A stretch of 64,000 bases of DNA, taken from NCBI RefSeq assembly GCF_003991905.1, contig NZ_RSCL01000037.1, positions 1 through 64,000 on the forward strand, read 5' to 3'. The stretch is from Dulcicalothrix desertica PCC 7102. GTDB lineage: Bacteria > Cyanobacteriota > Cyanobacteriia > Cyanobacteriales > Nostocaceae. Below are positions 1-64,000 of this stretch, in pieces. Numbering within the stretch: the stretch's first letter is position 1; the number at the start of each line of letters is the position of its first letter. The position numbers and the translations under genes were made by a program. The notes under the pieces were generated by a model that saw only the letters and a list, made by a program, of their open reading frames with translations, was not told where the DNA came from and searched no databases.

Positions 1-1993
1 TACCTAATTGCTCTCTAAAAATAGTTGCTCCAAACTCTCGCTTATCCACGAACGCAGGCGCCCCCCCTGAACGGTTACTATTTATTAACGTTACAGGCGC
101 CAAATTCAAACGAAGATTACCACGAATCATTCGAGAAATATCGAGTAAATCTTCGATGAGTTGAGCTTGTGCTTTTGCATTACGTTCAATGGTTTGCAAT
201 GCACGAAGTTTTGCTGCTTCGTCTAATTTACGGGTTTGCATGAGTTTTGCCCAACCAAGTATTGAGTTTAAAGGCGACCGTAACTCATGCGATACTATTG
301 CTATAAATTCATCTTTTGTATGATTTGCAACTTCGGCTTCAGTACGCGCGGTTTCTGCTTTCTCTAGTAGTATTTCTTTTTCTTGCCGCAACTGTTTTTG
401 CTCGCTAATATCCAAAATAAATGCAACACCACGGTCAGTAAATCCAGGTAAAAACGCACAACCAATTATTATTGGTAGGTGTTTACCATCTTTACAAATA
501 TATTCTTTTTCAAAGGGGACATAACTTTCTCCCTTCGATAACAGTTGAAATTTTTCAGCATCAAGTTGATGATATTCTTTTGGTGTAATATGGCTATAGT
601 ATATCTTTCCGGCTTGTAAATCTTCGCGGTTATAACCCGTCATTTTAATAAAAGCATTGTTAGCATCTGTAATTTGACCCTCCAAATTCCAAAATAAAAT
701 ACCTATTAAATCAGACTCAAAAATACCTCTAAATAATGATTCGCTTTGCTGTAACGCTAACTCCGCACGTTTACGTTCAGTAATATCCATTACCAAACCA
801 TCAAAAAGCACATCTCCATTGTCTTGTAGTTCCGGTTGAGATTTAGTGTGTAACCATTTAAGATTACCTGAAGGGGTAATTAAACGAAATTCAACGTCAA
901 ACTTTTCTAAATGTTGTGATGCAATTTTATTAGCTTCCTGTACTTTTGCTACATCGTCAGGATAAATCATTGCCCAAACGTTTGCCGATTGGTTCAACTC
1001 AGAGGGTTCTAGCTCATATATATCGCGCGACTTGGGGCTAACATATGTAAAAGCATCCTTTCCGTCAGGGTGCAATATATATTGGTAAATCATTCCTGGT
1101 ACATTCGCTACTAGTCGTTCAAATCTCAATTGACTTTCACGTAAAGCTGCTTCTACTTCTTTTTGTCTAGTAATATCGCTGTCAACAGAAGTAACATACC
1201 AAACACTTTCAATTTCGTCACGTTGAGAAGTTAAAGTTGCCTGAATCCACCTTAAACTACCGTCTTGATGATAAAATCTGTATTCATAATCAATTGTCAG
1301 TTCAGCGAATATATCACTAAACTTTGGCATAATCACATTTTCTAAATCTTCTGGAAATACACGCGACTGCCAGAGATTCTTATCTGCGACTAATTCAGTA
1401 CTAGTATAACCAAAAACTGTTTTACAACCTGATGAATAGTAGTCATATCGCCAATCATGGTTAGCATATACACAAAACCTGCTAATTGAGAGATTTACAT
1501 TATTTAGAATAAAACTTAGCTTTTTTTCATTTTCACGCAGAGCTTGTTCTACCTGATTAAGTTCTGCTAATTCATTTATGTATACTGCTTGAGTCGTTTG
1601 ATTTTGCTCGATATCTTTTTTTGTAACTGCATTTCTAACTGCTTCTATTAATCCTTCTTCTGTTAACTGCTGCTTGACTAAATAATCTTCTGCTCCGTTT
1701 TTTAGTGCTTTAACTGCTACCGCTACATCATTTTCACCTAGTATTATTACTGATGGACACTTATCGCCATATGATGCTCGTAATTTAGCTAAATAATCCA
1801 ATCCATTAGAGTTAGGCAAACTAGAGTCCAGCAAAATTAAGTCAATTTGCTGCTGATTGCACAATATTAAACTAGCACTAGACGATTCTAATAATACTCT
1901 GAATGTAAATTCCGATTCCAGTAAATAACGTCGAAGATTATCCGTAATTTCTGGAAAATCGCTAACTATTAATACTGTTGCTTGCTCTATCAT
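1..1993 (-). CDS. Hybrid response regulator receiver / multi-PAS / histidine kinase (3' part cut off)
   Basis: The frame is open from an ATG at 1993 to the window edge, so the C-terminus is missing. It begins with a receiver domain (residues about 1-120, likely phospho-Asp56 in LILLDSS). At least three PAS/PAC segments follow (roughly 145-520, recognisable by their W-x-x-R and TERK/SEQK ends). A HisKA dimerisation helix comes next, with the H-box in IVSHELRSPLNS. By family knowledge it senses a signal through PAS domains and autophosphorylates on that His; the signal is unknown. The ATP-binding domain is not yet reached at the edge. The last 25 or so codons (below about position 85) do not look like the usual continuation after the LNLAPVTLIN motif (see findings). 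Confidence 0.85.
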   Translation of the reverse strand, partial: MIEQATVLIVSDFPEITDNLRRYLLESEFTFRVLLESSSASLILCNQQQIDLILLDSSLPNSNGLDYLAKLRASYGDKCPSVIILGENDVAVAVKALKNGAEDYLVKQQLTEEGLIEAVRNAVTKKDIEQNQTTQAVYINELAELNQVEQALRENEKKLSFILNNVNLSISRFCVYANHDWRYDYYSSGCKTVFGYTSTELVADKNLWQSRVFPEDLENVIMPKFSDIFAELTIDYEYRFYHQDGSLRWIQATLTSQRDEIESVWYVTSVDSDITRQKEVEAALRESQLRFERLVANVPGMIYQYILHPDGKDAFTYVSPKSRDIYELEPSELNQSANVWAMIYPDDVAKVQEANKIASQHLEKFDVEFRLITPSGNLKWLHTKSQPELQDNGDVLFDGLVMDITERKRAELALQQSESLFRGIFESDLIGILFWNLEGQITDANNAFIKMTGYNREDLQAGKIYYSHITPKEYHQLDAEKFQLLSKGESYVPFEKEYICKDGKHLPIIIGCAFLPGFTDRGVAFILDISEQKQLRQEKEILLEKAETARTEAEVANHTKDEFIAIVSHELRSPLNSILGWAKLMQTRKLDEAAKLRALQTIERNAKAQAQLIEDLLDISRMIRGNLRLNLAPVTLINSNRSGGAPAFVDKREFGATIFREQLG

Positions 1994-2098
1994 TGCTCCA
2001 GGGCGCCGTTATTTAATCCACAATGCCGCACTGTTGTTATCTATAGCAAAAAAGTACTAATTCTTGCAATACTTATAAAGACTTAATTTTAAAATCCC

Positions 2099-2166
2099 AG
2101 AAACCGGGTTTTTTTGTTGCCATATTGTAATAAAAAGGAAGATTTGCGTAGAAACCCGGTTTCTAT
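2099..2166. repeat. AAACCGGGTTT-family inverted repeat
   Basis: Left arm AGAAACCGGGTTT (2099-2118) and right arm AGAAACCCGGTTTCT (2149-2165) flank a loop. The loop contains ATATTGTAATAAAAA, which recurs between the arms of the copy at 42561-42625. This shows that the whole element of about 66 bp is the dispersed unit, not only the arms. Confidence 0.7.
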
Positions 2167-2226
2167 CTATTGTATCCATTGAGAAAACTCTATGGTTATA
2201 CGGTTAAATGTATAATTGTTGACACC

Positions 2227-2245
2227 TTTAAAACTTTATTAAAAC
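2227..2245 (+). promoter_or_regulatory. Possible Pho-box-like direct repeat upstream of phnD
   Basis: Two similar octamers, TTTAAAAC (2227-2234) and ATTAAAAC (2238-2245), sit 11 bases apart. That is the repeat period of PhoB-type binding sites. The position, about 100 bases before a phosphonate/phosphite-type operon, fits phosphate control. The match to cyanobacterial Pho boxes is loose and the region is AT-rich, so this is only a candidate. Confidence 0.25.
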
Positions 2246-2347
2246 AATTATTGACTTTCGTAATGAAATGCTCAAAAATCAAAACTACGGATATTGAAAC
2301 ATGTTCGCAATATTACTGCAATAAATTAGCTAAAGGGGTAACGTGAA

Positions 2348-3316
2348 ATGGCTCGGAGTCAAAAAGGTTTGCTCGGAATTAGTGCTGCGTCATTAGCACT
2401 AGCCAGCATTGTTAGTTTTTTTGGTGGTGTGGCAGCAATTGCGAACCCTAATATTGGGAGTAAAGGACAGACAGTAGTCGCTCAAAATCCTGCAAGTCTT
2501 ACAATTGTGTTCCCTAGTCGTTCAGACTCTACAGATTTGCAAAATAAAGCAAATGCGGTAGCAGCGTTCCTTTCTAAAGAATTGAAAATGCCTGTTAGAG
2601 CGCAGATTGGTGATGATACTGCTGCGGTTGAGGCACTACGCGCAAACCGCGCACAAGTTGCATTTTTGAGTAGTCGTCCAGCGCTCAAAGCTGCACAGTT
2701 AGCAAATGCAAGGGTATATCTTGCAGAAACCAGAGATAATTACTCAGGTAAATTCACATATAACTCTGTATTTGTTGTTCCAGCTAATAGTCCTTTGCAA
2801 ACCAGAGGCAATGCCAGAGCGACACTCGCACAACTTCGCGGTAAGAAGATGGCGTTTACATCCCCAACATCCGGTTCGGGATTTATTTTTCCTACAAGTG
2901 AATTAGTTCGTTTCGGATTGGTACAAAACCGTGATTCTTTGGGTAATTTCTTTGGTCAAGTAAGCTACGGTGGTAACTACAGCAAAGCTTTACAAGCTGT
3001 TCTACGCGGTCAAGCTGAAGCCGCAGCAGTATCAGAGTATGCTTTGTTTCCTCCTTACATAACCAACCAAGAACGCTCACAGCTACGAATTCTACACAAA
3101 ATACCAGGTGTTCCGGCACATGGTGTGGCAATTGACGACAGTGTTGCGGCGCCTATGCGTGACCGTCTTGTCGCTGTGATGTTAAAACTGAATGAACCAG
3201 CAAATAATGGTTTGCTTCGTAATCTTTATAACTCTAACGAGTTAGTAAAAGTAAATCACGACAGTCACCTGGCGCCTGTCCGTGATGCACTCAGACGCGC
3301 GGGTATTGACCCTTAA
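2348..3316 (+). CDS. phnD: Phosphate/phosphite/phosphonate ABC transporter substrate-binding protein
   Basis: PhnD-type periplasmic binding protein of 322 aa. A signal peptide with hydrophobic core covers residues about 8-32. The mature part carries the family pattern of LTIVFPSRSD near the start, FVVPANSPL, and the ligand-cradle stretch FTSPTSGSGFIFPTS around residue 180. The ATG at 2348 is preceded by AAGGGG. It is the first gene of a phnD-phnC-phnE set. By family it captures phosphonate, phosphite or a related P compound for the PhnCE permease; which ligand cannot be told from sequence. In cyanobacteria such operons are often induced by P starvation. Confidence 0.9.
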   Translation: MARSQKGLLGISAASLALASIVSFFGGVAAIANPNIGSKGQTVVAQNPASLTIVFPSRSDSTDLQNKANAVAAFLSKELKMPVRAQIGDDTAAVEALRANRAQVAFLSSRPALKAAQLANARVYLAETRDNYSGKFTYNSVFVVPANSPLQTRGNARATLAQLRGKKMAFTSPTSGSGFIFPTSELVRFGLVQNRDSLGNFFGQVSYGGNYSKALQAVLRGQAEAAAVSEYALFPPYITNQERSQLRILHKIPGVPAHGVAIDDSVAAPMRDRLVAVMLKLNEPANNGLLRNLYNSNELVKVNHDSHLAPVRDALRRAGIDP

Positions 3317-3328
3317 AAGTAAAAAGTT

Positions 3329-3424
3329 ATCAGTGCTGAGTGCTGAGTTATTAGTTAATAGTTACTCCTCACTCAACACTCAGCACTCAGCACCAAGCAC
3401 TCAGCACCAAGCACTCAGCACTCT
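3329..3424. repeat. STRR: tandem heptamers (GTGCTGA / CAGCACT)
   Basis: Imperfect heptamers appear in both orientations (GTGCTGAGTGCTGAG near 3331, then several ACTCAGC/ACCAAGC units to 3420). They can fold into a hairpin between phnD and phnC. An open frame runs through them into phnC, but translation there would give only repeat-encoded Ser/Gln/His, so I place the phnC start downstream. Confidence 0.85.
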
Positions 3425-3431
3425 TTTTGCA

Positions 3432-4175
3432 ATGAATGAAACAGTAATTGAATGTCGCGATGTCGAAACGGCGTTTTTAAAGTCGCTACATCGTCCTATA
3501 TTAAATCAAGTTAATTGCCAGATTCGACGCGGTGAGTTTGTAGCTCTATTAGGATTAAATGGCGCCGGAAAATCTACACTATTACGTTCATTTGTTGGAC
3601 TCACACAAGTTTCGCGAGGAACGATTACTGTAGATAATATACCAATGGCAAGTACTACGTTGCCAAAAATTCGGCGTAATGTTGGGATGTTATTTCAAGG
3701 AGGAGGTTTAATTCGCCAACTTAGTGCAGTCGAAAATGTTCTTTGTGGCAGGTTGGGAGTTAGAAAACCTTGGCAAACTTTATTTGGGTTTCCAAAACAA
3801 GATTATCGTTTAGCGCTTCAACTACTCGACGAATTAGGATTGCATGAACATGCGTATCAAAAAACGAGTTCTCTAAGTGGTGGACAACAACAGCGAGTAG
3901 CTATTGCGCGCGCTCTCATACAGTCACCCCAAGTTCTTTTAGCTGATGAACCTATTACAGGTTTAGATGTAATGGCAGCTAAACAGGTCATGGATACCTT
4001 AGCAAAATTAAATAGTGAGCATGGAATTACTATAGTTACAGTCTTACACGATTTAGGTATTGCCGCAGAATATGCCCAGCGTGCGCTTGTACTTGATGCT
4101 GGACGTATTGTTTATGATGGCGCCTGTCACAACTTACAATCTGAATTTGCCCAAATTGGCTCTTTATCAAAATAA
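3432..4175 (+). CDS. phnC: Phosphonate-type ABC transporter ATP-binding protein
   Basis: ABC ATPase energising PhnE. Seen: Walker A GLNGAGKST (residues 41-49), signature LSGGQQQRVAIARAL, Walker B LLADEPITGLD and the switch His in TVLHDLG. The open frame extends upstream to 3282, but that part is translated heptamer repeat. The ATG at 3432 (MNETVIE) gives 247 aa, the normal size for the family. It lies 115 bases after phnD and 6 bases before phnE. Assignment to the PhnC family rests on the ATPase motifs and the flanking phnD and phnE. Confidence 0.9.
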   Translation: MNETVIECRDVETAFLKSLHRPILNQVNCQIRRGEFVALLGLNGAGKSTLLRSFVGLTQVSRGTITVDNIPMASTTLPKIRRNVGMLFQGGGLIRQLSAVENVLCGRLGVRKPWQTLFGFPKQDYRLALQLLDELGLHEHAYQKTSSLSGGQQQRVAIARALIQSPQVLLADEPITGLDVMAAKQVMDTLAKLNSEHGITIVTVLHDLGIAAEYAQRALVLDAGRIVYDGACHNLQSEFAQIGSLSK

Positions 4176-4181
4176 TGCAAA

Positions 4182-4982
4182 ATGAACGCTTATATCAATA
4201 AATTAACTGGGCGCCATCCTTGGATAAGTAATTTATTAATTATCCCCGTACTTATCCTGTTAGTTGTAGTTTATGCTTGGTCACTCGAAGGTATAGGCAT
4301 AAACGCAGAAGTTTTAAATAATAGCTGGTTCTACGTTACAGATTTTATTTCTCGCTTTTTCCCACCTAATCTTAGTGTTCTTTCCAATGCTGTTAAAGCA
4401 TTAATCCAGACAATACAAATGTCCTTATGGGGAACTACGATTGGGGCAATTATATCAGTCCCAATTGCTATTGCCAGCGCTAGTAATATTGCACCTGTAT
4501 GGTTGCAGTGGTTAGCTAACTTTATACAAAATGCCGTCCGTTCAGTTCCTTCAATTATTTTAGGCTTAATTTTTGTCGCTGCTACCGGACTCGGCGCCCC
4601 TGCTGGAACTTTAGCGTTAAGCATTTATACTATTGGCTACCTCGCTAAATTTTATCAACAAGCTATTGAAGCAGTCAACTCTCGCTCTATAGAATCTTTA
4701 CAAGTTATTGGCGCCTCTCGTTGGCAAATTACCCAATACGGTATTGTGCCCCAAGTTTTACCTTTGGCATTAGGTTATACACTTTGGATGTTTGAATATA
4801 ATATTCGTGCTGCTTCTGTTCTCGGTGTTGTTGGAGCAGGTGGTATCGGGTTTGAGTTGAAAAGCTATATCGATGGATTTGAATATAACAAAGCCACAAC
4901 TTTTATGCTCGTGCTGCTAGTTGTTGTTACTATTATTGATTTTTTCAGCAGCCTCTTGAGACGGCACCTTGACTCTATGTAG
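4182..4982 (+). CDS. phnE: Phosphonate-type ABC transporter permease
   Basis: Inner-membrane permease of 266 aa with about six hydrophobic segments. The EAA-type cytoplasmic loop (EAVNSRSIESLQVIGAS, about residues 164-180) is the docking site for the ATPase. The stretch VLGVVGAGGIGFEL near residue 215 is typical of PhnE. It starts 6 bases after phnC and is certainly cotranscribed with it. With phnD and phnC it completes one importer; no C-P lyase or phosphite dehydrogenase gene is next to it, so the fate of the substrate is not shown here. Confidence 0.9.
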   Translation: MNAYINKLTGRHPWISNLLIIPVLILLVVVYAWSLEGIGINAEVLNNSWFYVTDFISRFFPPNLSVLSNAVKALIQTIQMSLWGTTIGAIISVPIAIASASNIAPVWLQWLANFIQNAVRSVPSIILGLIFVAATGLGAPAGTLALSIYTIGYLAKFYQQAIEAVNSRSIESLQVIGASRWQITQYGIVPQVLPLALGYTLWMFEYNIRAASVLGVVGAGGIGFELKSYIDGFEYNKATTFMLVLLVVVTIIDFFSSLLRRHLDSM

Positions 4983-4983
4983 G

Positions 4984-5018
4984 ATTGAAACGGGCAAGGA
5001 TGCCCATTTCACAAGAGT
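4984..5018. repeat. GGGCAAGGATGCCC-type dispersed repeat
   Basis: GATTGAAACGGGCAAGGATG followed by CCC and ACAAG. Copies of the same motif occur at 41353-41385 and 57791-57816, with more diverged forms at 8722-8748 and 54992-55019. A GGGCA/TGCCC stem with a short loop is shared. Lying just after phnE, it may act as a 3' end hairpin, but no T-run follows. Confidence 0.65.
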
Positions 5019-5052
5019 TATCAGTATATTTTCTCATTAAAAATTAAAAAAA

Positions 5053-5694
5053 TTAAACAAGTGTCCTTAATATAGTAATGACTGGATGGGCTTGTTTATC
5101 TGGCGTTTTAGTATTGGCGCTAATGGGGAAATATTTATCTAGCAGTGCTGGTACATCTTTGGCTTGAATACGACTGTAACGGGTTTTGTCGGGCATTATT
5201 AAGTTGGGCCCACCCTTACAGTTTTTCATGCAACCTGTTGGTTTAATTGTAACTTCGGCGCCGAGATTGCGTTCAACTAATTCTTTTTGCAATGCCTGAC
5301 AAAGTGCTTTTCCACCTTTGTTCATACAGTCAGACTTCTGACACATCAAAATAGTTGTCTGTTTTGCTGGTTTATTTTTAGGAGGTTCATTTGTTTGCGG
5401 AGGACTAATGTATTCCTCTCCATTGGCACGCGCTGCCATAATTCTTTCGGCTTTAAGCTTATATTCGCCTGTTTTAGAACAAAGTTTTTTTGTACCAACG
5501 ATTTGTAGTCTGGTTTGAGGCGCCAATTTCCAGTCGAATGTACATCGTAAATGTTTCGCTAATTTTACATAAGACTGACCTTCAGTTGTTTCCAGCATTA
5601 AACCTTTGAGCTTGTAGCCATCTTCGATTACGACTTCTATAAAACGCCCTTCCAGGTAAAACTCTGAAACTTGCTGCTTAAATAGTTTGCTCAT
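5053..5694 (-). CDS. (2Fe-2S) ferredoxin domain-containing protein
   Basis: 213 aa. The C-terminal half is a thioredoxin-like [2Fe-2S] ferredoxin domain with Cys118-X4-Cys123 and Cys155-X3-Cys159 (MCQKSDC ... GCMKNC), the four-Cys pattern that binds the cluster. The N-terminal 90 residues form a separate small domain with no cofactor motif, as in other cyanobacterial members. A role in electron transfer is a family inference; the partner is unknown. It follows a small Asr1380-like gene by 29 bases on the same strand, so the two are probably cotranscribed. Confidence 0.8.
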   Translation of the reverse strand: MSKLFKQQVSEFYLEGRFIEVVIEDGYKLKGLMLETTEGQSYVKLAKHLRCTFDWKLAPQTRLQIVGTKKLCSKTGEYKLKAERIMAARANGEEYISPPQTNEPPKNKPAKQTTILMCQKSDCMNKGGKALCQALQKELVERNLGAEVTIKPTGCMKNCKGGPNLIMPDKTRYSRIQAKDVPALLDKYFPISANTKTPDKQAHPVITILRTLV

Positions 5695-5723
5695 AACTTA
5701 AACCTCCTTATTAACAAAATTTT

Positions 5724-5963
5724 TTACAAATACCAACAGCGCTCTAAAGTCTGAATTAACTGACAACGCGATGCCGTAAATTGCTGAACTACACTCCACA
5801 ACTGAATTGCTGCTGTGACGTTGCTTATTTCTACAGTTAGTGGCTGGTTCATTCCACATGCACAACTCATATTTAGTTCTTGCAAGCGCGTATATACCTG
5901 CCAACGGTCTGTCCAGTTCACGGAAACAACTATCTTTGCCTCTGGTGTGATTAAATGCTTCAC
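5724..5963 (-). CDS. Asr1380 family conserved cyanobacterial protein
   Basis: 79 aa, resembling the small Asr1380-type proteins of heterocystous cyanobacteria (VSVNWTDRWQVYTRLQEL near the start, QLWSVVQQFTASR in the second half). Function unknown. A second, longer frame overlaps it (5698-5979), but its product has no resemblance I recognise, so I call this one. No signal peptide or membrane segment. Immediately upstream of the ferredoxin-domain gene, which suggests a shared transcript. Confidence 0.65.
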   Translation of the reverse strand: MKHLITPEAKIVVSVNWTDRWQVYTRLQELNMSCACGMNQPLTVEISNVTAAIQLWSVVQQFTASRCQLIQTLERCWYL

Positions 5964-6209
5964 AAAAATCCTCTTCCAAAATCCAATTAAATCACAGCAA
6001 TACTACTTACTTTAATTCACATTCGAGATGTGCCACTTGAGAAAGATAGCAAATTAGCCCTTTCTACAAGCATACTATAAGTGCAAATAATTATCAGTAA
6101 TTTTTGAAAAAAAAATAAAAATATTTCTCAAATGCTTTATTACATAAGCATTTTGGGGCGCCCACTCGCTTACACAAGCACCTACCAATAATTATTGGCG
6201 CTTTTTATG

Positions 6210-7604
6210 CTATGTGGACTTTTGAAACAAATAAACGTCTGTACGTTCATAAGTTAATTTAAAGTCACTGCGGTTTTTAAGAGAGTTTACCAGGCGCCGC
6301 GCCGATTCAGAATCATTTACCCAACCAGGATGACGAACATCCATGAGTATATAATCATATTTGACCACATCTGAGAAAGCTTGTTCTTTAAAAGCCATGT
6401 TTATATTTTGTCTATGGGTAAGATGAGGAGATATTGCTGGAGTGGTGAGTACGCTTGCTCTCGGCTGAACTTTTGATATTGCTTCTCGCGTTGCTTGCCA
6501 AGTATCGAGTTTATCTAAGTATAAACTTCCAAAATAAGTATATTTTGCTAACAATAGAAATCCAATTAATGACCAAATAATAATGCTGCGTCGCTTGTGT
6601 ATCAATCCTTTCCCCACAGCTAATGTCGCAATCAACGCTAGTATTAAAAACGGGACTGCTGGCACAGAGTAATGATTGACTATATTTTTTTGCGGTTGAT
6701 AGTCAGCTATGATATTTAACGCAACACAAGGAATTGCACCTACTAATGGTGCGGCGCCTTTTAATGATAGTCCCCAAATTAGTGGCGCCGTCAGTAATAT
6801 TAAATATTCTAAATTTTGTAAACTCAGAATTTTACCTAAAACTATTTGTGGTTTAGTTAATAAGTTTTTGCCAATTTCCCATACTGAGTTACCCAAATAA
6901 CCATAGCGACCAACTGCTGCTGCTTCTTTGCCGCTAAAAGTAGGAATAATTACTCCAGATGCAATTACAAACCAAGCTACACCCATAGTAATAGCTACAA
7001 CACCCTCTTTGGAGCGTTTTTCAAAAAGTAATAGCCAAGCACCTAGACCGAAAACGGTAAGAGATAATACCGCTTTGCACATCAATATAATAAAAACGCT
7101 GAGACAAAAATACCAAAACTTTTTAGCGCGCGCACACCATACTGCTGTTAATAACATCGGTAAAGCGATAACTTCTGAGTGAAAGTCAAAAAGGTTGACG
7201 TTAAATACCTGTGGATACAGCAAGTACACTATAGCCAACGTTGTCGCGTGCGTTTTTAACCCTGCCTGACGTGCTAAATGCCAAACTGGTAAGGCGCCTA
7301 TTGCTAACGCCAAAGCTTGTACAACAAATAACCAGTAAACACTAGGATATATTTTATACAATAATGCCAAGGGATACCAAATTAAAGCTGCATGGTCGCC
7401 AAGGATGTGATATCCCATAAATGTGGAAAATGGAATTTTACCTTGACTAATTAAATAAACTGCTTGGTCAAAAATGCCTAAATCATAAGCGTTAGATTGA
7501 AAAAGTATATGACGCACGCTACTAGCTACAAACAATATCAGTGTACTGGCGCCAATAATCCAAGCCAAACTGTTTTCAGGTGTTTTTTGCTGCTTGACAG
7601 CCAT
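6210..7604 (-). CDS. DUF2079 domain-containing polytopic membrane protein
   Basis: 464 aa with about ten hydrophobic segments. An early conserved block reads SNAYDLGIFDQAVYLISQGK (about residues 36-55), which is characteristic of DUF2079. By fold the family resembles GT-C-type glycosyltransferases and mannosyltransferases, with an Asp in the first external loop (YDLGIFDQ), but no substrate is known. The start ATG at 7604 is clear. It stands alone, flanked by the Asr1380-ferredoxin pair and by the Dps gene on the opposite strand. Confidence 0.8.
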   Translation of the reverse strand: MAVKQQKTPENSLAWIIGASTLILFVASSVRHILFQSNAYDLGIFDQAVYLISQGKIPFSTFMGYHILGDHAALIWYPLALLYKIYPSVYWLFVVQALALAIGALPVWHLARQAGLKTHATTLAIVYLLYPQVFNVNLFDFHSEVIALPMLLTAVWCARAKKFWYFCLSVFIILMCKAVLSLTVFGLGAWLLLFEKRSKEGVVAITMGVAWFVIASGVIIPTFSGKEAAAVGRYGYLGNSVWEIGKNLLTKPQIVLGKILSLQNLEYLILLTAPLIWGLSLKGAAPLVGAIPCVALNIIADYQPQKNIVNHYSVPAVPFLILALIATLAVGKGLIHKRRSIIIWSLIGFLLLAKYTYFGSLYLDKLDTWQATREAISKVQPRASVLTTPAISPHLTHRQNINMAFKEQAFSDVVKYDYILMDVRHPGWVNDSESARRLVNSLKNRSDFKLTYERTDVYLFQKST

Positions 7605-8024
7605 TGTCGTAATATTTACTTCAGTAAATCAAAAAATAATAACATTTCATTAGCACTCCATACCAAGCAATTACACTTCAATTATCACTTATTATTTACT
7701 GTAATAATTAATACAGACATAAAACCAAAGAAACCGGGTTTCTAAGCCAAATAGTCATTTTTATTACAGATTTCAAACAATAAACCCGGTTTCTAAGATT
7801 TAAAATAACGCCAAAGAAACCGGGTTTCTAAGCCAAATAGTCATTTTTATTACAGATTCCAAACAATAAACCCGGTTTTTAAGATTTAAAATCAAAAAGT
7901 TTTTAGTTTACAAAAATCAAAACTATTTAATCTAAACTATGCGCTTCGTACAGAAATTTGGGTGTTAAGATGTAAAGACCAAGCGGTTACTAATTATAAC
8001 TGCTCATAAAGCGGAGGAAAACAC
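7605..8024. other. Intergenic region upstream of dps, mostly tandemly duplicated repeat
   Basis: 420 bases without a gene. Positions 7725-7896 are two copies of an 86-bp unit carrying the AAACCGGGTTT inverted repeat. The last 125 bases before dps are AT-rich and should hold its promoter. A GCGGAGGA ribosome site ends about ten bases before the ATG. Confidence 0.6.
7725..7896. repeat. 86-bp tandem duplication of an AAACCGGGTTT inverted-repeat element
   Basis: CCAAAGAAACCGGGTTTC begins at 7725 and again at 7811, a period of 86 bases. The unit includes AGTCATTTTTATTACAGATT in its loop and ends with AATAAACCCGGTTT plus AAGATTTAAAAT. The copies differ by only a few bases (for example GATTTC/GATTCC), so the duplication is recent. 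A related loop lies in the copy at 17615-17680. Confidence 0.85.
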
Positions 8025-8576
8025 ATGTCTGATACACAAACGATGTTACGCAATTTTGGTGATGTTTATGACAACCCTGTATTACTAGATAAAAGTGTAA
8101 CGACTCCTGTTTGTGAAGGATTTAATGTTGCTTTAGCCAGTTTTCAAGCGTTATATTTACAGTATCAAAAGCATCATTTTGTAGTTGAAGGCGCCGAATT
8201 TTATTCATTACATGAGTTCTTCAATGAAAGCTACGAGCAAGTTCAAGGACATGTTCATGACATTGGTGAGCGCTTGGATGGGTTAGGTGGTGTGCCTGTA
8301 GCAAATTTAACAAAATTAGCAGAATTATGCTGCTTCGAGCAAGAACCAGATGGTGTATTTTCTTGCCGCCAAATGGTAGAGAATGACCTGAAGGCAGAGC
8401 AAGCAATGATTTCTTTAATTCGGCGCCAAGCATCGCAAGCAGAAAGTTTAGGAGACCGTGGCACAAGATATCTTTATGAACAAATTCTGCTTAAAACCGA
8501 AGAAAGAGCTTATCATTTAGCACACTTCTTAGCAAAAGATAGTTTAACTTTAGGATTTGTTCAAGCAAGCAACTAA
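8025..8576 (+). CDS. dpsA: Dps family DNA-protecting ferritin-like protein
   Basis: 183 aa, the usual length for cyanobacterial DpsA-type proteins. Ferroxidase-site residues typical of Dps are present: His50/His51 (QKHHFVVEG), His63 (SLHEFF), and the D79-x-x-E82 pair in [12 protein letters not shown]. By family it forms a 12-mer that oxidises and stores iron and shields DNA from peroxide. The start is supported by GGAGG nine bases upstream. Monocistronic, with its own terminator. Confidence 0.9.
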
Positions 8577-8616
8577 CAGCATTTTTTATCAAAATTTCTT
8601 GACATAATCTTAATAT

Positions 8617-8653
8617 AAGGCAGAAAAGATATAATTATCTCTCTGCCTTTTTT
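8617..8653 (+). terminator. Rho-independent terminator after dps
   Basis: Perfect 8-bp stem AAGGCAGA (8617-8624) with TCTGCCTT (8642-8649), a 17-base loop, then a run of T to 8653. Confidence 0.8.
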
Positions 8654-8721
8654 GCGTGTTAAATTTTAAGTTCTCTGTGTTCTCTCGTGGTCTCTGTGGT
8701 AAATATAAATACAATAAAACT

Positions 8722-8748
8722 ACACAGGCAAGATGCCTGTGCTACAAG
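8722..8748. repeat. Diverged GGCA/TGCC dispersed repeat
   Basis: CACAGGCAAGATGCCTGTG then CTACAAG. It has the same layout as the repeats at 4984 and 41353 (palindromic stem around GCAAGATGC, then ACAAG), with both arms changed together. Confidence 0.5.
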
Positions 8749-8858
8749 TTGTGCCACAATTATGAGACGGTTGTGTGTTGCGTTCTAAGAAAAAAAGTTT
8801 GATTGAAGGGTAAAGACCTTTACAATAATCAGGATTTGTATTCTCGCACTCCAATACT

Positions 8859-11800
8859 ATGCCTCGCCGCAACGACATAAAAAAAATATTACTCCTCGGT
8901 TCTGGACCTATCGTCATTGGGCAAGCTTGTGAGTTTGATTATTCAGGTACCCAAGCTTGTAAAGCACTACGTGAGGAAGGTTATGTAGTAGTACTGGTAA
9001 ACTCCAACCCAGCTACAATAATGACTGACCCAGAAACAGCCGACCGTACTTACATTGAACCACTGACACCGCAGTTGGTCGAAAAGGTAATTGAGAAGGA
9101 ACGTCCCGACGCTTTGCTACCAACGATGGGGGGACAAACCGCGTTGAATATCGCTGTGGCATTAGCGAAAAATGGGGTTTTAGATAAATATAATGTAGAA
9201 CTGATAGGCGCCAAGTTGCCAGCTATCGAAAAGGCAGAAGATAGAAAGCTGTTTAACGAAGCGATGGCAAAAATTGGTGTTTCGGTTTGCCCTAGTGGAA
9301 CTGCTTCATCGTTGGAAGAAGCCAAAGAAATTGCACATCGTATTGGTACTTATCCTTTAATTATTCGCCCAGCTTTTACAATGGGTGGTACAGGGGGAGG
9401 TATTAGCTATAACTCTGAAGAGTTTGCCGAAATGGCCCAAGGGGGTATTGACGCTTCTCCTGTTTCACAAATTCTCATTGACCAGTCGCTATTAGGATGG
9501 AAAGAGTACGAACTAGAAGTAATGCGCGACTTGGCAGATAATGTGGTAATTATTTGCTCGATAGAAAACCTTGACCCAATGGGTATCCATACAGGAGATT
9601 CAATAACAGTTGCCCCAGCGCAAACCCTTACCGATAAGGAATATCAAAGGTTGCGGGATATGGCAATTAAGATTATTCGTGAAATTGGTGTAGAAACGGG
9701 TGGTTCTAATATTCAGTTTGCCGTAAACCCTGTGAACGGCGAAGTTGTTGTGATTGAAATGAACCCGCGTGTTTCTCGTTCTTCTGCACTTGCTTCTAAA
9801 GCAACAGGTTTCCCTATCGCCAAAATGGCGGCAAAACTAGCGGTTGGTTATACGCTAAATGAAATTAAAAATGATATCACCAAGCAAACTCCGGCATCGT
9901 TTGAACCGACCATCGATTATGTAGTTACAAAAATTCCTCGCTTTGCGTTTGAAAAATTTCCTGGCTCAGAACCAGTATTAACAACGCAAATGAAATCTGT
10001 TGGGGAAGCGATGGCAATTGGTCGCACGTTCAACGAATCATTTCAAAAAGCGTTGCGTTCTTTAGAAACGGGACGTGCAGGTTGGGGATGTGATAAACCT
10101 GAAAAACTTCCAAGTGGAGAGCAAATACGCGCGCAACTGCGAACTCCTAACCCCGAACGAATTTTCGCTTTGCGTCATGCAATGTTACTAGGAATGAGTA
10201 TCGAGGATATTTTTGAATTGACGGGTATTGACCCTTGGTTCCTCGATAAAATGCTGTCGATTCTTGACGTGGAGAAATTTCTCAAACGTACACCTCTACA
10301 TCAGTTGACAAAAGAGCATTTGTATGAAATAAAACGTCAAGGATTTAGCGATAAACAAATAGCTTTTGCAACTAAGACTAATGAAGACCAAGTGCGCGCA
10401 TATCGCTCCTCACTAGGAGTTATTCCAGTTTATAAAACGGTGGACACCTGTGCTGCTGAGTTTGAAGCGTTTACTCCCTATCACTACTCAACTTACGAAG
10501 AAGAAACCGAAATAATGCCCACTGATAAACCCAAAGTTATGATTTTGGGAGGTGGTCCAAATCGTATTGGACAGGGTATTGAGTTTGATTACTGTTGTTG
10601 CCATGCTGCTTATGCTTTGAAAGAAGCAGGTTTTGAGACAATAATGGTTAACTCCAATCCAGAAACCGTCTCTACAGACTATGACACCAGCGATAGATTA
10701 TATTTTGAGCCGTTAACCAAAGAAGACGTTCTCAATATTATTGAAGCCGAAAATCCTGTCGGTGTCATCGTTCAGTTTGGCGGACAAACACCTTTAAAAT
10801 TATCAGTTCCTTTACAGCAAGCACTCAGCACTCAGCACTCAGCACTCAAAACTAAAATTTGGGGTACGTCTCCAGATTCTATTGATATTGCTGAAGACCG
10901 CGAACGGTTTGAACAGATTCTGAAACGACTCGATATTGCTCAACCTCCAAATGGTCTTGCTCGTACTTACGAAGATGCTTTGGTTGTTGCTAAACGCATT
11001 GGTTATCCGGTTGTGGTTCGTCCTAGTTACGTTCTTGGTGGACGTGCAATGGAAATTGTCTATTCTGACTCAGAACTTGAGCGTTATATGACTTTTGCCG
11101 TTCAAGTTGAACCTGACCACCCAATTTTAATTGATAAATTCTTAGAAAATGCCATCGAAGTCGATGTTGATGCCATTGCCGACCATACCGGACGTGTTGT
11201 GATTGGCGGTATTATGGAACACATTGAACAAGCAGGTATTCACTCTGGTGACTCAGCTTGTGCGTTGCCATCGATTTCGTTACCTCCTGCTGTTCTAGAT
11301 AAAATTCGTACCTGGACAGTGGAACTTGCTAGAGCTATTTCTGTTGTTGGGTTAATGAATATTCAGTTTGCTGTCGTCGGCGCCCAAGGTTATTCACCGA
11401 GCGTGTATATTTTAGAAGCAAACCCACGCGCTTCGCGAACTGTACCATTTGTTTCAAAAGCAACAGGTGTACAGTTAGCAAAATTAGCTTCATTAATAAT
11501 GTCGGGCAAAACCTTAGAAGAGTTAGGTTTTACCAAAGAAATCATTCCTTCTCATATTGCCGTCAAAGAAGCAGTATTACCGTTTAATAAATTCCCAGGT
11601 ACTGATACTATACTGGGTCCAGAAATGCGCTCAACTGGCGAAGTCATGGGCATTGACATCGACTTCGGACGTGCCTATGCAAAAGCAGAACTTGGCGCCG
11701 GCGAACAACTACCCCTATCAGGAACAGTCTTCGTCTCAATGAACGACCGTGATAAAACACCAGTAGTACCCATTGTCAAGGAATTTATCGATTTGGGTTT

Positions 11801-12125
11801 CCACGTCATTGCCACCGACGGCACCCGAAAAATATTAAAGGAAAACGGCTTAAACGTCGAACTCATCTTAAAACTTCATGAAGGGCGCCCTCATGTACTA
11901 GATGCCGTCAAAAACCGTAAAATCCAAATCATTATTAACACCCCTTCTGGAGGAGAAGCACAATCTGATGGCCGACTTATCCGTCGCACCGCACTAACCT
12001 ACAAAATTCCCATCATCACCACCCTCGCAGGCGCCAAAGCCACTGCTGCCGCTATTCGCTCGTTACAAACCACCGACCTCGACGTCCGAGTCATTCAAGA
12101 ATACAGCGTTAATAGTGCTGAGTAG
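8859..12125 (+). CDS. carB: Carbamoyl-phosphate synthase large subunit
   Basis: 1088 aa, full length. Two homologous ATP-grasp halves each begin with the [19 protein letters not shown] type loop (near residues 15 and 563). They make carboxyphosphate and carbamoyl phosphate from bicarbonate, glutamine-derived ammonia and 2 ATP. The C-terminal MGS-type domain (about 945-1080) is the allosteric region. The product feeds arginine and pyrimidine synthesis; the small subunit carA is not nearby. Oddities: a heptamer array is translated in frame at about residues 653-666 ([14 protein letters not shown]), on the surface linker before WGTSPDSID. The C-terminal NSAE and the stop codon also lie in heptamer repeat. 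Confidence 0.97.
10817..10848 (+). repeat. STRR heptamer array inside carB
   Basis: About four tandem CAGCACT units in the coding strand, read in frame as Ala-Leu-Ser-Thr-Gln-His-Ser-Ala-Leu. Same heptamer as the intergenic arrays. Confidence 0.9.
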
Positions 12126-12200
12126 AAAGTGCTGAGTGCTGAGTAGAGTTAGGAGTTAGGAGTTAGGAGTTAGGAGTTACCCTCAGCACTCAGCACTCTT
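12112..12200. repeat. STRR arrays after carB (GTGCTGA, TTAGGAG, CAGCACT)
   Basis: Three heptamer types in a row: GTGCTGAGTAGAAAGTGCTGA across the carB stop, four GTTAGGA units near 12145-12177, and CAGCACT units near 12183-12198 in inverse orientation to the first. The inverted heptamers could form a 3' end hairpin for carB. Confidence 0.85.
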
Positions 12201-12644
12201 AACTCTTTTCTGAGAATTTGTTACATCTCTTGATGATTCCCATTAATTTTTTATGAACTAGCATAAGTGAATTAATTGACATTTCTGGTATAATTTTTTT
12301 CTGAGTGCAAGCTGAAATGCCTAAAAATATCTCAAAAATGACTAGCCAAACCTTTTTAATAAATGTTACAATCATTAATACAAAAGCTTAAAAAATAAAC
12401 TTGTTGAGTTCGTTACTTTTAATCTAACTTTAGATGATTGCGACCAAAGCCCAAAATAAAGTACCTTAACTCAAATTAATAACTATAAAAGTTCTGAAAA
12501 ACTAACCGCTCTATACCGAAGCGGTATTTATACTTAGATTTCCTTTGTTAAGTTTCCAACCGAATTTGGAATTGCTTAATACAGGGTTTCTATCGGTTTA
12601 CACAACCCCTGCCCACTATTAAATCAATTTACAAGAGTAGCGCC
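12126..12644. other. Intergenic region between carB and the sigma factor
   Basis: 519 bases. After the heptamer arrays (to 12200) the remaining 440 bases are AT-rich with no credible ORF or RNA gene. This must contain the sigma factor promoter and a long 5' leader. Confidence 0.5.
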
Positions 12645-13601
12645 ATGAAGACCGCTCAGACAGCCACAGACCTCGTGCGGACTTACCTGCGTGAGATTGG
12701 CAAAGTGCCACTCTTAACACACGAGGAAGAAATCTATTATGGAAAACAAGTCAAGCGTGTAACTGGCTTGTACGAAGTTAGAGAATCTCTAACCGCTCAG
12801 TTAGGTCATGAACCAACGCTTGAGGAGTGGGCAAAAGCCAGTGACCTTGATATTAGAGATTTAAATTCTGCCATTGCAGAAGGCGAGTTTGCCAAGCGTA
12901 AAATGGTAGAAGCTAATTTGCGACTTGTGGTGTCGGTTGCAAAAAAATACATTAAGCGGAATGTTGACCTACTTGATTTGATTCAAGAAGGTAGTATTGG
13001 CATGCAGCGTGGTGTCGAAAAATTTGACCCTACCAAGGGATATCGTTTTTCTACTTATGCCTATTGGTGGATACGGCAAGCTATTACTCGTGCTATAGCC
13101 GAGAAAGGCAGAACTATACGCTTACCAATCCATATTACAGAAAAATTAAATAAAATCAAAAAAGCGCAGCGTTCTTTATCTCAACAGTTGGGACGGGCGC
13201 CTAGTGTTGGAGAATTAGCCGAAGAGCTTGACTTAACTCCAAGGCAAGTGCGCGAATATTTAGAAAAAGCTCGCTTACCACTTTCGCTTGACTTACGTCT
13301 TGGTGATAACCATGACACCGAGCTTGGAGAAATGTTAGAAGATACAAACGCAACACCAGAAGAGTTCGTGGTTCAATCTTCGCTATCAACGGACTTAGAG
13401 CGGTTAATGTCAAGTTTGACGACTCAGCAGCGCGAAGTTATATCGTTAAGATATGGTTTGGCTGATGGGCAGTCGATGACTTTGGCGCGAATTGGTGAAA
13501 TGCTAAATATCAGTCGCGAAAGAGTTAGACAAATTGAACGTGAAGCTTTGACGAAGCTTCGCAAGTCCAAAATAAGTATTAATGAATATTTAGCAAGTTA
13601 A
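12645..13601 (+). CDS. Group 2 RNA polymerase sigma factor (RpoD/SigA-related)
   Basis: 318 aa. Region 1.2 ([17 protein letters not shown]), core-binding and -10 recognition regions 2.1-2.4 ([17 protein letters not shown]), region 3, and the -35-binding helix-turn-helix 4.2 ([16 protein letters not shown]) are all intact. It lacks the long N-terminal region 1.1 of the essential SigA. This marks it as one of the non-essential group 2 sigma factors (SigB-SigE type), which in cyanobacteria respond to stress, light or nitrogen. I cannot safely pick the paralogue. Single gene with a long leader. Confidence 0.93.
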
Positions 13602-13602
13602 T

Positions 13603-13672
13603 TAATGAGTGCTGAGTGCTGAGTGCTGAGTGTTAAACCCTTACTATACTCAGCACTCAGCACTTTACACTT
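13603..13672. repeat. STRR inverted heptamer pair, possible terminator of the sigma gene
   Basis: Three GAGTGCT units follow directly on the TAA stop. About 30 bases later come CTCAGCACTCAGCAC and CTTTACACTTTGCACTC. The two arms are complementary over about 15 bp, so the array can form a stable hairpin at the end of the mRNA. Confidence 0.75.
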
Positions 13673-13854
13673 TGCACTCATTAGAGATAGCACACAAGAT
13701 TTTGTACGGTTACACCGACTGCCAACGCGCAATTAACTTGTTACATTAGTTAGCAACAGTAAAAAACAGTTAGCTTACGTTAAGGGCATTGTAACTGCAT
13801 TAAGTATAGAATTGCATCAACCAACGCTAGCTGTAAAAGTCTAGGAGGCAAAAA

Positions 13855-14193
13855 GTGAGTAATCAACCTAATCGAGTTTCCGAATTCTTTGATAGCGAGT
13901 CAGAAGGTGCAAACTTGCTGTGGCAGTATGTTAAGTCGTTAAGTCCTGAAACATTGTCTCAGTTATCTAAACCTTCTTCACCCGAAGTGTTTCAAGTAAT
14001 GGAGCGTAATATTGTCGGTTTGCTTGGTAATTTACCTTCAGAGCATTTTGGCGTGACTATTACTACTAATAGAGAAAATCTTGGTCGGTTGTTGGCATCA
14101 GCGATGATGAGCGGTTATTTTTTACGCAATGCTGAACAGCGCATGAACTTTGAAGTCGCTTTACAAGGAACTGATACAGAAGAATCTGAGTAA
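13855..14193 (+). CDS. DUF760 domain-containing protein
   Basis: 112 aa, GTG start at 13855 with AGGAGG 7 bases upstream. The whole length matches the small DUF760 proteins of cyanobacteria and plastids (LLWQYVKSLSPETLSQL near the start, MERNIVGLLGNLPSEHF in the middle, LASAMMSGYFLRNAEQR near the end). Molecular role unknown; plant relatives are plastid-targeted. No membrane segment. It stands between the sigma factor and mutT with its own leader of about 180 bases. Confidence 0.8.
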   Translation: MSNQPNRVSEFFDSESEGANLLWQYVKSLSPETLSQLSKPSSPEVFQVMERNIVGLLGNLPSEHFGVTITTNRENLGRLLASAMMSGYFLRNAEQRMNFEVALQGTDTEESE

Positions 14194-14247
14194 AATTTTG
14201 AGTATTTTGCACCATTAATATAATTTAATAGTATGTACGCGAGTTAG

Positions 14248-14280
14248 AAACCTGGTTTTTTCAAGAAACCAGGTTTCTTA
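14248..14280. repeat. AAACCTGGTTT variant of the AAACCGGGTTT inverted repeat
   Basis: AGAAACCTGGTTT and AAACCAGGTTTCT face each other across a short loop. Relative to the common form, the third C of the core is T in one arm and its partner G is A in the other, so pairing is preserved. It lies between the DUF760 gene and mutT. Confidence 0.75.
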
Positions 14281-14298
14281 TAAATTTGGATATCTACC

Positions 14299-14730
14299 AT
14301 GAACCAACAAGCTTCATCTCCACCGCATAAAATTATTGGTGTTGCTGTTATTGAGAATAATTCTGGTCAAATTTTAATTGACCGTCGGCGCCCAGAAGGC
14401 GTAATGGGGGGTTTATGGGAGTTTCCTGGTGGTAAAATGGAACCGGGTGAAACGGTAACAGAATGTATCGAAAGAGAAATTAAGGAAGAATTAGGGATAA
14501 ATATTGAAGTTGGTGAGTTATTAATAATCATTGAACATACGTATACTCACTTAAAAGTAACTCTGATAGTACATATGAGTAAACATGTGAGCGGAGTTCC
14601 CCAGCCAATTGAATGTGACGAAGTGCGATGGGTACACTTAGATGAACTATCTCAATTTGAATTTCCTGAAGCTAATACTCAAATTATTTCAGCTTTAAAG
14701 CAATATAAGGCGCTTACGAATATTTTTTAA
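14299..14730 (+). CDS. mutT: 8-oxo-dGTP diphosphatase MutT (Nudix hydrolase)
   Basis: 143 aa. The Nudix box is complete: G45-x5-E51-x7-R59-E60-I61-x-E63-E64-x-G66-I67, the Mg-binding catalytic helix. The preceding LLIDRRRPEG-like strand and the WEFPGGK motif fit the MutT subfamily, which hydrolyses 8-oxo-dGTP to keep it out of DNA. Other small Nudix substrates cannot be excluded. The ATG at 14299 is the first good start. Convergent with sasA, 48 bases apart. Confidence 0.85.
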   Translation: MNQQASSPPHKIIGVAVIENNSGQILIDRRRPEGVMGGLWEFPGGKMEPGETVTECIEREIKEELGINIEVGELLIIIEHTYTHLKVTLIVHMSKHVSGVPQPIECDEVRWVHLDELSQFEFPEANTQIISALKQYKALTNIF

Positions 14731-14778
14731 TAAACGAAATTACGAAGTAATACTGAAGTTATTTTGAGTTAATGTAAA

Positions 14779-15966
14779 TTATTTTGGATAAACAGGCAGT
14801 ATTAAATGGAACCATGCTCCACCAATAGGAGATTCATCAACCCAGATTTGACCGTAATGCGCGCGGATAATGCGTTGGCATAAACATAAACCAATGCCAT
14901 ATCCATCTATATCTTCGTCACGCTCTAAGCGAAAACGATTTTCAAAAATGCGCTCGCGGTTTTCTTCGGGGATACCTGGGCCTGAGTCACCGATGCTAAA
15001 CTGCACTTTTTGGGTAGTACGATGAAGTCCAGAAATCATTAACTTGCCGTTTTCGGGAGTGTATTTTATGGCGTTATCAAGAAGATTAATCAAAACTTGG
15101 CGAATGCGGTCAGGGTCAGCGTAAATAGCAGGCAAATCTTTAGGAATGTCTTTTTGGACTTCTAATGACTTCTTGGTAATGCGGTCACGCAATTCATCAA
15201 AAACTTCTTGAAATAATTTCGCAAGTTCCATTCTTTGAGGCTGAATGCGAAACTCACTATTATTACCCCGACCAACCTGCAATAAGTCGGTAATCATGCG
15301 GTCGATAGTTTTAACCTGAGTTCGTGCCTGTTTGAATAAATTTGCCGTTAAACTCGGTTTTAAACGCTCGAAGGCGCCGCGTTCGACGTTGTAGTTCGAT
15401 TGTAAAGTCTCAATAGCAATAGAAGCTGCTGTTAAAGGGTTACGAAGGTCATGCGCGAGCATCCCAATAACCCGGTCTTTGAACATCAGCTGCTCAGTAA
15501 GTTTCTCTTTTTCCTGTTTGAGACGAAAAATCTCATCAGAAAGCTGAATTAACTCTGTTGATAAAGCTAATGAACGAATTGAGGATTTTGAGGATGTAGA
15601 ATGACCATTTTCGACTTCTTGCTGTAGCTCCAACTCGTTCAAGCTACTGTAATTGTTTACAGAGGCTAACCAACGAGGCCACCAAGTTTTTAATTCGTGA
15701 ATAATGTTACTGCCAGCAAGAGTCTGGTTTGGTTCTGGGTGAACTTTAACCAGCGCTGGTGTCGCAACCAGTTTGTAATGTTCTGCCAAATATGGTTTTT
15801 GTCCGACATTAACAACCTGTAGTTCAAACCTATGTTCAGCCTGTAGTTTGTCTAGATATGACTTTACCTGCTGAACTTCTTGTTGAGACTTTGGACGGTC
15901 ATCAACAAAAAGGAACAGTTGGAGTGGAACCTCTGAATAAACCGGCTGGTTGGCTTCTGCTTGCAT
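14779..15966 (-). CDS. sasA: Circadian-clock output histidine kinase SasA
   Basis: About 395 aa from the ATG at 15966. The N-terminal KaiB-like thioredoxin-fold sensor (residues about 13-100) contains [32 protein letters not shown] and WWPRW, which is diagnostic of SasA. A coiled coil follows (about 135-160), then HisKA with phospho-His172 ([13 protein letters not shown]) and a HATPase domain with [19 protein letters not shown] and GYGIGLCLC boxes. SasA binds KaiC and passes phosphate to RpaA. The open frame extends to a TTG at 16062, adding 32 residues that known SasA proteins lack, so I prefer 15966. kaiABC and rpaA are not in the window. Confidence 0.93.
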
Positions 15967-16154
15967 GTAATCGAGTTTTAGCACTGGTAACAAACCGACG
16001 ACGCAATTGTGAAAGTCAGTTAACCAGCGGTGAATATCCCGTTGGACTGTACTTTGATGCAATGAACAGACAGTTGTCGTTTCTGCTGCTTATTGTTTAC
16101 AAATTTAATATCTATTTTAGATTTTTCATACTACTATCCAATCACAAATTTGAG

Positions 16155-17615
16155 ATGAGATACATTTTTTTGAGCATTTTGGCGCCTTTATGGCTGCAAA
16201 CTATGTCATTTTCGGCGCTTGCGAAAGAACATAAACCACAATCAAAGATGATTCAAGCTTCCTCGTCAAGTCCTATAGACACTTTTTATACAGCGACAAG
16301 TAAGCTAGTTCAGGAGCAAATCAACTTAATTGCACGTATTGAAAACGCAATGAACGTTAAAGACCCGAACCGAGTTCGTGCGGTACGCGGACAAATACTT
16401 ATACAAGCTGCATCTATTGAAGGTTTTGTCAAACGACTTGACCCTAACTATAAAAACATTTGCGCTTCTGAGCTAAACAGCAAAGAAGCAAGAATTTTTT
16501 GTCCACTTTATGCATCAAGCCAAGAGTTATTAAAACTTTCGCCTTTACTCGACCGTATTTTATCGCGACGAGGTGAGTCAGCTATGGTTCGCTCACTACC
16601 ACTAGTAAGTGGAGAACGTCAATCTGACCCAGTGATGCCAATGTCACCCATTTCACGTCCAGATTTGGGTCGAATCGCAACTCCCCACGCAACGCAAGAA
16701 CCGAATTTATTCAACTTGGCGCCACAACTCGTTATCGGTAGTTCCACCAAGAAACTAGTTGCCAATTATACGCAACCAATCCAAGGCGCCATCAAGATTC
16801 CCCAAGAAGCAATAAAAGTGTTAGAAGCAGCACAAAAACACATCGAACAAGCACAATTAGAGTTTGGACAAGAAGCGAAATTTCATAATCCGAAACAGAC
16901 GGCAATTGCACTCGACCGCTTTGCTTATGACCTTGACCCGCAAGAAAGTCAAACCTACTCTAAGTTTCTGGCATTGCCTCAAACAGGTATTTTTCGCGTC
17001 CTACCACATACAGTTTACCACCGTCCGTTAAACACGCTTCAAAATCGATTATCAAAAACTGTCATAGAACGATATCCTTTTCCATCTTTAGCAGAAAAAG
17101 ACGGTTTTACTCCAAATTTCGCACTTTCTCTAGTAGGAAATAACTTTCATGTCTTAGCAAGTGGAGTTGATTACAGCTTAATGGCAAATTTGGGAAATAT
17201 ACCTATTGAAAAACTAGACGCGAATCTCGAAAACGTAAATCCACTAGCCAAAGCTTTTTTTACTTACCAACCACCCAGGCAGTTAAATTTATTACAGCAG
17301 GAACGGCGCCGATTAGCTACTAATAAACAAAATAATTCAGGTTTACTATCGAGCGTTCCAGCACAATTAAACAATACCTATTTAGTGCGCTCGTTTCAAT
17401 TTAAACTACCATCAGCTATAGTTAGTGGTAAAAAACTCACCCCACAAGAACGTTTAAGCATTGACGAATTACTCAAAATCTCTAGTAGCGACACAATTGT
17501 AGCGTTTCGTCCAGTTCGACAACGTTCTGATGGTAGTTATACTGTACTTTGGCGTGTCTTAAATAGATTCACAGCACCACAAATAGAAGATTTAGAAGCG
17601 TATTTAAAATATTAA
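16155..17615 (+). CDS. Exported protein of unknown function
   Basis: 486 aa from the ATG at 16155, which begins a good signal peptide (MRYIFLSILAPLWLQTMSFSALA). The open frame reaches back through the sasA start region to 15858, but the leader argues for 16155. An ATG at 16062 is an alternative that would overlap the 5' end of sasA. No domain recognised. A helical Glu/Gln-rich N-terminal part (about 30-90) is followed by a low-complexity Pro segment and a mixed region. It ends with RPVRQRSDGSYTVLWRV. Probably periplasmic. It is divergent from sasA, so they may share a promoter region. Confidence 0.7.
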   Translation: MRYIFLSILAPLWLQTMSFSALAKEHKPQSKMIQASSSSPIDTFYTATSKLVQEQINLIARIENAMNVKDPNRVRAVRGQILIQAASIEGFVKRLDPNYKNICASELNSKEARIFCPLYASSQELLKLSPLLDRILSRRGESAMVRSLPLVSGERQSDPVMPMSPISRPDLGRIATPHATQEPNLFNLAPQLVIGSSTKKLVANYTQPIQGAIKIPQEAIKVLEAAQKHIEQAQLEFGQEAKFHNPKQTAIALDRFAYDLDPQESQTYSKFLALPQTGIFRVLPHTVYHRPLNTLQNRLSKTVIERYPFPSLAEKDGFTPNFALSLVGNNFHVLASGVDYSLMANLGNIPIEKLDANLENVNPLAKAFFTYQPPRQLNLLQQERRRLATNKQNNSGLLSSVPAQLNNTYLVRSFQFKLPSAIVSGKKLTPQERLSIDELLKISSSDTIVAFRPVRQRSDGSYTVLWRVLNRFTAPQIEDLEAYLKY

Positions 17616-17680
17616 GAAACCGGGTTTTTAGGCAAAGTTGTCATTTTTACAAAATATCTTGATGAACAAACCCGGTTTCT
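17615..17680. repeat. AAACCGGGTTT-family inverted repeat
   Basis: Arms AGAAACCGGGTTTTT and AAACCCGGTTTCT enclose a loop with GTCATTTTTAC, close to the loop of the 7725-7896 copies. It begins immediately at the stop of the preceding gene. Confidence 0.75.
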
Positions 17681-17734
17681 GGCAATTGTAATGCGTTAGT
17701 GTAGGAAGGGGAATTACACTTATTATTTTGGTTT

Positions 17735-19141
17735 GTGCTTTACTGTAAACGTTTGGTTGTGTTATTGAGTTCGGCAGTTATATTAAGTTCTTTAACTGCG
17801 TGTGCAAATAGTCCTACTGCTAAAAACTTAGAAAAGTCTTTAGCAGCAGATTCGCGATTGCAAAACAATAGTAATATTTTTGGCGCCAACCAATCACCTC
17901 AAGCTACACCACAACCGCAACCAACAGTTCAGCTACCAGCAGATTTTCCTGCGGAGATTCCAATATATCCAAATGCCCAACTACAATCTGTGACACCAGG
18001 CGCCGAGGGTCAATTTGTGGGACTATGGCAAAGTATTGACCCAAGTAATTTCATCACAAGCTTTTATCGTAGTCAATTTGGCGCCAATAATTGGCAAATA
18101 GTTCAGCAACCCAACGACGATACAGGAACATTTGAAGCTCGACGCAATAACTTATTAGTAAGAGTTACAATTCAGCCAAAGTCAGTTACAAGCGCAACAC
18201 CAAATCAATCTCAAACATTAACAGAGTTACGAATTGATTATTCTCCCAACGGTACAGCGTTTGCATCTCCTATTCCATCAACAGATACAACCGCAACTCC
18301 CAACCCAACTACTACACCAAATACTGAAGTAGCAAGTAATACCAATCAACCAGGAAGTCCAGATTTTATTGGCCCAGTCTTACCAAATAGTAACGCGGCG
18401 CCTGCACCAACAACTACACCTACAACCGCACCAGCAACTACAACACAAACAGCGCAACAGTTCAGCGATATAAATAAAGCTCCCCAACAATTACAGCGTT
18501 ATATACAAGACCTAGCAACATTGGGAGTTTTAACAACTTCCACAAACCAAGTAAAAGAAAATACCAACACTAATTTATTTGAACCGAGTAAAGCTATTAC
18601 TCGACGTGAATACGCACGCTGGTTAATTGCTGCCAACAATGCCATGTATGCTAGTAACCCAGCAAAACAAATTCGTACAGTTTCAGAAACCGCACAACCC
18701 GCGTTTACTGACGTACCCAAAACCAATCCTGATTTTGCCTATATTCAAGGACTCGCAGAAGCAGGTATAATACCCAGTACATTATCGGGTGATTCTACAG
18801 AAGTATTATTTCGACCAGATGCACCATTAACACGCGAGCAATTACTTCTATGGAAACTACCACTAGATACACGCTCCGCATTACCAACAGCAAACTTAGA
18901 AGCCGTCAAACAAACATGGGGTTTCCAAGATGCAGGTAAAATAGACTCTAGAGCATTGCGAGCAGTACTAGCTGACTATCAAAATGGAGAACAATCAAAT
19001 ATTAGACGTGTATTTGGATTTACCACACTCTTTCAACCCAAACGAACTGTAACACGCGCCGAAGCAGCCGCAGCCCTATGGTATTTTGGCACACAAGGTG
19101 ACGGCATCTCAGCAGCAGACGTACTCAAAGGTAAAACTTAA
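17735..19141 (+). CDS. S-layer homology (SLH) domain lipoprotein
   Basis: 468 aa. GTG start; lipobox L20-T-A-Cys23 after a hydrophobic signal, so the mature N-terminus is probably lipid-modified. Residues about 70-175 form a compact domain. A Thr/Pro/Asn-rich linker follows (about 180-235), then two or three SLH repeats from about 240 (AITRREYARWLIAANNAMY, PDAPLTREQLLLWKL, TVTRAEAAAALWYFG). SLH domains bind peptidoglycan-linked polymer, so the protein likely ties the outer or plasma membrane to the cell wall. It precedes a cytochrome b gene closely, though no functional link is evident. Confidence 0.85.
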   Translation: MLYCKRLVVLLSSAVILSSLTACANSPTAKNLEKSLAADSRLQNNSNIFGANQSPQATPQPQPTVQLPADFPAEIPIYPNAQLQSVTPGAEGQFVGLWQSIDPSNFITSFYRSQFGANNWQIVQQPNDDTGTFEARRNNLLVRVTIQPKSVTSATPNQSQTLTELRIDYSPNGTAFASPIPSTDTTATPNPTTTPNTEVASNTNQPGSPDFIGPVLPNSNAAPAPTTTPTTAPATTTQTAQQFSDINKAPQQLQRYIQDLATLGVLTTSTNQVKENTNTNLFEPSKAITRREYARWLIAANNAMYASNPAKQIRTVSETAQPAFTDVPKTNPDFAYIQGLAEAGIIPSTLSGDSTEVLFRPDAPLTREQLLLWKLPLDTRSALPTANLEAVKQTWGFQDAGKIDSRALRAVLADYQNGEQSNIRRVFGFTTLFQPKRTVTRAEAAAALWYFGTQGDGISAADVLKGKT

Positions 19142-19161
19142 CAAATTTGTTATATTCACTT

Positions 19162-19764
19162 ATGCCTCAAACCAAACCTTATCAACCACTACTACTACGA
19201 CTTCTGCACAGTATAAACGCCATCCTAATAATAGGTGCCTTAATTACAGGATTTTTAGTATACGACAGTTGGGATGGTAGGTTTGGAAGCTTAGGAATAA
19301 CAAGAGTAAACCGTGACTTAATAGATATTCACGGAACATTTGGATTTTTTATCTCATTTGTAGCACTGCCAATATTTTTGATTTATTGTTGGAACGCAGG
19401 AAGACAACGTTTAATTCAAGCTTCCACATTCAAACAGTTAGGTAACGTTAGAAAACCAGCATGGTGGTACGCACTGCAACAAGTAATCAATACTTTAGTA
19501 TTATTAGCAGCATTATTCTCAGTCATATCAGGTAAATTTCAAGACGAAAACTGGCTACCGCAAGGTGAATTAAATCACATCGCTTATTATATTCATTTAA
19601 TCGCTTGGGTAGTAATAGTAATAGCGCTGTTAATGCATTTATTGATGAGTGCCAAAGTCGGAGGTTTCCCCTTATTACTCTCAATGCTCGACATAACATA
19701 TCGTCCAAACGACAGTCCGCGTTTATGGCGCCAAAAAATTGTAAATTGGTTTCAGAAAAAATGA
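19162..19764 (+). CDS. Cytochrome b/b6 domain-containing (b561-like) membrane protein
   Basis: About 200 aa from the ATG at 19162; a TTG at 19147 would add five residues. Four hydrophobic helices carry His residues placed like haem b ligands: LLRLLHSINA (helix 1), IDIHGTFGFF (helix 2), and YYIHLIAWV with ALLMHLLMS (helix 4). This is the pattern of prokaryotic cytochrome b561-type proteins, which move electrons across or along the membrane. Donor and acceptor are unknown. Its TGA overlaps the ATG of the next gene (ATGA), so the two are translationally coupled. Confidence 0.8.
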   Translation: MPQTKPYQPLLLRLLHSINAILIIGALITGFLVYDSWDGRFGSLGITRVNRDLIDIHGTFGFFISFVALPIFLIYCWNAGRQRLIQASTFKQLGNVRKPAWWYALQQVINTLVLLAALFSVISGKFQDENWLPQGELNHIAYYIHLIAWVVIVIALLMHLLMSAKVGGFPLLLSMLDITYRPNDSPRLWRQKIVNWFQKK

Positions 19765-20177
19765 CCAATGCAAACTATCTATGGGTAGGTATTGGTTGTC
19801 AACGTGGAACGGAGTGTGAATTTATCGCAGCAGCAATAAAACATGTGTTTCAACAAAATAATCTACTTGAAGGCGCCATTACAGGAGTTGCCACTATAAA
19901 TAGTAAAGCAAACGAAACCGGTTTAATCGAATATTGCTCTATGCGTAATTTACCCTTAGTCTTTTTTACTACCGAACAACTACAAAATATAAACGTACCT
20001 AACCCATCACAAATCGTTGCCAGTAAACTTGAAACACCAAGCGTTGCTGAAGCTGCCGCCATGATTGCCGCATCAGTTGATACATTATATGTGCCTAAAC
20101 AAATTATTCGTTCAGTCCAAAATTTAAAAGGCGCCGTTACATTAGCAGTAGCTTACTCAACTACTCTTAAAACATAG
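19761..20177 (+). CDS. Cobalamin biosynthesis protein, CbiG C-terminal domain
   Basis: 138 aa starting at the ATG that overlaps the cytochrome gene stop. The protein is the stand-alone C-terminal domain of CbiG/CobE type: YLWVGIGCQRGT near the start, FFTTEQLQNINVPNPS, and SVAEAAAMIAAS. CbiG opens the delta-lactone of cobalt-precorrin-5A in anaerobic B12 synthesis; the C-terminal domain alone is common in cyanobacteria beside other cob genes. No other B12 gene is nearby. The longer frame upstream (from 19605) lies inside the cytochrome gene and is spurious. Its 3' end overlaps the convergent holin-family gene by 25 bases. Confidence 0.8.
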   Translation: MTNANYLWVGIGCQRGTECEFIAAAIKHVFQQNNLLEGAITGVATINSKANETGLIEYCSMRNLPLVFFTTEQLQNINVPNPSQIVASKLETPSVAEAAAMIAASVDTLYVPKQIIRSVQNLKGAVTLAVAYSTTLKT

Positions 20178-20521
20178 CTAATAATACTCGAAACAATAGA
20201 CAGTACAATTGAACCTAAAAAAGCAGGTATAAAGCCGTTAATTGTAAAATAATTAGCAGGAGTTAGCGCACTTGCTAACCAAAGAGCTAAAGCATTTAAA
20301 ACAAATGTAAATAAGCCAAAAGTTATTAAAGTAACTGGGAACGCGAGAATACCTAAAATTGGACGGATAAAAGCATTTACTAAACCAACAACAACGGTTG
20401 CAACAAGAGCAGCAGCAAAATTTTTAACAATAAAACTATTCGCAATAAAATTATTAACAATATGAGCAGTGATAATTAGCGCAACGGCAGTTCCAAGCCA
20501 AGTTAATAAAAAGTGCTTCAT
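20153..20521 (-). CDS. Phage holin family (PF04020-type) membrane protein
   Basis: 122 aa with four hydrophobic segments, matching the small YvlD/mycobacteriophage holin-4-like family that is widespread in bacterial chromosomes (LLTWLGTAVALIITAHIV, VVGLVNAFIRPILGILAFPV, FGLFTFVLNALALWL). Despite the family name nothing phage-like surrounds it, so it is probably a housekeeping membrane protein of unknown role. Start ATG at 20521; the 3' end overlaps the CbiG-domain gene by 25 bases tail to tail. Confidence 0.8.
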   Translation of the reverse strand: MKHFLLTWLGTAVALIITAHIVNNFIANSFIVKNFAAALVATVVVGLVNAFIRPILGILAFPVTLITFGLFTFVLNALALWLASALTPANYFTINGFIPAFLGSIVLSIVSSIISYVLRVVE

Positions 20522-20549
20522 ATTTTTTTTCTAGATAAAATAACCTCGT

Positions 20550-20627
20550 CATTGTCATGCTGAACGTAGTGAAGCATCTAATATATATAGTGGTACTTTA
20601 GATTCTTCGCTGCGCTCAGAATGACAG
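20550..20627. repeat. Inverted-repeat element (TCATGCTGAACG / GCTCAGAATGACA)
   Basis: GTCATGCTGAACG...GAAGCATCT at 20554-20579 is the imperfect reverse complement of AGATTCTTCGCTGCGCTCAGAATGACA at 20600-20627, with an AT-rich spacer. This kind of TCATTCTGAGCG-AAGAATCT element is scattered through many bacterial genomes. It resembles a small non-autonomous mobile unit, with no transposase inside. Confidence 0.7.
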
Positions 20628-20663
20628 TTGAGGCAACTAATGCCAGTTGGTATCAAAAGTATA

Positions 20664-21782
20664 TTAAGATTGAGAGCGGTTAGTACGGCGCCGGGTTAAA
20701 ATTTCCCAGGTTTCACCACCAGCGACACCATCAGCTTCCATACCAAAGCGTTTTTGTAATGCTTTGACTGCTGTTTCGGTATCGGCGCCAAAATCGCCAT
20801 CAGGGTTATTTTTAAGATATCCTAATCGCTGTAATCTGGTTTGTAAGTCGTAAACTTCTTCACCACGCATTCCTAAACGCAAAATTGGAAATCCGGCTGC
20901 TGTATATTGAATACCAGGCTTTTGTAAATTTGAGTCGGTTTGACGAGTGCGGTATGTTGAGCTATTACTTGCCGTGCTACGTGCAGTACGATTATTTGTA
21001 TTTCTTGTTGATGTTGTAGTAGTCGTATTGCGTCCACGATTAGCTGTACTCGTATTATTAGTATTATTTCTATTTGCATTAGTACGAGTTGATGCTGTAT
21101 TAGTCGTATTGCGTCCACGATTATTTGTACTATTTTGATTAGTGGTGCGCGTGGTTTGTCGCGAAGTATTATTATTGCTGTTGCGAGTTGTAGATGTGGT
21201 GCGTACTGTTTCTTGTTGTCCGTTGCCTGTATTTATTCTTGTTGTAGTAGTGGTTCTAGATTCTTGGTTGGATACTACTACAGGTTTGGGTAAATTAGCA
21301 GCGGTTTGATTTGGTTTGGGAAAGTTAGTGTTTGTTGTAGTTGCTGGTGAGGATGTTTCGTCTGAACTGGCAGCGACTGTTTGCCCACCTGGGAATAATT
21401 GTTGCCAAGTTGCTGTGTCTACTACACCATCTGGCGCCAAACCTGCTGATTGTTTAAACTGGGATACTGCTGCTGCTGTTGTTTGACCGTATGTTCCATC
21501 GACGGCGCCGTTATAATAGCCCATAATTTTTAAAGCAGCTTGTAGTTCACTTACTGCATCTCCTTGGCTACCAACTTTGAGAGTTGGACGGTTTACGGTG
21601 CCTACGGTGATAACTTGAGCTATTTGCTGTTCTACTGTAACAGAGGCTACAGATGGAGTGCTAAATAGTAAGGGTACTCCGGAACATAATAGCAAGCCTA
21701 AAAGGTTCTTCCGACTCAGTAATTTAAACGAGATGACTGATACCAGGTAATTGATTATACTTATTTCGTTTCTACCTTTCAT
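20664..21782 (-). CDS. Exported protein with two peptidoglycan-binding domains
   Basis: 372 aa. Signal peptide or membrane anchor at residues about 20-47. A first PG_binding_1 domain spans about 65-135 (LKVGSQGDAVSELQAALKIMGYYNGAVDGTYG...). A low-complexity linker of about 130 residues consists almost only of Thr, Asn, Arg and Ser (about 165-290). A second PG_binding_1 domain ends the protein (LRLGMRGEEVYDLQTRLQRL, DGDFGADTETAVKALQKRF). The domains should bind cell-wall peptides; no catalytic domain is attached. A structural or localisation role is inferred. The linker DNA is itself repetitive and likely variable in length. Confidence 0.85.
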   Translation of the reverse strand: MKGRNEISIINYLVSVISFKLLSRKNLLGLLLCSGVPLLFSTPSVASVTVEQQIAQVITVGTVNRPTLKVGSQGDAVSELQAALKIMGYYNGAVDGTYGQTTAAAVSQFKQSAGLAPDGVVDTATWQQLFPGGQTVAASSDETSSPATTTNTNFPKPNQTAANLPKPVVVSNQESRTTTTTRINTGNGQQETVRTTSTTRNSNNNTSRQTTRTTNQNSTNNRGRNTTNTASTRTNANRNNTNNTSTANRGRNTTTTTSTRNTNNRTARSTASNSSTYRTRQTDSNLQKPGIQYTAAGFPILRLGMRGEEVYDLQTRLQRLGYLKNNPDGDFGADTETAVKALQKRFGMEADGVAGGETWEILTRRRTNRSQS

Positions 21783-21837
21783 TGGAATTTGCCCCCGGTG
21801 TCTCTATACTAATAGTACAATTATCTAATGCTGAATA

Positions 21838-21990
21838 AAAGTGCTGAGTAGAAAGTGCTGAGTGCTGAGTAATCTTTTTAATTCCTAACTCCTAACTCCT
21901 AACTCCCAACTCAGCACTCAGTACTCAGCACTCAGTACTCAGTACTCAGCACTCAGCACTCAGTACTCAGCACTCAGCACTCAGCACTTA
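21838..21990. repeat. Large STRR array (about 150 bp)
   Basis: GTGCTGAGTAGAAAGTGCTGA at 21840, then CTAACTC units, then a dozen CAGCACT/CAGTACT heptamers to 21988. The two orientations are complementary. The array runs into the 3' end of the M16 gene and contains its stop codon. Confidence 0.9.
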
Positions 21991-23258
21991 TTAAAAGCAT
22001 TGTCAATCGCTTCTTTTTGACCTACTAGTGATACATAAGGTTCCCGTAAATAATTACACGCTGCTGCCATAGCGCTTTCGGATGTGACTGCTGTAATTAA
22101 GTTGTGAAAGTTGCTGTCAAACTCAACGCCAAGTCCCAATATTTCATACCAACCGTATATTTGAGCAAGTTGGGCGTTTGTTTGTTTACCAAGTGCATAC
22201 TGTCCCAAAATTTTATTTTTCGCAGCTTGAAGTGCTGTTTCTTCTAGTGGTTCGGTTGTAAGTAAATTTACTTCGCGTTGCAGTTCTGTCAGTGCTGTTT
22301 TGGTATTTTCTGGCGCCGTTCCCATATAAACTACAAATGCTGCGGTAAATAACCGAGTTGGGTATAGTGCTGATACTTCGTAAGCTAAACCGCGTTTTTC
22401 TCTTAATTCGACAAATAATCGACTCGATAGTCCGTTACCTAAGTATGACGATAATAGTTTTAGCGCTGCATAATCTGATGAATGTACTGATGGCGCCAAA
22501 TAACCCAGCATTAAAATAGATTGCTGTGTATTTTGGTGTTTAAGCACTTGTTGTGGAGCAAGCTTGACTTCGGGTAATTGTGTTGGAATTATTTGACGAG
22601 CATCGTTCTTCCAGTCACCAAAAATTTCTTCAATTAGTGCAACTGCGTTGTCTAAAGTAATACGTCCAGCAATACTAATAACTATATTATCTGGACGAAA
22701 ATAAGTTTTGTGAAACTCAACTAAATCAGCACGAGTTAAACTGCTCATTGTCGCTTCATCACCTAATGCTGACATTGCATACGGATGATTTTGATACATC
22801 GCTAGACGTAACTGCTCGAATGCGATGCTAAAAGGTTGCTCCTTTTGTGAGCGAATATCTTGAAGCGCTAGTCTTCGTTCTAGTTCAACTTCAAGTTCTG
22901 GAAAAGTTGGAAATCGTAATATTCTTCCCGCTAGCGCTAATATTTCGGCAAAATCTGCCGTTACTGTTTTTAGCGATACCAAAAAATAATCGCTTGTACT
23001 ATCTGCACTCAAAGATGCTCCTACAGACTCGACTGCTTCAGCAATTTCCATGCTCGAAAGTCCATCACATCCTTTCGTCATTACTGCTGATAATAAATGC
23101 GATAAACCCGCTTTTTCTGGTTGCTCACAAAAACTTCCTGCACGAATAAACACACGTGCAGCAATAATATCGGCTACTGGATTTTCTGTAACTAAAACTA
23201 CAATACCATTACTTAATACTGTACGATGAACATGAGATTTTTGTGGCGAAATTGTCAT
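21981..23258 (-). CDS. M16 family peptidase-like protein, degenerate (non-catalytic) subunit
   Basis: 425 aa, whole M16 length with both half domains. The zinc motif HXXEH is lost: the matching site reads HLLSA (His54...), so this chain should not bind catalytic zinc. The substrate-contact region of the second half (LREKRGLAYEVSALYP) is intact. This is the hallmark of the partner subunit in heterodimeric M16B enzymes (like mitochondrial processing peptidase alpha). The active partner is the next gene upstream (23384-24658), 125 bases away. The last two codons (Lys-Cys) and the TGA stop lie in a heptamer array, so the natural C-terminus has been rewritten by repeat. Confidence 0.85.
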   Translation of the reverse strand: MTISPQKSHVHRTVLSNGIVVLVTENPVADIIAARVFIRAGSFCEQPEKAGLSHLLSAVMTKGCDGLSSMEIAEAVESVGASLSADSTSDYFLVSLKTVTADFAEILALAGRILRFPTFPELEVELERRLALQDIRSQKEQPFSIAFEQLRLAMYQNHPYAMSALGDEATMSSLTRADLVEFHKTYFRPDNIVISIAGRITLDNAVALIEEIFGDWKNDARQIIPTQLPEVKLAPQQVLKHQNTQQSILMLGYLAPSVHSSDYAALKLLSSYLGNGLSSRLFVELREKRGLAYEVSALYPTRLFTAAFVVYMGTAPENTKTALTELQREVNLLTTEPLEETALQAAKNKILGQYALGKQTNAQLAQIYGWYEILGLGVEFDSNFHNLITAVTSESAMAAACNYLREPYVSLVGQKEAIDNAFNKC

Positions 23259-23261
23259 ATG

Positions 23262-23400
23262 ATTTTGGATTTTGGATTTTGGATTTTAAATTGTTGATTC
23301 TATGATTTGTTAATTTTAGATTATCCCCATAAATAAATTCAATCGCTTATTTTTATGACAATCCAAAATCTAAAATCTAAAATCTAAAATCTAAAATCTT
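23262..23400. repeat. STRR arrays of the TAAAATC / GATTTTG type between the M16 genes
   Basis: Four GATTTTG-like heptamers at 23263-23288 and five CTAAAAT units at 23363-23398, in inverse orientation. Together they could form a long hairpin in the M16 intergenic gap. The second array provides the last codons and the stop (TAG) of the upstream M16 gene. Confidence 0.85.
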
Positions 23401-24658
23401 GTGATGGTTTAAGCGTAGTTACCGCGTATTGAGTAGGCGAAAGATATAAGAGTGCTAATTTTTGCAGTTCTTGGGTATCAAATGATAAAATTTGGTCAGG
23501 ATAAGTTATTGCTAACTCGACATCAGTAATTGTGTTGTAATAACCGTAAAGTCCTGCTAGTTGATTTGGTGTTTCGGTTGAAAAGGCAAAGTCGTTACAG
23601 AGTAATCTTTGAGCGCGTCTCAATTCTTGTTCACTAATACCATTTGTAATGATATCTTGCAAATGCATTTTAATTGCGGTTTCGACTCGTTCTAAACATT
23701 CTGGCTCTAAAACTGCACTAATTGTAAATAAACTTGATTCTTTTTGCAGCGAAAAATTGCAGCATATATAACGAACTAATTGCTGTTCTTCACGTAAATC
23801 CCTTACTAACCGTGATGTTCGACCAGATGCTAATAAGACTGATAATAAGTCTAATCCACATGCTGTTGTTAGGTCATATACTCCTGGCCCAATCCATGCC
23901 ATCATTAGACGTGCATTTTCTAAACGTGGTAAGTTGATTTCTTGGCGCCTAATTCCTGCTATAAATGGTTCAACTATTGTTTCTCTTGAAGTTAAATTAA
24001 AATTATTATCAGATAGAGGCTGAAAACTGTCTGATTTAAAAGTGTTTTTAACTAATTCTAAAGCAGGTGCAACAGGAATTCCACCGACGATGACCACGGT
24101 CATATTTTCTGGTCGATAATAAGTGCGGTGAAACGAGCGTATATCAGAGCTAGAATGCTGCTCAATATCGGTTTCGTTACCTAAAATCGAACGTCCGTAG
24201 GGGTGTTGTTGGTAAATACTCTGGACTAAATGCTGATATCCTACCCAATCGGGGTCATCATTATAAGAGCGAATCTCTTCTAATACAACATCACGTTCTC
24301 GCTCTAGTTCGTCGTCGGGAATTGCCGCATTTAACAGCATTTCTGCTAATTGTGGAAAAGAGGAGTGTAAATATGAGTTCGTGGAGGTAATAGAATAATG
24401 TGCGTAGTCGTAACTTGTCGCTGCATTACTGACACCACCTTGGTTTTCTATATTATAGTCAAATACTCCAGCAGGTAATTTTGCTGTACCTTTGAATATC
24501 ATATGCTCTAGAAAATGTGCCATTCCGAACCCGGAAGTTGGTTCTGATATACTACCTGCACTAACCCAAACATCTGCCACAACTACGGGTGTCGTGGGTA
24601 TTTCTTGATGTATCAAAGTTAAGCCGCTGTCCAGTTTGAATATTGAGGCTGGAAACAC
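23384..24658 (-). CDS. M16 family zinc peptidase, catalytic subunit
   Basis: 424 aa. The inverted zinc motif HFLEH (His48, Glu51, His52) lies in GFGMAHFLEHMIFKGT, and the third ligand Glu lies in VVLEEIRSYNDDPD about 75 residues later. This is a complete M16B site. The second half domain has the Arg-Leu-Val-Arg-Asp-Leu-Arg-Glu-Glu region expected for substrate binding. It probably pairs with the degenerate subunit downstream to degrade peptides or process signal sequences; the substrate is unknown. No signal peptide is apparent. The last residues and stop come from a TAAAATC heptamer array. Confidence 0.9.
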   Translation of the reverse strand: MFPASIFKLDSGLTLIHQEIPTTPVVVADVWVSAGSISEPTSGFGMAHFLEHMIFKGTAKLPAGVFDYNIENQGGVSNAATSYDYAHYSITSTNSYLHSSFPQLAEMLLNAAIPDDELERERDVVLEEIRSYNDDPDWVGYQHLVQSIYQQHPYGRSILGNETDIEQHSSSDIRSFHRTYYRPENMTVVIVGGIPVAPALELVKNTFKSDSFQPLSDNNFNLTSRETIVEPFIAGIRRQEINLPRLENARLMMAWIGPGVYDLTTACGLDLLSVLLASGRTSRLVRDLREEQQLVRYICCNFSLQKESSLFTISAVLEPECLERVETAIKMHLQDIITNGISEQELRRAQRLLCNDFAFSTETPNQLAGLYGYYNTITDVELAITYPDQILSFDTQELQKLALLYLSPTQYAVTTLKPSQDFRF

Positions 24659-24880
24659 TGTATTTATTGATGGTTGTAATATTTTTTGTAATTGTAATCA
24701 CAATTTCTTACAATTCTACTGATTGTAGCTCTGAATGTGGCACCATTTAGATTCAATTTATACAAATTTATTTGAAAAAGCAAAACGTATTATTTGTGGT
24801 ATAATAACAATCCTAGAAACCGGGTTTATAATTTTATATTTCGCTAAAAAACTTAATCTCTTAAAGGAAGTCGGTTTCTT

Positions 24881-24921
24881 AAAAAAGTGAAAGCTCCTGC
24901 GTCGAAAAGACTTCAGGAGCT
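24881..24921 (-). terminator. Rho-independent terminator, minus strand
   Basis: On the minus strand AGCTCCTG (24921-24914) pairs with CAGGAGCT (24899-24892) over a 14-base loop. TTTCACTTTTTT follows. It would end the purK/6S-like transcript. Confidence 0.8.
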
Positions 24922-24929
24922 GATTATTT

Positions 24930-25100
24930 TGTCATACCGCGACGCCGTTTTACCTAAGTTTATGACCTGGTATAACCAGGTGGGAGCCTTGTGTTTCGTT
25001 TAAAGTTTCCGAGTACAAGCTCGGTCTACTGCCACGAACAATAATTGGTTCCCTAATTCTTAAAGACATAGATCAAAAAACTTGATGGCAGTCACCAACG
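24930..25100 (-). ncRNA. ssaA: 6S-like RNA (6Sa RNA candidate)
   Basis: On the minus strand, just after purK, a long imperfect hairpin can be drawn. The closing stem pairs GTGACTGCC (25095-25087) with GGCGTCGC (24946-24939), with one bulge. An inner stem pairs GTTCGT with ACGAAAC, and the apical stem is CCGAG/CTCGG. The 3' side has GGCTCCCACCTGGTT with ACCAGGT, the block typical of 6S RNA. From memory, 6Sa RNA genes lie next to purK in other cyanobacteria. 6S RNA mimics an open promoter and binds RNA polymerase holoenzyme. Exact ends are uncertain and I could not run a covariance search. Confidence 0.6.
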
Positions 25101-25180
25101 TTGCAGTACAACAACCCCATTATAGCCTCCAAAAATACAGTTGTGCATCATTACAAGATTTTTCTTTATTTCTTTGTGTT

Positions 25181-26443
25181 TCAGTTTTGATTTGGATACC
25201 AAATTGCTTCGACAGTACGCGCAGCTAACATGGCGCCATCTCGACTGGGGTTGTCTAATAATATAGTCACGTGTCCGAGTTTGCGGCCCGGACGAGATTC
25301 GGTTTTTCCGTACCAATGAAGGTGGGCATTTTCTATACGCGACAAAATCTCGCGCTTTTCAAAGTAATCAGACAACGAATTTTCGTAACCGAGTAAGTTT
25401 ACCATAACGGCGCCGGGACTAATTAAGGCTGTACTGCCTAGTGGGAGTCCACATACTGCCCGTAAATGCTGCTCAAATTGTGAAGTTTGACATGCATCGA
25501 TTGAGAAATGTCCCGAATTATGGGTACGTGGCGCCACTTCATTGATTAATACATTGTCATCTACCGTCAGGAATAGTTCGATGCCAAAAACTCCAACCGC
25601 ATCAAGACTGTTGAGGAGAGTTTTAGCGACATCATTAATTTTGGCGGTAACTTCAGCAGAAATATCGGCTGGTACAATTGCACGCCGACAAACTTGTTGC
25701 TCCTGTTGAGTTTCTACCACTGGATAGATGACAACTTCGCCATCGATTGAGCGAGCCGCGATAACAGCAAGTTCATATTTAAAGGGCACAAACTCTTCAA
25801 GTAGAAACTCAGTGTTACTAGCTTTGAACCGTCCATTCTCAAGTTGGTTAATTACTGATTTAAATTCGTTGCCATTTTTAATAATGTATGTACCTTGACC
25901 GTCGTAGCCATGACGACGAGCTTTCAAAACCACAGGAAAATTAAAATTAAAAACGGCGCCGTTGGTAGTATTAGTGACATCGAAGGCGGTAAATGATGGT
26001 ACTGGTAAACCAATATCGCGTAAATAGCACCGTTGATGATACTTATCCAAAAGAGGAGCAAGCGCTTCTAGCTTCGGACGAAAACAAACGCCACGTTCGG
26101 CTAAAGTTGAAAGTGCCTCTAAATCAACAAATTCGTTTTCAAAAGTAATGACATCACTGTTTTTAGCCAGTTGTACTGTAGCAACTGCATCATCAATGCG
26201 TGCTTGTACAAAATTAACAGGCTCTTTTACAGGAGTCTCGGTAATTGCAAACAGTTTTTGCTGCGGTTCATCGATTAAATACTGCTCTGGTTTACTTTTA
26301 TGAAAACCATTGCCGTTTCTGAGTGCAACAGCTGGGTCTTTTGCACTCGGAGTTTGTACAACTAGTTCTAAACCAAGCTTGCTTGCTGCCCCTCCCATCA
26401 TCCAAGCGAGCTGCCCACCACCAATTACACCTATACGTTTCAT
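25181..26443 (-). CDS. purK: 5-(carboxyamino)imidazole ribonucleotide synthase
   Basis: About 420 aa ATP-grasp enzyme. It has an N-terminal GVIGGGQLAWMM dinucleotide-like loop, the central ATP-grasp (FPVVLKARRHGYDGQGTYII, EEFVPFKYELAV), and the PurK-specific C-terminus with NEVAPRTHNSGHFSIDAC. It converts AIR, bicarbonate and ATP to N5-CAIR in purine synthesis; purE is not here. The ATG at 26443 overlaps the stop of the upstream pentapeptide gene (ATGA), giving coupled translation. A GTG two codons earlier is less likely. An insertion-like stretch (RNGNGFHKSKPEQYLIDEP) after the first loop makes it longer than many PurK. Confidence 0.93.
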   Translation of the reverse strand: MKRIGVIGGGQLAWMMGGAASKLGLELVVQTPSAKDPAVALRNGNGFHKSKPEQYLIDEPQQKLFAITETPVKEPVNFVQARIDDAVATVQLAKNSDVITFENEFVDLEALSTLAERGVCFRPKLEALAPLLDKYHQRCYLRDIGLPVPSFTAFDVTNTTNGAVFNFNFPVVLKARRHGYDGQGTYIIKNGNEFKSVINQLENGRFKASNTEFLLEEFVPFKYELAVIAARSIDGEVVIYPVVETQQEQQVCRRAIVPADISAEVTAKINDVAKTLLNSLDAVGVFGIELFLTVDDNVLINEVAPRTHNSGHFSIDACQTSQFEQHLRAVCGLPLGSTALISPGAVMVNLLGYENSLSDYFEKREILSRIENAHLHWYGKTESRPGRKLGHVTILLDNPSRDGAMLAARTVEAIWYPNQN

Positions 26444-26949
26444 CTGCACCCTAGCGAATCACGAGTTTTAATACCTGTCTGTTTATTTACTCCACGAGCG
26501 ATGCCACACAGTTCTTTAACCTGTGCCCCATCCAATATTGCATCAGTAAAATCAGCACCATTTATATTCACGTTTTTGAACGTGGTACGAAGCAGCAGCG
26601 CTTCAAAGAATATTGCATCACTTAAGTCTGCCCCTGTTAAGTCTACCTGATCTACTAGTGCATTTGATAGATTCGCTGCCTGCAAATTGGCGGAAGTCAT
26701 CACCGAAGCACTCATTACTGCCCCACGTAAATCAGCATTACTAAAATTTGCTAACTCCATATTGGCGTTAGAAAACTCACATGCTTGTAATTCTTGCCCA
26801 GAAAAATCTTTTCTCGACAATTCCGCGTTGCTAAATGACATCGGGTGTGTCCAATCGGCAATAGCGCTGCTCGGCACAAATACTACACAAGCTACAATCA
26901 CGACCAAAATAACCACCGCTGTTTTGTAAGCGTTTATGAGGCGCCACAT
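26440..26949 (-). CDS. Exported pentapeptide-repeat protein
   Basis: 169 aa. An N-terminal hydrophobic segment (residues about 9-31, ending SSAIADW) looks like a signal peptide, so the protein is likely lumenal or periplasmic. From about residue 38 it is built of A(D/N)LXX pentapeptides (FSNAELS, ANMELANFSNADLRGA, ANLQAANLSNA, ADLSDAIFF), which form a right-handed beta helix. The C-terminus KELCGIARGVNKQTGIKT...LGC resembles thylakoid-lumen pentapeptide proteins with a Cys pair. Function unknown. It overlaps purK by four bases in one operon. Confidence 0.8.
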   Translation of the reverse strand: MWRLINAYKTAVVILVVIVACVVFVPSSAIADWTHPMSFSNAELSRKDFSGQELQACEFSNANMELANFSNADLRGAVMSASVMTSANLQAANLSNALVDQVDLTGADLSDAIFFEALLLRTTFKNVNINGADFTDAILDGAQVKELCGIARGVNKQTGIKTRDSLGCR

Positions 26950-27410
26950 ATTAAGTAATACCCAGAGTTGATTTCCGCTATTTTTAGCTTACCGCGAATT
27001 GTGTCACTACCTCACTTTTGCGAACCCATATGCATATTGACACTCAATCATTTAATTTAATAATAAATAATTTTTTAATTCCTTTTATTCTATTTTTATT
27101 ATTAGTATTAATGCTCTGCGGAACACCGAACTATTCAATAACAAATTACCACCCTTTTAAGATTTGCTTAACAAGTTTATATTTTTCGGATGAACGTGTA
27201 CTTTTGTAATTATTACGAAATATTTACATAACAATTCAAAAGTAAAGTTTATTTTCATTTTGGCGCCTGACCTCTTTGAAGCTGGTATGGTTGAAAAGTA
27301 ACGAAAAACAATATTCTGCGTAATATAAGTTAACGAATAACTCAAAGCGAATAACTTAAACCGAATAACTCAAACTAATATAATCACTCTCTAGCACAAA
27401 TCTAAACAAC
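26950..27410. other. Intergenic region with 14-bp tandem repeats
   Basis: 461 AT-rich bases. A 63-codon frame at 27018 is probably spurious. Three tandem 14-mers lie at 27334-27375, just upstream of the next gene. Confidence 0.5.
27334..27375. repeat. Three tandem 14-bp repeats
   Basis: CGAATAACTCAAAG, CGAATAACTTAAAC and CGAATAACTCAAAC follow one another without gap, 36 bases before the ATG at 27411. The unit is twice the STRR heptamer length. It could be a repeat array or a set of regulator sites. Confidence 0.8.
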
Positions 27411-27764
27411 ATGTTAAGTCTAACTTCCCGCCCCAGCGTCAAAATACAGCATTTCCATGATGAATGGCTCGAAGATTGGTGCCAAGAAAATGGTTGGACT
27501 GATTTGTTCTGTGAACGTAAAAATAACTATTGGGCGTTTCCTCCAGGAGCAGTAATGCCTGAACCAATTCCTGGAAAAGTTTTAAGAAATATTAAGTCAA
27601 AAAATGGAATGACCCAGAGCGAAAAATTCTGGTCAGTATCCGCGATAATTGGTACATGTGTAGCAGTAATTTCTACTTATTTACTCAAATGTCCAATGCC
27701 AATGATTGTAGCTTTCGCGTTCGATGCAGTTACTGCGGCACATTTAGAATTAGAAGATATTTAG
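27411..27764 (+). CDS. Conserved cyanobacterial protein of unknown function
   Basis: 117 aa. The sequence looks like a conserved uncharacterised family in filamentous cyanobacteria: VKIQHFHDEWLEDWCQENGW near the start, then YWAFPPGAVMPEPIPG. A C-terminal hydrophobic stretch (about 75-108) could be one or two membrane helices and ends with FAFDAVTAAHLELED. No catalytic motif. It is preceded by the 14-bp tandem repeats and followed by an inverted repeat. Confidence 0.7.
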   Translation: MLSLTSRPSVKIQHFHDEWLEDWCQENGWTDLFCERKNNYWAFPPGAVMPEPIPGKVLRNIKSKNGMTQSEKFWSVSAIIGTCVAVISTYLLKCPMPMIVAFAFDAVTAAHLELEDI

Positions 27765-27775
27765 CAACAGATTAT

Positions 27776-27833
27776 GAACGGATGTAACGGATGGTTGATT
27801 TAACAATTCATCCGTTACATCCGTTACAACCGT
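27776..27833. repeat. GGATGTAACGGAT-family inverted repeat
   Basis: AACGGATGTAACGGAT and ATCCGTTACATCCGTT flank a loop of about 20 bases. Related copies are at 32704-32773 and 33944-34047. All three lie between genes on the plus strand. Confidence 0.8.
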
Positions 27834-27918
27834 TGTCAGGAAGATTAAAACAACTGTTGCTAAAAGTGTAACCGTCTAGTGTACGCATGGTTTTGATGTC
27901 ATAGTCAAACATGAAGAC

Positions 27919-29256
27919 GTGGACACAAGGGTGAAGCGGATGCAGGAAAAATCGAGCCAACGTTGCAATAAGTTTTTACAAAGACGATACGGCGTGCGTT
28001 TGGGAAGACGTTACGCATTAGCGGCAGCAGGTGTAGTACTAATGGGAATGATTGGATGCTCACCTTTAACAAGTGAGTCGAGTGCAGTTGCCGCGCGCCC
28101 TAACACAGAATCTCCGATGTCAAAAGTAGTAATTCCCGATACCAAGCTTGTTAATAGTAATACTAAGTTTGGTTTTAAGTTGTTTTCAGAAGTTCTCAAA
28201 AAGGATAAAGGCGCCAACGTTTTTGTTTCGCCTTCGAGTGTAGCTTTTGCTTTGGCAATGACTTATAACGGTGCTGAAGGAACAACTCAGCAAGCAATGG
28301 CAAAGGCCTTAGAATATTCTGGGTTGAGCTTGCAGCAAATAAATTCATCGAATGCAGCATTAAAAACGCTTCTAGAAAATCCTGATCCAAAAGTACAGCT
28401 AACTATTGCTAATTCGCTATGGACTAATAGTAATGCGTCGTTAAATCCAAGTTTCATGCAACGAAACCGCGATTTTTATGCTTCGCGCGTTACAAACCTA
28501 GATTTTACTGACAGCGGCGCCGCGAATACGATTAATAACTGGGTCAAAGATTCGACGCGCGGTAAAATTGATAAAATTGTTGAGCAAATCAGTCCAGACC
28601 AAGTAATGTTCTTAATTAATGCCATTTACTTTAAAGGCGCCTGGACTGAACCATTTGATAAAAGCCAAACCAAAGAACAACCTTTCACAAAAGCGTCCGG
28701 TCAAATTGTTCAAACTCCGATGATGACGCAACGAGGGAAGTATAAGTATTTAGAGAATAATAAGTTTCAAGCAATAAGCTTACCTTATGGTAGAGACGGT
28801 AAAATCAGCTTTTATGTATTTTTGCCGAAAGAGAATTCGGGTGATTTGAAAGAGTTTTACCAAAGTTTAAATTCTCTTAACTGGGAAAAATGGATGCCAC
28901 AGTTCCAGTCGCGCTCTGGTGAAATTCGATTGCCTCGTTTTAAAATGGATTACGAGGTAACACTCAACGATGCTTTAACAGCGTTGGGTATGGGAGAAGC
29001 ATTTAGCGATAAAGCCAATTTTTCGGGAATTGGTAAAAATCTTGCTATTAGTACTGTTAAGCATAAAACTTTTGTTGAAGTATCTGAAGAAGGAACAGAG
29101 GCAGCAGCAGCGACTTCAGTAGGCATTGTCGCGCTTTCTGCCCCTATGAACCCTCCATTTTCGATGGTTGTTGACCGTCCATTTTTCACATTCGTTCGCG
29201 ATAATCAAACGGGCAGCATTTTGTTCATGGGTTCAATTGTGGCGCCACAGTCGTAG
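27919..29256 (+). CDS. Serpin family protease inhibitor, probable lipoprotein
   Basis: 445 aa including an N-terminal leader with VLMGMIGCS, a lipobox-like site near residue 48, so it may be membrane-anchored outside the cytoplasm. From residue 80 it is a complete serpin: FVSPSSVAFALAMTYNGAEGTT, NAIYFKGAWTEPF, and the reactive-centre hinge EEGTEAAAATSVGI (about 391-404). The scissile loop is close to VALSAP and the C-terminal strand PFFTFVRDNQTGSILFMG follows. The hinge is rich in small residues, so it should be inhibitory. The target protease is not predictable. GTG at 27919 or an ATG at 27940 may be the start. The 3' end overlaps the convergent permease gene by 32 bases. Confidence 0.93.
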   Translation: MDTRVKRMQEKSSQRCNKFLQRRYGVRLGRRYALAAAGVVLMGMIGCSPLTSESSAVAARPNTESPMSKVVIPDTKLVNSNTKFGFKLFSEVLKKDKGANVFVSPSSVAFALAMTYNGAEGTTQQAMAKALEYSGLSLQQINSSNAALKTLLENPDPKVQLTIANSLWTNSNASLNPSFMQRNRDFYASRVTNLDFTDSGAANTINNWVKDSTRGKIDKIVEQISPDQVMFLINAIYFKGAWTEPFDKSQTKEQPFTKASGQIVQTPMMTQRGKYKYLENNKFQAISLPYGRDGKISFYVFLPKENSGDLKEFYQSLNSLNWEKWMPQFQSRSGEIRLPRFKMDYEVTLNDALTALGMGEAFSDKANFSGIGKNLAISTVKHKTFVEVSEEGTEAAAATSVGIVALSAPMNPPFSMVVDRPFFTFVRDNQTGSILFMGSIVAPQS

Positions 29257-30421
29257 AAGTCGTTGAATTAGATTGACTAATTTGACTAGATGTGGACACC
29301 GACATTTCGCTTGCTGTATTGGGTGCAGCTACTTCCGACAAAATAATGGGACTTTCATTACTACCACTTGCACGTCGCAACGCACTTAAAGCGGTTTTAA
29401 CTACTACCGCACTAGGTACAGCTAAAATAACTCCTAATAAACCTCCGATTCTAGCTCCGGTCAAAACAGAAATTAATAGCCAAACAGGGTTTAAGCCAGT
29501 AAAACTGCCCAGAATACGGGGTGCAATCAAGTTTTCCAAAATTTGTTGAACGATTACTGCTGCAATTAATACTCTTCCCCCCATACCAAAATCTTGCAGC
29601 GCAACAAGAGAAGTTGTTAAGGCAATACCAACAGAACCACCATAGGGTACAAGTGCCATTAAACCAATTGTCAAGCCAAATAATAACCCAAAGGGTACCT
29701 TTAGCCATAAAAAGGTAGGAATTAAGGCACTGGCCATACAGGTAGAGATAATTAACTGAGTAATGAAGAAATTTTCAAAGCTGGAGCGTAACGTTTGTGA
29801 AAACGGTTCGCGGAATTTAGCAGGAAGCCAATCGACCAAGCTTTGCCAAAGTTCATCACCATGCTGCAATAGATAAAATGTCAACACCATTGTGAGCAAG
29901 AAGTCTAGCAAGGAAGTCACTGTAATAACTGCTAGGTTTAGAACTTGCCCTGCAATAGCTTGTAATTGTCCTTTTACACGGTCATTAATTTGTACTACTA
30001 ATGCATCTAGGTTTACAGGCAAACCTAGAATTTCGGCTTTTTCGTTCAACATCATTAATTGTGAACGTCCCGAGTCTATTAACTCTGGAATGCGCGCGAC
30101 TAATTGTTGAGCTTGAGTTAGAGCTAGTGGAATTAGCGTAACGCCTAATGCCAGTAGAATTGACAAAGCCAGTAAAAATACTAAGATAGCTACTGGTTCC
30201 CGTTTGGCGCCTTGGCGTTCCATCCAACTTACAGGATAGTTAAGCAGAAACGCTAACACTGATGCTCCGACTAAAATAACAATCAGCGAATGGAAATACT
30301 CAAAAATTGCCGAAATTGCCCATCCATTGAGGACGAGCAACGGGGCAAAGAGCGCGATTGCTACAAATCGCGCAATTGGCGTTAGTGTTTGCCACCAGTT
30401 TAGGAGCTTGCGTGTCTGCAT
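29225..30421 (-). CDS. AI-2E family transporter (PF01594)
   Basis: 398 aa with about eight hydrophobic helices and the family's long soluble region between helices (about 95-150). It carries the conserved block PFGLLFGLTIGLMALVPYGGS. Family members include E. coli TqsA and PerM and some Na+/H+ antiporters, so transport of AI-2 itself should not be assumed. A Ser/Thr-rich C-terminal tail of about 40 residues is unusual but typical of cyanobacterial members. Start ATG at 30421. Confidence 0.88.
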   Translation of the reverse strand: MQTRKLLNWWQTLTPIARFVAIALFAPLLVLNGWAISAIFEYFHSLIVILVGASVLAFLLNYPVSWMERQGAKREPVAILVFLLALSILLALGVTLIPLALTQAQQLVARIPELIDSGRSQLMMLNEKAEILGLPVNLDALVVQINDRVKGQLQAIAGQVLNLAVITVTSLLDFLLTMVLTFYLLQHGDELWQSLVDWLPAKFREPFSQTLRSSFENFFITQLIISTCMASALIPTFLWLKVPFGLLFGLTIGLMALVPYGGSVGIALTTSLVALQDFGMGGRVLIAAVIVQQILENLIAPRILGSFTGLNPVWLLISVLTGARIGGLLGVILAVPSAVVVKTALSALRRASGSNESPIILSEVAAPNTASEMSVSTSSQISQSNSTTSTTVAPQLNP

Positions 30422-30544
30422 CTGCTGCTACATGCCTGATACAACTAAATAAATATGTTCATAAGTCATTAGTCTATTATCTCTGACAAAAAGACTTACA
30501 CACATCTGTCTTGCGTGCGTATTAAAGAATTTCTCGCTTAGATT

Positions 30545-30949
30545 ATGAAAAAACGTAAATCGATTTTTAATTTATCAAGTACACATGCAGGCGCCCGTAG
30601 CGATGCATCTACCTTACAATTGGTGTTATACATAATTCCGGTTGTGGGCTTTTTTCCCTCACTGTGGACACTGTATAGTCGTCAGGGGACACGGGAACAA
30701 CTTATAGCAAGTAAGTTGTCTATTACTTTGATGCTTACTTGGATACTGGGATACCTGTTACTCGCGACAGGAGCAGAGCAAGCGTCAAATACGTTGGCAT
30801 TGCGTCTACTTATATTGAATAGTTTTTTGACATCAGGGTACTTTTTAGTTAGCGCTTGGTTAGTTGTACGCGCTCTTAAAGGTAATCGTGTGCGCGTACC
30901 GGGATTTAATAAGCTTTCGGAACGTCTTTTAGGTAAATATACTCGTTAA
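30545..30949 (+). CDS. Small membrane protein of unknown function
   Basis: 134 aa with three hydrophobic segments (about 25-43, 58-80, 88-110) and a basic N- and C-terminus. I recognise no named domain. It is plausible as a conserved cyanobacterial membrane protein. The ATG at 30545 is the natural start. The next gene on the strand is an LCP-family protein 340 bases downstream, too far to assert an operon. Confidence 0.65.
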   Translation: MKKRKSIFNLSSTHAGARSDASTLQLVLYIIPVVGFFPSLWTLYSRQGTREQLIASKLSITLMLTWILGYLLLATGAEQASNTLALRLLILNSFLTSGYFLVSAWLVVRALKGNRVRVPGFNKLSERLLGKYTR

Positions 30950-31288
30950 AATTAAAATTAGGCATTTTCAGGCAATATTGATAAGTATTTACACGGAACT
31001 TTGCGCTCTTGTAACCAACATGCTGCTCATAGGTCTAGTCAAATCGGCTTAAATATTGCCATACTTCAATAAAACAAGCCAAGCATCTCCGGATTTGCTT
31101 TAGGAGGAACAGAAAAATAAGGAAAATACAGTTATAAGTGTTTTGGTTAACACCGATATACGGTACTTAGCCTTAATAATTCTAAGAGTTAGCAATTTAA
31201 TTTCAAAGCATCTACGTATAAAAAGTAGAGACATTACATGTAACGTCTCTACCCGGTTAATTTATATAGATTAAGTGTGAGGAAGTCA
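30950..31288. other. Intergenic region with a GTAGAGAC palindrome
   Basis: About 330 bases with no gene. Positions 31225-31252 hold a near-palindrome GTAGAGAC...GTCTCTAC centred on ACATGT. The rest is AT-rich leader of the LCP gene. Confidence 0.5.
31225..31252. repeat. GTAGAGAC...GTCTCTAC palindrome
   Basis: 28-bp palindrome with centre TTACATGTAA and one A/C mismatch between the arms. Other members are at 39649, 45476, 60874, 60983 and 62152. Confidence 0.8.
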
Positions 31289-32701
31289 GTGACGATTCAA
31301 AGAACTTCTGCGGAAGAGAACTTTTCAAGTGATACTAAGAATGTAAGCAGTAAAAAAATTCCGGACAAATCAGGACGTTGGTTATGGTTCTGGGTGGGGA
31401 TGAGCGGAATAGCAATGGTATCGGCGACTGCTGGAGCATTACTAGCGGTATCCTTAAGCAGCACCCCTCTGATGCAAGCGAACTTAAGTCCACAAGAAGC
31501 AGCAGTATTCGATGGGGACCGCATTGCCGGAGGTGGGTTACGCTTTTCTGAATTGACACGTCCTGTCAACATTCTTGTGATGGGAATGAGCGTGCTTCCT
31601 CCCGATGTTAAAAATCCTCCTACCGAAAGTCAAAATCTTCGTTACCTTCCCCAAGTTAATTCCTTTGACGGTTTAGCGGATGTAATGTTATTAATTCGCT
31701 TTGACCCAGAAAATAAAACTTTAAAAATGCTCTCTATACCCCGTGATACCCGAATTGATATTGAGGGACACGGAACAAAAAAAATTAATGCAGCTAATAC
31801 CTTTGGTGGACCTGCTTTAACTGCCAAAACAGTCAGCAACTTGCTGGGTGGTGTGGGAGTTGACCGTTATGTTCGTATTAATGTACTAGGTGTTGGCAAG
31901 TTAATTGATGCCTTGGGTGGTGTCAATGTTTTTGTGCCCAAGGACATGAAATATCAAGATGATTCACAGCATCTTTACATTAACCTTAAAAAAGGTCAGC
32001 AGCATTTAGATGGTAATAAAGCGTTACAGTTACTACGTTACCGTCACGATGAAAATGGCGACATTGGTCGAATTCAGCGTCAGCAAATGGTAATGCGTGC
32101 GCTTATGGACCAAACTCTTAACCCAGCAACTTTGGGACGTTTACCAGATGTACTCAACGTCGTCAAAGAACACATTGATACTAACTTGACCGTTGAAGAA
32201 TTATTAGCGTTGGTAGGATATGGCGCCCGTACAAACCGTTCAAATATACTACAGTTAATGGTGCCAGGTCGGTTTAGCGAGAAAAACGAATTTGACGCGA
32301 GTTACTGGATACCAAACAGTGACCGGATTGCGAAAACAATGGCACAGCACTTTGATTTGCAATCTGTAGCAGCGACAAAAGACACCGAACCCAGGAGGTT
32401 GCGTATTGCAATTCAAGATAGTACTGGGGATGAGAAAACTAACCTCCAACCTTTAATTCGGATTTTAGAAAAGGCAGGTTATCGTAACGTATTTATCGCA
32501 AAAAGCTGGGGTGAACCGTTACAAGTCACTCATATTCTGGCACAGCAAGGTGATGGTAATGAAGCTGAGTCGGTACGTAGTACTCTAGGTTTCGGTGAAG
32601 TTCGTGTTGAAAGTACAGGTACTCTAGGCTCGGATGTTAGTATCCAAGTTGGTAAAGACTGGTTACAGCAACTCAATTCGACAGAAAATCAAGGTGGATA
32701 G
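31289..32701 (+). CDS. LCP (LytR-CpsA-Psr) family protein
   Basis: About 470 aa. The GTG at 31289 has GAGGAAG 6 bases upstream; another GTG at 31277 would add four residues. An N-terminal membrane helix (about 33-55) anchors an extracytoplasmic LCP domain (about 95-300). It carries the family's Arg/Asp motifs: MLSIPRDTRIDI, KINAANTFGGP, LLRYRHDENGDIGRIQRQQ. LCP proteins transfer lipid-linked glycopolymers to peptidoglycan. A LytR C-terminal domain (about 370-455) follows. The substrate polymer in cyanobacteria is not established. Monocistronic by context. Confidence 0.9.
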   Translation: MTIQRTSAEENFSSDTKNVSSKKIPDKSGRWLWFWVGMSGIAMVSATAGALLAVSLSSTPLMQANLSPQEAAVFDGDRIAGGGLRFSELTRPVNILVMGMSVLPPDVKNPPTESQNLRYLPQVNSFDGLADVMLLIRFDPENKTLKMLSIPRDTRIDIEGHGTKKINAANTFGGPALTAKTVSNLLGGVGVDRYVRINVLGVGKLIDALGGVNVFVPKDMKYQDDSQHLYINLKKGQQHLDGNKALQLLRYRHDENGDIGRIQRQQMVMRALMDQTLNPATLGRLPDVLNVVKEHIDTNLTVEELLALVGYGARTNRSNILQLMVPGRFSEKNEFDASYWIPNSDRIAKTMAQHFDLQSVAATKDTEPRRLRIAIQDSTGDEKTNLQPLIRILEKAGYRNVFIAKSWGEPLQVTHILAQQGDGNEAESVRSTLGFGEVRVESTGTLGSDVSIQVGKDWLQQLNSTENQGG

Positions 32702-33039
32702 TCCTGGCAACGGATGATAAACGGATGTAACGGATAGGCGTTTTAGATAATTCATCCGTTACATCCGTTGTATTCTTTGCTTTTTTTTAGCAATTTAAGA
32801 AGAATACTTGCTTTATCAGTAAGTTTACTTATATTATACATAGTTATATTTGCAGGAAAATATTATACGTAAATGTCAGAGTAATTCTACGCACGTAGAA
32901 TTTTAATAGCTGCATCGTATAATATCAATTTCGCATAATCATTGAACAATATAATTTGCTCTAGGCAACTACCTTACTTGTACGGTGGTAAGTTTTGGTT
33001 GCTTTTTGTCTGTAATTTGACAATATATCAAAGAATTTT
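32702..33039. other. Intergenic region with a GGATGTAAC inverted repeat
   Basis: 338 bases with no gene. The repeat occupies 32704-32773; the rest is AT-rich upstream sequence of the PEP-CTERM-like gene. Confidence 0.5.
32704..32773. repeat. GGATGTAACGGAT-family inverted repeat
   Basis: CAACGGATGATAAACGGATG then TAACGGAT, with ATCCGTTACATCCGTTG as the right arm. The same left arm occurs at 33943. It starts 8 bases after the LCP stop. Confidence 0.8.
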
Positions 33040-33891
33040 ATGCAAAAACTTTTGAACTCAAAGTACTTTTTACTATTGACATTTACAGCTATTACTAGTT
33101 GTTTTATAACGCCAAAAGCCAGTATAGCTGCAACTTTTGCATTTTCAGAAGCTGGTTTTAGGTTTGATAATTTTAGTGTTAGTCCAAAGGATGTAGAGAC
33201 TTTCGCAGATACAAATATCCAGGCTATTAATTTTAGTTCTCAAGGTAAAGCTAATGCTGATGCAGAAGCAAATGCTAATTTTACTAGCATTCCTAATTTA
33301 CCTTTATCATTCGCTAATAATCTTTCATCAAGTATAGCTATGGGTGAAGGGAAAGACTATTTTGGTAGCGCTGAAAGTGTTGCTAGTGTTACAGGTTATA
33401 ACTTTCAAGTTGCACCAGAAGGTATTTTTTCGTTTGACTTTACGGGGTTTCTTGTTCTTCTGGCTCTAGCTGATGACCCTACAACTGAATATGCCAGTGC
33501 CGATGGTGAAATCTCACTTCAATTATATGACCAAGATAACGGCGTACTTTTAGACTCACTATCAATACAAGGAAATACGGCGACTTCTAATAATTTGAGT
33601 TTTCTCACCCAGAATAAAACCGATAATTTCTCTTTTATTCCTACTGACACTTCTTTTGATACAGACTTTAACGGTATAAATAAATACGCTATTGCTAGTG
33701 TTAAAGGTAAGTACTCTAGAAAACTTGCAGCAGGCGCCAATCTGAGTTTGTTTGAGCTAAAAAATAATCGTGTGCGTGTTGCAGTTCCAGAACCCACAAG
33801 TCAGTTGGCTCTTGTTTTTGGCGCAATAAGTATTCTCCTAATTGTAAAACGAGAGCGTAAATTACTTCAGAACAAAATTACTATTAAATAA
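33040..33891 (+). CDS. Exported PEP-CTERM-like protein
   Basis: 283 aa. Signal peptide at residues about 1-31 (ending ASIAAT). The middle is a Ser/Asn/Ala-rich beta domain of unknown fold. The C-terminus has the three parts of a PEP-CTERM sorting tag: VPEPTS, a hydrophobic helix (QLALVFGAISILLIV) and a basic tail (KRERK). In other bacteria such tags are cut by exosortase for delivery to the envelope or exopolysaccharide. No exosortase gene is in the window. Function of the passenger is unknown. Confidence 0.75.
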   Translation: MQKLLNSKYFLLLTFTAITSCFITPKASIAATFAFSEAGFRFDNFSVSPKDVETFADTNIQAINFSSQGKANADAEANANFTSIPNLPLSFANNLSSSIAMGEGKDYFGSAESVASVTGYNFQVAPEGIFSFDFTGFLVLLALADDPTTEYASADGEISLQLYDQDNGVLLDSLSIQGNTATSNNLSFLTQNKTDNFSFIPTDTSFDTDFNGINKYAIASVKGKYSRKLAAGANLSLFELKNNRVRVAVPEPTSQLALVFGAISILLIVKRERKLLQNKITIK

Positions 33892-34651
33892 AAAGAAAGA
33901 AGCTAGTGGTTTATGTCAAAAGTTTTGGAAGGTTGTAAAATCGGCAACGGATGATAAACGGATGTAACGGATGGTTGATTTTTAATAATTAGATGAGCGT
34001 TTGTAACCAATAACTTATCCGTTACATCCGCTCTGATCCGTTGCTAATCAACACACCAAAATTAATGACACAGACCACTAGAGAACGCTGTTTTTAAGGC
34101 AATTTGGCAGGTTCATAGTCGATAAACCCCGCCAAGCTTCTATTTGCCCCTATTTTCCACTACTTACAGTGATACTTCTTATATAAAACCTATAATTTTA
34201 CTGATTTTTATACTCGAAAATTAATTTTCTTTAAGAAATACATTAAAAAAATAAAGCAACATTTAAAATTAGGTATAGGACAGCGTATTAAGCGCTAACA
34301 TAAATAAGTTCAGTTAAATTAAATAAGTTCATAAGTGCTAGAGCAAAGTTATTTATCTTTTTCTCCTCAAAGATAATATTAAGCCATAGCATTCATTTGC
34401 TTAATGGCAAGGTCAGAAAATTACAAATTAATAAAAACTTAAAGATTAAAGGCTTTGTCATCTACCCAGAGAATGAGGTAAGCAAATTCCCTAGATAGGT
34501 CAGAAAGCATATAAGAGCATCATTTCTTTAAAGGTTGATGCCATGCTTGTCTTCGGTCAGATTAATTTGCGATTAAAGTCTCATGGATTTTTTTGAAAGA
34601 GAGAAAAATATATAATTCATTTCTTTTGAATATACAAAAGGTTGGTGTGAC
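33892..34651. other. Long intergenic region upstream of the peptide-export cluster
   Basis: 760 bases. A GGATGTAAC repeat lies at 33943-34047. From 34060 to 34651 it is about 70 percent A+T with no credible ORF, tRNA or repeat that I can see. It should contain the promoter and a long leader of the exporter operon. Confidence 0.5.
33943..34047. repeat. GGATGTAACGGAT-family inverted repeat, long form
   Basis: CAACGGATGATAAACGGATG plus TAACGGAT at left, and TTATCCGTTACATCCGCTCTGATCCGTTG at right (split here for length). The spacer of about 50 bases is larger than in the other two copies. It contains one of only a handful of GATC sites in the window. Confidence 0.75.
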
Positions 34652-37390
34652 GTGTTTTCTAACCAACATCTTGGTGAGCTACTAACGGCTACCCTAGGAG
34701 AATCATTCTCACAAAATGACCTTAATGACTGCTTGCGGGGAGTAGAAATACTTAAACCGCCACCCCTAAAGCGGTTTTGGCAGGCAGCAGAGTCAAAGCC
34801 AGGAATTTATATAGTTCTGGCAGGAAAAGTTAGATTGCTGGATTCTGATAATTTAATTGCTACTCAAGGCGCCGGGACTTCGTTTGGTGAAATGACTCTA
34901 TTTCCTAAAGAAGGATTTGGTGTTTATGTTGCTAAAGCTTCAACAGACTTAGAAGTTTGTTATGTCGGAAGTGATGTGTTGCTTCCGTTGATGGAGAAAT
35001 ATCCTAATATATACGCTCATCTCAAAGCGCGCGCTTTGAGTTGGGATAAAAGATTGCGGCGCCAAAACCATCAACAGCCACAACCACTTGGTCATACTAG
35101 TAATTGTCAAACATTATCAAAGCGTACTAATCACAGCAACGTTTTACCTTTTACACGAGCATCAGTTAGAACTAGTAAACCAAAACAAGCTTATTTTCCG
35201 AGTCCGAGTTTAAAAATTGGGCATTCGTTACGGCGCCACTTTAAACGCTATCCGTTTTATGCACAACAAAGCGCTTCTGACTGTGGCGCCGCTTGTATTG
35301 CGATGATAGGTCGCTACTGGGGTAAGTATTTATCGGTAAATCGTTTACGCGAACAAGCTTTAACGAACCGTAGCGGAACTTCGCTGAAGAATTTAGCATA
35401 TTCGGCAGAAACGGCTGGCTTTGCCACCAGACCAGTTAAAGCTAGTTTGGATAAGTTAGCTCAACAACCTCTACCCGCAATTGCTCACTGGGAAGGTAAG
35501 CATTACGTGGTTGTTTATGAAATTAACTCGAAGCAGGTAATTATCGCTGACCCCGCAATTGGGCAACGCACTCTAAGCATTACTGAGTTTCAAGCTGGTT
35601 GGACAGGTTATGCTCTATTGTTACAACCTACGTCGAATCTAGATAATGCTGAACTAAAGAATTCATTCTGGAAATTCTTTGAGCTAGTTAAACCTCACTC
35701 TCTAGTACTGTTTGAAGTATTTATTGCTTCTGTGTTGATTCAAGTATTTGGATTAATAACACCACTATTTACACAGCTACTACTAGACCGAGCGATTGTA
35801 CAAGGCAGTACTTTAACTTTGAATGCGATTGGTTTAGGTCTAGTTATTTTCGGTTTATTCCGCATTGCTTTAAATGGAGTGCGGCAGTATCTACTAGACC
35901 ATACTGCCAACCGCGTGGGAGTCTCTTTACTCGTAGGGTTTATTAAGCATACCTTCCGCTTACCCTTAGAGTATTTTGAGTCGCGTTACGTTGGTGACAT
36001 CATTTCTCGTGTTCAAGAAAACCAGAAAATTCAACGCTTTTTAACTGGTGAAGCATTATCAATCATTCTTGATTTACTCACCGTGGTTATCTATTTGGGG
36101 TTGATGTTCTGGTATAGCTTTAGTATGGCGTTGTTAGTGCTGTTGATTGTGCCACCATTTTTTATTCTGGCGTTCGCTAGCACAAGTATTTTGCGTCGTG
36201 TTTCTAGAGAAATTTTTAATGCCTCAACCGAAGAGAATAGTTATTTAATTCAGTCTCTCACAGGTCTACGCTCAGTTCGTTCAATGGCAATTGAGCAGAC
36301 AGTGCGCTGGCATTGGGAGGAATTGTTACATAAGTTAGTCAAAAAAAGCTTTGCTGCACAGGTAATTGGTAATCGTTTATCTATTATTAGTGCTTCGATT
36401 CAAACGTTAATAACTACAGGACTACTCTGGTTCGGCGCCTTACAAGTGATTCATAGCGAACTGACGATTGGGCAATTAGTAGCTTTCAATATGTTATTGG
36501 GTAACGTCATTAGTCCTTTTCAGAGGTTGAGTGTGTTATGGAACCAGTTTCAGGAAATTATTATTTCTACAGAGAGAATAAATGATGTTTTAGATGCCCA
36601 GCCAGAAGAAGACTTACAATTATTTCCTCGTCAGCCATTACGTAGACTTCGTGGCAGCATCCGCTTTGAAAATGTTACCTTTCGATACCATGAACAAAGC
36701 GATATTAATGTACTAGAAAATATTAGTTTTGAAATACGACCAGAACAAACAGTAGCAGTTGTCGGTCGCAGTGGTTCTGGAAAAACAACGCTTTCCAAAT
36801 TAATTTTAGGTTTGTATCCTCCTACAGAAGGAAAATTATTTATCGATGGGCATGATATTACAACTATTGCTCTTAAATCTCTAAGAGAACAAGTTGGTGT
36901 AGTAGACCAAGATACATTTCTTTTCGGTGGCACAATTCGGGAAAATTTATGTATTGCTTATCCTGATGCGACACACGAAGAAATGATTGAAACTGCACGT
37001 TTTTGTGGCGCCGACGAATTCATTTCTCAATTACCGATGGGTTATGAAACACAAATCGGTGAAGGAGGTGGAATGTTATCGGGTGGACAACGACAACGAC
37101 TAGCAATTGCGCGCGCAATACTTGGTAAACCTCGCTTACTACTACTAGATGAAGCAACCAGTCATCTAGACACCGAATCTGAAAGGATTATTCAAAACAA
37201 CCTCAGCAAAATCATCCAAGGAAGAACAACTTTAATAATTGCCCATCGCCTTTCAACAGTACGCAATGCCGACCTAATTCTCGTTTTAGATAAAGGTGTA
37301 CTAGTAGAGACGGGTACTCATGAAGAATTAATCGCCAAGAAAGGTCATTATTACTACCTCAACCAACAACAATTTGCTCAAGCAGGATAG
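34652..37390 (+). CDS. Peptidase-containing ABC exporter with N-terminal cyclic-nucleotide-binding-like domain
   Basis: 912 aa, GTG start. Order: CNB-like domain (about 1-130, GKVRLLDSDNLIATQGAGTSFGEMTLF); a linker; a C39 peptidase (about 195-325) with catalytic Cys211 (SASDCGAACIAMI), His284 and Asp300; a six-helix ABC membrane domain (about 345-640); and an ATPase with Walker A GRSGSGKTT, LSGGQRQRLAIARAI and Walker B LLLLDEATSHLD. C39 exporters cut Gly-Gly leaders and export the core peptide. HetC, the heterocyst-related exporter, belongs to the same broad class. First gene of the export cluster, with substrates at 39980 and 40293. Confidence 0.93.
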   Translation: MFSNQHLGELLTATLGESFSQNDLNDCLRGVEILKPPPLKRFWQAAESKPGIYIVLAGKVRLLDSDNLIATQGAGTSFGEMTLFPKEGFGVYVAKASTDLEVCYVGSDVLLPLMEKYPNIYAHLKARALSWDKRLRRQNHQQPQPLGHTSNCQTLSKRTNHSNVLPFTRASVRTSKPKQAYFPSPSLKIGHSLRRHFKRYPFYAQQSASDCGAACIAMIGRYWGKYLSVNRLREQALTNRSGTSLKNLAYSAETAGFATRPVKASLDKLAQQPLPAIAHWEGKHYVVVYEINSKQVIIADPAIGQRTLSITEFQAGWTGYALLLQPTSNLDNAELKNSFWKFFELVKPHSLVLFEVFIASVLIQVFGLITPLFTQLLLDRAIVQGSTLTLNAIGLGLVIFGLFRIALNGVRQYLLDHTANRVGVSLLVGFIKHTFRLPLEYFESRYVGDIISRVQENQKIQRFLTGEALSIILDLLTVVIYLGLMFWYSFSMALLVLLIVPPFFILAFASTSILRRVSREIFNASTEENSYLIQSLTGLRSVRSMAIEQTVRWHWEELLHKLVKKSFAAQVIGNRLSIISASIQTLITTGLLWFGALQVIHSELTIGQLVAFNMLLGNVISPFQRLSVLWNQFQEIIISTERINDVLDAQPEEDLQLFPRQPLRRLRGSIRFENVTFRYHEQSDINVLENISFEIRPEQTVAVVGRSGSGKTTLSKLILGLYPPTEGKLFIDGHDITTIALKSLREQVGVVDQDTFLFGGTIRENLCIAYPDATHEEMIETARFCGADEFISQLPMGYETQIGEGGGMLSGGQRQRLAIARAILGKPRLLLLDEATSHLDTESERIIQNNLSKIIQGRTTLIIAHRLSTVRNADLILVLDKGVLVETGTHEELIAKKGHYYYLNQQQFAQAG

Positions 37391-37397
37391 TTTCGCC

Positions 37398-38921
37398 ATG
37401 CCATATCCATCTAACTATTCATCTAATGCGCGTGTCGAACCAGAAATCGACGCAGTAGAAATCACAGTAGAAACTACTGATATTGATAATAACAATGGCT
37501 GGTCTTGCGGCACTGAGGAACTTTTAGATGCTTTGCCCCAACCTTGGACGCGCTCGCTACTATACGTACTTCTAATATGTGTAACATTTGTTTTGCCGTG
37601 GGCAATGTTATCTAAAGTCGATGAGACAGGAAGTGCAAGAGGACGTATTGAACCAGAAGGAGCAACTCAAAGATTAGATTCTCAAGCATCGGGAAGTGTA
37701 AAAGCAGTCAAAGTCAAGAAAGGAGATGTAATAAAAGCTAATCAAGTACTAGTTGAATTAGAGTCTGATGTTTTACAAGCCCAAATACAACAAGTTCAGA
37801 CAAAGTTAGAAGGAATAGTAAACCAGCGCAGGCAGTTAGAATTGCTCGCAACTCAGTTACAGTCAGCAATTGACGTAACTGAACAACAAAACAAATCTCA
37901 AGAACTTGAGAAACTTGCTCAAGTTAATCAAGCGTACAAAGACCTTGACACCAAGCAGAGTACCCACAACTTACAAAAATTGGAGAAACTGGCGCCAATA
38001 GAGCAAGCGCAACAGAATATAGAATCTACCCAAACCGCGCTTTCTTTAGCCGACATTCGATTGAGCAAAGATATTGCTGAAGTCCAGCGCTATAAAGAGT
38101 TAGCGCAACAAGGTGTAGTACCGCAAACCAAAATAGTAGAGCTAGAAAAACAAGCTCAAGAAAGCCAAGTACTAACATCGAAAGCGCAATCTGATGTAAA
38201 GCAAGCGCATTTGCGATTAAAACAAGAGCAAAGTCGTTATCAAGTGATTATCAATCAGACGCTTTCAGATATAGGGCAAGCAAAGCTTCGTTACCTTGAG
38301 CAGCAAAGCAGTTATAAGAGTGTCATTCAAGCGGGTAGACTGGCTTTACTAAAAAGTCAAGAAAACCTCAAAGACTTACAAACACAAATCGGCGCCCTAC
38401 AATCTCAAATTGCTCAAACTAGGGCTGAGATAACATCCTTGAAACTTCAGCTACAGCAAAAAATAGTCAGGGCGCCTATCGATGGAGTAATTTTTGCATT
38501 GCCCATTGAAAAGCCAGGAATGGTAGTGCAACCAGGGCAAATGATTGCTCAAATAGCACCAAAAAATACGACTTTGATACTTAAAGCTCAAATACCCAGT
38601 CAACAGAGCGGCTTTTTGAAAGTGGGCAGAAAAGTCAAAGTCAAATTTGACGCTTACCCCTACCAAGACTACGGAGTGGCGCCGGGACAAATCAAATGGA
38701 TATCACCAGATTCAAAAGTAAATCAAACACCCCAAGGCAATATAGAAACCTTTGAATTAGACATTGCCTTGCAACAACCTTATCTCGAATCAGGAAACAA
38801 ACGTATTACCTTAACACCTGGTCAAACAGCGACAGCAGAAGTAATTATCCGTCAACGACGAGTAATTGATTTTATGTTAGACCCATTTAGAAAGTTACAA
38901 AAAGGAGGTTTAGAGCTTTAA
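37398..38921 (+). CDS. HlyD family periplasmic adaptor subunit
   Basis: 507 aa from the ATG at 37398, 8 bases after the exporter stop; a TTG at 37374 that overlaps the exporter is less likely. A cytoplasmic N-terminus is followed by one membrane helix (near SLLYVLLICVTFVLPWAML). Then comes the first lipoyl half (RIEPEGATQRLDSQASGSVKAV), a very long Gln/Leu/Glu coiled coil (about 130-350), the second lipoyl half (KIVRAPIDGVIF) and the beta barrel. It joins the ABC exporter to an outer-membrane channel to form a type I secretion path; no TolC-like gene is in the window. Confidence 0.92.
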   Translation: MPYPSNYSSNARVEPEIDAVEITVETTDIDNNNGWSCGTEELLDALPQPWTRSLLYVLLICVTFVLPWAMLSKVDETGSARGRIEPEGATQRLDSQASGSVKAVKVKKGDVIKANQVLVELESDVLQAQIQQVQTKLEGIVNQRRQLELLATQLQSAIDVTEQQNKSQELEKLAQVNQAYKDLDTKQSTHNLQKLEKLAPIEQAQQNIESTQTALSLADIRLSKDIAEVQRYKELAQQGVVPQTKIVELEKQAQESQVLTSKAQSDVKQAHLRLKQEQSRYQVIINQTLSDIGQAKLRYLEQQSSYKSVIQAGRLALLKSQENLKDLQTQIGALQSQIAQTRAEITSLKLQLQQKIVRAPIDGVIFALPIEKPGMVVQPGQMIAQIAPKNTTLILKAQIPSQQSGFLKVGRKVKVKFDAYPYQDYGVAPGQIKWISPDSKVNQTPQGNIETFELDIALQQPYLESGNKRITLTPGQTATAEVIIRQRRVIDFMLDPFRKLQKGGLEL

Positions 38922-39652
38922 TGTCACAAGTTTTAACAGTAAAAAACGAAGATATTATTCGTCATATAAAATTCTCTTGCCAAATACCAGATGTTCTGCG
39001 GGCAGTAGCAATTCAAAAAATAATTACAGACACTGCCGAGAAAGCGGGTATTAAAGTTGATGAGCCAGAACTTCAACAGGCAGGAGATAACATGCGAGTC
39101 GCCAATAAACTTGTAAAAGCGACTGACACCTTAGCATGGTTAGCAAAACATAATTTAACAGTCGAGGAATTTGAAGAATTAGTTTATGCAAACGTACTAT
39201 CAGCAAAACTTGCCAATCATTTATTTGCTAAACAAATAGAAAGTTACTTTTTCGCTCACCAACTAGATTATGTGGCAGCAGTTACATATGAAGTTGTTTT
39301 AGATGATGAAGATTTGGCGTTTGAGATGTATTACGCATTGCAAGAAGGAGAAATAACTTGGAGCGAATTAGCGCGTCAATTCATTCATAACCCAGAGTTG
39401 AGGAGAACTTGGGGATATCAGGGAATTAGGCGCCGCATAGACTTTCGTCCTGAACTAGCTTCTGCAATATTTGCTTTGGTGGCGCCCCAGATTCTCAAAC
39501 CGATAGTGACTTCAAAAGGAGTCCATCTAATTTGGGTTGAAGAAATAATTCATCCGAAATTAGATGAGCAACTACGCGCCAAAATTCAGCAAGATTTATT
39601 TTCAGCATGGTTAAATCAACAATTTGAACACCTAGAAATAAAAATGCAGTAG
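38921..39652 (+). CDS. Parvulin-type peptidylprolyl isomerase
   Basis: 243 aa, ATG overlapping the HlyD stop (TAATG). An N-terminal SurA-like helical part (about 1-110) precedes a parvulin-like domain (about 125-205). Recognisable positions are WSELARQFIHNPELRRTWGY and FALVAPQILKPIVTSKGVHLIWVEE. Such isomerase genes commonly accompany C39/HlyD exporters in cyanobacteria. It probably assists folding or handling of the exported peptides; there is no signal peptide, so it likely acts in the cytoplasm. Its TAG stop is the start of the palindromic repeat at 39649. Confidence 0.85.
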   Translation: MSQVLTVKNEDIIRHIKFSCQIPDVLRAVAIQKIITDTAEKAGIKVDEPELQQAGDNMRVANKLVKATDTLAWLAKHNLTVEEFEELVYANVLSAKLANHLFAKQIESYFFAHQLDYVAAVTYEVVLDDEDLAFEMYYALQEGEITWSELARQFIHNPELRRTWGYQGIRRRIDFRPELASAIFALVAPQILKPIVTSKGVHLIWVEEIIHPKLDEQLRAKIQQDLFSAWLNQQFEHLEIKMQ

Positions 39653-39676
39653 AGACGTTACATGTAACGTCTCTAC
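39649..39676. repeat. GTAGAGAC...GTCTCTAC palindrome overlapping a stop codon
   Basis: 28-bp perfect palindrome with centre ACGTTACATGTAACGT. Its TAG is the stop codon of the isomerase gene. It may act as the 3' end hairpin of the exporter operon, without a T-run. Confidence 0.85.
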
Positions 39677-39979
39677 TCAAACGAAATATCTTATTAACTA
39701 CCACTTCATTATCAAAAAATTAGTTTTTTTGATTATATTTTGACATAATTAAAAATTCTAAAATACAGATTAGTGAAGAGTTTTTCTGTGTTTAAAAAAA
39801 GATGAATTTACATTAGTTAATGTATTGCTTTTTTCATAAATTGAATGTAAAGTTTAAATAAATGTGATTCAATCTACTAATTTTAATGTTATGTTTAAGG
39901 TGTCACTAAAAAAGAAATAAATAACTGAAATATTAGTGACATTAAATCAACAAAAATTTTGTATTCCTGGGAGAATCTT
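39653..39979. other. Intergenic region before the precursor peptides
   Basis: 327 bases, very AT-rich after the palindrome. No ORF with a Gly-Gly leader is visible in it. It probably carries a separate promoter for the small peptide genes. Confidence 0.5.
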
Positions 39980-40210
39980 ATGATTATCTCTGATATTTCA
40001 CATTTAGAAGTTGCTACTGAAGAAAACAGTATTATTGGTGGATTAGCAATTGCAAATGCATATTCGAGTGCATACGCTAATGGTCCAAACTTTGCAGGCA
40101 CTAATACTAGCACCTATACCAGTGCTTACACTAATGATAGATACTACTATTACTACAGTCCAAACAACAGTGCTAGCTCTAACTCTAACTCTAGTTCAGC
40201 ATCATCATAG
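39980..40210 (+). CDS. Small Gly-Gly leader peptide precursor (putative exporter substrate)
   Basis: 76 aa from the ATG at 39980 with GGGAG 7 bases upstream (the open frame extends seven codons further). The leader MIISDISHLEVATEENSIIGG ends in a double Gly, the C39 cleavage site. The 55-residue core is dominated by Ala, Ser, Asn, Thr and Tyr, with a run of five Tyr (residues 54-58) and a Ser/Asn tail. No Cys at all, so no lanthipeptide or disulfide bridging is possible. Function unknown: a secreted bacteriocin, a signal, or a surface or matrix peptide. The adjacent exporter is the obvious route. Confidence 0.75.
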   Translation: MIISDISHLEVATEENSIIGGLAIANAYSSAYANGPNFAGTNTSTYTSAYTNDRYYYYYSPNNSASSNSNSSSASS

Positions 40211-40241
40211 GCACTTTAATAATCACTTTCTTTAAGGAAAT

Positions 40242-40269
40242 GCTGAAAGCTTTTTTTATAGCTTTCAGC
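40242..40269 (+). terminator. Hairpin between the two peptide genes
   Basis: GCTGAAAGC (40242-40250) and GCTTTCAGC (40261-40269) form a perfect 9-bp stem. The T-rich run is in the loop and no T-run follows. So it may act as a partial terminator, processing site or attenuator that sets the ratio of the two peptides. Confidence 0.5.
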
Positions 40270-40292
40270 TTACCTACTTCAAAAGGGGCATT

Positions 40293-40595
40293 ATGAATAA
40301 ATTAAAAATTGCTGACCTTAGTTTTTGTGAAACTGAGCTTTCTAATAGTGGTGAAGTTCAAGGTGGCGCCGGAGCTTATTACCAACCTGTAGGCTCAGTA
40401 TCAACCAGTTTCAGTGCAGATAATAGTGCAGGCTATTATGGCAACTGGGGAGTGTATAGAGATACTTACGGAGGATACATCATAACAGCGAATGTTTACG
40501 GTTCTGTTGGTGGTGCTGCTGCTGGTGCCGCTTCTGGCGCCGCTTCTGATGGCACTCACTACGCTTCATCCTCCGCACAAGCTAGCACTTATTAA
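40293..40595 (+). CDS. Small Gly-Gly leader peptide precursor 2 (putative exporter substrate)
   Basis: 100 aa. AAAGGGG lies nine bases before the ATG. The leader MNKLKIADLSFCETELSNSG with EVQGG ends in Gly-Gly and shares the I-x-D-(I/L)-S-x-x-E pattern of the first precursor. The 75-residue core is Gly/Ala/Ser/Tyr-rich with GYYGNWGVYRDTYGGY in the middle and repeated small GAA/GAAS units (GGAAAGAASGAASDG). No Cys in the core. A strong terminator follows. Related to precursor 1 in leader, not in core. Confidence 0.75.
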   Translation: MNKLKIADLSFCETELSNSGEVQGGAGAYYQPVGSVSTSFSADNSAGYYGNWGVYRDTYGGYIITANVYGSVGGAAAGAASGAASDGTHYASSSAQASTY

Positions 40596-40614
40596 TTGAC
40601 TGATGAAAAATCAA

Positions 40615-40651
40615 AATCCCGGTAGCTTCTATGCATACCGGGATTATTTTT
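40615..40651 (+). terminator. Rho-independent terminator after precursor 2
   Basis: Perfect 10-bp stem AATCCCGGTA (40615-40624) with TACCGGGATT (40636-40645), followed by ATTTTTAT. This also shows that the following gene cannot start at 40631 on the same transcript. Confidence 0.85.
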
Positions 40652-40711
40652 ATGTGTTTCAAAAATAAAATTTCAAAGAGAAATAAAAAATTAAATGAAA
40701 GGAGTAGTACT

Positions 40712-41263
40712 ATGAGTGATGCAAAAATATTTTTAGAAATATGTTACGCAAAAGAAAAGTTTAATCCTATTTACACTTTACATTCACTATCATATTTCAC
40801 AGAATTAATCGGTGGACTAAATGTAGATACAGTAGCCCAAGAAATTCCTCATTGGTCGAATAATAATCTATCTCTAAAAAAAGAAAAGATTATTACAATT
40901 CAAGAAAAGCTACTTCAAGGGGAGTTAAAGTTTAGAGTTTTATTTTATTTTCCTGAGAGTCAAGAATTGATTAATGCTCTATCCCAAACTTACGGAAAAT
41001 CTGTCCAAGAAGTTAAAACTTATTCCTGTGAAGGTAATGTGTTGCTAGGATACGGAACTATTTATATTTCGCTAGAAGAAAAATTTGCCAAACTGCGAAT
41101 ATTCCCAGATATCGATGTTTTGGCTAATATGATAATGCGAACATCTCTTATTTGCTCTTATTTGGAGAAATTGTGCCAGGAAACAAATGCATTATCGGCT
41201 CATTGGGAAGACTTTGATGATGAAATTTTAATGACGATTTGGTCAAATAAAGTGGCTATATGA
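40712..41263 (+). CDS. Protein of unknown function in the peptide-export cluster
   Basis: 183 aa from the ATG at 40712, which has GAAAGGAG 8 bases upstream; the open frame begins at 40631 inside the terminator and is not used. No domain recognised. It looks soluble, with mixed charge, a repeated pattern of FLEIC, Phe-rich strands (FRVLFYFPESQE) and an acidic C-terminus. No signal peptide, no Gly-Gly leader and no kinase, peptidase or modification-enzyme motif. Its position suggests a role in the export system (immunity, chaperone or regulation), but that is inference. Confidence 0.65.
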   Translation: MSDAKIFLEICYAKEKFNPIYTLHSLSYFTELIGGLNVDTVAQEIPHWSNNNLSLKKEKIITIQEKLLQGELKFRVLFYFPESQELINALSQTYGKSVQEVKTYSCEGNVLLGYGTIYISLEEKFAKLRIFPDIDVLANMIMRTSLICSYLEKLCQETNALSAHWEDFDDEILMTIWSNKVAI

Positions 41264-41278
41264 ATATAAAGGGGGCAT

Positions 41279-41338
41279 TTGACAACCATTGGTTGTCAAA
41301 ATCTCTGGAATTAAAATTTGATAACCATTGGTTATCAA
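41279..41338. repeat. Two AACCATTGGTT palindromes
   Basis: Both have the core AACCATTGGTT. In the first (41279-41299) it is flanked by TTGAC/GTCAA, in the second (41318-41338) by TTGAT/ATCAA, so the arm change is matched on both sides. A third copy with GTG/CAC arms is at 58037-58055. Confidence 0.8.
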
Positions 41339-41352
41339 TTTTAAGGTTTTAT

Positions 41353-41385
41353 GATTGAAACGGGCAAGGATGCCCGTTCCACAAG
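41353..41385. repeat. GGGCAAGGATGCCC-type dispersed repeat
   Basis: GATTGAAACGGGCAAGGATG, then CCCGTTCCACAAG. Nearly identical to 4984-5018; the inner stem CGGGCA/TGCCCG is perfect. Confidence 0.8.
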
Positions 41386-41413
41386 ATGTTTATTCCATAA
41401 TTTGTCTCATAAT

Positions 41414-42322
41414 TTATAGGGAGTGTTGTGTTTGTTCGGAAATCCAGTCTTGTAAGATGGGGTTGATGATTTGTGGCGCCTCGTCTTGGGGGCAATGACC
41501 GACACCTTCGATGGGGATAAATTTGAGTACTTTGGGGTAGTCGGCAAATTGGCGTCCTAATTCTATAGGTTCCCAAGGGTCTGCGGCGCCCCATAAAATA
41601 ATTGCAGGACAGGGTAATTTAGGTAATAAGTCTTCGGGCAAGGGTCCGCTGGAATATGATGTAAATGCTAAAAATACAGCCACAGCTCCTGGGTCTGCTG
41701 CTGGTGACATTAAAATATCTACTAGTTCGTCGGTGACTGCATCTGGATTCGCGTAAGCTTGTAATAAGATTTTACGAACTGTTTTGGGCTTGGCAAGTTG
41801 GTTAAAGAAAAAGTTACCTACAGTTTCGTTAGATAATACTTTTTGCAATAATGGGGTGCCAAAACGTCGATACCACGGTAAAGCAGCGCGTTTGCGGTCG
41901 TGTAATAAACGCAATGAACAGTTAAGCATCGCAACTCCACGAGCAATATCTGGATTATCTACTGCTGCTTGCATGGCAACAATACAACCAATGGAGTTAC
42001 CTACCAAAAACACGGGTTCCCCAACTACTTCGCGACTAAAGTCAGCTATCTGTTGTCCCCAAGTTTCAAATGTATATTCAATTTCTTTTATTGGGTTTGG
42101 TTTTGCTGAACCTCCAAAGCCAATCAAATCAATCGCAAAAACGCGACACTTATCTGCTAGTACCGATATATTTTTCCGCCAATGCCATAACGAGGCGCCG
42201 AAACCATGTATTAAAATTACTGCTGGACCTGTAGTTCCTTGCACTTGGTAAGAGATTGGATAACCCCGCCAAGTCCATATTTGCGATGAAGACAGTTTAG
42301 GAGTAGAGGCAGATATGGTCAT
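41414..42322 (-). CDS. Alpha/beta hydrolase fold protein
   Basis: 302 aa. The oxyanion-hole motif HGFG (39-42), nucleophile Ser110 in the elbow VGNSIGC, and the catalytic His in EGVGHCPQDEAP near the C-terminus give a full triad with an acid near AADPWEP. The insertion between strands 6 and 7 is small. By overall look it is close to cyanobacterial esterase or haloalkane-dehalogenase-like hydrolases, but the substrate cannot be named. Single gene, ATG at 42322. Confidence 0.88.
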   Translation of the reverse strand: MTISASTPKLSSSQIWTWRGYPISYQVQGTTGPAVILIHGFGASLWHWRKNISVLADKCRVFAIDLIGFGGSAKPNPIKEIEYTFETWGQQIADFSREVVGEPVFLVGNSIGCIVAMQAAVDNPDIARGVAMLNCSLRLLHDRKRAALPWYRRFGTPLLQKVLSNETVGNFFFNQLAKPKTVRKILLQAYANPDAVTDELVDILMSPAADPGAVAVFLAFTSYSSGPLPEDLLPKLPCPAIILWGAADPWEPIELGRQFADYPKVLKFIPIEGVGHCPQDEAPQIINPILQDWISEQTQHSL

Positions 42323-42632
42323 GGGTTATTACTTAATTTATGTGTGTTTCAATGCGCTAAAATTTACATTCACGATATTTACAGCTACTATATATACAGT
42401 TAGTTGCTGTATTGCTATACGAAATCCACAAACGGATAGTTTGCCTTCCCAATAAAAACTTTAACTGTTTTTATTTTTTTGTTGCAGAGTAATAATACGA
42501 GTATAAATAATATTTTGTTACATTTTTTTATAAGTATTTAAACGTATATTAAGAAATTTAAGAAACCGGGTTTCTGTTGATATATTGTAATAAAAATCAT
42601 GATTATGGGTAGAAACCCGGTTTCTGGGGTTT
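42323..42632. other. Intergenic region with an AAACCGGGTTT inverted repeat
   Basis: 310 bases. The inverted repeat lies at 42561-42625; elsewhere AT-rich with no gene. Confidence 0.5.
42561..42625. repeat. AAACCGGGTTT-family inverted repeat
   Basis: AGAAACCGGGTTTCT and AGAAACCCGGTTTCT flank a loop with ATATTGTAATAAAAA, as in the copy at 2099-2166. It lies just past the rsgA stop. Confidence 0.8.
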
Positions 42633-43688
42633 TTACTCTTCGCTTTCTTGATAGAACTGCTGCAATTCCTGTAATTGTGTTCGTCGAGATTTTTGACGAT
42701 ATTTTTTGGTTTCGAGTTTCGGTTCGTAGTGACTTTCACCTTTACCTTTGCTTTTTAGCTTTAAGGTCGATTCGGGGTCGGTTGATGAATTGAGATGAGC
42801 TTGTCTTGATACAGATTCTTCTAAAAAGACTAAGTAATGTTCGTACCGTTCCCAATCTCCGCGAACTACACATAATGGTTCATCACGATGCAGGCAGTCA
42901 CCAAATCGACAGTTTCCAGTAGCTAGCTTCAGTCTTGCTTCTGGAAAATAGTATGCTAGTTCAGATGGACTACAATTTAAGTCGGGTTGGTTAAAACCTG
43001 GGGTGTCAGCGAGCAAACCACCGTTTGGCAGTTCAAATAGTTCAACGTGACGGGTAGTATGGCGCCCTTTACCAAGTTTTCCTGAAACTTCACCAACACG
43101 CAAGTTAATATTTGGAATTAATTTATTTATTAAGCTCGATTTACCTACACCAGAGGCGCCTGCTAACACGGTAGTTTTATTTTGAAGTCTATTTAATAAA
43201 ATATCGGTGTTGAGACTGTTATATACACTAATAAAAGTAGGTTGATAACCCCATAAACTTAATCGTTCCTTAATATCCTCTTGTTCTGCATGTGATACTA
43301 AGTCAGATTTATTGAGACACAAAACAACATCTAAGCCAGTAGATTCAGCTTTGACTAAAAAACGGCTAAGTTGATATGGTTCTAACGGTGGGTCAGCGGC
43401 GGCAAATACGAGTAATATTTGATTAACATTAGCGATTGCGGGACGGTCTAATTGACTCGAACGTGGTAAAACATCCGCAATAGCACCCCTATTACCAGTC
43501 CAGTCAGGTTCTTCAACTACAACACGGTCTCCAACCATGACAGACAGCCCGATTTTTTTTAATCGAGTTCGACGAGTACAGAGGAGGGTTGAAGTGTCAA
43601 GTTCTCCTCTGTCTCCATCGAGTTGCACCTGATAAAAATTAGCCTGTACAGCAACGACCGTACCTGTTAGTTGTGCCTTCGCTTCCAT
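42633..43688 (-). CDS. rsgA: Ribosome small subunit-dependent GTPase A
   Basis: 351 aa. Circularly permuted GTPase: an N-terminal OB fold (about 1-70), then G4 (LNKSD), G1 (GASGVGKSSL), G3 (DTPGF) in permuted order. The zinc finger with Cys residues in CRFGDCLHRDEPLC follows. It checks and releases the 30S subunit in late maturation. A basic, Lys/Gln-rich C-terminal tail of about 50 residues (after STDPES) is long for the family. It follows a TusA-like gene by one base on the same strand. Confidence 0.93.
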   Translation of the reverse strand: MEAKAQLTGTVVAVQANFYQVQLDGDRGELDTSTLLCTRRTRLKKIGLSVMVGDRVVVEEPDWTGNRGAIADVLPRSSQLDRPAIANVNQILLVFAAADPPLEPYQLSRFLVKAESTGLDVVLCLNKSDLVSHAEQEDIKERLSLWGYQPTFISVYNSLNTDILLNRLQNKTTVLAGASGVGKSSLINKLIPNINLRVGEVSGKLGKGRHTTRHVELFELPNGGLLADTPGFNQPDLNCSPSELAYYFPEARLKLATGNCRFGDCLHRDEPLCVVRGDWERYEHYLVFLEESVSRQAHLNSSTDPESTLKLKSKGKGESHYEPKLETKKYRQKSRRTQLQELQQFYQESEE

Positions 43689-43689
43689 A

Positions 43690-43956
43690 TTAACCGCGAC
43701 CGCTCACCGCGTTTGGACGGCGTACTAACAATGAAAAGTAACCAGAACAATCGGTTATTTGCTCGACTTGAAAACCTGCCATAGTTAAGCTATCAGGTAC
43801 TTGCTCGATTGGTTCACCTGGGTCTAACCAAACTTCTAGCAAATTACCTGGTGCCATTTTTTCTAAGCTTAACTTTGTCCGAACAAAATTAATCGGACAA
43901 GGGGTACCACGCAAATCAAGTTGAGCATCGGGTGTGTATGTAGAAGATACGCTCAT
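43690..43956 (-). CDS. TusA family sulfurtransferase-like protein
   Basis: 88 aa. The core DLRGTPCPINFVRTKLSLEKM has the conserved Cys20-Pro motif of TusA/SirA proteins, with the rest of the fold (GNLLEVWLDPGEPIEQVPDSL) intact. TusA relays persulfide sulfur, for example to tRNA thiolation; in cyanobacteria the partners are not defined. Packed between dnaJ (7 bases) and rsgA (1 base) in one transcript. Confidence 0.9.
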   Translation of the reverse strand: MSVSSTYTPDAQLDLRGTPCPINFVRTKLSLEKMAPGNLLEVWLDPGEPIEQVPDSLTMAGFQVEQITDCSGYFSLLVRRPNAVSGRG

Positions 43957-43963
43957 TCCTAGT

Positions 43964-45106
43964 TTATCTCTGATGGAAAAAGTTGCCTAAAAACCCTTCG
44001 ATACCGCCCTTTCCGGTGCGTTCTCCTCTAATTTTAGCGAGTTCTTCAAGCAATTTTCGCTCTTCAGCGCTTAATTTAGATGGATTTGGAATATCAATCA
44101 TTACCGTTACCAACTGGTCACCCCGGTTAACAGGATTGCCTAATCTTGGCACGCCATGATTTTCTAACTTAAACTCAGCGTAAGGCTGTGTGCCCGCAGG
44201 AATCGTTAATTCCTCTGGCCCATCTACGGTATCTACCTGTAGTCTACATCCTAAAATTGCTTGCAAATAACTAATTGAAATTGTAGAGCGTATATTTAAG
44301 TCTTCGCGTTGGAATTCGCTATCTTCGTTAACTGTTAGTTGAACATACAAGTCACCTGCTGGGCCACCGCGTTGACCTGCATCTCCTTCACCAGGTATCC
44401 GCAAACGTAGTCCATCGTAAACCCCTGCTGGAATTGTGATTTTGAGTTGTTTCGCTACCTGATTTGCGCCTTTGCCACCACAGTTATCACATTTTTCTTC
44501 GATAACCATTCCCGTTCCATTACAGGTGGGACAAGTTGAAACTTGGGTGAAACTACCAAAAGGTGTACGTGTGACGCGACGTACTTGTCCGGTTCCGCTA
44601 CAAGTTGAACATGTACGCGGTCGAGTTCCGGGTTTGGCGCCACTTCCGGTACAAACTTCACAAGTTTCTAAATGAGCAATACGAATTTGTTTTTCGCCAC
44701 CAAATACAGCTTCGCGAAAGTCTAACTTTAGGTCGAGTTGTAGGTCATCACCGCGAACCGGACCACTACGGCGCCGTTGCTGCGTTGGACCGCCCATACC
44801 ACCTGCGAAACCGCTGAAAATACTTTCAAAAATATCGGCGAAACCACCCATGTCGCCCATATCTTGAAACCCAACCCCAGCTCCCGCATTCACACCATCG
44901 TGACCAAAACGGTCGTAGCGTGCGCGTACTTCTGGCTCAGAAAGCACTTCATAAGCACGGTTAATTTCTTTAAAACGTTCTTCTGCCCCCGCTTCTTTAT
45001 TCACGTCTGGGTGGTACTTACGAGCCAATCGACGGTAAGCACTTTTAATTTCGTCTTTGTCTGCCTCACGAGAGACACCTAAAATTTCATAATAGTCGCG
45101 AGCCAT
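43964..45106 (-). CDS. dnaJ: Chaperone DnaJ (type I Hsp40)
   Basis: 380 aa. J domain with HPD ([11 protein letters not shown]), a Gly/Phe-rich segment (about 78-115), four CXXCXGXG zinc motifs ([32 protein letters not shown]) and the C-terminal substrate-binding part. It stimulates DnaK ATPase and delivers unfolded clients. In order grpE-dnaK-dnaJ on the minus strand, 425 bases after dnaK, and followed tightly by the TusA-like gene and rsgA. Confidence 0.97.
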
Positions 45107-45531
45107 ATTGTAAAAGGTGAGAGTTAGAAGTTAGACATTTGCGCGTAAGCCTCTTTCAATTTCTCTTTGATAGAGGCGCCGAAGGCAAGAGTTAAGTTTT
45201 GTTAATAGTAAATTTTACCTTTTACCTTCTACAAAAATCACCAAAAATAAATATATTTAGTCGTTTTGGACTCCAAAAGTGTCCACCGGTTAAAAAGGTA
45301 TGTAACTTTTTGGTTCGTGAAACGTTATCAAACGTCATGTATGAGTATACTTAAAATCATCAAGGAAGTGCAGGTGTGGTTTCCACCGCCTTATACGACA
45401 ACTGCCTACAACAGTAGGTGCGGAAAACCGTATCTTGTACGATAGAATTTGAATATGTTATGTCATTCAAAAGCAGTAGAGACGTTACATGTAACGTCTC
45501 TACATAATAATATATCTGAATTTTTGTTAAC
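45107..45531. other. dnaK-dnaJ intergenic region
   Basis: 425 bases without a gene. It carries the palindrome at 45476-45503 directly after dnaK, and otherwise unremarkable AT-rich sequence where a dnaJ promoter could lie. I see no CIRCE element. Confidence 0.5.
45476..45503. repeat. GTAGAGAC...GTCTCTAC palindrome after dnaK
   Basis: 28-bp perfect palindrome, centre ACGTTACATGTAACGT, identical to the copy at 39649. It may serve as the transcription end signal of dnaK. Confidence 0.85.
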
Positions 45532-47490
45532 CTAGTCAATCGCTTCGTAATCAGCCAAGGCAGCCGCTTCTTCTTCAAAATCAAAGTTGAATTGCGGTGT
45601 CATGTTTTCGTTTACACCATTATTGCTTTCAATACTTGAGGTATTGGTTATTTCGACAATTTCACCTGGTTGACTGTTGCCAGCTCGATTATAAACCTCG
45701 GCGCCGATAGCAAATAAAGCTTGTTGGAATTCCTCCAAACGTTGTTGGAACTCGTGAATAGAAACACTACTATCGTTACTTATTGCTTGTAATTGAGATA
45801 GTTTTTCATCAGCTGACTGTTTCATGGAGTCGCTAATTAGATGAGCGTTATTTCTCAAAGTAGATTCATAACTACCCAACAAGTTATCAGCTTGGTTTTT
45901 CAAAGCAACCATTTCAATACGCTTCTTATCTTCTTCTGCAAAAACTTCGGCTTCTTGGCGCATTTTTTCGATTTCCAGCGCGCTTAAACCACCTGTATTA
46001 GTAATACGTATGCTTTGCTCTCTACCAGTACCTTTGTCTTGGGCAGCAACTTGCATGATACCGTTGACATCAATTTCAAACGATACCTCAATTTGTGGAA
46101 CTCCGCGCGGTGCAGGTGGAATACCAGTTAGTAAGAATTTACCAAGGCTTTTATTATCGCGTGCCATTGCCCGTTCACCTTGGAGGACATGAATTTCGAC
46201 TGAAATTTGCCCATCAATAGCGGTAGAGAAAACTTGAGATTTACTGGTGGGAATTGTGGTGTTGCGCTCGATAATTTTGGTGAAAACTTCGCCTAAAGTT
46301 TCAATACCTATAGATAACGGAGTGACATCGAGTAGCAATAAGTTCTCAACTTCACCACCTAATACCCCAGCTTGAATTGCGGCGCCAAGAGCAACAGCTT
46401 CATCAGGGTTAATAGAGCGGTCAGGAGCTTTGCCACCGAAAAACTTCATTAAAGCATTTTGCACGGCAGGAATACGAGTCGAGCCACCGACCAAAATAAT
46501 TTTATCGATATTTTGAGGCTTAAGGTCGGCATCTTTGAGTGCTTGCGTCATTGGTTCAAGCGTTGCTGCAATTAAATTACTTGCTAACTCTTCAAATTTG
46601 GCGCGACTTAGTTCGGTTTCTAAATGCTTGGGACCACTGGCATCGGCAGTGATAAATGGCAAATTAATACTTGTGTTGCCCATGCTCGATAATTCGATTT
46701 TGGCTTTTTCTGCAGCCTCACGCAAGCGTTGCAGCGCCATTTTGTCTTGAGCTAAATCAATTCCTGACTCTGAACGAAAAACTTCAATCATCCATTCAAC
46801 AATCACGTTATCAAAGTCATCGCCACCTAAATGGTTATTACCACAAGTCGCTTTAACTTCAAACACGGAATCTCCGAGTTGAAGAATAGAGACATCAAAT
46901 GTTCCACCACCAAGGTCAAATACAAGAATTAGCTGTTCAGTATCTTGTTTATCTAACCCGAATGCCAAAGCTGCTGCGGTAGGTTCATTGATAATACGTA
47001 AAACTTCAAGACCAGCAATTGTGCCTGCGTCTTTTGTAGCTTGACGTTGGGCATCGGTAAAATATGCGGGTACTGTAATAACTGCTTGTGTAACGGTTTC
47101 ACCTAAAAAGTTCTCTGCGTCTTGCTTGAGCTTTTGCAAAACCATCGCGGAGATTTCTTGGGGTGTATAGTTCTTGCCGCGAATTTGGACGTCAACCGTA
47201 TCATCACGACCTTTTATACACTGATAAGGCACCCTCGACCGCTCGGTCTCTGTATCTTCCCAACGGCGCCCAATAAATCGTTTGATACTATAAATAGTAT
47301 TTTCTGCATTTGTGACAGCTTGACGTTTTGCCAATTGACCAACCAAGCGTTCACCACCCTTACCAAAACCGACGATACTTGGAGTTGTTCTTCCACCCTC
47401 GGTATTAGCAATAACAATTGGTTGACCACCCTCTAAGACTGCTACGCAACTGTTAGTAGTGCCCAAGTCAATCCCAATAACTTTTCCCAT
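45532..47490 (-). CDS. dnaK: Chaperone DnaK (Hsp70)
   Basis: 652 aa. The ATPase domain starts [18 protein letters not shown] and carries the phosphate loop [12 protein letters not shown] and adenosine motif [12 protein letters not shown]. The substrate-binding domain follows from about 390 ([27 protein letters not shown]). The acidic tail [15 protein letters not shown] replaces the usual EEVD-like end. Together with grpE and dnaJ it forms the DnaK2-type cluster typical of cyanobacteria, the major stress Hsp70. No heat-shock operator is evident. Confidence 0.97.
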
Positions 47491-47738
47491 AAGTATAATA
47501 TTCTGTACTTGTTAGTTCGTTGACATAACACGGAATATTTACATTGGGTTGAGAGCATACTTACGTAATTATTACTAGTGGGAAAAAGTTGCGCTAGCAA
47601 AAGAAGTATTAGTGATAATTATGTACCGAACGGTCGTGTACTTGAAGTTTAAAGCAATAGTAGTATAACCGTGTCAATCAAGAAAATTGACGCGGTAAAT
47701 ACGTACATGGAAACTAACTATCAGGTTCAACTGTCAGC

Positions 47739-48410
47739 TTAACTATCCGCTGCACTTGATTGAGTATCATCAAGAACTGGCGTATCTTCTTTTGGAGCTG
47801 CGACTTTCACCATTGCATGGCGTAGTACACGTTCACCCAAAAAATATCCGCGCACTAACTCTTCTAACACTGTTCCCTCTGGATGTTCATCCGTAGGTTC
47901 GCGCAATACTGCTTCATGAAGGTTGGGGTCAAATGGTTGACCTTCGGGACGCATTGGCGAAACACCCAATCGTTTTAAACTGTCAACCAGTTGTTTATAA
48001 ACACCTTGATAGCTTTTATGAATTGCCATCTCAGAATCGTTTTGAGGTTTAATGTGAGCGCGCGCACGCTCAAAATTATCGACTACTGGTAATAGTTCTG
48101 TAATTGTGTTTCGTTTAACTAATGCATCAAGATCGTCTTTTTCCTTCTGAGTGCGCTTGCGATAATTATCGAAATCTGCTACTAACCGTGTGTATTGATT
48201 GCCACTTGCTTCGAGTTGAGCTTTGAGCGAATCGATTTGCGGCGCCATTGCATTAGCATCATCGGAAGCAGCGTCAGCATTTACGCTATTGTCAGATGTC
48301 GAAGCATAGGAACTCACATCGTTAGTTGCCACAGCACTTGGGTCAGCTACTTCGCTGCCAGATGTACTTGTGTTGTTTTGTTCAGGGAAGTCGCTATTCA
48401 TCGTTTGCAT
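47739..48410 (-). CDS. grpE: Nucleotide exchange factor GrpE
   Basis: 223 aa. A disordered Ser/Asp/Ala-rich N-terminus (about 1-60) precedes the long coiled coil ([13 protein letters not shown]-like, [19 protein letters not shown]) and the C-terminal beta domain ([41 protein letters not shown]). It swaps ADP for ATP on DnaK. An internal Met at residue 4 is an alternative start. First gene of grpE-dnaK-dnaJ, 248 bases ahead of dnaK. Confidence 0.95.
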
Positions 48411-48647
48411 TACCTCTTAGAGTTCTCCTTATTGCTGAGTAGTTAATCATCGTTCTCTATTTTGACAAAAGCTGGATATATTCGGACAGAGGTTAGAGGA
48501 CGGCTTTCCGTAGAGTATTGTAGTGCGGGTTTCCGTAAATTGAGTCAAGGTTCTAATTTTTCTTTGTCAAGATGAGAGTTCTGGGTTGACTGATGGGAAT
48601 ACTCAATATAGAAGAGGTTTTGGCTACCCATATAAATATAAGAATAT

Positions 48648-50663
48648 ATGACTTATTCGTCATCACAACAGAGGCGAAGTACTGCTCTTACAACGAGAAC
48701 AGAATTTTCGCCCTTCGGAACAAAATTAGTACAATCAGGGTTTGTTGATACCGAGCAAATGCGACAAGCACTGATAGAAAGTCGCAAAAACGGGACACCT
48801 TTGACTGAGGTGCTTGAATCGATTTCAGGGCGCCAGCTATCACCGGAACTGCTGAGATTATATAAAAAACAACAACTTTTTGAATTAAAAATACTTTACG
48901 GGGTTGAATCACTTGACCCAGAAGTTAACTCCATCGGCACATCGATGGTGGCAAACTTGATAGACACACTTATCCCAGTAGATATTTGTCGGCGCCATCG
49001 TTTAGTACCATTATCACGTAACGACGAACAAAACCCACCCAATGTATTGGTGGCAATGGTTGACCCAGATAACTTAGAAGCATCGGATGATCTAAATCGG
49101 ATTTTGCGTCCGCAAGGGTTGATGTTGCAACGGATGGTAATCACTACTGAGGACTACCAGCAGATTATCAACCAGTTTCTTGATGAGCTAGCAGTTAAGC
49201 AGAAGCACATCGAGCAGCAAAAATTAACGGATATCAATCAAGATTTAGAAAACCTTGGTGATTTAGATTTAGCAGATGCTCCAGATGACGCAGAAGCTGA
49301 TTTAGGGTCAGCGATGAAAGGTGCGGAAGATGCACCGATTATTAATTTGGTGAACCGAATTTTAGGAAAAGCGTTACAAGAGAAAGTTTCGGATATCCAC
49401 GTTGAACCGCAAGAAGAGAATTTACGCATACGGTTTCGCAAAGACGGGGTATTGCGCGAAGCGTTTGACGCATTACCAAAAAAAATTATTCCTGCCATCA
49501 CAGCCCGATTTAAGATTATTGCAAATTTAGACATTGCCGAACGGCGCTTACCACAAGACGGACGGATTCGTCGGATGTTCGAGGGACGTAAGGTTGACTT
49601 CCGTGTTAATACCTTACCAAGTCGTTACGGAGAAAAAGTAGTACTGCGGATTTTGGACAACTCCGCAACACAATTAGGTTTGGATAAATTAATTACCGAC
49701 CCAGAAACTTTGCATATCGTCCAAGAAATGGTTTCGCGTCCTTTTGGTTTGATATTAGTAACAGGACCAACAGGTTCAGGAAAAACGACTTCGCTTTATT
49801 CAGCACTTGCCGAACGTAACGACCCAGGTATTAATATCAGTACAGTAGAAGACCCTATTGAGTACAGTTTGCCAGGAATCACACAGGTACAAGTTATCCG
49901 TGAAAAAGGATTAGATTTTGGAACTGCACTACGTGCGTTTTTACGTCAAGACCCTGATGTATTGCTCGTGGGTGAAACGCGAGATAAAGAGACAGCAAAA
50001 ACTGCGATTGAAGCAGCGTTAACAGGACACTTAGTATTAACAACACTTCACACCAATGATGCTCCTGGTGCCATCGCCCGTTTAGGTGAAATGGGTATTG
50101 AACCATTCATGATATCAAGCTCATTACTGGGAGTATTAGCACAGCGCTTAGTACGACGTGTATGTTCAGACTGCCGTATTCCTTACACTCCGACACCTGA
50201 AGAACTCGCTCGTTATGGAATGACGGCATCACAAGATGTTGGGCTAACTCTTTACAAAGCGAATGCACTTAGCAACGAGCAAATTCTACAAGCCAAGAGT
50301 AACGGTTCGCTATGTCCAACATGTAACGGTATTGGGTACAAAGGACGCTGTGGTGTTTACGAAGTCATGAAAATTACAGAAAACCTACAGACTTTAATCA
50401 ACGAAGATGCACCAACCGAACGCATCAAAGAAGTAGCAGTAGAAGAAGGGATGAAAACCCTGCTTGCCTACAGTTTAGACTTAGTACGTCAAGGCGCCAC
50501 AACTCTAGAAGAAGTAGAGCGTGTAACCTTCACCGACACAGGTTTAGAAGCAGAACTAAAAGCCAAACGCAAGAGTGGTTTAACTTGTCGTACATGTAGC
50601 GCCGAACTTCAACCCGAATGGCTGGAATGTCCCTACTGTATGACATCCCGCTTCCACGACTAA
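48648..50663 (+). CDS. pilB: Type IV pilus assembly ATPase PilB (GspE/PulE family)
   Basis: 671 aa. N-terminal T2SSE_N/MshEN-like domain (about 20-170), an acidic linker, then the ATPase with Walker A GPTGSGKTTSLYS (about 379), Asp box, Walker B DVLLVGETRDKETA, and the His box. The tetra-Cys motif of PilB is present (CSDCRI ... CPTCNGIG). An extra zinc-ribbon tail (CRTCSAELQPEWLECPYC) closes the protein. It powers pilus extension, which cyanobacteria use for motility and DNA uptake. First of pilB-pilT-pilC. Confidence 0.96.
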   Translation: MTYSSSQQRRSTALTTRTEFSPFGTKLVQSGFVDTEQMRQALIESRKNGTPLTEVLESISGRQLSPELLRLYKKQQLFELKILYGVESLDPEVNSIGTSMVANLIDTLIPVDICRRHRLVPLSRNDEQNPPNVLVAMVDPDNLEASDDLNRILRPQGLMLQRMVITTEDYQQIINQFLDELAVKQKHIEQQKLTDINQDLENLGDLDLADAPDDAEADLGSAMKGAEDAPIINLVNRILGKALQEKVSDIHVEPQEENLRIRFRKDGVLREAFDALPKKIIPAITARFKIIANLDIAERRLPQDGRIRRMFEGRKVDFRVNTLPSRYGEKVVLRILDNSATQLGLDKLITDPETLHIVQEMVSRPFGLILVTGPTGSGKTTSLYSALAERNDPGINISTVEDPIEYSLPGITQVQVIREKGLDFGTALRAFLRQDPDVLLVGETRDKETAKTAIEAALTGHLVLTTLHTNDAPGAIARLGEMGIEPFMISSSLLGVLAQRLVRRVCSDCRIPYTPTPEELARYGMTASQDVGLTLYKANALSNEQILQAKSNGSLCPTCNGIGYKGRCGVYEVMKITENLQTLINEDAPTERIKEVAVEEGMKTLLAYSLDLVRQGATTLEEVERVTFTDTGLEAELKAKRKSGLTCRTCSAELQPEWLECPYCMTSRFHD

Positions 50664-50711
50664 CCGTAATAAGCACTTCAGTGCTTAAAAAACACACAGA
50701 GGAGAAAAACA

Positions 50712-51830
50712 ATGGATTTCATGATTGAAGACTTGATGGAAGACATGATTGAACAAGGAGGCTCAGATTTACACTTATCTGCAGGTCTACCTCCTTACTT
50801 CCGTGTCAGTGGAAAACTCACACCTCAAGAAAAATATGGTGTGATGTCAGTTGACACATGTCAGCGACTAATTTTTAGTATGCTCAACAACACCCAGCGT
50901 AAAACACTAGAACAGACCTGGGAATTAGATTGCTCTTACGGTGTAAAAGGACTAGCGCGCTTTCGTGTTAACGTTTACAAAGACCGAGGCGCCTATGCAG
51001 CATGTTTACGCGCGTTAAGTTCTAAAATTCCTAACTTTGAGAAATTAGGTTTACCCGATGTAGTTCGTGAAATGACAGAAAAACCAAGAGGATTAATCTT
51101 GGTAACAGGACCTACAGGTTCAGGTAAAACCACAACACTAGCGGCAATGATTGACTTAATCAACCGCACAAAAGCAGAACATATATTAACAGTAGAAGAC
51201 CCAATTGAATTTGTTTACGAACCAATTAAAAGCTTAGTACACCAGCGTCAGCTAGGTGAAGACACAAAGAGTTTTGCCAACGCATTAAAAGCAGCTTTAC
51301 GGGAAGACCCAGATATTATTCTAGTGGGTGAAATGCGGGATTTAGAAACCATATCTTTGGCAATTTCTGCGGCAGAAACAGGACACTTAGTATTTGGCAC
51401 ACTACATACAAGCTCGGCTGCACAAACCGTTGACCGGATTATCGACGTTTTTCCACACGAAAGACAAACGCAAGTCCGTGTACAATTATCAAACTCATTA
51501 GTAGCAGTATTTAGTCAAACCTTAGTACCCAAGAAAAATCCCAAACCAGGTGAATATGGTCGGATAATGGCGCAAGAAATTATGGTAATTACACCAGCTA
51601 TTTCTAACTTAATTCGTGAAGGAAAAACATCACAAATTTACTCCGCAATTCAAACTGGGGGTAAATTAGGAATGCAAACACTAGAATCAGTTTTAGCAAA
51701 CCTGTATAAGCAAGGAACAATTTCCTTTGAAGCTGCAATGTCTAAAACATCTAAACCCGATGAAGTTCAACGTCTCATCGGTGGTGTTCCTCCACAAAAT
51801 GGCACCAAAGTAGCTGCAAAATCCCACTAA
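50712..51830 (+). CDS. pilT: Type IV pilus retraction ATPase PilT
   Basis: 372 aa. PilT-type hexameric ATPase: an N-terminal PAS-like domain, Walker A GPTGSGKTTTLAAM, Asp box TVEDPIEFVYE, Walker B DPDIILVGEMRDLET, His box HLVFGTLHTSSAAQT, and the PilT-specific AIRNLIREGK-like block (ITPAISNLIREGKTSQI). It depolymerises pili and drives twitching. AGGAG lies 6 bases before the ATG. 48 bases after pilB. Confidence 0.96.
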   Translation: MDFMIEDLMEDMIEQGGSDLHLSAGLPPYFRVSGKLTPQEKYGVMSVDTCQRLIFSMLNNTQRKTLEQTWELDCSYGVKGLARFRVNVYKDRGAYAACLRALSSKIPNFEKLGLPDVVREMTEKPRGLILVTGPTGSGKTTTLAAMIDLINRTKAEHILTVEDPIEFVYEPIKSLVHQRQLGEDTKSFANALKAALREDPDIILVGEMRDLETISLAISAAETGHLVFGTLHTSSAAQTVDRIIDVFPHERQTQVRVQLSNSLVAVFSQTLVPKKNPKPGEYGRIMAQEIMVITPAISNLIREGKTSQIYSAIQTGGKLGMQTLESVLANLYKQGTISFEAAMSKTSKPDEVQRLIGGVPPQNGTKVAAKSH

Positions 51831-51850
51831 ACCTAATAGTTAGGATTTGG

Positions 51851-51927
51851 GAGTGAGGAGTGAGGAGTTAAAATTCCGCACCTCCTAATTCCTAACTTCT
51901 AACTCCTAACTCCTAACTTTTAACTCA
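51851..51927. repeat. STRR arrays between pilT and pilC
   Basis: GGGAGTGAGGAGTGAGGAG then CTCCTAA/CTAACTC heptamers, the two halves complementary. It can form a hairpin within the pil operon and so may tune the PilT:PilC ratio. Confidence 0.85.
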
Positions 51928-51941
51928 TAACCTTTTAAAAT

Positions 51942-53162
51942 ATGCCAAGTTTTGTAGCGCGTGTCAGGGATTCTCAAGGAAAAACTAGAACTGAAAAAGT
52001 AACGGCAGAATCAATAAAAGAAGCGCGTATAAATTTACGACAGCAAGGTTTTGTAATTCAAGACTTGAAAAAAACAGAAAGTTTTGACCTCAAATCAGCA
52101 CTTGATTTTAATGCGCGTTTTGCATCAGTTTCTGTTAAAGATAAAGCTGTTTTTTCACGTCAGTTTGCAGCATTGGTCAACGCTGGTGTAGCAATTGTAA
52201 GAAGTTTAGGTGTACTTGGAGAACAATGCACAAATCCTAAACTAAAGCAAGCACTTTTAGATATAAGTTCCGATGTTCAAAACGGGATTAACTTATCTGA
52301 TGCAATGCGGAAACACCCAAAATGTTTTGACGGGTTGTATGTGAGTATGATACAAGCGGGTGAGGTTGGTGGTGTACTCGACGAAGTACTCAACCGACTG
52401 GCGAAATTATTAGAAGACGTTGCACGTTTACAGAACCAAATTAAAGCAGCACTTTCGTATCCGGTTGTGGTTGGTTTTTTAGCGGTTGCAATTTTTATTG
52501 GGATGACGGTTTTCTTGATTCCAATTTTTGCTAATATCTTCAAAGATTTGGGAACTACATTGCCTCCATTGACACAATTCATGCTTGATGTCAGTGAAAT
52601 TTTGCGAAGTTGGCGATTATTTGTAGTAATTGCTGCTGTGATTGGTTTGTGGATTGCTTATCAACAATATTATAAAACAGCCGTTGGTAGACAAACTATT
52701 GACCGTCTTTCTTTAAAAATGCCTTTATTTGGTGACTTGATACAAAAATCAGCCGTCGCCAAATTTAGCCGTACATTTGGTTCTTTAACTCGTTCAGGTG
52801 TTCCAATTTTAACTTCTCTAGAAATTGTACGTGATACCGCAGGAAATCAAGTTATTTCTAATGCTATTGATGCCGCACGCGCAGAAGTACAGCAAGGTGG
52901 CATGATAAGTATGGCACTGCAAAAAGAGAAAGTTTTCCCTGCAATGGCAATTCAAATGATTAGCATTGGTGAAGAAACAGGGGAAATTGATGCGATGTTA
53001 ATGAAAGTCGCTGACTTTTATGAAGATGAAGTTGAACAAGCTGTAAAAGCTCTAACGAGTATTTTGGAACCAATTATGATTGTGGTACTTGGGGGAATGG
53101 TTGGTACAATTTTGTTATCAATGTATTTGCCCATGTTTGCCGTATTCGAGAAATTGGGATAA
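51942..53162 (+). CDS. pilC: Type IV pilus inner-membrane platform protein PilC (GspF family)
   Basis: 406 aa. Two T2SSF repeats (about 70-195 and 272-395) each carry the family block (FSRQFAALVNAGVAIVRSLGVL; FSRTFGSLTRSGVPILTSLEIV) with three membrane helices in total. It is the platform on which the PilB and PilT motors act. Pairs with pilB and pilT in one direction. Confidence 0.95.
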   Translation: MPSFVARVRDSQGKTRTEKVTAESIKEARINLRQQGFVIQDLKKTESFDLKSALDFNARFASVSVKDKAVFSRQFAALVNAGVAIVRSLGVLGEQCTNPKLKQALLDISSDVQNGINLSDAMRKHPKCFDGLYVSMIQAGEVGGVLDEVLNRLAKLLEDVARLQNQIKAALSYPVVVGFLAVAIFIGMTVFLIPIFANIFKDLGTTLPPLTQFMLDVSEILRSWRLFVVIAAVIGLWIAYQQYYKTAVGRQTIDRLSLKMPLFGDLIQKSAVAKFSRTFGSLTRSGVPILTSLEIVRDTAGNQVISNAIDAARAEVQQGGMISMALQKEKVFPAMAIQMISIGEETGEIDAMLMKVADFYEDEVEQAVKALTSILEPIMIVVLGGMVGTILLSMYLPMFAVFEKLG

Positions 53163-53173
53163 CTAAGTAAAAG

Positions 53174-53252
53174 TTATGAGTTATGAGTGCTGAGTGCTGA
53201 GTTATAACTTTTAACTCCTAACTCCTCACTCCTAACTCCTCACTCCTAACTC
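53174..53252. repeat. STRR array after pilC
   Basis: GTTATGAGTGCTGAGTGCTG heptamers followed by seven or eight CTCCTAA/CTCACTC units. The arms are partly complementary. It ends 14 bases before the next ATG. Confidence 0.85.
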
Positions 53253-53265
53253 TTTATTATTATAT

Positions 53266-53805
53266 ATGCCTGTACACAAATCTAATTATGAAGCATGTTT
53301 GGCAGAATACAGTCATCACCTCGGCGCCATAGAACTGTTCAAACAGCACCGTCCTTATTTGGAAATGATACCAAGCTTACGGCGCCCAGCTGAAAGCGTT
53401 ATCACTATACCTTTACCAATTATCCGCATTCGCAAAGCGGGTTCATTATCAGAAGCAATAACGTTATCGTGCGATGTTGCTATTTTAATGTGTGACCCTG
53501 AATGGAAAATTAAAACAGGCACCGAAATTTTTATTTACATCCACCGTCCAGAAGAAGATTTTTCTGATTTATTAATGCGTTGGCGCCAAACCCAAGTTTT
53601 ACTTGATAAAGACTATGAGTGGTTAATGCCAGAACGTCACAGTCATATATTAAGCGAGGGTGCAAATACTAAATACCCACTGTTTGTCGTATTTCCTGAA
53701 ACATCCGAACGCATTAAACGCGGTTTAATAGGCGCCGAACTTCCATTCGTTATTCAAACACACGAATTTTCACTTGATGAAAACCCAGTTGAAAGTTTGT
53801 CGTAG
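53266..53805 (+). CDS. Conserved hypothetical protein
   Basis: 179 aa soluble protein, no domain recognised. Middle: IPLPIIRIRKAGSLSEAITL and a stretch IKTGTEIFIYIHRPEEDFSDLL. No signal peptide or membrane helix. It may be cotranscribed with the pil genes by position, but the STRR array between them argues against assuming so. Composition is ordinary for the window. I have no function to propose. Confidence 0.65.
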   Translation: MPVHKSNYEACLAEYSHHLGAIELFKQHRPYLEMIPSLRRPAESVITIPLPIIRIRKAGSLSEAITLSCDVAILMCDPEWKIKTGTEIFIYIHRPEEDFSDLLMRWRQTQVLLDKDYEWLMPERHSHILSEGANTKYPLFVVFPETSERIKRGLIGAELPFVIQTHEFSLDENPVESLS

Positions 53806-53806
53806 A

Positions 53807-53889
53807 ATCCCCCCAACAAGAACGCGAATTCGGGTGGCTAAAAATGCTCTTCTTGTCCCCCCCTTATCAAGGGGGGTTAGGGGGGATTA
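53807..53889. repeat. AATCCCCCC...GGGGGGATT inverted repeat
   Basis: Outer arms AATCCCCCCAAC (53807-53818) and GTTAGGGGGGATT (53877-53889), with an inner stem CCCCCCTTATCAAGGGGGG. Such CCCCCC/GGGGGG elements are common between genes in Nostocales. It sits between two converging genes and could terminate both. Confidence 0.8.
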
Positions 53890-53916
53890 GATATTAGATT
53901 ACTTTCCTAACGTCTT

Positions 53917-54717
53917 CTAAGCCTTGGCGCCAAACATTTTTTTTCGGTTTAACGCTAGTAACCCAAATACACCAATTCCTAGTAAAGCTGATGACTCAGG
54001 TATCGAAGTTTTCTGAGCGGTGAAACTTGCTTCGTAAGAAATCTTGAAATCTGGATTTATTAGAGATTCATACTGAGCTTCAACTTGTTGTAATCCTCCA
54101 ACACCAATAGGAATCGAAAAAATACCATCTTGACCTATAGGTACTACCTGACCTAAATATTCTAGATTTGCATCTGAAGCCGGTTTGCCTTGATACAAAA
54201 CTCTTACATTCAGATTATCCCCAGCTTTTACTTCCAAAGGGTTCTGTAAAGGCAAAATTTCGAGTGGCTGATTAAAAGATTCTGCTAGAGCAGGCGACCA
54301 ATCGTAAAGTGCCTTAGTATATTTGAGAAGATGCCGAACATCTTTATTTTGAGCGACTTCAGATTCAGAAATTCGACTATATCTATTGCCTGCAACATCA
54401 GCAACAAAACCATTATCTAAAAATCCAGTTAGTGCGGCAACGTTTCCTGTTGATGTTAACGATACTCCATCTGGTTGCCGATTAATAGTAAATGGTATTG
54501 TTTGCCGTTGCGAGTCATAAGCTACTGCTTCTTTAAACCTGGTAGTGTCATAAGCTATTGGACCTTCTTCTGGATGACCGTATAAAACTTTGTATTCTCC
54601 ATTTTGATAGTCATACCAAATGACATGAGCAGATGCTGCCTGCATCATCAAGGGTAGAAATGCCACCGCTAGCAATAACTCTTTTAATCTGTTGATAAGC
54701 ACCAGTGATTTCCTCAA
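53917..54717 (-). CDS. DUF4198-like exported protein with PEP-CTERM-like C-terminus
   Basis: 266 aa. A signal peptide ends near residue 30 (MQAASAHVIWYDY), so His is the first mature residue, as in DUF4198 and related copper- or nickel-associated proteins. The middle is beta-rich (YQNGEYKVLYGHPEEGP, a DUF4198 hallmark). The C-terminus has IPESSALLGIGVFGLLALNRKK, which looks like a PEP-CTERM or short VPXSG-like sorting tag with one helix and a basic end. A metal-handling or envelope role is inferred only from the family. Confidence 0.75.
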   Translation of the reverse strand: MRKSLVLINRLKELLLAVAFLPLMMQAASAHVIWYDYQNGEYKVLYGHPEEGPIAYDTTRFKEAVAYDSQRQTIPFTINRQPDGVSLTSTGNVAALTGFLDNGFVADVAGNRYSRISESEVAQNKDVRHLLKYTKALYDWSPALAESFNQPLEILPLQNPLEVKAGDNLNVRVLYQGKPASDANLEYLGQVVPIGQDGIFSIPIGVGGLQQVEAQYESLINPDFKISYEASFTAQKTSIPESSALLGIGVFGLLALNRKKMFGAKA

Positions 54718-55030
54718 TCAAGCTGTTAACTAATTAACAAGCTTTTTTGATACTAAACAATCCCCCCGTATAGGATGCTTAGTTTTATAATGGTCTAACT
54801 CAAATTTTTGATGAAATTTACTTATGTATTACTGCCTATATATTTGGGATATTTGAATGTAACCGAAATCAAGTAGAATTGTATAAACCATCACTAGAAA
54901 AAGTAATCATTTTATTATTTTGTATACATAATTTTACATTTCATTACAATACTTATTTAAGTTTGTTGTCTAAAATAGTGCTTTTATGATATGGGATGGG
55001 TGGGCACTGCCCACCTTACAAATTTACTAA
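54718..55030. other. Intergenic region with a GGTGGGCA palindrome
   Basis: 313 AT-rich bases, no gene seen. GGGTGGGCACTGCCCACC lies at 54998-55015 with a following ACAA, a diverged relative of the GGGCAAGGATGCCC repeats. Confidence 0.5.
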
Positions 55031-56050
55031 TTATTTCACAAACTGCGGCATAATTTCAGCAGCAGTAAATATTCCGTGAATGCCTTGCTTATGTAATTTC
55101 ATACCGGCTTTTAAATAACCAAAAGCTGGGCCACAAACGTTAGCTGCCATACTTGTTTCGTCACCCAAGGTAAAAGTATGGGTAGAAATTTTTCCTTCAA
55201 AGGTTCTACCTGTGACTTTTACATTAGTGCTTAAAGGCTTTTTGGGGTTACGAGTATCAACAACACCACCTACAGTAACGCGGTTACGCGCGCAAATTCC
55301 AGCAAGCTCAAGCATTATGTCATCTGCGTGTTCCATATTCTCTAGTTTGAGAATACCATTGGTTTTATCTAATAATGCTTCAACTTCAGCATCAGTCATA
55401 GAATTTGCTTTCTCTACATTATAACCAGGCATATGACCAATATCTTCACGAATTGTAGCGCGGTAAGCTTCCCAGTTAGCAATACCTACACCAAAAGTAA
55501 TCTCTACTTTATGAACGTCAGCAAAACTTTGTGCTGCGAGTGATGCTGCTGCGGTTAATAACCCTGGAGTGGCGCCACATCCTGTCATATAAGTTATACC
55601 AGCTTGTGCGAGTTCACCGCGCATTTCTAAAAGTTGTTCAACAGCGCTTGTACGCTTAATAGCATCAACAAGCACTCCACGCCAACCCAACTTAATAAAT
55701 TGCTTAACTACATTTGGTATAAAATTATTAGGTAAATTGGGTAGTGCTAAAAAATAACCATCGACAGAGGAACCCGCACTGATTAACTCCTCAACGCTTT
55801 CGGTAGTTAATTTGCCAAATGGCTCTAAGTATCCAACTGAACCTAAAGATTGATAGGTACTAATACATCCCGAAGCATCTATACCATCTGGACGATAAAC
55901 ATAACCGTGTTTATCTGCTGCTGCTACTAGTATCATTTCCCGTTTAGGCGCCAAACGAATTGCAGCTGCTTGCCCTAGTCCACCAAAACCTAGTACCCCG
56001 ACGCGCGCTACTGGTAAATTAGAAGAACCTGTTACTTGCTTTGCACTCAT
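55031..56050 (-). CDS. Saccharopine dehydrogenase-like NAD(P)-binding oxidoreductase
   Basis: 339 aa. Rossmann loop [17 protein letters not shown] (about 17-33), then a continuous cyanobacterial sequence with [21 protein letters not shown] in the middle. The overall pattern matches proteins annotated in Nostocales as saccharopine-dehydrogenase-like. No metal-binding or clear catalytic base can be assigned, so the substrate is unknown. Single gene, long AT-rich leader on its 5' side. Confidence 0.75.
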
Positions 56051-56535
56051 AATCTAAATTCCGTATTGACTCAAAGCTTACAATATTTTCGATTCAGGAT
56101 TTTAAATTGTAGATTTTTCGTCATGTTGTAAAGATAAGTAGACTGCGGCGCCTTTGTAATATATAATCCCGACTTTAATCTGAAATCGGTAATAATAATA
56201 AAATTTCTCAATAAATTTTGTCTAGATTGCTCTATGAAACAGGATAGAAAAGCTTATGGTATATATATTTCAACTTTTTTATACTTAAGTTACGTATACA
56301 TGAGTGAAGCTTGACTAATCTTTTAGGTTAAGGGAAACTTACATATAGTGAACGTACTGACTAAACAATTTAATAAGTTTTGTAAATTTTCTGAGATATA
56401 TATTTTGAGAGATGGAACATTAGTTAACAAATGACAAGTTTGTAACTAGGGGTATGTTCCGGAGGGCTATATATATAGTTCTCTAATAGAGCAGTACAGT
56501 CCAAACGTACTTATCTTTGGTTGGCACAGTAAATT
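56051..56535. other. Intergenic region between two divergent genes
   Basis: 485 AT-rich bases holding the promoters of the oxidoreductase and of the DUF2997-Ycf35-ferredoxin operon. No ORF, RNA or repeat recognised apart from a single GGCGCC. Confidence 0.5.
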
Positions 56536-56748
56536 ATGGAAACATTAGAGTTCATTATTTATCCAGATGGTCGGGTACTAGAAAAAGTCACTGGCATAGT
56601 AGGTACTTCGTGCGCTGAGGTTACAGCAGCGATAGAAGCACAGCTAGGAATAGTACTTAATCATGAGCCAACCTCAGAGTTTTTCACCCAACCTGTTGTT
56701 CAACAATCAGGTGTGGCGAATACACAGACCAGTTTCAGCGATTGGTAG
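56536..56748 (+). CDS. DUF2997 domain-containing protein
   Basis: 70 aa. The whole length fits DUF2997 (LEFIIYPDGRVLEKVTGIVG, SCAEVTAAIEAQLG). It is the small partner regularly found ahead of Ycf35 (DUF1257) in cyanobacteria. Biochemical role unknown. Begins a three-gene operon with ycf35 (38 bases later) and a ferredoxin. Confidence 0.85.
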   Translation: METLEFIIYPDGRVLEKVTGIVGTSCAEVTAAIEAQLGIVLNHEPTSEFFTQPVVQQSGVANTQTSFSDW

Positions 56749-56786
56749 CTTTTTTAACCTTTTAGTTTCGTTATCTCACAAACACC

Positions 56787-57173
56787 ATGTCACACTTTAG
56801 CCAAATTAAAACTCAAATCCGTAACGTTGAATCATTGAAGGAAGCGCTCACAGAATTAAATATTGATTGGAAACAGGGTCCGCGTCCGGTACGTGGTTAT
56901 CGTGGCCAAACTCACGATGCAGAAATTACCATAGAACAAGATAATGGCTACGATGTTGGTTTTAAATGGAATGGCAACGAGTACGAACTGGTAGCCGATT
57001 TACAGTATTGGCAACAAGATTTATCAGTTGAAGGTTTTTTACGTAAAGTAACCCAACGTTATGCATTCCAAACAGTGATGAAAGAAACGGCACGTGCTGG
57101 TTTCCAAATTGCTGAACAACAAAAAAATGAAGATGGTTCTATTCGTTTAGTAGTACAGCGCTGGAGTGCGTAA
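56787..57173 (+). CDS. ycf35: DUF1257 protein (Ycf35)
   Basis: 128 aa. Matches the plastid and cyanobacterial Ycf35 family: MSHFSQIKTQIRNVESLKEAL at the start, WKQGPRPVRGYRGQ, and a central block with DVGFKWNGNEYELVADLQYW. The gene is retained in algal plastids. Function is not established. The stop (TAATG) overlaps the start of the following ferredoxin gene, pointing to translational coupling and to a joint task with the Fe-S protein. Confidence 0.9.
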   Translation: MSHFSQIKTQIRNVESLKEALTELNIDWKQGPRPVRGYRGQTHDAEITIEQDNGYDVGFKWNGNEYELVADLQYWQQDLSVEGFLRKVTQRYAFQTVMKETARAGFQIAEQQKNEDGSIRLVVQRWSA

Positions 57174-57637
57174 TGGCTGATTTTATGCCGTCACCTGAAG
57201 ACAATGAAGACGGACGGTCTGGTTTTGAGCCAGAGTTGGGTGGTTTTTTACGCTCGGCACCCGAACGGTCTGGTTTTGAGCCAGAGTTAGGGGGAATGCT
57301 GCGTCAAAAGGGTGTTTACGTCGATGAAATCACTTGTATTGGCTGTAAGCATTGCGCGCATGTTGCTCGTAACACTTTCTATATTGAACCCGATTATGGA
57401 CGCTCGCGCGTTGTTCGTCAAGATGCAGATGCTGAGGAAGTCATTCAAGAAGCGATTGACACATGTCCTGTTGACTGCATTCACTGGGTTGATTACACCG
57501 AACTTAGAAAGTTAGAAGACGAGCGTAAATTCCAAGTTATTCCTTTAATTGGCTATCCAGTTGAAGGAGCTGTTGTAGCTGCGGAACGGCGCCGTAGAAA
57601 GGCAAAATTGAAAAATACCAAAAAATCACGTTATTAA
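57173..57637 (+). CDS. 4Fe-4S ferredoxin with duplicated N-terminal motif
   Basis: 154 aa. The ferredoxin part has CIGCKHCAHVARNTFYIE (Cys-X2-Cys-X2-) and the second Cys set in DTCPVDCIHWV, giving one [4Fe-4S] cluster site. Ahead of it the motif RSGFEPELGG occurs twice (about residues 15-24 and 32-41), encoded by near-identical DNA. A Lys/Arg-rich tail (AAERRRRKAKLKNTKKSRY) may contact nucleic acid or protein. Cyanobacterial homologues carry the same duplication. The coupling with Ycf35 and DUF2997 suggests one small redox or maturation module. Confidence 0.9.
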   Translation: MADFMPSPEDNEDGRSGFEPELGGFLRSAPERSGFEPELGGMLRQKGVYVDEITCIGCKHCAHVARNTFYIEPDYGRSRVVRQDADAEEVIQEAIDTCPVDCIHWVDYTELRKLEDERKFQVIPLIGYPVEGAVVAAERRRRKAKLKNTKKSRY

Positions 57638-57659
57638 ACAATAACTTAAATCTATCTAT

Positions 57660-57689
57660 AGGGGGTTGTGGTAGCAGCCCCCTTTTTTG
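57660..57689 (+). terminator. Rho-independent terminator of the DUF2997-ycf35-ferredoxin operon
   Basis: GGGGGTTG and CAGCCCCC form an 8-bp stem (one G-U pair) around a 6-base loop, then TTTTTT. Confidence 0.85.
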
Positions 57690-57790
57690 GTGGTTATCCG
57701 TACCGTGGACGCTCCTACTATTTACCACGAAGTTGGCGCCATTTATTTTGATTGGCAATTGGGCTTTAGATTTCATCTTAAAAATCTAGG

Positions 57791-57816
57791 GCGGGCAAGG
57801 ATGCCCACCCCACAAG
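57791..57816. repeat. GGGCAAGGATGCCC-type dispersed repeat
   Basis: GCGGGCAAGGATGCCCACCC then CACAAG. Same layout as the copies at 4984 and 41353. Confidence 0.8.
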
Positions 57817-58036
57817 AATTTTATTTAAAGTTTTATAGAATTAGTTTTAAAGCTTATTTAAAGAATCATGTTTTCAGAGCAAACGTTCTACTTTTGCTTC
57901 ATCTATTTGGGCTGTTATTTTGTTTGATTCGTGAAGGTTGGTTTTATACTGATTTTTTAACTTGATTTTATTGTACTTTTATTTACTATTGGCTACAAGT
58001 AGAGTAGTGGACAGTTTGAGAAGTGGCTATGTGAAA

Positions 58037-58055
58037 TGTGAACCATTGGTTCACA
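58037..58055. repeat. AACCATTGGTT palindrome
   Basis: TGTGAACCATTGGTTCACA, perfect palindrome; arms differ from the copies at 41279 and 41318 in a matched way. Confidence 0.75.
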
Positions 58056-58070
58056 AATAGGCAAAATACT

Positions 58071-58102
58071 AGAAACCCGGTTTTTTGAAGAAACCGGGTT
58101 TC
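58071..58102. repeat. AAACCCGGTTT-family inverted repeat, short loop
   Basis: AGAAACCCGGTTTTTT and AGAAACCGGGTTTC with a two- to four-base loop. This is a compact version of the family. Confidence 0.75.
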
Positions 58103-58126
58103 GGGAAAACATATTTAATCCAATAT

Positions 58127-59893
58127 TTAATCTTTTTCTGGAAAGGTTTGTACTTTGCCGTCTGGACTAAATACTGCGCGGATACGAACTGACTGTCCGT
58201 TACGGTTGGGTGATACAAACTGTTCGCCTATTAATGGCATTCCTGTACGGTCTACGAAATCACGTGCGGCTTTTCCTAATGGTAAAATTCGCTCGATAGA
58301 ACCATCAACACCAACTAATAAGCTGTATTCTAGAGTTTGCTTTAAACCTTGTGGGGGTTTCCAGGTAGCACGCAATACGTTTCTTGCTTCTGATATCTGG
58401 GGTGTATCAAATATTGTATTAGTAGCTGTGGTGGTACTTCTATTACTAGCTGTGGCAATTCTTCCAGAGCTATCACGAGCTTCACGCAAACGGGTTAATA
58501 AAGAACCATCTGTTCCACCTGGCGCCGTTCGGTTTGCACGTGGGGTAGCAGGACGCGGTTCATTATATGGTGTTTCTAGGGCATCGAGAGAGGGTAGTCC
58601 AGTTGTTGGAGATATTGGTGATATTGAAGATATTGGAGGTATTGTTGAAGGTAATGTTGTTGAAGGTAATTTACTGGTGCCGATATTTCCCCTTGCAGAA
58701 GTATTGTTTCTGGGTTGAGTACTGCTGCGCGCTTGTTGAGCAATATTTGGTTGCAGGGCAATTGAACCTGGTGAGGTTAAAATAGGCGATGTTTTACCCG
58801 TTGGTATTGTGGGTAATCTGGGATTTGTTAGCTCAGGAATAGTAAGTGTGTTTCCGGATGGGATGCGGTCGGGAAAAGTAAAGTTTGCACCGGGCTGCGA
58901 TGTTGTTGGCACCCCTAAATTTGGACGTTGTGTAGAGTTTGGAATTGGAAGATTACCAACAATACTACTTGGAGGTAAATTTGTTGTTGGCAGCGTACTT
59001 GTATTTATATTGGCGCCTGGTGTTGGAATTGCACCTGGTATGGGTAAATTAGTACTGACTGCTCCAGGGGGAGGGGTAGGTAATCCTGCTGCAATTGGTG
59101 GTAAAGTGTCGAGTGGTGTCGGTAGAAGTCCTGGTGTTGCTGCGACTGTTGGCAATGGAGTTTGTAGCGCTTCACTTGGAGTGTTTGCAGCAGTTTGTTG
59201 AGATTGTTGATTTTGACGTGCGCGGTTTGCGTACTGCAATGTAAAGGGTGTTAACCCTAACGCTAGGGCAAATACTGCTGCTATTGGCGCCCAATTCGGA
59301 ATTGCAGAAGTACGACGGCGTGTATTGTTAAGGTTGGGTAACGCCAAAACATCGGCTGAATACTCGTCTAAGGCAGATGCTAAATCGAATAATTGTAAAA
59401 GGCTTAATTTAACAACTCCTGTAGTTGGAGAAGCAAGATTTCCAAGATGTAAATGATGTGATAAATAACCACTGGGTTCTATATATATCTCAGATTGAGG
59501 AAACTGAGTATTATTGATGTTGTAAGGTTTTCCTAAAGTCGAAAGCCGCGTATTCGTATTATGGATATCTTGTGGTGCCTCAGTACTGTTTAATACCTGA
59601 GTCGCATCGCCACTATTGTTGTAGCTTTCCCAAAACTTATCTGGTTGGGTGTGTAAAAACTGTTGGACATAAGCTGTCACTGCTGCACACAAAGCTTCAA
59701 GTTGGTCGCGATTGCCTCGAATTGCAACCCTCTGGTCTTCTGGTAGTCGCGGGTCATCCAAACGAAGCGAAAAGCTCAGTTGCTTGAGGACTGATTTACC
59801 CATCCACTGTGATAATGGCGAGTTTTGCGCGCTTACTTCAAGAGTGCAAGTCGGTGGTGTATAGCGACGGATGACAGAATTTGATAGAGGCAT
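58127..59893 (-). CDS. DUF4335 domain-containing membrane protein
   Basis: 588 aa. The N-terminal part (about 1-190) fits DUF4335 (RRYTPPTCTLEVSAQNSPLSQW, LSFSLRLDDPRLPEDQRVAIRG). One membrane helix follows (PNWAPIAAVFALALGLTPFTLQYA). Then comes a long Pro/Thr/Asn-rich stretch of about 280 residues, and a C-terminal domain of about 90 residues (WKPPQGLKQTLEYSLLVGVDGSIERILPLGKAARDFVDR). Function unknown. It follows the DUF3038 gene, its constant partner in cyanobacteria, by 42 bases. Confidence 0.9.
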   Translation of the reverse strand: MPLSNSVIRRYTPPTCTLEVSAQNSPLSQWMGKSVLKQLSFSLRLDDPRLPEDQRVAIRGNRDQLEALCAAVTAYVQQFLHTQPDKFWESYNNSGDATQVLNSTEAPQDIHNTNTRLSTLGKPYNINNTQFPQSEIYIEPSGYLSHHLHLGNLASPTTGVVKLSLLQLFDLASALDEYSADVLALPNLNNTRRRTSAIPNWAPIAAVFALALGLTPFTLQYANRARQNQQSQQTAANTPSEALQTPLPTVAATPGLLPTPLDTLPPIAAGLPTPPPGAVSTNLPIPGAIPTPGANINTSTLPTTNLPPSSIVGNLPIPNSTQRPNLGVPTTSQPGANFTFPDRIPSGNTLTIPELTNPRLPTIPTGKTSPILTSPGSIALQPNIAQQARSSTQPRNNTSARGNIGTSKLPSTTLPSTIPPISSISPISPTTGLPSLDALETPYNEPRPATPRANRTAPGGTDGSLLTRLREARDSSGRIATASNRSTTTATNTIFDTPQISEARNVLRATWKPPQGLKQTLEYSLLVGVDGSIERILPLGKAARDFVDRTGMPLIGEQFVSPNRNGQSVRIRAVFSPDGKVQTFPEKD

Positions 59894-59917
59894 GGCAAAA
59901 AATGCAATGGGGACTAA

Positions 59918-59942
59918 AATCTCGCAATCTAAAATCTAAAAT
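59918..59942. repeat. STRR TAAAATC heptamers between DUF3038 and DUF4335 genes
   Basis: ACTAAAATCTCGCAATCTAA and a further AATCTAAAATT. The last unit provides the TAG stop of the DUF3038 gene. Same heptamer as at 23363. Confidence 0.8.
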
Positions 59943-60541
59943 TTTGTTGAACGGTCGATAAGTGTAAGCCAAAGACGTCGATGTCCACCAGGACCGCTGT
60001 AAAACAGTAAATCAACTAGCAATTTCAGCGCCAAGCGGGTGAGCAAATCCGTAGATATTGACTCGTCTTCCTCCATCCGCTCTTGGTAAGTATTACAAAA
60101 GGCATCAATGTAATCTCCCAATAGAGCGGAAGTATGCGGTTCACGATTTGTTTCCGCCATTTGTTCGAGTAAGCTAACAGCACGACGAATTAATTCTTGG
60201 TGCTGTTTCGCCAGATGACAAATAATCAAAACTAGCGAACGTGCTTCTTCGACATCAAGTTTTTTCCGTCCTCCCTGACCTTTACGTATCGGGTTTGACT
60301 GACGCAGGCGCCATAATGCTACACGGTCTGGAACTTTTGACTCTAAGCCTAAATCAATGGCAGCAGTGAGCATTGCTTCAGAGCCAATACCAGTTAATGT
60401 TTCTAGCGCCAACAACACCAAATCCAATTGGGCTTTAATATTGTCCCACTCGGCAGAGTTGGGGGCACCTATTTGGGTTAAGTCCTCCCACTGTGAAGTC
60501 GGGTTTGGGGAATTGGCGGCAGGTTGCATAACTTTTAGCAT
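59936..60541 (-). CDS. DUF3038 domain-containing protein
   Basis: 201 aa, soluble, mainly helical. Matches DUF3038 (LDLVLLALETLTGIGSEAML, DRVALWRLRQSNPIRKGQ). The C-terminus RLALKLLVDLLFYSGPGGHRRLWLTLIDRS is typical. Function unknown; always next to DUF4335 in cyanobacteria, so the two probably form a complex. The last two residues and stop come from a TAAAATC heptamer. Confidence 0.9.
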   Translation of the reverse strand: MLKVMQPAANSPNPTSQWEDLTQIGAPNSAEWDNIKAQLDLVLLALETLTGIGSEAMLTAAIDLGLESKVPDRVALWRLRQSNPIRKGQGGRKKLDVEEARSLVLIICHLAKQHQELIRRAVSLLEQMAETNREPHTSALLGDYIDAFCNTYQERMEEDESISTDLLTRLALKLLVDLLFYSGPGGHRRLWLTLIDRSTKF

Positions 60542-60873
60542 AGGTGATCGGGCTTTATGGAACTATTGCTGTTACCCATTTTGAAACCAGACTCGATAGC
60601 CGAAGGATTGGTTTCCTTTACTATAATGTGGGCGCCGGGACTTCGAGGACAACAGCGTTTATATGAATGTCTTAACTCTAAGACGAACAAGCGAGTCTGT
60701 AAAAGCAAACGAAGAAAATATTTATCCTGTCTTTACAGAGAGCGGAATAGGTAAGAGCCTATGCTTAGTATAAGCAAATGCCGCCACGTAAGTATCAAAT
60801 TACCTACTACCTTAACGCCTGATTCTAATGTGTTAGCAACGAACAGCCAAGATTTGTTTACTGTTTAACATAT

Positions 60874-60901
60874 GTAGAGACCGTACATGTACAGTCTCTA
60901 C
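60874..60901. repeat. GTAGAGAC-family palindrome, centre GTACATGTAC
   Basis: GTAGAGACCGTACATGTACA then GTCTCTAC. Arms match apart from one C/A mismatch; the centre is changed on both sides relative to the common form. Confidence 0.8.
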
Positions 60902-60982
60902 AACTATGCAAAAAATGTTACTTTTGACAATCCCTTTCGGAAATATTTTTTGTCAGCAAACCATTATTTAATGTTGTGACGT

Positions 60983-61010
60983 GTAAAGACGCGACATGTC
61001 GCGTCTCTAC
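60983..61010. repeat. GTAAAGAC-family palindrome, centre CGCGACATGTCGCG
   Basis: GTAAAGACGCGACATGTCGC then GTCTCTAC. The inner six bases of both arms differ from the common form and still pair. It lies three bases past the mutS2 stop. Confidence 0.8.
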
Positions 61011-61013
61011 ATT

Positions 61014-63416
61014 CTAAACATAGGCAATAGTTACACCAGTGCCACCATCCGCTTGTGCTGCGGGTTCCATACGTTTAACTCTTGAGTGTTGTTTCAGGTA
61101 TGCATGAACTCCTTCACGTAGTTTACCTGTACCGTGTCCGTGGATAATCCATATTGGTCCCGACGCTTCTGAAATTGCTTTATCTAAAATTATTTCAGCA
61201 TCAGCTACCCGTTTACCACGTATGTCAAAGGTATTTTTGGATGTGCGGATATTTGGAGCTTCTGGGGGTGGGGTGACGTTGTTTGATGGTGTGTTACGTG
61301 TTTGTTTTACAGGTGGTGGTTCGACTTTTTGACCGTCGAGAGACTCGATATCTGTTAGTTTAACGTTCATTTTCATGATGCCAAAGCGGACGTTTAATTC
61401 GCCGTCAGAGTCAGGTGCTGTTATGACTTCGGCTGTTTGTCCTAATTTAGATATACGAATGCGGTCGCCAACTTTTGGCATAAACCCAACTTTTGGTTTT
61501 TGCTGTTGAGGTGTTGTAAATTTCTCCGCAATTTGATTCAAATTATTTGTAGCAAATTGCGCTTCTTGTGCGGTTGGTGTTCCTTTTTGCAGGCGCCTAA
61601 TAACGGTCGCAATTTCACCTTTCGCACTCGCTATAGCTTGTTGTACTGCTACTTCTTGCTTTTCTTTTAATGATTGTTCACGTTCTTCTAAAGATGTGGC
61701 TTTTTCGGATACTTGTTTGTATAAAACCTCTGCTTGCTGTAATAACTTTTGAGCTTCAGCAGCTTTAGTTTCTTGGCGCCGACGTTGTGCTTCTAACCCA
61801 GCAATTACTGAGTTTACTTCGTCGTTCGCACCTCCCATTTCTTGCTTTGCTGCTTCTACAACTTCAGGGTTTAAGCCTAAACGACGCGCAATAGCAAGTG
61901 CGTTAGAACGTCCAGGAATTCCCCATAATAAACGATATGTAGGTGACAGTGTGGCATCATCAAATTCTACGGAAGCATTTTCAAAACGTTCATCTTGATA
62001 CTTTAATGCTTTGAGTTCACCAAAGTGTGTGCTTGCCATTGTTAGTAATGCATAGTCGGCAAGATACTTTAGTAATGCTATCGCCAAAGCACTTCCTTCT
62101 GCTGGGTCAGTTCCGGCGCCGACTTCATCTAAAAGAATTAATGATGATGATGTAGAGACGTGATTAATCACGTCTCTACCTAATTCATTTAAAATTCGAC
62201 TAATGCGGCGAATGTGTCCCGAAAATGTTGATAAGCTTTGCTGTAATGACTGCTCGTCACCGATATCAGCTAATATCATGTCGAACCAAGGTAACTCTAC
62301 AGGTTCACGTGCAGGTACAAACATTCCAGCTTTTGCCATTAACGCTGCTAGTGCCAGAGTTTTTAATGTGACTGTTTTTCCACCTGTGTTGGGACCTGTA
62401 ATGGTGACAACGCGAGTTTCTGGTTGTACTAATAAATCTACCGGAATTACAGCATGTCCTTGTTCGTGATGGTGCTGCCATTCTAATAAAGGGTGCCGTA
62501 ATTGTCTGAGGGTTATTTTTTCGTTGGCTTTAATATCGATAAAGCGAGGTGGGTTTGCTTTGAGCCAATAACCATAACGCGCTTTTGCTGTTGCTAAATC
62601 TAAAGTCGTGACTATTAACAGCAATCTTTCTAAATCTGGACAAATAGCTCCTACTTGCTCGCTTAATTGGCGCCTTATTGCTTCTTCTTCAATTTCTTCT
62701 TTACGGGTGAGTTGACGCAGTTGATTACCCATTGGTACAACTGAGTTTGGCTCAACGTACAACGTTAAACCACTCGTCGATGTGTCATGTACGATACCTG
62801 GTATTGCGTCTTTGTGGGTTGCTTTAACAGGAATTACAAATCTATCACCACGCTGAGTAATAATATTTTCTTGAAGCGCACTTGATTTGACTTGAATAAT
62901 ATTATGTAACTTTTGAGTAATTTGACTACGTGTTTTCCGCAAATCGGCACGAATATCACCGAGTTTCTGACTCGCACGGTCAGCAATTTGTCCGCGTTCA
63001 TCTACACAGCGATGAATTTCTTGCTCGACTTCTGGGTAAGTACGTAATTCAGAAACTAAGCTAGTTAATACAACTAAATCCTCATGGTTATCAATAGCAC
63101 GTCGTAAATTACGTGCCCCGCTTAGTGTTGTGGCAATGGCTAGCAACTCATCACCAGCTAAAATACCTTGAATTTGCGCGCGTTCGAGAGAATCCCCAAT
63201 ATCTTGAATACCCTCGAACGATAATCCACTATTCAGACGGCTTTCGAGTTCGTAGACTTCTTTGGTTTGCGCGAGTAGTTCTTCGCTCAGGTTCTTTGAA
63301 GTAGGAATTGTAAGATGTCGCGATGCAACAGCACCCAATTTTGTGGCAGCAAAGGTTGACAAATGCTGGCACAGGCGCGACCATTCGAGTAGTTCTAGGG
63401 TTTCAGACTGAATCAA
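61014..63416 (-). CDS. mutS2: Endonuclease MutS2
   Basis: 800 aa. MutS core and clamp (1-300), ATPase with Walker A GPNTGGKTVTLKTL (about 339), Walker B LILLDEVGAGTDPAEG (about 425), signature STHFGELKAL, then a coiled coil and a C-terminal Smr nuclease domain (FDIRGKRVADAEIILDKAI ... IIHGHGTGKLREGVHAYL). MutS2 limits recombination and rescues collided ribosomes. A GTAGAGAC palindrome is read through in frame just before Walker B, adding about ten residues (GRDVINHVST, 413-422). The frame and motifs are otherwise intact, so it is probably still active. Confidence 0.95.
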   Translation of the reverse strand: MIQSETLELLEWSRLCQHLSTFAATKLGAVASRHLTIPTSKNLSEELLAQTKEVYELESRLNSGLSFEGIQDIGDSLERAQIQGILAGDELLAIATTLSGARNLRRAIDNHEDLVVLTSLVSELRTYPEVEQEIHRCVDERGQIADRASQKLGDIRADLRKTRSQITQKLHNIIQVKSSALQENIITQRGDRFVIPVKATHKDAIPGIVHDTSTSGLTLYVEPNSVVPMGNQLRQLTRKEEIEEEAIRRQLSEQVGAICPDLERLLLIVTTLDLATAKARYGYWLKANPPRFIDIKANEKITLRQLRHPLLEWQHHHEQGHAVIPVDLLVQPETRVVTITGPNTGGKTVTLKTLALAALMAKAGMFVPAREPVELPWFDMILADIGDEQSLQQSLSTFSGHIRRISRILNELGRDVINHVSTSSSLILLDEVGAGTDPAEGSALAIALLKYLADYALLTMASTHFGELKALKYQDERFENASVEFDDATLSPTYRLLWGIPGRSNALAIARRLGLNPEVVEAAKQEMGGANDEVNSVIAGLEAQRRRQETKAAEAQKLLQQAEVLYKQVSEKATSLEEREQSLKEKQEVAVQQAIASAKGEIATVIRRLQKGTPTAQEAQFATNNLNQIAEKFTTPQQQKPKVGFMPKVGDRIRISKLGQTAEVITAPDSDGELNVRFGIMKMNVKLTDIESLDGQKVEPPPVKQTRNTPSNNVTPPPEAPNIRTSKNTFDIRGKRVADAEIILDKAISEASGPIWIIHGHGTGKLREGVHAYLKQHSRVKRMEPAAQADGGTGVTIAYV
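62152..62179. repeat. GTAGAGAC palindrome inside mutS2
   Basis: 28-bp perfect palindrome with centre GTGATTAATCAC, a variant core. It is located in the coding sequence between Walker A and Walker B. Confidence 0.9.
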
Positions 63417-63585
63417 GGGAATTGATTATGAAAAAAATTTTAAGTTATATTAATAATTTTAGCGATTTTACAGCGCTATAGCTCGCGTGTGCCGATTATT
63501 TTATCTAAAGTCGTGAATGAAAATTAGGTAGAAGTACCCCACAATTTGCTAACCTAGCTTAAACAGAATTGAGAACATAAAAGGC

Positions 63586-64000
63586 GTGGACATTCAAATC
63601 GGGCGGGGGAAAACAGCTCGTAGAGCATATGGCATCGATGAAATTGCTCTAGCCCCAGGAAATCGAACACTCGACCCAAGTTTAGCGGATACTAAGTGGC
63701 GAATTGGTAATATCGAGCGGGAAATACCCATTATTGCCAGCGCTATGGATGGTGTTGTCGATGTGCGTATGGCTGTTGGTTTGTCGAAGTTGGGTGCTTT
63801 GGGGGTAATTAACCTCGAAGGTATTCAAACTCGCTATGAAAACCCAGAGCCAATTCTAGACCGCATCGCGTCTGTTGGTAAAGACGAATTTGTAGGGCTA
63901 ATGCAGGAGCTTTATGCTGAACCTATAAAACCTGAATTAATTACGCAAAGAATTAAAGAAATTAAGCAGCTTGGTGGTATTGCCGCTGTTAGTGCTACTC
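63586..64000 (+). CDS. guaB3: GuaB3 family IMP dehydrogenase-related protein (5' part)
   Basis: First 138 codons, cut by the window edge. The GTG at 63586 begins VDIQIGRGKTARRAYGIDEIALAPG, and the (beta/alpha)8 barrel of the IMPDH/GMPR family follows (IPIIASAMDGVVDVRMAVGLSKLGALGVINLEG). GuaB3 is a cyanobacterial and actinobacterial branch that lacks CBS domains. GuaB3 proteins can oxidise IMP to XMP for GMP synthesis, but catalytic Cys lies beyond this window, so activity cannot be judged here. Divergent from mutS2 with about 170 bases between. Confidence 0.88.
   Translation, partial: MDIQIGRGKTARRAYGIDEIALAPGNRTLDPSLADTKWRIGNIEREIPIIASAMDGVVDVRMAVGLSKLGALGVINLEGIQTRYENPEPILDRIASVGKDEFVGLMQELYAEPIKPELITQRIKEIKQLGGIAAVSAT

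Follow-up and report, generated by a model that had tools for sequence, protein, structure and literature searches.

Dulcicalothrix desertica PCC 7102 encodes two small peptides with Gly-Gly leaders, PRE1 and PRE2, beside a peptidase-containing exporter. Several genera conserve both together in a fixed order, cores included, which is a new finding. The genes lie in a 64,000-nt stretch of contig NZ_RSCL01000037.1 (the window), and all features described here are on its forward (+) strand. Comparative analysis of sequences supports the exporter assignment, the leaders, their conservation and pairing, and the linkage to a gene for a PEP-CTERM-type protein. On balance, and by a narrow measure, we think that both peptides are cut and exported to act in a surface matrix alongside this protein, itself sorted by an exosortase, and that the whole is related in kind to the EbfG/PteB biofilm system. 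The preliminary description had offered bacteriocin, signal, and matrix as options; the evidence leans toward the last, without proof.

The 912-aa exporter (34652..37390) is predicted from profile matches to comprise a CNB domain, a C39 peptidase, an ABC transmembrane domain, and an ATPase (E-values of 1.3e-7 for cNMP_binding, 4e-42 for Peptidase_C39, 5.3e-45 for ABC_membrane, and 1.7e-36 for ABC_tran in the profile scan). Residues 191-905 are matched by a solved PCAT chain. Within the PF03412 match (200-328) we read by eye SDCGAAC, GKHYVVV, and ADPAIG, which are candidate sites of the catalytic Cys, His, and Asp of C39. A HlyD-family adaptor follows (37398..38921; TIGR01843 at 212.3 bits versus a cut-off of 208.65). 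Its frame opens at TTG 37374, and the start is probably ATG 37398 because several homologues align from residue 9. Next is a parvulin-type prolyl isomerase (38921..39652; PF00639 at 27.9 bits versus a cut-off of 21.7), the "SurA" of group I/II clusters; of 148 genomes from the order, 141 have matches to this family. These frames and those of both precursors were found on one strand where first reported.

The exporter-HlyD-parvulin core is already known from cyanobacterial "bacteriocin" clusters of groups I and II (Wang 2011). As described in the available portion of Wang, Fewer and Sivonen (PMC3140520), these combine a long CAP_ED/CNB exporter, HlyD, a SurA-like rotamase, and nearby GG precursors. 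Shared here are the long CNB, C39, and ABC exporter, the adjacent HlyD and rotamase, and the GG precursors close by. The same portion gives a leader motif, KIxDLxYLEx10GG, which PRE2 matches as KIADLSFCE followed by 10 residues and GG, and mentions a HetP-like cleavage motif possibly tied to an M16 peptidase. Because no group II modification genes (e.g., an M16 peptidase) occur among the eight proteins scanned (31277-41260), the cluster fits group I better than group II. That portion of the paper reports very little core conservation, whereas the cores here are conserved, and it does not describe A/B classes, a PEP-CTERM neighbour, or an intercistronic hairpin, all of which are present here. 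Taking all groups together, Wang et al. counted 145 such clusters across 58 genomes (PMC3140520), and 358 clusters in 106 genomes are quoted in PMC4558948. Such clusters are filed as bacteriocins, and most of their products are unknown.

PRE1 (39980..40210), a class-A precursor, has the leader MIISDISHLEVATEENSIIGG (39980-40042) and a predicted 55-aa core rich in Tyr, Ser, and Asn. The class-B precursor PRE2 (40293..40595) has the leader MNKLKIADLSFCETELSNSGEVQGG (40293-40367) and a predicted 75-aa core with a Gly-zipper-like run, GGAAAGAASG. For both, export and cleavage after GG are predicted by homology. Both look like real genes because other genera have full-length relatives whose cores are conserved and because core dN/dS versus Calothrix C42 is 0.36 for PRE1 and 0.37 for PRE2. 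The cores evolve faster than the leaders. As first noted, the leaders are similar and the cores unrelated: leader profiles align over 19 columns in hhalign (E 0.001 in one comparison, with a probability of only 21%). Homology between the two cores, or of either to the PEP protein, was rejected, given that hhalign finds none, though alternating small residues are shared by eye. Neither core contains Cys (one is present in the PRE2 leader). There is also no match to curated NHLP, Nif11, or lanthipeptide precursor models.

At E<1e-3, 18 of the 145 genomes of the family carry PRE1 (26 places) and 21 carry PRE2 (28 places); 15 genomes have both. A PRE2 row lies within 1.5 kb of 21 of the 26 PRE1 places, and a PRE1 row within 1.5 kb of 17 of the 28 PRE2 places. 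A class-A gene is 5' of a class-B gene in 17 of 21 named loci, which were fetched with the PRE2 alignment, and exporter, HlyD, and parvulin are co-strand in 11 of these 21. Named loci have up to five class-A genes and one or two class-B genes, and both leader classes persist when cores change. Recognised class-A genes outnumber class B in nine of the 21 loci, equal them in eight, and are fewer (none seen) in four. Four tandem PRE1 genes and one PRE2 are present in Oscillatoria PCC 10802. The full exporter is missing, or only an N-terminal piece is found, in the fetched stretch of 4 of 14 pair loci (L136, L139, L145, and L146), and likewise in L134, L140, and L143, so export in trans has to be assumed there.

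Neighbouring genes were surveyed in 14 of 19 pair loci (7.5 kb reach, ORFs of at least 45 aa, recurrence in at least three loci). The survey omitted L134 and L140 (close to L139); L143, which is close to L136; L141 and L175, where the contig or stretch is short; and duplicate copies of genomes. The only further family recurring in many loci is that of the PEP-CTERM gene, found in 9 of the 14 at a distance of up to 7.5 kb. In the window this gene (33040..33891) encodes a putative 283-aa secreted protein, so typed by its C-terminal signature of VPEPTS, a hydrophobic stretch, and a basic tail (KRERK); the N-terminus is signal-like by eye. The match to TIGR02595, at 14.9 bits, is below the cut-off of 16, and 37 of 51 homologues have PEP[STAE] among their final 50 residues. 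Homologues lie within 15 kb of a PRE row in 21 of 33 cases in genomes with a PRE row, and in 21 of 59 over all genomes (PRE rows at E<=0.01; 59 PEP rows, E<1e-24 only). Four genomes of the same genus retain the PEP-CTERM gene at the site where the cluster is absent. The C-terminal PEP signal, together with two PF09721 exosortase matches over the cut-off in the genome, resembles PEP-CTERM/exosortase sorting (PMC12188702; see also PMC1569441); in the former, the exosortase CrtB is required for biofilm and motility. Among the titles and abstract openings searched, none connects cyanobacterial C39 exporters with PEP-CTERM proteins. The interval first outlined, 34652-41263, omits this linked gene.

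Between PRE1 and PRE2 is a covarying intercistronic hairpin (40242..40269; model R1 match 40234-40296) that ends 23 nt 5' of the PRE2 start codon and has no Rfam match; in other loci, too, it lies between A and B genes. Covariation counts in its alignment (A6) are biased towards structure because the search pattern demanded nine pairs for most rows; rows for the window, L133, and L144 were found otherwise. Not included in A6 are the hairpins of L135 (identical to that of L132), L202, L206, L207, L208, and L214, the second hairpins of L137 and L132, and the first of L139. G-U pairs occur (one pair is UG in 5 of 22 rows, another is in 2, and single cells have it elsewhere), and for this reason we favour action as RNA rather than as a DNA operator. 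The hairpin was rejected as an intrinsic terminator of PRE1: there is no coding-strand T-tract 3' of it, and the terminator scan gives the minus strand only. Nor is it a class-B-only element, being present also behind class-A genes that have no B gene. Downstream of PRE2, a stable hairpin and then a run rich in T (40615..40645; z -4.35 for a 76-nt stretch) are perhaps a terminator, though the terminator scan does not list them as one.

New here are the A/B leader classes, the PEP-CTERM linkage, the covarying hairpin, and the lack of a recurring immunity-like gene in 14 loci. The literature searched yielded no published account of the conserved pair, the PEP-CTERM neighbour, or a hairpin between peptide genes. 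Absent from the preliminary description were the PEP-CTERM protein, the division of leaders into two classes, the hairpin, and the 2011 account of the exporter-HlyD-SurA core.

We infer a matrix role, distinct roles for A and B, and a function for the hairpin as follows. The cluster would encode a peptidase-containing (PCAT) type I secretion system. After synthesis in the cytoplasm, PRE1 and PRE2 would dock on the C39 domain through N-terminal leaders of the form I-x-D-[IL]-S ... GG, and cleavage would follow after GG. Cores would exit via the exporter, HlyD, and an outer-membrane channel assumed to be encoded elsewhere, with parvulin assisting their folding. Outside, they would most likely be built into a sheath or a biofilm matrix, in which class A would be the major subunit and class B the minor one, joined there by the PEP-CTERM neighbour after surface sorting by exosortase. 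The hairpin between A and B would probably set relative expression.

The published parallel is EbfG1-4/PteB of Synechococcus elongatus PCC 7942, in which GG proteins enable biofilm (PMC4997328) and EbfG1-3 are positive in amyloid assays (PMC9981879). As far as the available portions of these reports and of PMC9260433 describe it, that system also has a set of small GG proteins that are co-transcribed and whose secretion requires a C39 protein, and it has a matrix and surface role. The 2016 report states that mature EbfG1-4 have no homology to other cyanobacterial proteins (PMC4997328). In contrast to EbfG, which we compare by published description, the A/B families here are common to several genera and have a PEP-CTERM neighbour.

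A doubtful elaboration is a two-subunit extracellular fibre, with A as bulk and B as minor or nucleating subunit, CNB-gated PCAT export, a PEP-CTERM surface partner, and a hairpin fixing A:B. The logic would parallel that of curli (CsgA/CsgB), although the secretion route is unrelated. Beta-strand fibres should have alternating small residues, a pattern significant at p<0.05 in only 19 of 80 class-A cores and 1 of 40 class-B cores (related rows, identical peptides dropped). Neither curlin nor any other Pfam repeat exceeds its cut-off in ten A/B peptides; the best rows, at chance level, are AC_1 (0.028) and, for one PRE2, Bacteriocin_IIc (1.1). The rarity of beta-type alternation and the presence of the PEP gene near only 9 of 14 loci speak against the matrix reading.

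Class IIb two-peptide bacteriocins have two adjacent GG precursors, GxxxG in both peptides, and a dedicated immunity gene. The cluster resembles them in its adjoining precursor genes with GG leaders, its C39 exporter, and GxxxG in one peptide (three in PRE2), and A and B cores might jointly hit membranes of competing cyanobacteria. We consider this unlikely. The Gly-zipper-like run, as in some bacteriocins, is conserved among PRE2 cores. Core dN/dS of at least 0.95 in 4 of 52 PRE1 pairs and 4 of 68 PRE2 pairs also fits antagonism (pairs kept only with dS 0.05-1.5: 52 of 78 and 68 of 78), as does presence or absence at one site among genomes of the same genus. Both observations on the cores count against the matrix reading. 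However, no immunity-like gene is among the groups recurring within 7.5 kb in at least three of 14 pair loci (ORFs of at least 45 aa), although unlinked, very short, or very divergent immunity genes could escape such a survey, and the window's PRE1 core lacks GxxxG and is hydrophilic (GRAVY -0.77). GxxxG exceeds shuffles (p<0.05) in only 5 of 19 PRE2-type cores, the window's not among them, and A and B copy numbers are unequal in many loci.

A cell-cell signal exported under metabolic control, with the CNB domain reading ppGpp, seems distinctly improbable. Oscillatoria PCC 10802, of a genus not known to form heterocysts, has PRE1 and PRE2; cores of 55 and 75 residues in tandem copies would be unusual for signals; and no receptor or regulator is among the recurring neighbours of the 14 loci. 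In its favour, the CNB-C39-ABC domain order is that of HetC of Nostoc PCC 7120, for which such export was proposed in heterocyst development, and the HetP-type motif KIxDLxYLEx10GG (in the available portion of PMC3140520) resembles both leaders. HetC, for which no substrate is known, requires its CNB domain in vivo, and in vitro that domain binds ppGpp; the portion of PMC10986499 that describes it reports no GG-leader gene near hetC, whereas the precursors here adjoin the exporter cluster.

Another surface use, such as an anti-drying coat or sheath scaffold, is quite unlikely; the PEP-CTERM linkage would then mark no more than a general surface-gene neighbourhood. Hosts include Scytonema, Brasilonema, Hassallia, Spirirestis, and Rhizonema, which are mostly terrestrial, soil-crust, or lichen-forming, as this use would suggest. 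For matrix assembly, the conserved pair, PEP-CTERM neighbour, and hairpin provide a concrete alternative to bacteriocin function that is open to tests in named strains (Scytonema NIES-4073, Oscillatoria PCC 10802, and Fischerella). If true, it would join PCAT export and exosortase sorting, so far studied separately, and provide candidate substrates for CNB-C39 exporters, which ppGpp may control.

An ORF at 40712..41263, initially included in the cluster as a possible co-occurring family, probably does not belong to the system: it is absent from the neighbours that recur around the 14 pair loci. Profile scans assign it to no family, and a search of 148 genomes from the order matches no genome but that of the window. 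The 145 family genomes contain only remnants in two of the same genus (G255 and G218) and another match, at 25% identity, inside a 1212-aa frame. Its start is more likely at 40712 than at 40631, because GAAAGGAG lies just 5' of 40712.

Exporter, HlyD adaptor, parvulin isomerase, two small ORFs and one ORF of unknown function were described in preliminary form as one cluster on one strand, and reading of positions 34000-42000 together with ORF lists bears this out. All lie on the + strand: the CNB-C39-ABC exporter at 34652-37390, HlyD at 37398-38921 (probable start), the parvulin at 38921-39652, the small precursor ORFs PRE1 and PRE2 at 39980-40210 and 40293-40595, and the unknown ORF ("40712 gene") at 40712-41263 (likely start). 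Pfam and NCBIfam clearly assign the first three to families and gave no credible family match for PRE1, PRE2 or the 40712 gene. The exporter-HlyD-parvulin core is of a known kind: in the accessible text of Wang et al. 2011 (PMC3140520), groups I and II are defined by a long CAP_ED-C39-ABC exporter accompanied by HlyD and a SurA-like rotamase; the scheme recurs in the accessible text of a survey that covered Subsection V strains (PMC4558948). Against the HetP-like leader motif KIxDLxYLEx10GG, also from Wang et al., PRE2 reads KIADLSFCE, ten residues, then GG. Of 148 genomes searched in the order, 141 have a match to the parvulin query, and other parvulins no doubt account for some of the weaker ones. 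Three more such clusters occur in the 11.4-Mb genome among the loci fetched (L039, L049 and L050); in L049 (contig C29), peptides at 7761-7958 and 9875-10081 with a different leader type (ISNLxxSGAELxxDxExYLxELT...KGG) adjoin an exporter cluster of the window exporter's clade. Immediately 3' of the parvulin stop lies a palindrome, GTAGAGACGTTACATGTAACGTCTCTAC (39648-39677), which recurs behind PRE2 in another locus (L131) and looks like a dispersed repeat.

The two frames proposed as precursors are kept in relatives, cores included, as alignments from a search of 145 genomes of the family establish. PRE1 was found at 26 places in 18 genomes and PRE2 at 28 places in 21 (E < 1e-3), with both in 15 genomes and either in 24. 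A PRE2 match (E <= 0.01) lies within 1.5 kb of 21 of the 26 PRE1 places, and a PRE1 match equally close to 17 of the 28 PRE2 places. The PRE1 core conserves A-x-A-x-G-x-NFA-x-T-x-TSTYT together with a segment rich in Tyr and an end rich in Ser; that of PRE2 conserves a G/A-rich segment, AVAGAxAGAxSDG. Given core dN/dS values with medians of 0.46 for PRE1 (range 0.18-1.59; at least 0.95 in 4 of 52 scored pairs) and 0.62 for PRE2 (0.12-1.24; at least 0.95 in 4 of 68), the cores appear to be coding sequence that is mostly under constraint, but in a few close pairs they evolve freely or fast. The leaders persist even in relatives whose cores differ, forming class A (MIISDLx[HY][LI]E...GG; 80 distinct peptides collected) and class B (MSxLKIxDLSFCE...VxGG; 40 peptides).

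Locus layout was counted in 21 named loci retrieved with the PRE2 alignment. Class A lies 5' of class B in 17, the exceptions being L162, where B lies at the start of its contig, L172, L177 and L179. Class-A genes outnumber class-B genes in nine loci, equal them in eight and were not seen in four; Oscillatoria PCC 10802 has four PRE1 copies in tandem and one PRE2. Exporter, HlyD and parvulin share a strand in 11 of the 21, and five more (L163, L165, L167-L169) have HlyD and parvulin without a recognised full exporter in the stretch; that of L163 starts at a contig end, and tblastn found no exporter in L167 or L168 (Brasilonema). ORFs matching only the exporter's N-terminal CNB part adjoin precursor pairs without a full exporter in L136 (5763-6368), L143 (13110-13466) and L146 (7650-8090), either as a remnant or as a free sensor domain. 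In L171, L173, L174 and L178, class-A cores are short, many of them containing Cys, and show GDR after a Val/Ala run (NVAVAVAVAGDR); L174 has five tandem copies of this type. The window's genome holds a second PRE1/PRE2-type pair (L146, contig C1:563000-582000, and L039), along with several other A- and B-leader peptides spread over ~20 kb; the ORFs between them appear by eye to be radical SAM- and TPR-like.

Between PRE1 and PRE2 lies a hairpin, GCTGAAAGCT-loop-AGCTTTCAGC (40242-40269, +), within a 96-nt stretch with a folding z of -4.4. An exact-arm search found a like stem in the spacer of many relatives, missing in some; its end mostly lies ~23-33 nt 5' of the B start codon, and some 58 nt from it in L206/L207. 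In a 22-row alignment, 97.1% of cells are paired, both sides change in 8 of 13 pairs and none of 500 shuffles reached the covariation score, counts that lean towards structure since most rows were found by a pattern demanding nine pairs; the number of further pair types is not above shuffles (267 of 500 reach it). A covariance model run on 60 genomes returned 25 sites at E <= 1e-4 (both strands merged). Among the 23 inspected, 16 have a class-B start within ~95 nt of the match start, ten of these being training rows or the same loci. The 13 non-training sites comprise six 5' of a B gene, four that follow class A where no B gene is present (L137, L231, L232, L235) and three with neither (L233, L237, L238). 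Across the named loci the hairpin precedes B in 16 of 21 at E < 1e-4, ten being training rows or loci of the same genomes; L160, L174, L176, L177 and L178 have a weak hairpin or none. The window's genome has sites at E <= 1 only here and at the second pair (C1:569902). Rfam gave no match to the hairpin in the window (E <= 1) or, at gathering scores, in five loci, and a search of titles and abstract starts, with subscription journals mostly outside its coverage, found no description of a hairpin between A and B genes.

Upstream of the exporter sits a PEP-CTERM-type ORF (33040-33891). In genomes with a PRE match, 21 of 33 homologues (59 PEP matches used) lie within 15 kb of it, where chance, estimated from genome sizes rather than from a computed control, would give well under one. 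Clustering of all ORFs of at least 45 aa lying no more than 7.5 kb from PRE2, across 14 pair loci, recovered PRE1 and PRE2 in 14 each, HlyD and parvulin in 12 each, the exporter or its N-terminal piece in 12 and the PEP protein in nine; judged by position, the remaining groups in at least three loci are antisense or other frames of cluster genes, bar one small ORF (three loci). PEP[STAE] occurs near the C-terminal end of 37 of 51 homologues; the window's copy scores just below the TIGR02595 cut-off, and its genome has two exosortases. Twenty PEP loci without a nearby PRE match include seven with a full exporter of the window exporter's clade (L187, L190, L191, L193-L196), four with an other-clade exporter, 33-34% identical where it aligns across the C39 region (L183, L185, L188, L189), three with only pieces or an edge neighbour gene (L184, L186, L199) and six where neither exporter nor pieces were found (L180-L182, L192, L197, L198). 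In the four other-clade loci HlyD is also unlike the window's (25%). The same literature search, with the same coverage, found no title or abstract start tying cyanobacterial C39 exporters to PEP-CTERM proteins.

At the level of sequence, the evident points are the architecture of the exporter, the similarity of the leaders, the pairing, the linkage and the hairpin. By analogy with known families, the leaders would be cut after GG, the cores exported via the exporter, HlyD and an outer-membrane channel, and the PEP protein sorted by exosortase. More tentatively, the peptides may have a matrix role, as suggested by the Tyr/Ser/Asn/Ala-rich cores, the unequal copy number, the fact that no immunity-like gene recurs, and the precedents, in the accessible text of the reports, of the EbfG biofilm peptides and C39 protein PteB of Synechococcus elongatus PCC 7942 (PMC4997328, PMC9981879) and of the exosortase CrtB (PMC12188702). 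The CNB domain of HetC binds ppGpp, according to the accessible text of PMC10986499, a hint as to how the window's system may be controlled.

The peptides are an accessory trait, as presence and absence at one chromosomal place among same-genus genomes indicates. The cluster is absent there in four of five (L148, L149, L200, L201), where the flanks match, the PEP gene is retained and the break points are unlike. Remnants speak for loss in sister species: in L148 the end of PRE2 and a fragment of the 40712 gene survive next to an additional 337-aa ORF, and L149 retains part of the 40712 gene. No cluster remnant was found at this place in L201. In Calothrix C42 (L133) the cluster is present and the PEP gene is absent at that place.
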